A stretch of 32,226 nt of DNA from Chloroflexota bacterium (GTDB taxonomy: Bacteria > Chloroflexota > Limnocylindria > Limnocylindrales > CSP1-4). This document shows positions 1 through 32,226 of the stretch, piece after piece. The stretch covers positions 1-32,226 of the forward strand of contig PMNU01000108.1 in NCBI GenBank assembly GCA_003165675.1, written 5' to 3'. The notes under the pieces were generated by a model. It had not been told where the DNA came from. It saw only the letters and a program-made list of their open reading frames with translations, and made no database searches. The translations under genes were made by a program, and so were the position numbers. The first letter of the stretch is position 1. The number at the start of each line of letters is the position of its first letter.

Positions 1-1
1 C

Positions 2-1648
2 CTCATCACGCAGGAGGAGGCGCTGTCCCGCATCGAGCCGGCGCAGGTCGACCAGCTCATGCGCGACCAGTTCGACCCGGAAGCCCGCAAGGCCGCGAAG
101 CGCATGGCCAAGGGCCTGAATGCCTCTCCCGGAGCCGCCGTCGGCAAGGCCGTCTTCCATGCCGACGTGGCTGCCGCCTGGGCAGCTAAGGGCGAGAAGG
201 TCATCCTGATCCGGGAGGAGACCTCGCCGGACGACTTCCACGGGATGGCCGTCGCCCAGGGCATCCTGACCGCCAAGGGCGGTGCGACATCGCATGCTGC
301 GGTCGTCGCCCGCCAGATCGGCAAGCCGTGCGTCGCCGGCTGCGCCCAACTGGAAGTCAACTACGCCACCAAGACCGCCACTGCCAACGGCGTGACGGTC
401 AAGGAAGGTGACTGGGTCAGCCTGGACGGTTCCAGCGGCGAAGTCTTCGCCGGCGCGCTGCCCACGGTTCACGCCCGGTACGAGGACCAAAAGGACCTTC
501 AGACGGTTCTCGGTTGGGCCGACAAGGTCCGCAGGCTGATGATCTGGGCCAACGCCGACAAGCCGGAGGAGGCCGCTCAAGCCCGCTCCTACGGCGCCCA
601 GGGCATCGGCCTCTGCCGGACAGAGCACATGTTCCGCGAGGGTCCACGCCTGGCGATCGTGCGCAGCGCGATCCTGGTCGCCAACGCGGCAACGCGCGCC
701 AAAGCGAAGCTTGCCGCCGGCGGTGCTCTCAACACTGAGGAGAAGGCCGCGGTAAGGCAATTTGACGCCGCGATGGCCAAGCTCGAGGTTCTCCAGCAGG
801 GCGACTTCGAGGGCATCCTCGCCGCTATGTCCGGCCTGCCGGTCGTCATCCGCCTCATCGACCCTCCGCTCCACGAGTTCCTCCCGAACCTTGACGACCA
901 GCTGGTCAAGGTCACCAAGCTCGGCCCGAAGGCCTCGGCTAAGGATCTGGAGTTGCTCGCGACCATCAAGTCGATGCACGAGCAGAACCCTATGCTCGGC
1001 CTCCGCGGCTGCCGCCTCGGCCTGATGATCCCCGATTTTGTGAAGATCCAGACCCGGGCCATCCTCAACGCCGCGGTCGCGGTCAAGAAGGCAGGCAAGG
1101 ACCCGCGACCGGAGATCATGATCCCGCTCGTCGGCCACGTGAACGAGCTCATCGCCACCCAGACGCTTCTTGAGGCTGAGGCCGACGCCGTGGTCAAGGC
1201 CGCCGGCGTCAAGATCGACTACAAGTTCGGCACGATGATCGAGATCCCGCGTGCCTGCTGGGTCGCGGACGAGATCGCCAAGTACGCCCAGTTCTTCAGC
1301 TTCGGCACCAACGACCTGACCCAGATGACCTTCGGCTACAGCCGCGACGACGCCGAGGGCGGGTTCCTCCTCAAGTACGTCGAGGACAAGATCCTCCCGT
1401 ACAACCCCTTCCAGTCGCTCGACCCGGTCGTCGTCAAGGAAATGGACATGGCCGTGAAGCTCGGTCGCAAGACCCGCCCCGACCTCAAGGTGGGCATCTG
1501 CGGCGAGCATGGCGGCGACCCGATGTCGATCGGGTTCTGCAACGACATCGGCCTCAACTACGTTTCCTGCTCGCCGTTCCGGGTTCCCGTGGCGCGCCTG
1601 GCAGCCGCTCAGGCCGCCCTGGCGGGCGCCGCGGAGCGCGACAAGTAA
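2..1648 (+). CDS. ppdK: Pyruvate, phosphate dikinase, C-terminal part (5' truncated by window edge)
   Basis: Interconverts pyruvate + ATP + Pi and PEP + AMP + PPi in the cytosol. The reading frame is open from base 2, and the residues before the first ATG (59) already fit the family (LITQEEALSRIEP), so the gene starts outside the window. About 548 residues of a roughly 900-residue protein are visible. They comprise the swivelling phosphohistidine domain with the GGATSHAAVVARQ motif (catalytic His codon 293-295) and the PEP/pyruvate-binding TIM barrel with GLCRTEHMF, LRGCRLG, MIEIPRA and FSFGTNDLTQM. The active-site Cys lies in ICGEHGGDP (codon 1499-1501). All key residues present are intact. 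The missing N-terminal ATP-grasp domain lies upstream. PEP synthase and PTS enzyme I share the barrel, but the spacing and the LITQEEAL...RIEP segment favour PPDK. The gene ends 75 bases before the convergent glpC. Confidence 0.96.
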   Translation, partial: LITQEEALSRIEPAQVDQLMRDQFDPEARKAAKRMAKGLNASPGAAVGKAVFHADVAAAWAAKGEKVILIREETSPDDFHGMAVAQGILTAKGGATSHAAVVARQIGKPCVAGCAQLEVNYATKTATANGVTVKEGDWVSLDGSSGEVFAGALPTVHARYEDQKDLQTVLGWADKVRRLMIWANADKPEEAAQARSYGAQGIGLCRTEHMFREGPRLAIVRSAILVANAATRAKAKLAAGGALNTEEKAAVRQFDAAMAKLEVLQQGDFEGILAAMSGLPVVIRLIDPPLHEFLPNLDDQLVKVTKLGPKASAKDLELLATIKSMHEQNPMLGLRGCRLGLMIPDFVKIQTRAILNAAVAVKKAGKDPRPEIMIPLVGHVNELIATQTLLEAEADAVVKAAGVKIDYKFGTMIEIPRACWVADEIAKYAQFFSFGTNDLTQMTFGYSRDDAEGGFLLKYVEDKILPYNPFQSLDPVVVKEMDMAVKLGRKTRPDLKVGICGEHGGDPMSIGFCNDIGLNYVSCSPFRVPVARLAAAQAALAGAAERDK

Positions 1649-1668
1649 CCGTTCCCCGCAAGCAAAGT

Positions 1669-1699
1669 GAACGCCCGGCGGATCCTCCGCCGGGCGTTC
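1669..1699. terminator. Perfect 14-bp inverted repeat between ppdK and glpC
   Basis: GAACGCCCGGCGGA (1669-1682) pairs perfectly with TCCGCCGGGCGTTC (1686-1699) around a 3-base loop. It sits 20 bases after the ppdK stop and 23 bases beyond the glpC stop, between convergent genes, so it can serve both strands. There is no T-run on either side. High-GC bacteria often use such U-poor hairpins, so the terminator role is inferred from position and stem strength. Confidence 0.75.
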
Positions 1700-1722
1700 C
1701 GATTCGTGGGAGCGGCGCTGGG

Positions 1723-2925
1723 TCACTCGAACGCGCGCCGCATCACCGAGATCGGGTGCAGAGTCTTCGCGCCCGTGGCCACGGTGATCTGGTGCCGGCA
1801 CGTGCCGCACTCCGAGATCACCGCATCCGCTCCGGAGGCTCGAACCTTCTTGAAGAGCGCGTCGCCCACGGCCTGGGCGACCTCGTACCGGTCGCCCTTG
1901 AAGCCGTAGCTGCCCGACAGGCCGCAGCAGCCGGCATCGGCGTCGCTGATCTCGAGGCCGGGCAGGCTCCCCAGCATTTCGAAGCCCGGCCGGCCGATGC
2001 CCTGATCCCGCAGGTGGCACGGAGCGTGGTACAGATAGCGGCCGGAGAGCTGCTTGAGGTCGGTCTTGAGCTTGCCCCGGTCCCGGAGCTCGAGCAGGAA
2101 CTCGGTGGCGTCGTAGACCCGGGCCGCCAGCTCGGCGGCGCCCGGCACGTCGAACAGCTCCTGCTGCTCCTGTTTGAGGGTAAGGCTGCAGCTGGTGCAG
2201 CAGGCCACGACCGGCACGCCCGCGTCGGTCCACTCCTGGAGGGCCCGGACGTTGCGGCGCACGGCTCTTTCGGCCGCGCCCGGGAAGCCGTTGGCCACCA
2301 TCGGGGTCCCGCAGCACCCGAGCCCGCGCGGCACGACGACCTCGTATTCGTTCGCCTGCATGACGGCCACGAAGTCGAGGCCCACCCCGGGATCGTAGAA
2401 GTCGATGTAGCACCCGGGGAAGAAGACCACCTTCTGCGGGAAGGACTGCTGCCGCAGCGCCCGGAACTGCTTCCGGAACGTCTTTCGCACGTAGGCGGGC
2501 AGCGGCATCCTGCCGGCGAACCCGAATGCCCCGAGCATCGTCCGGCTGATCGGGTTTGCGATCGCCAGGTTCGACAGCGGGACAAAGGGGGTCGCGAGGT
2601 TGCCCATCAGCTGGCCGTGGGACAGGACCCAGTCGCGGAGGCGGTGCCGGTGGTGCCGGTAGTACTCGGCCTTGGACAGCATGTTGAGCGTCGAGATGGG
2701 CACGCCCGACGGGCAGCTGATGTCGCAGTTCTTGCAGTTGGAGCAGAGGTCCGCGGCCAGGTCCGGGGCCAAGGCCGGCCTCCGGAACCGAGACAGCGCA
2801 GGGCCGACCATCTTGGGCCCGAGGAACTCTCGCGTCGCGGCCGCGACCGGGCACACGACCGTGCACGACGTGCAGGCCATGCACCGGTCCGAGTCGTAGA
2901 GGTAGCCCTTCACGATGCCCTCCAC
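1723..2925 (-). CDS. glpC: Anaerobic glycerol-3-phosphate dehydrogenase subunit C (Fe-S membrane-linking subunit)
   Basis: GlpC passes electrons from the GlpAB dimer to the quinone pool. Two 4Fe-4S ferredoxin motifs are near the N terminus (C15, C18, C21, C25 and C61, C64, C67, C71). Two CCG cysteine-rich domains follow: PGCYIDFYD...GLGCCGTP near the middle and PCHLRDQG...AGCCGLSGSYG near the C terminus. At 400 residues it is the usual size. The longest frame starts with GTG at 2925, one base after the glpB stop. A second GTG at 2913 has GGAGG five bases upstream and gives a protein starting MKGYLYDSDRC, so the true start may be codon 5. It is the last gene of glpABC. Glycolate oxidase GlcF and LutA share the CCG domains, but the neighbours decide for GlpC. 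Confidence 0.93.
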   Translation of the reverse strand: MEGIVKGYLYDSDRCMACTSCTVVCPVAAATREFLGPKMVGPALSRFRRPALAPDLAADLCSNCKNCDISCPSGVPISTLNMLSKAEYYRHHRHRLRDWVLSHGQLMGNLATPFVPLSNLAIANPISRTMLGAFGFAGRMPLPAYVRKTFRKQFRALRQQSFPQKVVFFPGCYIDFYDPGVGLDFVAVMQANEYEVVVPRGLGCCGTPMVANGFPGAAERAVRRNVRALQEWTDAGVPVVACCTSCSLTLKQEQQELFDVPGAAELAARVYDATEFLLELRDRGKLKTDLKQLSGRYLYHAPCHLRDQGIGRPGFEMLGSLPGLEISDADAGCCGLSGSYGFKGDRYEVAQAVGDALFKKVRASGADAVISECGTCRHQITVATGAKTLHPISVMRRAFE

Positions 2926-2926
2926 C

Positions 2927-4171
2927 TCACGCCACCAGCGTGCCGGCGCGATAGCCGGTCACGACGGCCACGCCGTTGCCCGACTTCTCGAACGCGTCGT
3001 CGAACCCCGACAGAGTGCGCCCCACCGCATACACGTTCTCGAAGACGGCCTTTCCGCTGCCGTCGGTCGGCCGCAGCCGCGCGTCGACGTCGAGGCCGAA
3101 GCGGGCGAAGGGCTGCGCGCCGCCTGAAAGCAAAAACGCGTTGCTCCAATCCGATTGGCTCTCCGGCACCTTGACCGGCAGGCCGAACACGGGCTCGCGG
3201 GCCGAGCCAACGCCCGCCTCGAGCCCGCCGCTATAGAAGCCGCCGGTGGCGAGGATGAAGGAGCGCGCCGGATGGGTGCGCTCACGATCGACGCCGTGGG
3301 TGACGACGGCAGTGCACCGGCCGTTGTCGACGACCGCCCGTGTGACGGTGGCGTGCTCGACGATCCGCACGCCTCGTTTCTTGATCTCCGAAACCAGCAG
3401 GTCGTAGAGCCGGAGCCCCGTGATCGCGGGCGGCATTCCTGTGATCTCGATGAACTTGCAGGTCGTGGCCTTCTCGAACTCCTCGAGCACCCCGTAGTTG
3501 GGCACGGTTCCAAGCACCGGCGGCACCAAAACCACGTTGCCCGGGGCGATGCCGGTGAGCATCTGCTCGATGCAGGCGTGCCGGCCCGACTCCGTGTCGA
3601 GCCAACGGGCGATATCCAACGCGTTCACGTCGCGCCCGGCCATTTCCGGATCGACGATGACGGTTCTGAAGCGTTTGGGATAGGCAGGGACCTGCATCAG
3701 GCCCCGGATGATCAACTCGGGGTAGTAGTCCTTGAGCCCTCGGAAGCCGACGACCACGGCGGCTTTCGCCGCTTCGAGGGGCGCCGGGTCCATCGACCTC
3801 GGCAGGAAGCAGGTCGGCTTCAGGGTTCCGATGGCCGTGGGCACCCAGCGGGCCACGTCGGCGCTGCCGGAGTAGGGGAATCCGCCCTTCTCGCAGAGAT
3901 CCAGGAAGAACTCGAAGGCCTTCGCCGTCGCCTGCTTGCCGGCTCTGGCGTACGGATGGTTCGACGGCAGCTTGCCCATCTCCGCGAGCGGTCTGGCGAC
4001 GGGCTTGCCTCCGGCCTCGTATCCGAGGACGTCGATGGAGCCGCTTCCGACGGCGATGGCTCCGACGCCCTTGGCGATCAGCACGACCTTCTTGTCCCGC
4101 TCGGCTGCCGCGGCCGCCGCGACCAGCCCTGACAGGCCGCCGCCGATGACGACGACGTCGCAGGCGCTCAT
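2927..4171 (-). CDS. glpB: Anaerobic glycerol-3-phosphate dehydrogenase subunit B (flavoprotein)
   Basis: Second flavin subunit of the GlpABC complex, 414 residues (E. coli GlpB is about the same). The N terminus MSACDVVVIGGGLSGLVAAA is a classic Rossmann dinucleotide fold, and a C-terminal ENVYAVGRTLSGFD segment closes the FAD site. The frame is open further upstream to 4486, but that part is antisense-like filler inside glpA. The start chosen is the ATG at 4171, whose last three bases form part of the glpA stop (ATGA overlap), which fits translational coupling. The gene ends one base before the first possible glpC start. A cytosolic-face peripheral subunit is expected, held to the membrane by GlpC. 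Confidence 0.92.
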   Translation of the reverse strand: MSACDVVVIGGGLSGLVAAAAAAERDKKVVLIAKGVGAIAVGSGSIDVLGYEAGGKPVARPLAEMGKLPSNHPYARAGKQATAKAFEFFLDLCEKGGFPYSGSADVARWVPTAIGTLKPTCFLPRSMDPAPLEAAKAAVVVGFRGLKDYYPELIIRGLMQVPAYPKRFRTVIVDPEMAGRDVNALDIARWLDTESGRHACIEQMLTGIAPGNVVLVPPVLGTVPNYGVLEEFEKATTCKFIEITGMPPAITGLRLYDLLVSEIKKRGVRIVEHATVTRAVVDNGRCTAVVTHGVDRERTHPARSFILATGGFYSGGLEAGVGSAREPVFGLPVKVPESQSDWSNAFLLSGGAQPFARFGLDVDARLRPTDGSGKAVFENVYAVGRTLSGFDDAFEKSGNGVAVVTGYRAGTLVA

Positions 4172-5763
4172 CGTTGGGCCGTCCCATCCAGGTTCAGGGT
4201 CGCCGCGTAGACCTCGCGCTGGAATTCGGCTTCTCGGATCTGGTCGCCCCAGAGTACCGGGCGGATACCTTTCCAACGGGTTTCGAGGAAGTCCCTGATG
4301 AGTGCCTTCCCGTCCTTGTCCGCGACTAGATCGTGGGAGACCAGCGCGCCGACAGCCCGCAGGCTGCAGAATGCGCCCTGGCAAGTTCCCATGCCCATCC
4401 GTGTCCGGCGGCGGATGTCTCCCAGGTTGAATGTGGTGGGCTCCCTGGCGGCAGACTCGACCTCGGCCAGGGTGACCATTTCGCACTCGCAGATGAGCCG
4501 CCTTTCCTCCGGATGCATCTGGAGCCCCTGGACGACGGGGCCGAAGGCCGCGCCCAGACGAGACGCCGCCAGATCAAGGCCGTACGGCGGGAAGAACGGT
4601 CTGGCCCGGGTCACCAGCCGGCGCGGCGGATCCTCCACCATCGGCTCGGCGGCCGTCCGGCAGGCCGCTTTGACGCCGAGCTCGCGGCACACCACATCGG
4701 CCGTCTTCTCGGCCATCAGACGGTAGGAGGTGAGCTTGCCGCCGGCGGCGCTGGTCAGGCCGCGGAGCCCGTCCGTGGAGTGGTCGAGGATAGTGAAGTC
4801 GCGCGAGGCCGCTCGGCCTTCGCCGGGGCTGTACAACGGCCGCGCTCCCGCGTAAGCGCGCAGAATTCGGTACTTGGGCAGGTCCTCGAAGAGTTCCGTG
4901 CCGTTGTGCAGCAGTTCCAGGACCTCCTCGACGTGGGGGACGTTGTCGTCCGCGCTGGCCACAGGCGAGGAAGTGGTGCCGAGCACGGTGATGGGGCCGT
5001 GGGGCACGAAGATGTCGCCGTTCGCGGGCGGGCGGAGCCGGTTGATGACCCGGTTGGTGAAGCGGTGGTTGAACGCGATCAGCACGCCCCGGTCGGGCTT
5101 CACGTCGACCTCGATCCCTGCCCAGGACGCGACCCGCCCGACCCACGATCCGGCGGCGTTGACGACGTGGTCGCAGCCGATCGAATCGACCGCGCCCGTC
5201 AGGGTGTCGCACACCGTGACGCCCACGACGCGGTCGCCGGCGCGTTCGATCCCGGTCGCCTCGGTGTAGGTCCGGACCTCGCCGCCGTATCTGCGGGCGG
5301 AGGCCACGTTCTGCCAGCACAGTCGGAACCCGTCGATGGCGCTGTCGGGAACCCGGAACACCGAGACGGCTCGCCGGGACAGGTGCGGCTCGAGGCGCCG
5401 GGCCTCCTTCAGGTCGACGCGTTTGGCGTGGATACGGGCCGCGGCGCAGCCCGCGACCCACTGCCCCTCGTAGTCCTCGCCGTCACCCTCCAGCCTCACG
5501 AAGAAGCCTTCGGTCTTCTCGACGCAGTGCTTGCCGATCCTGCGCAAGATGGCGTTCTCTTCGATGCATTCCTTGGCCGATCGTGGGTCCGTTACCGCGT
5601 AGCGGGCGCCGCTGTGAAGCAAGCCGTGGAAGCGCCCGCTGGCATCCGAGGCCAGGTCACCGCGCTCGATGAGCAGCGTCTTCACCCCTCGCATGCTCAG
5701 GTCGCGCAGAATGCCCGTTCCGGTGGCGCCGCCGCCGATGACCACGACCGTCACCGAGTCCAT
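4168..5763 (-). CDS. glpA: Anaerobic glycerol-3-phosphate dehydrogenase subunit A
   Basis: Oxidises sn-glycerol 3-phosphate to dihydroxyacetone phosphate. 531 residues. The FAD-binding N terminus reads VVVIGGGATGTG (residues 6-17). The DAO-type substrate domain follows, and a C-terminal BFD-like [2Fe-2S] domain carries C425, C427, C461 and C466 (CEC ... GTCQGAFC). This domain separates anaerobic GlpA from aerobic GlpD, which lacks the four cysteines. The ATG at 5763 is preceded by AGGAAGG about ten bases upstream. First gene of glpA-glpB-glpC, all minus strand and overlapping or abutting. No glpF or glpK is present in this window, so glycerol uptake and phosphorylation must be encoded elsewhere, or the substrate comes from lipid turnover. 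Confidence 0.95.
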   Translation of the reverse strand: MDSVTVVVIGGGATGTGILRDLSMRGVKTLLIERGDLASDASGRFHGLLHSGARYAVTDPRSAKECIEENAILRRIGKHCVEKTEGFFVRLEGDGEDYEGQWVAGCAAARIHAKRVDLKEARRLEPHLSRRAVSVFRVPDSAIDGFRLCWQNVASARRYGGEVRTYTEATGIERAGDRVVGVTVCDTLTGAVDSIGCDHVVNAAGSWVGRVASWAGIEVDVKPDRGVLIAFNHRFTNRVINRLRPPANGDIFVPHGPITVLGTTSSPVASADDNVPHVEEVLELLHNGTELFEDLPKYRILRAYAGARPLYSPGEGRAASRDFTILDHSTDGLRGLTSAAGGKLTSYRLMAEKTADVVCRELGVKAACRTAAEPMVEDPPRRLVTRARPFFPPYGLDLAASRLGAAFGPVVQGLQMHPEERRLICECEMVTLAEVESAAREPTTFNLGDIRRRTRMGMGTCQGAFCSLRAVGALVSHDLVADKDGKALIRDFLETRWKGIRPVLWGDQIREAEFQREVYAATLNLDGTAQR

Positions 5764-5803
5764 GTCGGATGACCTTCCTGCTTCTCCTCGGACGGGCGAG
5801 GAT

Positions 5804-5820
5804 GCGATTAGACGCGATTA
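5804..5820. promoter_or_regulatory. Direct repeat of GCGATTA upstream of glpA
   Basis: GCGATTA occurs at 5804-5810 and again at 5814-5820, a 10-base period (one helical turn), 41-57 bases upstream of the glpA start codon. Read on the glpA strand it is TAATCGCGTC then TAATCGCATC. It could be a same-face regulator site or a duplicated -10-like element. No convincing -35 box was found, so the role is open. Confidence 0.3.
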
Positions 5821-6002
5821 TCGACACCGCGGCGGGTGGACCCGGATCTCGGCCGCCTCCGATTCAACGAAGCGTCACGTCGACTCGGGGCGCGGTCTAC
5901 CGCTTTCCGCCATTGTGCACCACCTCGCCTCTGGTCTCCGACATGGGTAAGGCCGCGATCGTGAGGGCGAGGACGAGGCGGTCGATCCCCGAAGGCGCGG
6001 TA

Positions 6003-7097
6003 TCAGGCGGTCAGCAGCAGGTCTACGATGAAGTTCGTGCTGCCGCTCGTGGACGTCACGGTGACCTGATACGCGCCGTATGGCCACGGCCAGGGAGTGG
6101 CTTGCCACGCGGCTGGGATCGAGCCCGCGACGGCGTTGGGCGACGCGTCTGACGGCGCGATCCAGAACTCCCCCGACCGAACCGCAGTGACCCCCGGATC
6201 GAGCCACGGGGGAATCGTCGCACTGACCGAAGGCGAGACCGGAGGCGAGGTGTCGCGGTCGGCCGGAAGGGGAGTCACCGGCGAGTCGGCCACGAAACTG
6301 GCCGGAGGAAGGTAGGGCGGCGATTCGGGCGGGCCCAGGTACACAAACTTGACGCTGGTCACGTCGAGGTTGGAGGGCCAGGTGAGCGCGATGGCATAAA
6401 CGCTCTGCGCCCGCACCAGAGGCACCGCGGCGTAGACCGGCGGATAGCCGGCGTCGGCCCAGCTCGCTGTCGGTTTCGAGGCGTTCGGTCCGTTGTCCAC
6501 GCTGGGCATCAGGGCGGCCGTGAATCCCCAGCCGGTATGCGGATCGGTCGTGCGTAGGATGCTCCAGTCGACCGTGGACCAGCGCGCAGCCAGCGCGCTG
6601 GCGTCCGCGGGCCCGACCGACGGCGCCGCCGTGGGCGATGTGATGAAGAATGGCCAGCGGTAGTCATAGGGCGGAATGTCCGGGTAGCGGGAGGGCGACG
6701 GCTCTGCCGCGATTGCCGGTATCGGGGAGTCCGCCGCGAGGGCCGGCGATTGCGATGCCGCCGCGATCTGAGGCGAGTCGTGCGTTGGAACTGGAGGTGC
6801 GGCGGGCACGCGGCCGGGCCACGGCTTGACCAGGGCCCCGATCACGAACGCCACTCCGGCAATCAGGAGAACTAACTCGGGTCGAAACCTGCGCCGGCCG
6901 CCGACGGACTGAATCGCGTCTCCCTCGGTGACCCGGCCGGTGCTGGAGGCCCGGGGCCCCAGCCGCCCGAGGTCGGGGCGCCGCTTCCTCTCGGCTCGAC
7001 CCAGGTTGACGTTGAGGGGCTCGATGTCAACGACTCTGCCGCCGAGATCGTCAGTCGGATACCGGCTGGCCCGCCGGTCTCCTCTTTCGTCGTGCAT
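6003..7097 (-). CDS. Membrane-anchored extracytoplasmic protein of unknown function
   Basis: Not recognised. 364 residues from the ATG at 7097, which has GGAG six bases upstream. The frame is open to 7211, but no better start exists there. A charged cytoplasmic N terminus of about 70 residues (rich in Arg and Asp) precedes one transmembrane helix (about 74-91, ELVLLIAGVAFVIGALV). A Pro/Ser/Ala-rich linker follows, then an exported domain of about 220 residues. The exported part has many Pro-Tyr and Trp residues (PPYDYRWPFF, SIPAAWQATPWPWPYGAYQVTV) and alternating hydrophobic stretches suggesting a beta-sandwich fold. A second Pro-rich segment (about residues 275-310) splits it in two. It lies 239 bases upstream of glpA on the same strand and probably forms its own unit. 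Confidence 0.75.
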   Translation of the reverse strand: MHDERGDRRASRYPTDDLGGRVVDIEPLNVNLGRAERKRRPDLGRLGPRASSTGRVTEGDAIQSVGGRRRFRPELVLLIAGVAFVIGALVKPWPGRVPAAPPVPTHDSPQIAAASQSPALAADSPIPAIAAEPSPSRYPDIPPYDYRWPFFITSPTAAPSVGPADASALAARWSTVDWSILRTTDPHTGWGFTAALMPSVDNGPNASKPTASWADAGYPPVYAAVPLVRAQSVYAIALTWPSNLDVTSVKFVYLGPPESPPYLPPASFVADSPVTPLPADRDTSPPVSPSVSATIPPWLDPGVTAVRSGEFWIAPSDASPNAVAGSIPAAWQATPWPWPYGAYQVTVTSTSGSTNFIVDLLLTA

Positions 7098-7293
7098 ATG
7101 CGTCTCCAGGGACGTCGGTTCGGATACGGGAGCAGAGGCGTGCCGGCAACCTGGCCGACATATCGAATCAGGTCGTTGGCCGTTGACAGCATGGAGGGAA
7201 GCCACGCCCATTTGGCGAAACAGACGGCATACAGGCTCCTGGGGGACGAGGCCTGCTCAGGGAGGCATCGTACGCGCGTCGGCGGTCCGCAGT

Positions 7294-7305
7294 GGAACGC
7301 GTTCC
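7294..7305. promoter_or_regulatory. Perfect 12-base palindrome GGAACGCGTTCC
   Basis: A self-complementary 12-mer about 197 bases upstream of the start at 7097. It could be an operator for a dimeric regulator. At this length a chance occurrence is possible, and nothing links it to a known regulator. Confidence 0.2.
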
Positions 7306-7454
7306 GGTCGTCCCGCGGTCCGTGACGGAGCCGCCACGGCCCTCGCAGAGATGGATCGCGTGGTGGGACGATAGGGCCTCGGGAGAGCGATGCGCCGATC
7401 CGGACCTACGATCTAGCCAATCTCCATGGGCGCGAGTGACGGCGCGCTCATTCC

Positions 7455-7490
7455 GCAAACGGCTCGGGACCCCCTCCCCGGGCCGTTTGC
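7455..7490 (-). terminator. Inverted repeat downstream of the DUF72 gene
   Basis: GCAAACGGCTCGGG (7455-7468) faces CCCGGGCCGTTTGC (7477-7490), 13 of 14 positions complementary, with an 8-base loop. It lies 65 bases beyond the stop of the minus-strand DUF72 gene. No T-run follows. The one non-Watson-Crick position is G-U on the plus strand and A-C on the minus strand. Confidence 0.5.
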
Positions 7491-7554
7491 CATATCCTGG
7501 TGGCGCCGGCAGGTGCCCTCGAGACCGCGGCCGACTGGGCCGGAGAGCGGCTTC

Positions 7555-8646
7555 CTACAGCGGATTGGCCTGCTCGCGCGGCGGATCGGGCAGCGCGAGC
7601 AGCGGATCGGGCAGTACTCCCAGCTCCGCCGCGAGCAACGCCGCCAGCTCACGCGCGTTGGTGGAGCCGTAATTGGCGTAGCAGTTGTTCATGAGGATGT
7701 GGATCTCGCGCGCTTCCTCTGCGGCCTCGCGGATGCGCGGTACCCACTCCCGCAGCTCGTCTTCGCTGTACAGGTAGCGGAACCGCTCGACGACGGGGAT
7801 ACCCCTAGCCTCCCAGGTCTCGACTCGGCGACCGTGGAATCTGATCAGAGCCAGATCCGGCGAGGTCGCCACGGCAATTGGTGGGACGCTGCTGCGGAGG
7901 CCCTGCGGTCCGTCGACCATGACCAGCGGCATGGAGTTGTCGGTGAGGAATTGGAGGGTTCTCTCGCGGTTCTTCTCGTTGAACCACGTCTCGCTGCGGA
8001 ACTCGACCGCGGACCGGACCTCGCCGAGCCGCCCCCGCGCCTCGAGGATCGCATCGCGGCTCTCACTCGTGGGGAAGAACCACTTCGGGAACTGCAGCAG
8101 CACCGACCCGAGTTGGCCTCCGGCGCGCAGTGGCTCCAGGCCCGACAGGTAGCGTCGCCAGATCTCGTCCCGTAGCTCTGCCGGCAGGTCGCGAGCGTAC
8201 AAGCGGAGCCTGGCAGCCAGATCCTCCGGGAGGGCGTCCCGCAGGTCCTTCGGCAGCCGCTTGGCCTCCGTCGGCTGACCGGTCATGAGGGCGTGAGCCT
8301 TGGCGTCGAAGACGAAATCGGGCGGCGTCCGGTCCACCCACGCTGCCGCCACCCGGGCCGACGGAAGGGCGTAGTAGGTGGCGTCGATCTCGACGATGGG
8401 GAACGTGGCGGCGTAGTAGGCCAGGCGCTCTTCGGCGCTATCCGCGCCGCGCGGATAGAAGACACCCGGCGCGGTCATGGTCGGGTCCGTCCACGAGGCC
8501 GTGCCGATGCGAAGGATGGCCCCGCGTCGCGTGACCAGCGGCTCGCTCGCGGCCCGCTCCACCGCCAGGGCCCGCTCGCCGGCCACATCCGGCCCCGGGT
8601 CGTGGGGATTGCGCGAACTCGGGGCGTCGGGCGGCAGAGGCGGCAT
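7555..8646 (-). CDS. DUF72 (YecE-like) family protein
   Basis: DUF72 proteins are TIM-barrel-like proteins of unknown biochemical role. 363 residues from the ATG at 8646. The family hallmarks are visible: IGTASWTDP followed by FYPRG, then VEIDATYYALPS, PPDFVFDAKAHALMTG, LLQFPKWF, AVEFRSETWF, and near the C terminus IHILMNNCYANYGSTNARELAALL. About 45 residues before IGTASW are Pro/Arg-rich and unlike the family core, so the true start may be further downstream. Single-gene unit on the minus strand, ending at a hairpin-like repeat. No neighbour suggests a substrate. Confidence 0.9.
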   Translation of the reverse strand: MPPLPPDAPSSRNPHDPGPDVAGERALAVERAASEPLVTRRGAILRIGTASWTDPTMTAPGVFYPRGADSAEERLAYYAATFPIVEIDATYYALPSARVAAAWVDRTPPDFVFDAKAHALMTGQPTEAKRLPKDLRDALPEDLAARLRLYARDLPAELRDEIWRRYLSGLEPLRAGGQLGSVLLQFPKWFFPTSESRDAILEARGRLGEVRSAVEFRSETWFNEKNRERTLQFLTDNSMPLVMVDGPQGLRSSVPPIAVATSPDLALIRFHGRRVETWEARGIPVVERFRYLYSEDELREWVPRIREAAEEAREIHILMNNCYANYGSTNARELAALLAAELGVLPDPLLALPDPPREQANPL

Positions 8647-8967
8647 GACGCCAGGTTGCCGGATTTGTCGCTTGCGCGCCAGAGGCCGGCGAAGGTTTCA
8701 GGGCGGGGGCGGCGCCTTCGGAACTCGCCTTGCGGGCGGTGGGCGCGACCTTGCTCGCGATTGGGCAGGCGTTCGTCCCGTGCCGGCAGGCGCGCCGACC
8801 GTTGCCGCTCCGTCGGACGTGTGGCAGCCTGACCGGCGGTGGCAAAGCCGCCTCGGTCGAAGACGGCACTTCGGACTCGATCGATCGCATCCCAGCTATC
8901 CCAGCCAGCGGCCCGCTTCGAGAGATCCCCGGGGCTGTCGGCTCACTCGTGAGGGCAGGAGAGAGAC
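8647..8967. other. Intergenic region, 321 bases, nothing recognised
   Basis: Divergent space between the DUF72 gene (minus) and the small unknown gene at 8968 (plus). Open frames cross it in several registers, but their translations are Arg/Pro/Ala-rich with no family-like motifs, as expected for out-of-frame high-GC DNA. The only supported element is the AGGAGA ribosome binding site at 8957-8962 for the GTG at 8968. Confidence 0.6.
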
Positions 8968-9582
8968 GTGTTCTGGACTCGGCACAGCCGCGACGCGCGG
9001 CGTCAGAAGGTGCTCGACGAGTTGCTCGACCTCGATCCCGGCGAGCGCCGCGAGCGCCTGGAGGCGGCGGTCGGAGTCGGAGACGTACACGCGAACGAGG
9101 TCGACGCGGCCCTGCTGATGGTCAATCGGCTCGATGCCCTGCGCGTCATGACCATACCGACGAGTGGCGTTCTGTCCCGCACGACGCTCCCGGTCGCTCC
9201 AATTGGGGTGCCGGACGATGGCGAGGATGCGGATCCGGTATGGGCGGTGAGGTTGCCGGCCCAACGACCCGCCGAAGACGCCTGGGTGCCGACCGATGAT
9301 GCCGCGATACCGATAGTGGCCGACGCCGAGCCGTCCTGGCCTCGGCTCGATGCTGCGCCGCTGCCGATCGACGCGGTCGAGACGGCGAGTCGCATAGTCG
9401 CCCGAGACCGCGTCGCTCGCAGGCGGAGACCTACCGGGCCTTCGCCGAGTCAGCGCCGGCGGAACATGGCGGCGGGAAGTCCGAAACTGCCGGCGCCACT
9501 CGCGATGCCACTCGGAGACGATACCGCCGCGGGAATCTCTCCTGAGGAGACCTGGCCGACCATCTCGTGGCTGCGGCCGTAG
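8968..9582 (+). CDS. Small hypothetical protein with N-terminal helical segment
   Basis: Not recognised. 204 residues, starting with GTG at 8968 behind AGGAGA (8957-8962) with a five-base spacer, the best support that the gene is real. Residues about 10-50 (RRQKVLDELLDLDPGERRER and the following HANEVDAALLMVNRLDAL) resemble the helical segment seen at the start of some serine/threonine kinase and anti-sigma regulators (LLDLPPEERxxxLxxA ... VxxLL). The remainder is acidic, then Pro/Arg-rich and probably disordered. No signal peptide or transmembrane helix. Its stop lies only 15 bases from the convergent ABC gene's stop. A cytosolic regulatory or adaptor role is a guess. Confidence 0.6.
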   Translation: MFWTRHSRDARRQKVLDELLDLDPGERRERLEAAVGVGDVHANEVDAALLMVNRLDALRVMTIPTSGVLSRTTLPVAPIGVPDDGEDADPVWAVRLPAQRPAEDAWVPTDDAAIPIVADAEPSWPRLDAAPLPIDAVETASRIVARDRVARRRRPTGPSPSQRRRNMAAGSPKLPAPLAMPLGDDTAAGISPEETWPTISWLRP

Positions 9583-9597
9583 CCGCCTAGCTCGAGC

Positions 9598-10398
9598 TCA
9601 CGACGTCGCGGCCTGGGCCACGAACCGGTTGCCGACGCGCTCTACCCGCAGAGGCAGGTTGAAGGCGTCCGTCAGGACGGCCCCGGTCACCGTCTCGGCG
9701 ACCGGTCCCGCAGCGACCACTCGGCCGGATCGAAGGACGAGTGCGTGTGTCGTGCCGGGCGCGATCTCCTCGACGTGATGAGTGACGACGACCGTCGCCG
9801 CCAGGTTGGGCGCGTCGTTGAGTCGGGCGAGCAAGGTCGTCAGCCCTTCGCGGGCGCCGAGGTCGAGGCCCGCGGCGGGTTCGTCGAGCAACAGCAAAGC
9901 CGGATCGAGCATCAAGGCCCGGGCGATCTGGACACGTTGCCTCTCGCCCGACGAGAGCAACTCGAAGCGGCGATCGTGCAGACCGGCGCAGCCCACCAGC
10001 GCGAGCAGCTCGACGGCCCGATCCTCGGTAGCTCGTGTGGGGCGGTCCCACCACGGCGCGGTGGCTCCGGTGCCGCCGGCCGCGACCACGTCCACCGCCG
10101 TGAGCTGGGGCGGGATCCGCGTCTCCAGTGACGCGCTCACGATGCCGATTCGCTTTCTCAGTTCTCGCACGTCCACGGTCTCGACGGCCTGGCCCAGGAC
10201 GGACACACTCCCGCGTGACGGCCAGAGGTAGGTTGCGGCCACCGAGATGAGAGTGGTCTTGCCGCTGCCGTTGGGTCCGAGCAGAACCCACCGCTCACCG
10301 TCGCCGACCCGCCAGTCGATGCCGTCCAGGAGCAGGCTGCCGGAACGGACGACCGAGACGCCGTGGATCCCGACGACCTCGCCGTCAGGCGCCGTCAT
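9598..10398 (-). CDS. Orphan ABC transporter ATP-binding protein
   Basis: 266 residues from the ATG at 10398. The frame continues upstream into the NUDIX gene, but that is overlap filler. Walker A is GPNGSGKTT (residues 41-49), the signature is LSSGERQRVQIARAL, Walker B is LLLLDEPAAGLDLG, and the H-loop is VVTHHVEEI. The stretch around WVLLGPNGSGKTTLISVAAT and the single short domain resemble the YlmA/ModF-type stand-alone ATPases. No permease or binding protein is nearby. The start codon overlaps the NUDIX stop (ATGA), so the two are translated as a pair. Transport substrate unknown; a non-transport role is possible. Confidence 0.88.
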   Translation of the reverse strand: MTAPDGEVVGIHGVSVVRSGSLLLDGIDWRVGDGERWVLLGPNGSGKTTLISVAATYLWPSRGSVSVLGQAVETVDVRELRKRIGIVSASLETRIPPQLTAVDVVAAGGTGATAPWWDRPTRATEDRAVELLALVGCAGLHDRRFELLSSGERQRVQIARALMLDPALLLLDEPAAGLDLGAREGLTTLLARLNDAPNLAATVVVTHHVEEIAPGTTHALVLRSGRVVAAGPVAETVTGAVLTDAFNLPLRVERVGNRFVAQAATS

Positions 10399-10907
10399 CG
10401 CGCCGCGCGCTCGGCCGGGTCGGCCCTCGAAGGCGACACATCGAGCGAAACCGCCCCATCGAGCCGGTCGAGGAGTGGGACCTGCGTTTCCTTCACGCGG
10501 AGGCGGGCCTCCTCGGGTCCGAAGTAGACCCACCGGTCGACCTCGGGAAAGCGCTTCTTGCGGCCCGAGAAGGGCGGCCAGTCGAACTCGATAAAGTTGC
10601 TGCTCATGGTTGCCGGGTCGATGTCGCCCTCGACAGCCCAGGCGTAGACGGTCTTGCCGCCCTTCTGGCGGATCCAGCCGAGGTCGATCAGCCGGCCGGG
10701 CGGAACGGGATGACCGACCTCCTCCAGGAACTCGCGGCGGGCGGTCTGCTGGTAGTCGGGATCGGCCTCGCTGACCTCGCCCTTGGGAATCGACCAGTTG
10801 CCGAAATCCTTCTTGCCGAAGAAGGGTCCACCAGGGTGGACGAGCAGAACCTCGAGAGCTTCCCCTCGGCGGCGATAGAGCAGGATGCCGGCGCTGATGC
10901 GTGTCAT
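10395..10907 (-). CDS. NUDIX hydrolase
   Basis: Cleaves nucleoside-diphosphate-X substrates in the cytosol. 170 residues from the ATG at 10907 (MTRISAGILLYRRRG), the natural start for a single-domain NUDIX protein. The frame is open to 11024, but the added residues overlap the divergent promoter region. The NUDIX box runs G43 to G65 (PKGEVSEAD ... ARREFLEEVG). Between the first Gly and the REFLEE core it is one residue longer than the consensus (R58-E59 instead of positions +14/+15), while the metal-binding E59, E62 and E63 are kept. The flanking GKKDFGNWSIPKGE is typical of DNA-mismatch or Ap4A-type members. It overlaps the following ABC ATPase gene by four bases. Confidence 0.9.
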   Translation of the reverse strand: MTRISAGILLYRRRGEALEVLLVHPGGPFFGKKDFGNWSIPKGEVSEADPDYQQTARREFLEEVGHPVPPGRLIDLGWIRQKGGKTVYAWAVEGDIDPATMSSNFIEFDWPPFSGRKKRFPEVDRWVYFGPEEARLRVKETQVPLLDRLDGAVSLDVSPSRADPAERAAR

Positions 10908-10944
10908 CGACCGAAGCGTAATGTTTCGGAAGCCGCCGCGCCGG

Positions 10945-10965
10945 TTCTGGCCGGGACTGCCAGAA
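10945..10965. promoter_or_regulatory. Dyad TTCTGGC-N7-GCCAGAA in a divergent promoter region
   Basis: Perfect 7-base arms (10945-10951 and 10959-10965) centred between the NUDIX gene (start 10907, minus) and the aldo/keto reductase gene (start 11039, plus). A 21-base dyad in a 131-base divergent gap fits an operator serving one or both genes. No regulator gene is adjacent. Confidence 0.35.
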
Positions 10966-11038
10966 TGTGGCGGGCCGGCCCAGATCAGAGTTCGCACCGG
11001 TCTGCGGGATTGGTGGCGCTCCACAGGAGGAACGAAAC

Positions 11039-12046
11039 GTGACGCTCCAGACGCGCCCGCTCGGCGTCAGCGGGCTCGAGATCACGACCATCGGCTTTGG
11101 CTCATGGGCCGTTGGTGGCGGAGGATGGGCGTTCGGATGGGGGCCACAGGACGATGACGACTCGATCCGGGCCATCGAGCACGCGGTGTCCGGGGGCGTC
11201 AACTGGATCGACACGGCCGCGGCATACGGTCTCGGTCACTCCGAGGAGGTGGTCGGCCGCGCCCTGGCCGGCATCCCGGCAGGGGATCGGCCGTTCGTCT
11301 TCACGAAATGCGGCCTCGAGTTCGACCCGGCGGACACGTACAAGCCGGCCGTGCGCAACGCGAATCCGGCCTTCATCCGCGTCGAGGTCGAGCACTCGCT
11401 GCGCCGGCTGGCAATGGAGCCGATCGATCTATACCAGATCCACTGGCCGGATGAGACTGGCACGCCCGTCGAGGACTCGTGGGGCGAGATGGGTAGGCTC
11501 GTCGACGAGGGCAAGGTCCGAGCCATCGGCGCCAGCAACTTCGGCGTCGAGCTGCTGGAGCAATGCGAGCGGGTTCGCCACGTCGACTCGATCCAGCCGC
11601 CGTTCTCTCTCATCCGTCGCGAGTCTGGCAGGGACCTGATTCCGTGGGCCGCCGCACACGGCACGGGCGTCATCGTCTACAGCCCCATGGCGTCCGGCAT
11701 CCTCACCGACTCGTTCTCCCGGGAGCGGGTCGAGGCCATGTCGGGCGAGGACTGGCGGCGCCACTCGGAGGGCCACACGGAGCCGGCTCTGTCGCGGAAC
11801 CTGGCCCTCCGTGACGCTCTCCGTCCAATCGCCGCGCGCCACGGAACTACCGTTTCCGCAGTGGCCGTCGCCTGGGCGGCATCCTGGCCCGGCGTCACCG
11901 GCGCCATCGTCGGCGCCCGAACGCCACGGCAGGTCGATGGCTGGCTACCGGCCGCCTCGCTGACGTTGACAGGGGCGGACGTGGACGAGATCGCCGCCGC
12001 GGTCGAGCGTTTGGGCGTCGGGACGGAGCCGGTACGGCCGGCCTAG
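11039..12046 (+). CDS. Aldo/keto reductase
   Basis: NADPH-dependent carbonyl reductase of the AKR TIM-barrel family, 335 residues. The start is the GTG at 11039 with a perfect AGGAGG (11025-11030) eight bases upstream; an ATG at 10967 in frame has no such site and precedes non-family sequence. The catalytic tetrad is present: D58 and Y63 (WIDTAAAYGLGHSEE), K90 (FTKCG) and H135 (IHWPDE). The C-terminal cofactor segment reads GAIVGARTPRQVDGWL. The Gly/Trp-rich loop near residues 26-36 is typical of a common bacterial subgroup. Physiological substrate unknown. Divergent from the NUDIX-ABC pair and convergent with manA. Confidence 0.93.
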   Translation: MTLQTRPLGVSGLEITTIGFGSWAVGGGGWAFGWGPQDDDDSIRAIEHAVSGGVNWIDTAAAYGLGHSEEVVGRALAGIPAGDRPFVFTKCGLEFDPADTYKPAVRNANPAFIRVEVEHSLRRLAMEPIDLYQIHWPDETGTPVEDSWGEMGRLVDEGKVRAIGASNFGVELLEQCERVRHVDSIQPPFSLIRRESGRDLIPWAAAHGTGVIVYSPMASGILTDSFSRERVEAMSGEDWRRHSEGHTEPALSRNLALRDALRPIAARHGTTVSAVAVAWAASWPGVTGAIVGARTPRQVDGWLPAASLTLTGADVDEIAAAVERLGVGTEPVRPA

Positions 12047-12099
12047 CGGGCTCTCCCGGTCCGGCTGGGCAAGTCTCGCGTTCGCCTTGCTCCAGTCGG

Positions 12100-13068
12100 C
12101 TACCCGTCTGGAACCGCCGCACACAACAGCGTGACCGGACCGTCGATCGCACTGATCTCGTAGGCGCCGGCCGACCCGGCTACGAGGGCCGTCTCGAATC
12201 GGCGCAGGCCGATCCGTTCGGTGGCGCGGCTGATCTCGGCCGCTCCTTCGATCACCGTGAGGATGCGGAATCCCCGGCCCGCGGTATCGGCCGCGAGTGG
12301 CCCGCCGTTCTGCGAAACCCGGACGAGATCGAGCTCGAAGTAGGCACAGTCGACCGCCGTCGCTGTGCCCGTCTCGTCGGCGACGCGTGGCCGCGCCAGC
12401 TCGGTCGGTCCCACCGGCAGCGCAACTTTGACGGATTCCTCGATGTGGAGCTTTCGCCCCTCGGACGCCGGCCGCTCCCAGTCGTAGACGCGGTAGGTCG
12501 TGTCGCTGGCCTGCTGGATCTCATACAGCAGGAGCCCCGGGCCGAGCGCGTGGAGCGTACCAGCGGGAATCAGAAGGGCCTCGCCGTCGTGAACGGTGAC
12601 GTGCTCGGCCACCTCGAGAACGCGGCCCCCTCGGATCGCGGCCGCCAACTCCTCCGCTCCCACGCCCGGCATAGTGCCGGCCATGATCTGCGCATCGTTC
12701 GCCGTCTCCAAGAAATACCACGCCTCAGTCTTGCCGAACTCGCCGGGCCCCACCATGCGCCGGGCCTGCTCGTCGTTGGGATGGACCTGCACGGACAGCC
12801 AGTCGGCACAGTCGAGGAGCTTGATCAGGAGCGGGAAGCGGGACCTGAAACGTTCCGCGACCGCGGTCCCCAGCAACGCCGGGCCATGGCTGGCTACGAG
12901 TTCGTCGAGCGTCCACCCGCCGAGTCGCCCGCTCGCAACGCAGCTTGGGCCATACGCTATCCAGGCCTCGCCAATCGGGGGAGTCGACGCCCGGAGCGCC
13001 TGGCCGCCCCAGACGCGTTCGCGGTATTGGGGCTCGAGTGCGAGCAGGTACTGGTCGAGCGTGTCCAC
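12100..13068 (-). CDS. manA: Mannose-6-phosphate isomerase, class I
   Basis: Zinc enzyme interconverting fructose 6-phosphate and mannose 6-phosphate, feeding GDP-mannose and glycan synthesis. 322 residues (short, Bacillus-type length) from the GTG at 13068, with GGAGG about 12 bases upstream. The frame is open to 13215, but the extra residues are Arg-rich and outside the family. Zinc and active-site elements are SVQVHPNDEQA, KTEAWYFLE, the cupin segment LIPAGTLHALGPGLLLYEIQ and the following ASDTTYRVYDW. It lies downstream of the MFS carrier gene on the same strand, 184 bases away, consistent with a sugar-use link. Confidence 0.93.
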   Translation of the reverse strand: MDTLDQYLLALEPQYRERVWGGQALRASTPPIGEAWIAYGPSCVASGRLGGWTLDELVASHGPALLGTAVAERFRSRFPLLIKLLDCADWLSVQVHPNDEQARRMVGPGEFGKTEAWYFLETANDAQIMAGTMPGVGAEELAAAIRGGRVLEVAEHVTVHDGEALLIPAGTLHALGPGLLLYEIQQASDTTYRVYDWERPASEGRKLHIEESVKVALPVGPTELARPRVADETGTATAVDCAYFELDLVRVSQNGGPLAADTAGRGFRILTVIEGAAEISRATERIGLRRFETALVAGSAGAYEISAIDGPVTLLCAAVPDG

Positions 13069-13252
13069 GGCTGCGCGCCACCTCCGGCCCCGAAGGTTAC
13101 ATCGGCCCTCGGTGAGGGACCGGTCGCTCCCGTCCGATTGGCCGGCATCGTATACGAAAGGCTGCGCCCCGATACCCCTCGAGTGGCGTGGGTCTGGGCG
13201 GCGCCTCGGCGTCACGAGCCGCAGCGTCGCGTGCCGTTGCCTTTGGTCCTAC

Positions 13253-14665
13253 CTAGGGCGACCCGGTTGCGACGATGTCGTCTTCTCGCCGCGCCTCGAC
13301 GACGGGCTTCAGGAACGCCGCACCGAGCGCGTAGCACACCACGCCCAGGCCGAGCGCAGCCCGCGGGCCGGCCCCGTATCCAAAGAGGCGGTTCACCGTG
13401 TCCATGACGCCGGCGCCGCCGAGGGCCAGAGCCACGGTACCGGCCGAGGCTGTGGCCACGTTGGATATCCCCATGTACCGGCCCGTCGACGCCTTGGGAA
13501 CGATGTCGCTCATCAAGGCCCAGTCTACTGCCAGGAAGGCGCCCGCGGCGACGGCGAAGACGGCGGCGCCGGCCAGAGCTACCGGCAGGACCGGCGCGAC
13601 GGCACCCATTCCGAGCCCCACAGCGCCGGCAAGGCACGACCAGTAGATCACCTTCTTGCGGCCGATCCTGTCGGACAGCCGGGCCGAGGGGACAACCGAG
13701 AGGGTCACGCACAGGCCGACGATGGCGAGCAGGATGAGCTTGGTGTCGCCCGTGGCCTTCGCGTCCAGCCCGAAGACCTGGGCCAGGTAGAACGTGGCCA
13801 TGATCGGGTAGAGAGCCGCTCCGGTCAGGATGCAGAACCGCGAGCTCACGAGCCACAGGAAGCTGCGCTCTCGCAGGATGTCCGTGCCCCACGCTTCGCG
13901 GGCGATCGAGAACCAGGATCGGCCGTTGCGAGGCTTGACTCGCTTTCCCTCATGCACGAAGAGGACGACGCTGAGCATGGTCAGGAACTCGACCACGCCG
14001 ATGGCCATCGTGCCGTAGAGGAATGCGTTCGGGTCGGTCTGGCTCAGTGCCAGGGCGACCGCTGCGACCCCGTACCCGACCACGTTGCCCAGGGCGGCCA
14101 TGAGGCCCATCAGCCCAGAAGCGAGTCCCACCTGCTTGGCCGGGACGAGATCCGGCACATAACCCTGGAACGGGCCCTGGGCGAAGTTGGAGCTGAACTG
14201 GAGCAAGCCGACGAAGGCTGCGACCGCCGGAAGAGAGTTGGAGGTGGCCACACCCCACAGGAACACCACGTCGAGCGTGGCGCCGATGAAGATGTAGGGC
14301 TTGCGGCGCCCCCAGCGCGTGATCGTGTAGTCGCTGATCGTGCCGACGGTCGGCTGGACGAGGATGGCGATGAACGTCCCGACCACGGCGATCTGGAACG
14401 CGCCCATCCCCTCGCTGCCCTTGGGCACTAGATGGGTGAACTGGAGGCGGCCGTTGACGATGTCGAGAATTCCGCTCCAGACTGTGGATATGCCCAGCCA
14501 GTAGGCCGAGATACGAATCAGCTGGGCGAGCGGCAAAAGCCTGGTGGGGCGCCCGTTGGCGTCGATGCCCTGCGACGGAGAAGCCTCGGCCGGCACCTCG
14601 TCGGCTATCGGTTCCGCTCCCCTTACCGGGTCGAGCACAGGCCAGCTTCTCCGATCGACCCGCAC
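13253..14665 (-). CDS. MFS transporter, sugar-type (GPH/SUC-like)
   Basis: Polytopic membrane carrier of 470 residues with about twelve hydrophobic segments. The loop signature DYTITRWGRRKPYIFIG matches the conserved MFS loop between helices 2 and 3, and DRIGRKKVIYW is its counterpart in the second half. The segment GPFQGYVPDLVP is typical of sucrose/oligosaccharide-type members. About 45 hydrophilic residues precede helix 1. The first start is the GTG at 14665, behind a G-rich stretch (GGGGGG) about nine bases upstream; no ATG lies before helix 1. Substrate is likely a sugar, supported only by family and by the neighbouring manA. Confidence 0.88.
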   Translation of the reverse strand: MRVDRRSWPVLDPVRGAEPIADEVPAEASPSQGIDANGRPTRLLPLAQLIRISAYWLGISTVWSGILDIVNGRLQFTHLVPKGSEGMGAFQIAVVGTFIAILVQPTVGTISDYTITRWGRRKPYIFIGATLDVVFLWGVATSNSLPAVAAFVGLLQFSSNFAQGPFQGYVPDLVPAKQVGLASGLMGLMAALGNVVGYGVAAVALALSQTDPNAFLYGTMAIGVVEFLTMLSVVLFVHEGKRVKPRNGRSWFSIAREAWGTDILRERSFLWLVSSRFCILTGAALYPIMATFYLAQVFGLDAKATGDTKLILLAIVGLCVTLSVVPSARLSDRIGRKKVIYWSCLAGAVGLGMGAVAPVLPVALAGAAVFAVAAGAFLAVDWALMSDIVPKASTGRYMGISNVATASAGTVALALGGAGVMDTVNRLFGYGAGPRAALGLGVVCYALGAAFLKPVVEARREDDIVATGSP

Positions 14666-14715
14666 CGTTCAGCCCCCCGCGAGTCCACGCTTTGTCGGGG
14701 TCCCGATTGGCCGGA

Positions 14716-14743
14716 TTGTCTGCGTGTCATGGGCAAGTATCGT
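14716..14743 (+). promoter_or_regulatory. Candidate promoter of the SGNH hydrolase gene
   Basis: TTGTCT (14716-14721) and TATCGT (14738-14743) are separated by 16 bases and lie 63-90 bases upstream of the ATG at 14806. Both boxes deviate from consensus, so this is a weak call. Confidence 0.3.
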
Positions 14744-14805
14744 CGGTCGCGAGAATGTCCGCGAGCCGACACTCCCGACGTGGCTTGTGCTGGTAGGCTC
14801 GCGCC

Positions 14806-15621
14806 ATGACCCGCCAGCCATCGGGTGCGCCACTTGCAACAGTCGGTGTCGAAGCGGCGCCCGTCTATTACCTCTCGCTCGGCGATTCGCTGGCCACCGG
14901 TGTGCAACCCACAGGTGCTGAGGAGTGGCAGTTCCGGACCGACGAGGGCTACGCGGACCAGCTGGCCACGATCGCGCAGCGGAGCCTGCCGAACCTGCGG
15001 ACCCTCAAGCTCGGCTACCCCGGGGAGTCGACCGCGACGATGATCGGAGGCGGGCTGACCACGTACCCCCACGGGAGCCAGCTCGACGAAGCCGTCGCAT
15101 TTCTGCGAGGTCATCGCGAGTCGGTCGTGTTCGTGACCATCGACGTCGGCTTGAACGACCTGCCGGAATACGTCCTCGAGGCGATACCGGCCGGTATGGC
15201 CAACGTCTCGCGCAACCTGCCCGGTATTCTGCAGACACTCCAGGAAGCCGCCGGGCCGCGGACACCGATCGTCGGGATGACGATCTACGACTCGCTCCTG
15301 CCCCACTGGCTCGAGGGCCCGTTGGGACAGGAGTTGGCCCGCGTGTCCGTGTGGGACGCCGTCGTGCCTATCAACGCCCACTTCCGCGAGATATACCGGG
15401 CCGCGGGCTTGCAGCTGGCCGACGTCGAGGGCGCGTTTGCCACTACCGACTTCGATACCGAGGTGGAGTTGGCGGACGTCGGGACGGTGCCGGTGAACGT
15501 TGCCCGGGCCTGCGAGTGGACCTGGGGGGGAGCACCGCCGCCACTCGGCCCGGATCTCCACGCCAATGCAAGCGGCTATCGGGTAATCGCCGAAGCCTTC
15601 GCGAAGGTCCTGCTGGTCTAG
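14806..15621 (+). CDS. SGNH/GDSL-type hydrolase without signal peptide
   Basis: Esterase/lipase-like fold of 271 residues. The nucleophile Ser28 is in YLSLGDSLATG, the oxyanion Gly region is GYPGESTATMIGGG, Asn117 lies in IDVGLNDL, and the Asp250-His252 pair is in PDLHANASGYRVIAEAF. The Asp-His spacing is D-x-H rather than the usual D-x-x-H. The N terminus lacks any hydrophobic segment, so the enzyme looks cytosolic, unlike many secreted SGNH enzymes. A G7 run inside the gene (15534-15540) keeps the frame. It is divergent from the MFS carrier gene and ends before a strong hairpin. Substrate unknown. Confidence 0.88.
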   Translation: MTRQPSGAPLATVGVEAAPVYYLSLGDSLATGVQPTGAEEWQFRTDEGYADQLATIAQRSLPNLRTLKLGYPGESTATMIGGGLTTYPHGSQLDEAVAFLRGHRESVVFVTIDVGLNDLPEYVLEAIPAGMANVSRNLPGILQTLQEAAGPRTPIVGMTIYDSLLPHWLEGPLGQELARVSVWDAVVPINAHFREIYRAAGLQLADVEGAFATTDFDTEVELADVGTVPVNVARACEWTWGGAPPPLGPDLHANASGYRVIAEAFAKVLLV

Positions 15622-15643
15622 AACGCTCACTGGTAAGCAGAGA

Positions 15644-15672
15644 GAACCCGCCGGTCGGGCGCCGGCGGGTTC
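15644..15672. terminator. Inverted repeat between SGNH hydrolase and lipoprotein genes
   Basis: GAACCCGCCGG (15644-15654) and CCGGCGGGTTC (15662-15672) form a perfect 11-bp stem with a 7-base loop. It lies 22 bases after the plus-strand stop and 38 bases beyond the convergent lipoprotein stop. No T-run. Likely a shared bidirectional terminator. Confidence 0.7.
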
Positions 15673-15710
15673 CTCGTGAATATCGCTTAGCGGCGCGTTG
15701 TGCCGACCTC

Positions 15711-16247
15711 TCAGTAGCCGCTCGCAGAGGAGGCGCTCGCCGCTGGAGTGGCTGCGGCGCTGGCGGCCGGGCTGGCGGTCGGGCTCATCGTGCCGACGGA
15801 ACCGCTCAGCGGGCCGACGAACCATGTGTTGTTCTTGCCTTGGCCCTTCGTATCGCCGGCCACGGAGTCTCCTGAGTAGTAGTAGAGCGGCATGTGGTTG
15901 TAGGTGACCTGAACCGTGCCGTCGGAGCGGGTGATCGTTGCGAAGGCCCCCATGGCTCCGCTGGGGCCGGTGATGGTCGCGCCCGTTGCCGCGGTGAGAG
16001 GCGGCCAGTTGGTGGCGCACGTACCTGCGCAGGTGCTCGCGTCGGGCGTGTCCAGAGTGAGTACGTAGAGCGTCATGCCACTCTGCCCTGTGAGGTACGC
16101 GCCGAGTGTCGGATCGTTTGTCGACCCTATCGTGAGACTCGTGGCCCCGGCCGGGACGGTGGCGGCGGCAGACGAGCACGCAGCCGCGAGCAAGGCGACG
16201 CCGAGGGCGAAGACGGATAGCGACGCAAGACGGGAAGTGGGACGCAT
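15711..16247 (-). CDS. Lipoprotein with secreted repeats of unknown function (COG4315-like)
   Basis: 178 residues. The signal peptide (about residues 5-23, LASLSVFALGVALLAAA) ends in a lipobox-like LAAAC with the lipidated Cys24. The mature part has the two paired segments typical of the family: TGQSGMTLYVLTLDTPDAST with a CAGTCATNWPPL Cys pair, and YNHMPLYYYSGDSVAGDTKG followed by NTWFVG. The last 30 residues are Ala/Ser/Thr/Pro-rich and may be disordered. The ATG at 16247 has AGGAGA about nine bases upstream. The Cys pair and Tyr/Trp positions are family features; the biochemical role is not established. Divergent from the glutamate decarboxylase gene. Confidence 0.88.
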   Translation of the reverse strand: MRPTSRLASLSVFALGVALLAAACSSAAATVPAGATSLTIGSTNDPTLGAYLTGQSGMTLYVLTLDTPDASTCAGTCATNWPPLTAATGATITGPSGAMGAFATITRSDGTVQVTYNHMPLYYYSGDSVAGDTKGQGKNNTWFVGPLSGSVGTMSPTASPAASAAATPAASASSASGY

Positions 16248-16638
16248 GCGGCTGTTCTCCTGGGTACCTTGACCGTGGGGGCCTGCTTCTAGCGGCTCCC
16301 TTCATATCGAGGTTGTGCATAGGGGATACGCGCCGGGAGTCCACGCCGGTTCTCGGCCACTCAAACGGTCCCGCCCTGCGGTCCTGTTGCTCCTGTTGGC
16401 CTCAGGGCGTGAGCGACGGATCCGAAGCGGGGTTGACGACTTCGGCCGTGGCGTCACGGTACCCGGGTCGCGGGGAGCCCCCCGAATGGGTCGCTGGGAG
16501 GCTGCGGCTGGCTTGCTCACCGTGCAGTCCCGCTCGACGCAGCGAGCCGAGCGCGCCACGTCGCTGACGCTAGAGTTCGGATAGCAGTCCGTTCGGTCGT
16601 CCGCACCTTCGTCAGAGATCACACGGGAGGTCAGTCGG
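16248..16638. other. Divergent intergenic region, 391 bases
   Basis: Separates the lipoprotein gene (minus) and the glutamate decarboxylase gene (plus) and must hold both promoters. A small dyad CCGAAG (16422-16427) / CTTCGG (16440-16445) encloses a TTGACG hexamer (16433-16438), but no matching -10 lies at proper spacing. GGGAGG at 16625-16630 is the ribosome binding site of the plus-strand gene. No coding frame here is convincing. Confidence 0.55.
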
Positions 16639-18030
16639 ATGTTGGGTTCGAGTCACCGTCGCCGGCATTCGGCCGAGCATCTGTCGGTCAACCCGCTCTT
16701 CGCCCAGGGTTCGGTGCTGGCGCCAATACCGTCGAAGCGCCTGCCTTCGGGTGAGATGTCATCCGCGGCCGCATACCAGATCATCCACGACGAGTTGATG
16801 CTGGACGGCAATGCCCGCCAGAACCTGGCCACGTTCGTAACGACGTGGATGGAACCGGAAGTCGGCCGCCTGATGACCGAATGCCTGCCCAAGAACATGA
16901 TCGACAAGGACGAGTACCCGCAGACGGCCGAGATCGAGCACCGCTGCGTCTCGATGATGGCCGACCTGTGGAACGCGCCAGATCCCAGCAAGGCTCCAGG
17001 CTGCTCGACCGTAGGGTCGTCGGAGGCATGCATGCTCGGCGGCCTGGCCATGAAGAGGCGCTGGCAGCAGGCCCGACACGCAGCCGGCAAGCCCGCTGAT
17101 CGCCCGAACATCGTCATGGGCATCAACGTGCAGGTCTGCTGGGAGAAGTTCGCTAACTATTTCGAGGTGGAGCCGCGGCTGGTGCCCATGGATGGCGATC
17201 GGTTCCACCTGAACGGCGACGAGGCGGTCAAGCTCGTCGACGAGAACACGATCGGGGTGGTTGCCGTGCTCGGATCGACCTTCGATGGGAGCTACGAGCC
17301 CGTCGCCGAGATCGCCGCCGCCCTGGACGCGCTTCAGGAGCGGACCGGCCTGGACGTGCCGATCCACGTCGACGGTGCGTCCGGCGGGATGATCGCCCCG
17401 TTTCTCGATCCGGACCTGGCGTGGGACTTCCGCATTCCTCGTGTGGCCAGCATCAACACCTCGGGTCACAAGTACGGCCTGGTCTTCCCCGGCGTGGGCT
17501 GGGTGATCTGGCGAGACGGGCCGTCTCTGCCGGAGGAGCTGATCTACCACGTCAACTACCTGGGCGGCGACATGCCGACCTTCGCCCTGAACTTCTCCCG
17601 GCCCGGCGCCCAGATCGTGGCTCAGTACTACATGTTCCTGAGATTGGGTCGCGAGGGATACCGCCTGGTCCACCAGGTCTGCCGCGACGTCGCCGGGAGC
17701 GTGGCCGCCAGGCTGGCCGAGATGGGTCCGTTCGAGCTGATCACCGATGGCAGCCAGCTGCCGGTGGTGGCGCTCCGAGTCAAGAAAGGGATCGACAACT
17801 TCACGGTGTTCGACGTCTCGCGACGACTCCGCGAACGGGGCTGGCAGGTCCCGGCTTACACTTTCCCGGCGAACCGCGAAGACCTGGCCGTATTGCGGAT
17901 TGTGGTGAGAAACGGTTTCTCGCACGACCTCGCGGCCCTCTTCCTGGCCGACCTCGAGCGTTTGCTCCCGGAGCTCGAACGCCAGGCCGAGCCGACGGAC
18001 AAGGAACTCGCGGTCTCCTTCCGACACTGA
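16639..18030 (+). CDS. gad: Glutamate decarboxylase (PLP-dependent)
   Basis: Converts glutamate to GABA and CO2, consuming a proton; linked to acid tolerance in many bacteria. 463 residues, close to E. coli GadB. The PLP-binding Lys is K278 in INTSGHKYGLVFPGVGW. Other family blocks are MIDKDEYPQTAEIEHRCVSM, GCSTVGSSEACMLGGLAMKRRW, IHVDGASGGMIAPF and NFSRPGAQIVAQYY. The ATG at 16639 has GGAGG eight bases upstream. The C terminus ends VSFRH, resembling the His-containing tail that closes the active site in E. coli GadB. No GadC antiporter lies next to it, so GABA export, if any, is encoded elsewhere. Confidence 0.95.
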   Translation: MLGSSHRRRHSAEHLSVNPLFAQGSVLAPIPSKRLPSGEMSSAAAYQIIHDELMLDGNARQNLATFVTTWMEPEVGRLMTECLPKNMIDKDEYPQTAEIEHRCVSMMADLWNAPDPSKAPGCSTVGSSEACMLGGLAMKRRWQQARHAAGKPADRPNIVMGINVQVCWEKFANYFEVEPRLVPMDGDRFHLNGDEAVKLVDENTIGVVAVLGSTFDGSYEPVAEIAAALDALQERTGLDVPIHVDGASGGMIAPFLDPDLAWDFRIPRVASINTSGHKYGLVFPGVGWVIWRDGPSLPEELIYHVNYLGGDMPTFALNFSRPGAQIVAQYYMFLRLGREGYRLVHQVCRDVAGSVAARLAEMGPFELITDGSQLPVVALRVKKGIDNFTVFDVSRRLRERGWQVPAYTFPANREDLAVLRIVVRNGFSHDLAALFLADLERLLPELERQAEPTDKELAVSFRH

Positions 18031-18043
18031 GCGCCGCGTGTCC

Positions 18044-18082
18044 GCCGGCTGCCGGGCGGCCGCCGAACGCCCGACAGCCGGC
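18044..18082. terminator. Two-step inverted repeat between gad and the small membrane-protein gene
   Basis: GCCGGCTG (18044-18051) pairs with CAGCCGGC (18075-18082). After one mismatch, CGGGCG (18053-18058) pairs with CGCCCG (18068-18073), leaving a 9-base loop. Total 14 bp plus one C-A mismatch. It lies between convergent stops at 18030 and 18124 and probably terminates both. No T-run. Confidence 0.65.
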
Positions 18083-18123
18083 GTCCGGCTCGGTTGGCCG
18101 TCCGCCGCGGGCTGCCCGGTCGT

Positions 18124-18786
18124 CTAGATGAACGCCAGGATCGCCAGCAGCGCGGCGGAGGCCGCCATGGCGCACGCCGCCGAAAGCGAGATCCGCCCGC
18201 CGCGGCTCTCCCGAAGGACGGCGGCCAGGCCCGTCAGCACACCCGCCAGGGCCAGGAACGAAAGCCCCAGCACGGCCAGCTGCTCGTGCGAGCTGGCCGC
18301 GTTCGCCAGGTCCACCTGGCGGTTCTGCTCCGTCAGCTCAGTCTGGAGCTGCCGAGTGGTGGCATTCAGCAGGCCGGCGGTGTAAGCGTCCACGGGTTTG
18401 CCGCCCGTGGTATCGGATGTGGCAGTCAGGGCCGCTTGCAGGGCCTCGTAGGCCGACTGCTGCGCCTTGCCGACCGCCATAGCTGCGTCGTCGCCGTTCT
18501 GGAGCCCCGCGATCTCCCGGGCGAGAGCCTGCGCGTCGAGCATGAGGGCGGTCTGCTGCGCACCCAGACCCGAGTCCGTCGCCTGCTCGCTCACCGAGAT
18601 GCGCGCGGACAGGTCCGAAGCGAGGCGGGCGGCGTCGAGATCGGCGCGGGTGGCGGCCTGGCCGGCGTCGATCTGCGCGAACGCGAGGATCGCGGCGAGG
18701 ACGGCGATGACCCCAATGAGTATGGCAAGGACCACATCGAACCGCCGCTCGGCGCGCAGCTCGGCCGCGGAGTCCGGGGCTATCAC
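18124..18786 (-). CDS. Small membrane protein, second of an overlapping pair
   Basis: Not recognised. 220 residues from the GTG at 18786, which overlaps the stop of the upstream gene (GTGA). Topology: short cytoplasmic start, one helix at about 17-37 (DVVLAILIGVIAVLAAILAF), an Ala/Gln/Asp-rich helical segment of about 115 residues likely outside the membrane, then two C-terminal helices (LAVLGLSFLALAGVLTGLAA and SLSAACAMAASAALLAILAF). The helical segment is rich in heptad-like Leu/Ala spacing and could form a coiled coil. Same layout as its neighbour at 18783-19502, although overall sequence similarity is low. A sensor-like or scaffold role is possible. Confidence 0.75.
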   Translation of the reverse strand: MIAPDSAAELRAERRFDVVLAILIGVIAVLAAILAFAQIDAGQAATRADLDAARLASDLSARISVSEQATDSGLGAQQTALMLDAQALAREIAGLQNGDDAAMAVGKAQQSAYEALQAALTATSDTTGGKPVDAYTAGLLNATTRQLQTELTEQNRQVDLANAASSHEQLAVLGLSFLALAGVLTGLAAVLRESRGGRISLSAACAMAASAALLAILAFI

Positions 18787-19502
18787 GCCAGCACCTCCAC
18801 GGCCAGGGCCATCGCCACGCCGCCCGCCAGCGCCAGCGCGCCGAGCCACAGGAACAGTATCCGCCGGCGCTTGAACGCCTGGGCCAGCACGCCAAGGAAG
18901 GCGGCCACGCTTGCCGGCAGCAGGGCGAGTGTCATGACTTCGGCCTTGTGGGCGAGCTTGTCGCCTGAGGCCTGAAGGCCGTCCGGGTCGAGCGCCAGCA
19001 GTTCTGGGTGTTGGGCTCGCAGATCCGCCAGCCGCTTCCCCAGGTCCAGCCCGCCCGATGGCAGGGCGTAGTCGGTTTTGGCGGCGAGGTCCGAGCTCGG
19101 CGAAAGAGCGGTGATCATCTGGGCCTGAACGCTGGCTTCGAGAAGGAGGGTCTGTTTCGTTGCCCCGCTCACTCCCTGGGCGGCGTCCAGAAGCTGCGCC
19201 TGGAGGATCCTCGCCTCGACTATCTGGATGGCGACGGGCAGCTCCGACTGGTACAGGTAGCGCACGTCCTCCATCGCGGCGGCCGAGCGCTTGACCTCCG
19301 TCCGTAGGGCGGACTGCCACGAGTCGGAGGCTGAGCCGGAGACCATGGCGGCTCGAAAGCCGATGGCGGCAGCGACGATCGCGGCAACCGTGAGCAGGAT
19401 GGCGACTCCGCCGTGGCCTCTCTCGTGCGGGACCATGGTGATCTCGGAGACGGCGAGGGCGCGCGACTCCGAGACGGTGCCTTCGATTATCTCCGCGGTC
19501 AT
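18783..19502 (-). CDS. Small membrane protein, first of an overlapping pair
   Basis: Not recognised. 239 residues from the ATG at 19502, with GAGAGGG four to five bases upstream. The frame is open to 20162 inside the MurJ-C39 gene, but the upstream part is antisense-like filler. One helix at about 32-53 (GVAILLTVAAIVAAAIGFRA) is followed by an exported, mainly helical segment of about 130 residues (containing ALRTEVKRSAAAMEDVRYLY) and two C-terminal helices (TLALLPASVAAFLGVLAQAF and FLWLGALALAGGVAMALAVE). Its stop overlaps the start of the next gene by four bases, so the two products are probably made in equal amounts and may form a complex. It follows the MurJ-C39 gene after a 134-base gap. 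Confidence 0.75.
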   Translation of the reverse strand: MTAEIIEGTVSESRALAVSEITMVPHERGHGGVAILLTVAAIVAAAIGFRAAMVSGSASDSWQSALRTEVKRSAAAMEDVRYLYQSELPVAIQIVEARILQAQLLDAAQGVSGATKQTLLLEASVQAQMITALSPSSDLAAKTDYALPSGGLDLGKRLADLRAQHPELLALDPDGLQASGDKLAHKAEVMTLALLPASVAAFLGVLAQAFKRRRILFLWLGALALAGGVAMALAVEVLA

Positions 19503-19589
19503 GTGCCCTCTCGTGAAGACGGCGGACACGGCTCCCCGGCCGACCAATTGCGTCACTCTAGCGCTACCGGCATCGGCCGGGCAACAGAA

Positions 19590-19632
19590 CCGCGGCGCGG
19601 GCTGTGCTTGTGTAGATCGCGAGCCGCCGCGG
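19590..19632 (-). terminator. Imperfect hairpin just after the MurJ-C39 stop
   Basis: CCGCGGC (19590-19596) pairs with GCCGCGG (19626-19632) and, after a GCG bulge, GGCT (19600-19603) with AGCC (19622-19625). On the minus strand it begins five bases after the MurJ-C39 stop and is followed by TTCTGTT, a weak U-rich tail. It may separate the fusion gene from the small membrane-protein pair. Confidence 0.4.
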
Positions 19633-19636
19633 CCGC

Positions 19637-22015
19637 CTACTGGACCGGGATCACGTAGACGTAGTCGCCCTCGCGATTGGCGTAGTACTTGCCCTGGTGC
19701 CAGACCACGTAGTCGGTTCCGAGCGCGCTCACCGGCACGTCCGAGTCGGGCGGCCGGGACCTGGGCCAGATGGTTGAGACGCGTGGATACCACACGTCTT
19801 CGATCCGGAGCGAGAGCACGGTGAAGTTGTCGGTCCGGGCCGGGTCCGCCGTGGCGGTGAAGCCCGAGACGACCCAGGAGTGCCAGCCCTTCCAGACGAT
19901 CAGACCGGCCGGGCGCTCGGTCACTCGTATCTGCTTGGCGACGATGTGGATCGCGTCGGCCATCTTGAGCTTGGCGCCCACCTCGTAGTTGCCGTAGCCG
20001 AGCGAGGTGAGGCCACCCGCCCAGCCCTGCGGGTCGGCGCCGCCATCCTCGCTGCCGGCGATGGACACGGCCAGATCGAAGAGCCTGGCCTGGGTGTCGC
20101 GCGATGTATCCGGCACGTCGCTCATGATGTTCATGGAGGTCTGCATCGCCGCGGGCACGCACCAGGTGTCCTCGATCTCACTGACGAAGTCGCCCGGCTG
20201 GTACAGATCCATCGCGAAGACGCCGGGCGGGCCAGATGGCAGGAGCGTCGGCGTTGCGCTGCCAGACGCTGACGGCTGAGGCAGGAAGGCGGCCACGGAT
20301 GGCGAGGCGGCCTCAGATGGCGAGGCGGCCTCGGACGGCGATTGGTCAACCACCACAACGGGCGGTCGGGTGCCGCCCGCGCGAGCCCACGGAGTCGTTT
20401 GGGGAGCGCCGACGAAGGAGACGTGGCTCAGCGCCTGCGCCCCGGCGAAGACCGTTCCGCCGGCCAGGGCAATTGCCACGACCGCCATCAGGGCGAGCTG
20501 GCCGGCTGGCATCGAGTGGCGATTGGCAGTCCGGACGCCGCCCCAACGATTGCGAACGATGGCCCGAGACCAGCGAGACGTGCCGCCGATGCGGGCCATG
20601 CGGGGCCGAAGGAACAAACCGAGGACGGTCAGGTGGACGATTCGGAAGACGACGTACCCGATTGGAAGCGCGGCCAGTCCCGCGCTTCCAGACAGCAGCG
20701 TGGTCGTGACCACGCCCGCCACGAACCCGGCCGCGACCGCGACCGTCGCCTCGGAGGTGTTGTGAGTTGCATAGATGGCCCGGGCGAAGAGTTCGACGAG
20801 GCTCTCGAATGGGACCGAGATCGCCAGGATGACTAGAACCATGGTCATCCTGGAGGCATCCGTGTCGTCGAACGCGCCGCCCCTGAACAGGCCGGCGATG
20901 AACCCCGCCAGCAGGGCCAGGCCGAGCGCCGCCAGGCTCGAGAAGAACCCGATCGAGATCAGGTTGGTGCGGAAGAGCCTCTTGAAGGCCCGCTTGTCGC
21001 CCGCGGCTGCGGCGGCGGAGAGGGCGGGGAAGGCTGCCAGGGCGAAGGCGACACCGATCACGCTCTCCGCCGTGCTCTGGAAGTCCTGGGCGTATGAGAC
21101 CGACGTGGTCGATCCGGGGGCGAGCGTGGACGCGATCTGGTTGAAGTAGAGCAGCAGCAACGCCACCAGGCCCGAGCTGAGCATCTTCGGCAGCATCAGC
21201 AGCGCGAACTCGCCGACGCCCCTGGTTCGGAGCGCCAGAGACGGCCTCGGACGGAAGGACGTTGCGTGGATGCCGACGAGGCGGACGCCCAGGTGGCCTA
21301 GGGCACCGACCAGGAACCCGATGGCGGCGCCGTATATTCCGAAGACTCCACCCAGCAGCAGCGCACCTGCCGCGAGCCCCGTGTACTGGGCGAACTCGGC
21401 CAGCCCGTACGTCAGGAATCTGCGCTCGGCGATGAGTATCTCGCCCAGGACCATCGAGGCCGTGATCGCCAGCTGGCCCAGGCAGACGATGCGCACCAGG
21501 CCGATGTAGAGGTCGAGCTGGCTGCCCTGGAAGCCGGGCGCGGCGATGGAGGCTATCTGCGGGGCGAAGACGAACAGGATGGCTATCGCAGCCGCCATGA
21601 CGATCAACGCCGCGGTGAGGATGGTGCGGGCGAAGTCCCTGGCCGCCTCTTCGGCCTCGCCCTTGAGGCCTATGAAGAGCGGCAGGAACGGCCCGACGAT
21701 GCCACCGAGAATGAGGAGATTGACCGGGAAAGCGGAGAGGGAGATGGCGTTCCAGAATGCGTCGGTCTCCGGGCCGGCGCCGAAGACGTGCGCGATCACC
21801 TTCTTCGCCAGGAAGGCCGAGCCCGCGTTGATCGCGAACAGCGCGCCCAGGATCACGGCGCCCCTGGGGAGGCCGGCCTGAGCCGCTCTCTTGATTCGCT
21901 CGAAGGCGCCGCGATCCTCACGATCCTCGGGCGGCTCGTCGTTGTAGAGCGCCGCCTCGGCAGCCCCGACTCGGCTCAGCATGCGGCCGCGCGATGTCTC
22001 CTCTGACCAGGGCAA
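19637..22015 (-). CDS. MurJ-like lipid flippase fused to a C39-like cysteine peptidase domain
   Basis: 792 residues. Residues about 50-500 are a MurJ/MviN-type MOP-superfamily flippase with many hydrophobic helices (near its start AKKVIAHVFGAGPETDAFWN, then GGIVGPFLPLF), the family that moves lipid II across the membrane. One more helix (about 515-535) and a Pro/Ser/Ala linker with repeated SPSEAA lead to an exported domain of about 185 residues. That domain has the papain-like C39_2 pattern: Cys619 in DTWCVPAAMQTSMN, His712 in KGWHSWVVSGF and an Asp in IEDVWYPRVS. The frame is uninterrupted. The start is a TTG at 22015 with GGAGG nine bases upstream; an ATG at 21982 is the alternative. The peptidase domain would face the cell wall. 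Whether it cleaves is unproven. Confidence 0.88.
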   Translation of the reverse strand: MPWSEETSRGRMLSRVGAAEAALYNDEPPEDREDRGAFERIKRAAQAGLPRGAVILGALFAINAGSAFLAKKVIAHVFGAGPETDAFWNAISLSAFPVNLLILGGIVGPFLPLFIGLKGEAEEAARDFARTILTAALIVMAAAIAILFVFAPQIASIAAPGFQGSQLDLYIGLVRIVCLGQLAITASMVLGEILIAERRFLTYGLAEFAQYTGLAAGALLLGGVFGIYGAAIGFLVGALGHLGVRLVGIHATSFRPRPSLALRTRGVGEFALLMLPKMLSSGLVALLLLYFNQIASTLAPGSTTSVSYAQDFQSTAESVIGVAFALAAFPALSAAAAAGDKRAFKRLFRTNLISIGFFSSLAALGLALLAGFIAGLFRGGAFDDTDASRMTMVLVILAISVPFESLVELFARAIYATHNTSEATVAVAAGFVAGVVTTTLLSGSAGLAALPIGYVVFRIVHLTVLGLFLRPRMARIGGTSRWSRAIVRNRWGGVRTANRHSMPAGQLALMAVVAIALAGGTVFAGAQALSHVSFVGAPQTTPWARAGGTRPPVVVVDQSPSEAASPSEAASPSVAAFLPQPSASGSATPTLLPSGPPGVFAMDLYQPGDFVSEIEDTWCVPAAMQTSMNIMSDVPDTSRDTQARLFDLAVSIAGSEDGGADPQGWAGGLTSLGYGNYEVGAKLKMADAIHIVAKQIRVTERPAGLIVWKGWHSWVVSGFTATADPARTDNFTVLSLRIEDVWYPRVSTIWPRSRPPDSDVPVSALGTDYVVWHQGKYYANREGDYVYVIPVQ
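20298..20341 (-). repeat. 18-base tandem repeat in the MurJ-C39 linker
   Basis: About 2.4 copies of an 18-base unit (20298-20315, 20316-20333, partial to 20341) encode the hexapeptide SPSEAA repeated in the linker between the last membrane helix and the peptidase domain. The copies differ at only a few positions, so linker length could vary between strains. Confidence 0.75.
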
Positions 22016-22232
22016 CCGGGGGATCCTCCGTGGCTTCTCGGCCGCGCGACCGTGGCTTCGAGCGGAGCCATCTTAGACATCCAGCGACGGACGCAGCCGG
22101 GGCGTTGTGGTGCGAATGCGCCTGTGGCGAACGCGGGGGAGGCATCCGCTAACAACAATCTGGATGGTCCGGCCGGGGAATGTGCCCTGAACCGCGAGAC
22201 TCGACGGGGGCGTGGCGGCGTCCCGCCTCCTC

Positions 22233-23156
22233 CTACGATCCTCCCGCGGCCAGACCGGCCGCGAACAACAATGCGAAGACCAGCGTCAGCCTGGCCGTGC
22301 CGCGGAGGACGGCATTGAGCTGGCGGGGATCGCCGTCCGCCCGAACGGCACGCCACATCGGCAGGGCGATTGGCATGGCGAGGAGCGGCAGGAGAGTCCA
22401 CGGCCCGACCGCCACGGATGCGCCGCCCCCGCGTGCTAGCACGAGGCCAACCGGAACGGCCCAGGCCGCAACCAGGCAGCCGAGGTACTCGGCCCGGGCG
22501 AAGCCCTCTCCAAACGTGACAGCGAGCGTCCGCTTGCCGGCCGCTCGGTCCGTGGTTGCGTCTCGCAGGTTATTCACCACGAGGATTGCCGTGGTCAGAG
22601 TGCCGACCGGGATGGCGGCGAGAAGGTACAGGAGCTCGATCCGGCCGGACTGCAGCTCCGCGGTGCCGGCGACGGCGACCAGCCCGAAGAAGACGAACAC
22701 GAAGACCTCGCCGAGGCCGTGGTAGCCGTAGGGAAACGGACCTCCGGTGTAGGCAAGCGCGGCCAGGACCGCAGCCGCGCCCAGTGCCACGAGCACGGGC
22801 CCGCCGATGGTCGCGAGCCAGACGCCGACGATTCCCGCGATGATGAGCACCGCGGCGATGGCGGCCCCGAGCTGGCGGATGGTGACCAGTCCCGCCGCCG
22901 CGACTCGGGTCGGCCCAAGGCGGTCGGGCGTATCGGCGCCGCGCCTGAAGTCGGAGAGATCGTTGGCGAGATTGGCCGCAACCTGGAGGAGAAGCGCGAC
23001 GGCCACGCAGCCGACCGCGGTGTCGAGCCGGAAAGCCGCGCCGGTAGCCCGGGCTGCCCCGAGCCCAACTATGACGCCGCTGACGGACGCCGGCAGCGTC
23101 GCCGGCCGGGCCGCCAGCAGCCACGTCCGCCCCCACCGCGCGAGGAACGACCTCAT
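22233..23156 (-). CDS. menA: 1,4-dihydroxy-2-naphthoate polyprenyltransferase
   Basis: Attaches the isoprenoid tail to DHNA in menaquinone synthesis; integral membrane enzyme of the UbiA superfamily. 307 residues from the ATG at 23156 (MRSFLARWGRTWLLAARPAT), which matches the family's usual N terminus. A GTG at 23198 would add 14 residues without family likeness; neither start has a strong ribosome binding site. The first Asp-rich motif is NLANDLSDFRRGADTPDR, followed by LGPTR, and the second is VVNNLRDATTDRAAGKRTLA. Eight or nine hydrophobic helices are visible. Menaquinone is the expected acceptor for GlpABC elsewhere in the window. Confidence 0.92.
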   Translation of the reverse strand: MRSFLARWGRTWLLAARPATLPASVSGVIVGLGAARATGAAFRLDTAVGCVAVALLLQVAANLANDLSDFRRGADTPDRLGPTRVAAAGLVTIRQLGAAIAAVLIIAGIVGVWLATIGGPVLVALGAAAVLAALAYTGGPFPYGYHGLGEVFVFVFFGLVAVAGTAELQSGRIELLYLLAAIPVGTLTTAILVVNNLRDATTDRAAGKRTLAVTFGEGFARAEYLGCLVAAWAVPVGLVLARGGGASVAVGPWTLLPLLAMPIALPMWRAVRADGDPRQLNAVLRGTARLTLVFALLFAAGLAAGGS

Positions 23157-23437
23157 TGGCGCCGCGGGAAGAGCGAAAGCCCCGGTGCCCGATTCCACGG
23201 GGACGCCGGCCCGTCGGAGCGGACTTTACGGGTCGCGACGATCGACGCGCCGACCGGGACCTGGAGGAACACGGACACGAAGCACTCCCCAAAGGCGGCC
23301 GACCACGGGCCGGTGTCGCGCTCAGAGTAGCGCCGCTATGGGCCAGCCGCCCGGCTCCTGGCCGGCCGCCGCGATGTGCCGGGCCGGCCGGCTCCGGCGA
23401 GAGCACTCGCGCGGCGCCGTCCCGGATCACGATCCTG

Positions 23438-24538
23438 TCAGGGCAATGGACGCCAGGCTCTGCCGAGCAGGAGCGCCAGCGCCGCGAACAGCGCACCCAG
23501 GCCCACGAACCCGAAGCTGATCTCGGTCACGTGATGTTCCATGATGAGGTTGACCGGCAGGTTCTGGAAGACGCTATCGAGCTGGCCGGCGCTCTCGGCC
23601 GGATGGTAGATGCCGCCGGTCAGGTCGGCGATCTGCTTCAGCGTAGCTTCGTCGATGCCTCGCGGGAAGTTGCCCCCGCCTCCTCCGCCGCCGCCCCCAT
23701 ATCCGCCGGCCGCCCCGCCGGTCGAGCCGCCGGCCGCCACGCCGGCTCCCGGTTCGCGACCCACGAACTGGGGCCGGCACGTTGGGCTCATGGTCCCGCC
23801 GTTCGCGGTGCCGAAGCCGATGGTATAGACGCGGACGCCCCGATCCGCCGCCTGCTGGGCGGCGTCCAGCGGCGGCGTGCCCGTGTTGTTAGCGCCGTCG
23901 GTCAGCAGGACAATGATGTCGGGGGCGTAGTCGCCCTTGGGCACCGGCGCCGGTGCGGTTCCGGTCGTCGAGTCGGTCTGGCTTCTGGCCACGGACGGGT
24001 CGACCTGGGAGATGGCGTCGATCGAGGCGAGGATGCCGTCGCCGATGCCGGTCCTTCGTCCGGTCGCGAGGCTGTGGAGCGCGGAGAGTAGCGCCGACTG
24101 ATCGTTGGTGGGCGACTGGACCACTTCCGCGAAGCTGCTGAACGCGACGATGCCGATTCGCGTCGACGAAGCCTGGCTCTTGATGAAGGAGGCGGCCGCG
24201 GCTTCGGCCGCTTCGAGCCGGCTTGGCGGTATGTCGGAGGAGCACATGCTGCCCGATACGTCGATCGTCAGGATGATGGTGGTCTGGTTCGTGGGCACGG
24301 CCAGGATGACCACCGGCCGCGCCATGGCGACGACGACCGCACCCAGGGCCGCCACGAAGAGCGCGAAGGGCAGGTGGCGCCGGAACCGGGAGGGCCCGGG
24401 AGCGGCCTCCCGCACGAGGGCCAGGCTCGAATAACGGACGCCCGATCGACGCTGCCGCCGCAGGCTCCAGATGTAGACGGCCACGAGCGCCGGCAGCAAT
24501 ACCAGCAGGGCGAGCAAACTCGACCACAGGAAGTCCAT
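23438..24538 (-). CDS. VWA-domain membrane protein (BatA/BatB-like), second copy
   Basis: 366 residues from the ATG at 24538. Two N-terminal helices (about 5-24 and 57-77), a von Willebrand A domain with MIDAS residues D93-x-S95-x-S97 (TIDVSGSM), the Thr in GRRTGIGDGI and the Asp in VLLTDGANN, then one C-terminal helix. An insert near residues 255-290 is extremely Gly-rich (GGYGGGGGGGGGNFP) and carries a Cys in SPTCRPQF; Cys99 follows the MIDAS motif. These features are absent from its tandem neighbour. The MIDAS sits at identical residue numbers in both, pointing to duplication. Such proteins accompany MoxR ATPases and DUF58 proteins and are thought to assist complex assembly or metal-dependent binding outside the membrane. 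Confidence 0.9.
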   Translation of the reverse strand: MDFLWSSLLALLVLLPALVAVYIWSLRRQRRSGVRYSSLALVREAAPGPSRFRRHLPFALFVAALGAVVVAMARPVVILAVPTNQTTIILTIDVSGSMCSSDIPPSRLEAAEAAAASFIKSQASSTRIGIVAFSSFAEVVQSPTNDQSALLSALHSLATGRRTGIGDGILASIDAISQVDPSVARSQTDSTTGTAPAPVPKGDYAPDIIVLLTDGANNTGTPPLDAAQQAADRGVRVYTIGFGTANGGTMSPTCRPQFVGREPGAGVAAGGSTGGAAGGYGGGGGGGGGNFPRGIDEATLKQIADLTGGIYHPAESAGQLDSVFQNLPVNLIMEHHVTEISFGFVGLGALFAALALLLGRAWRPLP

Positions 24539-24579
24539 CTATCGTCGCCCTTCCAGGTACCTGAGACACCGACGCCAGG

Positions 24580-25599
24580 TCATGGCAGCCGACCCAGCCA
24601 GGCGAGCGAGGTCAGGCCGCCCGCGATCAGCAATACCAGGCTCAGGCCGGCGAAGAGCGCGGTAATCTCCGTCATCTGGGGTTGGATAACGAGCTGTGTG
24701 TCGAGGTTGTCGTAGATCGAGCGGAGCTGCTGCGAGTCTGCGGCGGAGTAGTAGGAGCCGCCCGTGACCTGGGAGATTCCCTGGAGCGTTGCCTGGTCGA
24801 GCTGGGTGTGAACCTGGAAGCCACTGACGGTCACGCTCGTGCCGGCCGAGCTTCCGACCCCCACGGTGTAGATCCGAACTCCCCGGTCGGCGGCGGTCTG
24901 TGCGGCGGCGAGCGGGTCGGGCGACTCGTTGTTCTCGCCGTCGCTGAGCAGGACGATGACGGCCGAGTCGTGCGTACCGGAAGCCACGGGCGTCGGCGTC
25001 GCCGTCGGCGAGGGCGCGGGCGACTGGTTGGAGTAGTAGTCGTTGGCCCAGGGCCCCGCTTCCGCCTGCGCGATCACGTTGAGCGAGGCGATGATGCCCT
25101 GACCGAGCGAGGTCCCGCGTTGCGGCGCCAGCCGGTCGATGGCAGCGTCCACCGCGGCCTGATCGTCTGTGGGCATCTGAATCGAGACGCCCGAGTCGCT
25201 GAAGGCCACGACCCCGACGGTGACACCCGACGGCTGGCGCGCCACGAAGTCCTTTGCCGCGACCCTGGCCGCTTCCATTCGAGTGGGCGTCAGATCGGTC
25301 GCGGCCATGCTGGCGGAAACGTCGAAGGCGAGGATGACGGTGCCCTCTTCTCGAGGCAGGGCCACGACGGCCTGTGGCCGGCCCAGCGCGACGGACATTA
25401 CGACCAGGCCGCATAGCATCAGCGCCGGCGGAATGCGCCTGCGCAGACCAGCCAGCCGGCGTGAACGCCCTTGAGCTGGCTCCGGTCCGCCAAAGGTGGG
25501 TAGAAGTCGGCGACGCCGCCGATCGATGATCCAATACAACAGCACGCCGATCGGGATCAGCGCCAGCGACAGCAGCATGGGCGGCCAGATGAAGGTCAT
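24580..25599 (-). CDS. VWA-domain membrane protein (BatA/BatB-like), first copy
   Basis: 339 residues from the ATG at 25599, three bases after the DUF58 stop. N-terminal helices at about 6-25 and 57-72, VWA domain with MIDAS D93-x-S95-x-S97 (FDVSASM), Thr in PQRGTSLGQGI and Asp in VLLSDGENN, and a C-terminal helix (ALFAGLSLVLLIAGGLTSLA). A Ser/Pro/Thr-rich insert (about residues 185-205) lies in the loop that is Gly-rich in no part of this copy. It follows moxR and the DUF58 gene in one tightly packed operon and precedes the paralogous copy by 41 bases. Confidence 0.92.
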   Translation of the reverse strand: MTFIWPPMLLSLALIPIGVLLYWIIDRRRRRLLPTFGGPEPAQGRSRRLAGLRRRIPPALMLCGLVVMSVALGRPQAVVALPREEGTVILAFDVSASMAATDLTPTRMEAARVAAKDFVARQPSGVTVGVVAFSDSGVSIQMPTDDQAAVDAAIDRLAPQRGTSLGQGIIASLNVIAQAEAGPWANDYYSNQSPAPSPTATPTPVASGTHDSAVIVLLSDGENNESPDPLAAAQTAADRGVRIYTVGVGSSAGTSVTVSGFQVHTQLDQATLQGISQVTGGSYYSAADSQQLRSIYDNLDTQLVIQPQMTEITALFAGLSLVLLIAGGLTSLAWLGRLP

Positions 25600-25602
25600 T
25601 GG

Positions 25603-26670
25603 CTACATCCGCCGCCGGCGGCGGATCGTCGCCATCCGAACGATGGCGCGGACCAGGTCGTCCTCGGTCGAGAGCGACAGCGCCTCGACCCTCGATCGTT
25701 TGAACGCGCCATTCACTTCCGCTTCGCGTCGGCTCGCCGCCGCCTCGAAACGGCGGCGGAAGCCGGCGTCATGGGTGTCGACATAGAGCCGCTCGCCGGT
25801 CTCGGCATCTTCCATGATCACCGGCCCGACGTCGGGCAGCTCGACCTCGCGCGGGTCGAGCAGGCGGACGGCGACCACCTCGTGCCGTCGATTCAGCAGG
25901 TTCAGCGGCCGTTCCCATCCGGGAACGCTGATGAAGTCGGATACGAGGAAGATCAAGGAGCGGCGCTTGATGACGCGCTGCCCTGCAGTGAGCAACGGCT
26001 TCAGGTCCGTGAATGGCGCGTTCGGCAAGCGCGGCTGCCGAAGCAGGTCGTCGATCAGGCGGAGGACCTGGTCTCGCCCGCCTCGCGCCGGGATCGTCCG
26101 CTCGACGGCGCCGCCGTAGAAGATCGCACCTACGCGGTTGCCGCGTCGGGTCAGCAACCGAGCGAGCGTCGCCACGAAATCGGTCAGGACGGTTCGCTTC
26201 AGGCGCTCGGTATCCACGCTGCCGAAGTCGACCGAGGGACTGAGGTCGAGGAGGAACCAGGCGGTGATCTCGCGGTCCTCGACGTACTCGCGGACGTATG
26301 GCGTGTTCATCCGGGCGGTGACGTTCCAGTCGATGGAGCGAACGTCGTCCCCGGGCTCGTATTCGCGCAGGTCCACCAGATCCACGCCGTTGCCGCGGAA
26401 AAGGCTCCGGTAGTCGCCCTGCAGGATCCCGTCGAGCCTGCGGACGACCTGCCAGTCGAGGCGCTCGAGGACGCGTTCCGCGACGGTCGAGGATCGCCCA
26501 GAAGCGGAGCCGGATCGCGCCGGAGTCGAGGTGAGACCCGCGGGAGGTGAGGCGGGCGTCTCTGGGGCGAAGAGTGGCCTCACCGAGGCGTGCACAAGCC
26601 GCGCCGGTCCCGCGTTGCCGAGATCCGGCGACGGGGCCCAGACGATGCCGTCAGGCGCCGGTTCGGGCAT
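25603..26670 (-). CDS. DUF58 domain protein of the MoxR operon
   Basis: 355 residues from the ATG at 26670, with GGGAG about nine bases upstream; the start lies 20 bases inside the end of moxR. The DUF58 signature is clear: FRGNGVDLVDLREYEPGDD followed by VRSIDWNVTARMNTPYVREY, then a VWA-like half with FLLDLSPSVDFGS and LIFLVSDFISVPGW. About 70 Pro/Ser-rich residues precede the conserved part. No membrane helix is visible, so this is a cytosolic member. In other bacteria DUF58 proteins work with MoxR ATPases and VWA proteins; the precise function is unknown. Overlaps suggest coupled translation with moxR and the VWA genes. Confidence 0.92.
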   Translation of the reverse strand: MPEPAPDGIVWAPSPDLGNAGPARLVHASVRPLFAPETPASPPAGLTSTPARSGSASGRSSTVAERVLERLDWQVVRRLDGILQGDYRSLFRGNGVDLVDLREYEPGDDVRSIDWNVTARMNTPYVREYVEDREITAWFLLDLSPSVDFGSVDTERLKRTVLTDFVATLARLLTRRGNRVGAIFYGGAVERTIPARGGRDQVLRLIDDLLRQPRLPNAPFTDLKPLLTAGQRVIKRRSLIFLVSDFISVPGWERPLNLLNRRHEVVAVRLLDPREVELPDVGPVIMEDAETGERLYVDTHDAGFRRRFEAAASRREAEVNGAFKRSRVEALSLSTEDDLVRAIVRMATIRRRRRM

Positions 26671-27661
26671 GCGAACGCTCCCGGAGCGGCACCACCGGCA
26701 CCGGAACCCGCTTGAGGACCGTGGCCAGCACATCGTCCGCGGTTACGTTGTCCGACAGGGCCTCGAACGACAGGACGAGGCGGTGGCGCATCACGTCGCG
26801 GGCCATGTCGAGCACGTCCTGCGGCAGCGCGTAATCCCGGCCGCGGACGAAGGCGAGCGCCCGAGCCGTGAGGATCAGGTTGATTGAAGCGCGGGGGCTG
26901 GCCCCGTACGTGATGTAGCGCTCCAGTTCCGGCATGCCGTGCGATCCGGGCGAGCGCGTGGCCGTCGCGAGGCGCACGGCGTATTCCATCAGCGCCGGAT
27001 CCACGTACACGCGATCGGCCTCCCGCTGCAACTCGATCAGGCCCTCCGTGGAGAGGACCTCTTGCACAGTTTCCAGCGGGCCCGTCATTCGTTCGACGAT
27101 GACGAACTCCTCGTTTGCGCTTGGATATCCGATCAGCACCTTTAGCATGAAGCGGTCGACCTGGGCCTCGGGCAGCGCGTACGTCCCTTCGGTTTCGATC
27201 GGGTTCTGTGTCGCGAGGACGAGGAACGGGTCCGGCACCTTGTGAGTCTCGTGTCCGATCGTGACCTGCCGCTCCTGCATAACCTCGAGAAGCGCGCTTT
27301 GGACCTTGGCCGGCGCCCTGTTGATCTCGTCCGCGAGCAGGAGGTTGGTGAACACCGGACCGAGCGAGGTGTTGAACTCGCCGGTCTTCTGGTTGTAGAT
27401 CCGCGTGCCGATCAGGTCGGCCGGGACGAGGTCGGGCGTGAACTGGATCCGTCTGAACTCGCCGCCGATCGCCCCGGCAAGCGTCTTGATCGCCAGCGTC
27501 TTGGCGAGCCCGGGCACGCCCTCGACCAGGAGATGACCCCTCGCGAGGAGTGCCACCGCCATCTGCTCCAGGAGGTGATCCTGGCCGACGATCACCTTCT
27601 TGACCTCGTACAGCACGCGTTCCATCGGCAGCGTGGGTGTTGCGTCGGCCTGTTCGTGCAC
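26651..27661 (-). CDS. MoxR-family AAA+ ATPase
   Basis: 336 residues from the GTG at 27661, behind a perfect AGGAGG six bases upstream. The frame is open to 28192, but that stretch is antisense to the protease gene. Walker A is EGVPGLAKT (about residues 47-55), Walker B LLLADEINRAP, the sensor region LATQNPIETEGTYALPEAQVDRF, and the lid RYITYGASPRASINLILTARA. MoxR ATPases act as chaperones for assembly or activation of partner proteins, usually with the DUF58 and VWA proteins encoded directly after them, as here. The protease gene upstream ends 47 bases before the start, so it may belong to the same transcript. Confidence 0.94.
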   Translation of the reverse strand: MHEQADATPTLPMERVLYEVKKVIVGQDHLLEQMAVALLARGHLLVEGVPGLAKTLAIKTLAGAIGGEFRRIQFTPDLVPADLIGTRIYNQKTGEFNTSLGPVFTNLLLADEINRAPAKVQSALLEVMQERQVTIGHETHKVPDPFLVLATQNPIETEGTYALPEAQVDRFMLKVLIGYPSANEEFVIVERMTGPLETVQEVLSTEGLIELQREADRVYVDPALMEYAVRLATATRSPGSHGMPELERYITYGASPRASINLILTARALAFVRGRDYALPQDVLDMARDVMRHRLVLSFEALSDNVTADDVLATVLKRVPVPVVPLRERSHARTGA

Positions 27662-27708
27662 TGGTTTCCTCCTGAGCCCGTGCCGGCGGGCTGTCCGTTT
27701 CGACGGGG

Positions 27709-28662
27709 TCAGTCGGGCGGCAGGCCCGCGGCCCCGCCGGCTACGTCTATCGGCTCTGCGAGCCCGATGCCGATGAAGAAGTCGCCGTTGGTGGGATTGA
27801 CGAGCGCGGAGACGATCCCGATCACCTGGCCGTCTCGGTTGACTAGCGGGCCCCCCGAGTCGCCGGGATTGACGGCCGCATCCACCTGGATCAGGCCCTG
27901 GAGCAGGGGACCGTCGTTGGGGAGCTGGAAGGACCGATTCAGGCCGGAGACGACCCCCGAGCTGATCGACCCGTCCAGGCCGAAGGGATTGCCGACGACG
28001 AACGCTTCGCTGCCGACGTGCACGCTCCTCGGATTGCCGAGGACGGCTGGCACGAGCTTGGCCGGGGGCTGGCTCGCCTGGAGGACGGCGATGTCGTTCT
28101 GGGGTTGCGTGGTCGTGATCTCGGCCGGCGACTTCGTGCCGTCGGCGAACGTCACCTGGATGGACGTCGCGTCGGCGACAACGTGCAGGCACGTGAGGAT
28201 ATCGCCGCTGGCGTCCACGACTACCCCGCTGCCCAGATTGCCGGTTGTTGCGGCGCTGGACGCCGCGCTTGCTGTGGCGATCGGTTTGGTGGTCGGAGTG
28301 GCGCTGGCAGTGGCGGTCAAGGCGGCTGCAACGCTGGTGGTACCGCGCGCGGCGGTCGTGCCGCCCGTCACCTGGGTCTCGATCAGGACTACCGAGGGCT
28401 GGATGGCCTGGTAGGCAATCTCAGACAGGGCGGGTCCCGGAGTCACCGAAGCTATCGCCTGGGAGACGTCGTTGGTCACGTCTTGCTGCGTCAGCGGCCT
28501 CGGCCCGGGAACCGCTACTCCGTAGAGCACCAGGGCAATGAAGGCGGCCATCACACCCATGGCGAATGGCGCGGCCCAGCGAGTCCGCGCGCTGACGCGG
28601 GAGAGCGGCTTCGACCAGGGCCGGAGTTCGGTCTGGGCCGGCGCGTCCTGCTGATGTTTCAT
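27709..28662 (-). CDS. Membrane-anchored HtrA-like serine protease without PDZ domain
   Basis: 317 residues from the ATG at 28662. A cytoplasmic start of 30 residues, one helix (about 31-50), an Ala/Thr/Ser-rich linker (about 100-140) and a trypsin-like domain with His160 (CLHVVADA), Asp190 (NDIAVL) and Ser269 (NPGDSGGPLV). It ends shortly after the protease core, so the PDZ domain of typical DegP/HtrA is missing. Cys158 next to the catalytic His is unusual. The start codon sits in the loop of a 13-bp perfect hairpin whose 3' arm is codons 10-14, suggesting translational control. First gene of the minus-strand envelope cluster; MoxR follows after 47 bases. Confidence 0.9.
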   Translation of the reverse strand: MKHQQDAPAQTELRPWSKPLSRVSARTRWAAPFAMGVMAAFIALVLYGVAVPGPRPLTQQDVTNDVSQAIASVTPGPALSEIAYQAIQPSVVLIETQVTGGTTAARGTTSVAAALTATASATPTTKPIATASAASSAATTGNLGSGVVVDASGDILTCLHVVADATSIQVTFADGTKSPAEITTTQPQNDIAVLQASQPPAKLVPAVLGNPRSVHVGSEAFVVGNPFGLDGSISSGVVSGLNRSFQLPNDGPLLQGLIQVDAAVNPGDSGGPLVNRDGQVIGIVSALVNPTNGDFFIGIGLAEPIDVAGGAAGLPPD

Positions 28663-28679
28663 GAGACAGACCGAACTCC
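28623..28679 (-). promoter_or_regulatory. 13-bp perfect inverted repeat around the protease start codon
   Basis: On the mRNA strand GGAGTTCGGTCTG (28679 to 28667) is followed 31 bases later by its exact complement CAGACCGAACTCC (28635 to 28623). The first arm contains the only GGAG upstream of the start; the ATG (28662-28660) lies four bases after it, inside the loop; the second arm is codons 10-14 of the protease. Folding would block ribosome access. Reported as a candidate RNA switch or thermometer-like element. Confidence 0.6.
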
Positions 28680-28951
28680 AGAGGCAGACCGGGCTTGAGT
28701 CCGTGTCGCCGACCGATCGAGGCAAGTCCGAGACCGCCGGGCGTGGGATGCTTTGCCACAGCTTTGGCCGTCCTTCTGAGAATCTCCTGAAAGCTGGCGA
28801 AACAGCCCACGTGAGTGCGGCGAGACGCCGGGCCGTCGGCCTCGATCGGACAGGTCGCGAGCGCGTGACAGCCTGCGGATTCGAGCGTCCCGGCCGATCA
28901 CTAAGCCTGGCTCCCATCCGAGAGACCGTGGCTGGGCGGGCCCCCGCCCTC

Positions 28952-28982
28952 TTGACAAGTCAATACCCCCCGGGGGTATACA
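28952..28982 (+). promoter_or_regulatory. Promoter with embedded CsoR-like operator upstream of dnaG
   Basis: Consensus -35 TTGACA (28952-28957) and near-consensus -10 TATACA (28977-28982), 19 bases apart. The perfect dyad ATACCCCC-C-GGGGGTAT (28963-28979) covers the spacer and the first half of the -10 box. A/T-flanked C-run/G-run dyads of this form are the known operator type of CsoR-family copper or sulfide repressors. The 19-base spacer is also what MerR-family activators use, though their dyads are centred in the spacer, while this one is shifted four bases towards the -10. The -35 is itself part of TTGAC-AA-GTCAA. The next plus-strand gene is dnaG, about 140 bases from the expected start point. 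Confidence 0.6.
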
Positions 28983-29017
28983 AACGCGGCGAAATGGTGT
29001 ATGAATCTGGAAGCAAA

Positions 29018-29040
29018 GGCCTGTCAAGACTTGACAGGCC
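29018..29040 (+). promoter_or_regulatory. 11-bp inverted repeat in the dnaG leader
   Basis: GGCCTGTCAAG (29018-29028), one central A, then CTTGACAGGCC (29030-29040). It lies about 30-50 bases after the expected start of the promoter at 28952-28982. As RNA it could form a terminator or attenuator (followed by CTTAGTC, not a U-run). As DNA it is an operator-like dyad sharing the TTGAC half-site with the promoter's -35 region. Confidence 0.5.
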
Positions 29041-29129
29041 CTTAGTCATGTCCGGGTGGTTCGGCAGCGGCCGAGCGGCCGGGGCGGCGGTCTCGCCGGA
29101 GCAGGCACGCTCCGTCGGACCGAGAACGA

Positions 29130-31139
29130 GTGAACGTCGGGGCTCTCGGGCCGTCTGGCAAGCAGGAGATGCGATTGGCGTCAGGGGTAGCCGCAGAGGT
29201 CAAGAGCAAGCTGTCGATCGTCGATGTCGTCGGCGAGGCTGTGCAGCTGCGCAAGGCCGGCACAACGTACAAGGGGCTCTGCCCGTTCCATGGCGAGAAG
29301 ACCCCGAGCTTCGTCGTGACCCCCACGCGCGAGAGCTGGCACTGCTTCGGCTGCGGTGAAGGCGGCGACGTCTTCAGCTTCGTCATGCGCCGCGAGGGCC
29401 TGACTTTCCCGGAGGCGCTGAAGCGCCTCGCGGCCAGGGCCGGCATCGAGATCGACGAGCGAACGAGCCGCGAAGACGCTCGAAGGGCCCGGCTGCGCGA
29501 AGTCCTGGAGCAAGCGATCGCCTTCTACCACGCCGTCCTGACGCAGTCGAAGACGGGGGGCCCGGCGCTGGAGTACCTTCACGGCCGCGGCTTCACGGAC
29601 GCGACGATCGAGAAGTTCCAACTCGGCTGGGCGCCCGACGGTTGGGACCAGATGATCAAGATGCTGCAGGCGCGGCGCGGCGTCGACGTCGCCGAGCTGG
29701 CCGAGGTGGGGCTGACCGGCGCCCGTCCGAACGGCCGCGGCGCCTACGACAGGTTCCGCTCGCGGGTCATCTTCCCGATCCGCGACGCGGCGGGAGCGGC
29801 TGTCGGCATCGGTGGGCGAGTGCTGCCCGGTACGCCGGCGGCCGCGGACTCGAACGCGCCCAAGTACCTCAACTCCCCGGCGACGGCGCTCTTCGACAAG
29901 AGTCGGACGCTCTACCTCATCGAACGAGCCCGCGGCGAGATGCGACGGGGCGACGAAGCCGTTCTCGTGGAGGGCTACACCGACGCGCTGATGGCTCACC
30001 AGGCCGGCTTCGAGAACGTCGTTGCGAGCCTGGGCACGGCCCTCACCCCGGCCCAGGTGGCTGTGATCGCCAGGTACGCGCGCGAGATCGTCCTCGCCTA
30101 CGACGTCGATCCGGCCGGCCAGCATGCCGGCTCGATCGGCGGCGCGGAGCTTCTGCGTCTCATCGGCTCGCTCGCGGCGGAGGACACGGGCATCGAAATC
30201 ACGCGTGTGCGTGTTGCTCGACTGCCGGAGGGCAAGGACCCGGACGAGGTGATTCGCGAAACCCCCGATCTCTGGCGGGAGGCGATCCGGACCGCGCAGC
30301 CCATCATGTTGTTCCTGATCGACTACTACGCTACGGCGTTCAACGTTCGAACCGCAGAGGGACAGCGTCATGCAGTCGCGGCGCTCGTTCCACTGCTGCG
30401 GCAGGTCCGCGATCCGGTCGTGCGCGACGACTATCTCCTGACCGTCGCCCGCCGAACCGGCGTGAAGGATCGAGCTCTGCTCGAGGCGTTGCACACCCCC
30501 GAACCGGCTGGCGCGGGCAGAGGCGGTCGGGGCGGCGACGGAGCAGGCGGCTCGTCCGGTCGCTTCTCCGCCGACGCGATCATCTCGGCCCCCGATTCGA
30601 TCGACACGAAGGCCGAATTGAAGGCGCTCTCCACCGAGGAGAGCCGCCTTCTGCGGTTGCTGCTGCTGGTGCCAGAGCAGCAGCAGCGCGTCGCCGAGAC
30701 GCTCGCGGCGCAGAACTTGCAGCTGCCCAGCACGCCGGCACGCGAGCTGCTCGTGGCGATGCTCGCCGATCGCGAACGCGACCCCGATGCCGGCGGACCC
30801 GGCCGTTTCGAACGCGGCCGCTTCCTCGAGGCGCTGCCGCCGGAGCTCCACGGCCTCGCCATTGCTCTCTACGCCGAACGCGGCCCCGACCCGAACGATC
30901 TTGACGACAACCGCGTCCGTATTGGAGTCGACCAGTGCCTGCTTGCCCTCGAGGCCGACAGGCTCGAAGAGGAGATCCGTTTCAACGGCAGCGAGCTCGT
31001 GGAGGCCCAGGCCGCCGCGGACTCGCCGGCCGTCGCCCGACTGCAAGAAACGCAACGCAACCTGTTCGAGGCTCGCCGATCGCTCGACCGACGTCGGCAG
31101 GACACGAGCCTCCTCGCTTCCGCTGGAGGACACCGATGA
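29130..31139 (+). CDS. dnaG: DNA primase
   Basis: Makes RNA primers at the replication fork, working with DnaB helicase. 669 residues from the GTG at 29130. Alternatives are ATG 29169 and TTG 29175; the latter has AGGAG six bases upstream and gives a start closer to the family's. The CHC2 zinc finger is [12 protein letters not shown] ... [11 protein letters not shown]. The catalytic core includes [14 protein letters not shown], and the TOPRIM domain [20 protein letters not shown] is followed by [10 protein letters not shown] and YDVDPAGQ. A Gly-rich linker ([16 protein letters not shown]) leads to the helicase-binding C-terminal part. Its stop overlaps the rpoD start (ATGA), the classic primase-sigma arrangement. 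Confidence 0.95.
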
Positions 31140-32226
31140 CCGATCCCCTTGACAAGCAGCTCGTTGAGGTCGCCCTCTCCGGCGGTAGCCGTCGCAAGGC
31201 GGACCTCGAAGAGGCAAAGCTCGCCGGCGTGCACACCCGTCGATCGCTCGATGAGGAGGCTCTCGAAGACGACGATCTCCTGGCGGAAGAGGAAGAAGTG
31301 GCGCCGCCCGACGCCCTGGACGACGACTCTGTCGAACTCGGTGTCGAGGTTGTCGAGGAAGACGTTCTGGCCGAACCGCGCGTGCCCGGCGAGGCCCCGG
31401 CCAAGCTCGACGCAGAGGCTCTCGAGGAGCCCACGCAGGAGGAATTGGAGGCCCTCTCGGCAGATATGATCGGGATCGACGACCCGGTCCGGATGTACCT
31501 GAAGGAGATCGGCAAGGTCGCTCTTCTGACGGCCGAGGAAGAGGTCGTCCTGGCCAAGGCCATCGAGCTGGGCGAGCAGATGGTCGACGAGCCCTGGAAG
31601 GGCATCGTCTCGCTCCATGAGTGGACCCACCACGAGACCGAGCGCAAGACCCGCACGATCAAGCCGCAGTACAAGCTGCCCTTCGGGCCGGAAGCCGCCC
31701 GCATGGTTGCCGACGCCGTTTCTTCGGAGGACGCGGCAGACCTGCTGGTCCCCAGCGCCGACTTCCATCTGATCAAGGCCGGCAAGGACGCCACTACCGA
31801 TGGCACGAGAGACCTGATCAAGCAAGCCCGCCATCATGTCGGGGTCTACAACGACACGCTCACGCCCGAGTCGTTCCTGAAGCTCCTCGACTTCGCCTAC
31901 TTCGCCGTCCACAACGGCGACCTGGACTCGCGCGACAACATCGGCCTGCGGGCCATCTACGACTGGACGCGCGACGCGGTGGCATTCCCGGCGCTGAAGC
32001 GCTGGATCGAGGGCGGCCGCGACGCGGAGCTGCTCAAGCGTCTGGGCACGGACCCGGAGGTTCCGGCTAACACGAAGCTCGCTCATCGGCGCGGCGAGCT
32101 GGTCCGGATCGGGCGCGATGCGCGCGAGCAGCTGACGTCGGCAAACCTCCGCCTCGTGGTCTCGATCGCGAAGAAGTACATCGGCCGCGGCATGTCGTTC
32201 CTGGACCTGATCCAGGAGGGCAACAT
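31136..32226 (+). CDS. rpoD: Primary sigma factor RpoD/SigA, N-terminal part (truncated by window edge)
   Basis: Housekeeping sigma-70 factor. 363 residues are visible from the ATG at 31136, which overlaps the dnaG stop and has GGAGGA (31125-31130) five bases upstream. Residues about 1-113 are an acidic region 1.1-like part. Region 1.2 is [33 protein letters not shown] (about 115-147, cited as its first and last parts [12 protein letters not shown] and AKAIELGE). Region 2 begins at about 337 with [19 protein letters not shown] and continues LDLIQEGN to the edge. Between them lie about 175 residues that most non-proteobacterial primary sigma factors lack. The insert is mostly helical with charged residues. 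Confidence 0.93.

Follow-up and report, generated by a model that had tools for sequence, protein, structure and literature searches.

The window, a 32,226-nucleotide stretch of DNA from a Chloroflexota bacterium, contains a gene encoding a MurJ-like flippase and a papain-like cysteine domain in a single polypeptide. By sequence comparison the flippase half is a distinct MurJ paralogue and not the canonical MurJ. For the whole protein we favor, at about even confidence, a reading in which a flippase-like transporter of lipid-linked or amphipathic cargo other than lipid II would be joined to a cysteine hydrolase or transferase on the outer face, and it is from the comparisons given below that we infer transport, catalysis, location and a shared pathway.

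The fusion gene and its occurrence

The ORF reading gave a single 792-residue frame on the minus strand (22015..19640, stop codon 19639-19637) with zero interruptions. The initial annotation, which had one continuous frame joining a MurJ/MviN-type flippase to a C39-like domain, was borne out and its coordinates were right. The TTG start is kept in the window and nine relatives.

Table 1 Features of the fusion gene, in window positions
Feature	Position	Strand	Basis or remark
Fusion gene, 792 aa	19637..22015	minus	TTG start at 22015, stop 19637-19639
Shine-Dalgarno GGAGG	22025..22029	minus	9 nt upstream of TTG; kept in the window and nine relatives
MurJ-like 12-helix MOP flippase half, about aa 51-476	20588..21865	minus	PF03023, AlphaFold2 helices, Foldseek
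Basic loop, aa 477-503, predicted cytoplasmic	20504..20587	minus	6 Lys/Arg and 0 Asp/Glu over aa 476-503; positive-inside rule
Helix 13, aa 504-530 (hydrophobic core 507-525), predicted to cross to the outside	20423..20503	minus	AlphaFold2 helix
Ser/Pro/Ala low-complexity linker, aa 531-598	20219..20422	minus	pLDDT <50 over much of the linker
Papain-like (C39-like) cysteine domain, aa 599-792; Glu613 (oxyanion position), Cys619, His712, Asp740	19640..20218	minus	AlphaFold2, Foldseek, conservation

Of 20 congeners, 18 carry intact full-length homologues of the fusion (47-71% identical), and this recurrence argues that the frame did not arise by chance. The frame of a 19th congener (G004, contig C114; L022/L049) is broken by an ambiguous base, which is translated as X and for which an assembly fault is the most likely cause, and the fusion is absent from one congener, the genome of which is 73% complete. 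Overall, the fusion recurs in about 25 species of a single family, spread over at least five genera. The 24 fusions of our alignment, drawn from congener homologues and named genome contigs, form a single clade in the flippase tree (100/100 support). All named records are Chloroflexota MAGs except one labeled Steroidobacteraceae; one named assembly with two loci is labeled Candidatus Limnocylindrales. The Steroidobacteraceae-labeled locus (L127) lies well inside Chloroflexota clades in both trees, a placement suggesting that it is probably a mis-binned contig and, less likely, a transfer. An assembly or frame artefact is the least credible account of the fusion itself and can be given very little weight: the named relatives are MAGs and the genome of the window consists of 166 contigs (82% complete), but about 25 independent assemblies have the same frame, its start conserved.

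Architecture of the fused protein

PF03023 (MurJ) matched residues 74-476 of the protein at 1.7e-49 in Pfam. The full-length AlphaFold2 model (pLDDT 81.9) had 12 core helices, counted by hand from the helix list of the model, followed by a separate helix (residues 504-530), a disordered linker and a papain-like domain. In Foldseek searches of the PDB the flippase half matched MurJ (7waw, TMt 0.80) and WzxE (9g9p, TMt 0.83), and the two six-helix lobes of the MurJ/Wzx/MATE fold that mark the MOP exporter superfamily were found by both Foldseek and AlphaFold2. This half is well conserved, with many invariant glycines, prolines and charged residues among 19 aligned fusions. Residue 277 of helix 7 is Lys or Arg in all 60 copies compared (24 fused, 16 encoded convergently with an enzyme gene and 20 canonical), which is compatible with an anionic cargo. 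Given that the loop preceding helix 13 contains six Lys or Arg residues and no acidic residue, the helix count and the positive-inside rule predict a cytoplasmic loop with the enzyme outside the cell. Stand-alone C39-like proteins have an N-terminal signal-anchor equivalent to helix 13 and hence the fusion would preserve their topology.

The AlphaFold2 model of the C-terminal domain, made with 75 homologues, had a mean pLDDT of 94.3, and ten PDB matches were obtained with Foldseek at E <= 0.001, pointing to the papain-like fold. The top matches were phytochelatin synthase Alr0975 (3.7e-4), UfSP and CdiA-CT, with staphopain and the PCAT1 C39 exporter lower. The scores were modest (TM about 0.5) and thus place the fold but not the family. 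In the secondary structure of the model, Cys619 starts the first core helix, whereas His712 starts and Asp740 ends core strands, and as modeled the three residues occupy the catalytic-triad places of the papain fold. The Cys, His and Asp residues are invariant in the fused (24/24) and convergent (20/20) copies, and among 31 stand-alone C39-like proteins the Cys is replaced by Ser in a single copy (L081:847-1476). Classical papain-like members have Gln at the oxyanion position. The corresponding residue, six before the Cys, is Glu in 24/24 fusions and Glu or Gln elsewhere, with Glu also present in many stand-alone copies having an intact triad. A profile aligned the Glu613-Cys619 stretch with the FVTQVNQAYCG sequence of Alr0975, at a weak score that by itself is not significant.

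These results support the exported C39-like domain with Cys, His and Asp residues put forward by the initial annotation. Two findings that it had named as decisive against the proposal, failure of the fold and loss of the Cys and His, did not appear, as a papain-like fold was predicted and both Cys619 and His712 are invariant in 24/24 fusions. The separate Pfam searches it recommended gave a mixed outcome: the flippase half matched its family, but the C-terminal half of the window protein alone gave no PF13529 (C39_2) match even at E <= 1, although PF13529 matched 30 of the 75 homologues of the domain (best 1.5e-6). A sub-threshold Pfam match of this half to DUF3222 was set aside as chance.

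Relation to canonical MurJ

The search for a stand-alone murJ suggested by the initial annotation was positive, as the same genome carries a separate canonical copy on another contig (C107); a murG-like gene is also present elsewhere in the genome. A tree split the 40 fused and convergent copies from 20 canonical copies of the lineage plus E. coli MurJ with 100/100 support. The NCBI equivalog model for MurJ, TIGR01695, has a cut-off of 235.55. The fused copy scored 158.6 bits over profile positions 22-444 of 506 and so fell below it, and the other murJ of the genome scored 286.5 over positions 7-502. One convergent copy was barely at the cut-off (236).

MurJ has 14 helices, of which helices 13-14 form a groove proposed to accommodate the lipid tail, and Arg18, Arg24 and Arg270 are essential within its cavity (PMC9973255, PMC4790310). 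The fusion resembles MurJ/MviN (PF03023, TIGR01695) in its Pfam match, its 12-helix core fold and an invariant equivalent of Asp39. Unlike MurJ, it lacks helices 13-14, the 12 core helices being followed by one helix leading into the enzyme, and it has an added helix and a domain predicted to be external. The window protein has Ala64, Ala70 and Asp at the sites of E. coli MurJ Arg18, Arg24 and Arg270, respectively, and is without Arg18, Arg52, Arg270 and Glu273. We rejected loss of Arg52, Arg270 and Glu273 as a fusion-specific trait because the canonical MurJ of the lineage is also without them. Hence, Arg270 does not discriminate and we used Arg18 and, in part, Arg24. Arg18 is found in 20/20 canonical, 0/24 fused and 0/16 convergent copies, and the values for Arg24 are 20/20, 10/24 and 16/16, such that Arg24 is lost in most fused copies. 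Export of lipid II by the fused flippase, as the initial annotation had it, is therefore unsupported: the protein is a diverged paralogue that fails TIGR01695 and is missing helices 13-14 and Arg18.

Two further observations concern the canonical proteins of the lineage (L001, L128-L145). These have an invariant Arg in helix 7, equivalent to residue 277 of the window protein, which from the alignment is perhaps a relocated substrate-binding charge. One genome has two canonical murJ genes in tandem (L133; G023 contig C19, 82700-86900).

Linkage of flippase and enzyme, and a proposed mechanism

We surveyed 177 genomes of the class, in which the MurJ-like paralogue was recognized by at least 42% identity to the query versus 29-36% for canonical MurJ proteins. 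The paralogue was found in 51/177 genomes, all 51 of which also encode the C39-like family, and in 0/98 genomes without that family (Fisher 2e-24 on genome counts, uncorrected for shared ancestry). Fused or same-strand arrangements account for 25 of the 51 (one broken by an ambiguous base), convergent neighbors for 25 and a contig edge for one. The matched regions of the convergent pairs, which lie tail-to-tail, are -13 to 571 nt apart. The initial annotation held that separate genes in related genomes would speak against the proposal. Separate genes do occur in other genera, yet the parts are adjacent there (25 convergent, one contig edge), which strengthens the functional link. The fused domains fall in one enzyme subclade and the convergent partners in another, and both coexist in some genomes. 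With partners taken from two enzyme subclades, coupling takes two forms, neither of which need be derived from the other. The enzyme family occurs without a MurJ-like partner in 28/79 genomes, and three stand-alone enzyme copies (L067, L072, L075) are nested within the fused clade; a check of these for hidden MurJ remnants revealed none. Hence, the enzyme also has roles apart from the flippase. Across the phylum, sampled evenly with 400 genomes, the paralogue was restricted to this class, bar one match of 36%. On this pattern of co-occurrence the paralogue and the enzyme very probably work together on an envelope substrate.

The neighborhoods of the fused and convergent loci, read by eye, held no clue to the substrate; the genes looked housekeeping-like (SerA, RarA-like, glutamate decarboxylase, transglutaminase-like, ECF-type transporter parts). 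Two small membrane-protein genes lie directly downstream of the fusion on the minus strand (18783-19304 and 18124-18885). They gave no NCBIfam match and are conserved beside several fused loci, with both present at L040, L050 and L051. Upstream on the same strand (22233-26733) are menA, two BatA/BatB-type VWA genes and a gene that, by eye, resembles members of the DUF58 family. A second C39-like paralogue, about 35% identical and stand-alone in congeners (L084-L098), has a well-conserved neighborhood, in which genes for a Fur-like regulator and for ECF-type transporters were recognized by eye, and possibly a separate role.

In the mechanism we propose, the 12-helix MOP domain would be a MurJ paralogue that has left the lipid II role and supplies the outer leaflet with a different cargo, one that is lipid-linked or amphipathic (and probably anionic). 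Helix 13 and the flexible linker would position the outward-facing papain-like enzyme at the exit, where, by thiol chemistry of Cys619, His712 and Asp740, it might cut, deamidate or transfer the cargo or a peptide that the cargo bears. A narrower form of the proposal, to which we hold only tentatively, is that the flippase delivers a lipid-linked (glyco)peptide distinct from lipid II that its own outer papain-like enzyme processes on arrival, all in one polypeptide.

Other readings must be weighed against transport coupled to catalysis. The membrane half might transport nothing and instead anchor or dock, through its many membrane passes, a protease of the outer face whose task is to mature exported proteins. 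Such a role would fit the fused copies that have lost substrate arginines (Arg24 remains in 10/24), as well as the single anchor helix that suffices for the enzyme in genomes without the flippase. The latter argument cuts both ways, however, since if one helix is enough a multi-pass anchor is superfluous, and conservation of the flippase half, with Lys/Arg277 in all copies, also weighs against it; we consider an anchor unlikely, although it deserves a hearing. We regard it as decidedly improbable that the protein is a genuine lipid II flippase, the second of its genome, with a wall hydrolase coupled to it. Both Pfam and the structure search give MurJ as the best match, and the convergent copies retain Arg24 (16/16), one of them reaching the TIGR01695 cut-off, but the fused copy falls short of that cut-off, Arg18 is found in 0/40 fused and convergent copies, the lipid-tail groove helices are missing and a canonical copy is present elsewhere in the genome.

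Similarly small is the chance that the C39-like domain has no catalytic activity and acts only in binding or gating. The Glu in place of Gln at the oxyanion position of all fusions and the Ser in place of Cys in one stand-alone paralogue could be so explained, but retention of the triad throughout the fused (24/24) and convergent (20/20) copies argues for activity, and the same Glu accompanies intact triads in many stand-alone proteins.

Among known systems, the Wzx/WzxE flippases of lipid-linked oligosaccharides share the 12 helices and the fold (TMt 0.83), with both ends of the core predicted to be cytoplasmic, but the fusion is closer to MurJ in sequence searches and no glycan gene cluster was seen around it. 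The papain-like clan CA family Peptidase_C39_2 (PF13529) shares the fold and the Cys-His-Asp order, but the window domain falls below its model and has Glu at the oxyanion position. Genes of the C39_2 family can occur near transporter genes (JBC survey, PMC10318531). Alr0975 (C83) is the best PDB fold match and its Cys and Gln align with Cys619 and Glu613 at a weak score, but identity is about 13% at a TM of about 0.5, and we know of no transporter fusion of this phytochelatin synthase. The PCAT proteins (C39 PF03412 fused to ABC exporters) likewise unite an exporter and a peptidase of the C39 type in one covalent unit. Their peptidase domain is cytoplasmic and N-terminal and removes double-glycine leaders during translocation by an ABC exporter, whereas in the fusion a MOP flippase comes first and the enzyme follows at the C-terminal end, on the predicted outer side. 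Neither a MurJ-C39 fusion nor any MOP flippase bearing a papain-like enzyme on its outer side was found in the literature searched, most subscription journals lying outside it.

The fusion thus presents a MurJ paralogue that has apparently been freed from transporting lipid II and that, whether fused or adjacent, is always linked to a single family of papain-like enzymes. As this orphan flippase is tied to an enzyme partner, the question of its substrate becomes directly testable via the enzyme. Among MOP proteins it would be the equivalent of the peptidase-containing ABC exporters, but with its enzyme placed outside. If delivery and processing of a lipid-linked (glyco)peptide proves true, it would constitute a previously undescribed envelope system having transport and maturation in one polypeptide.
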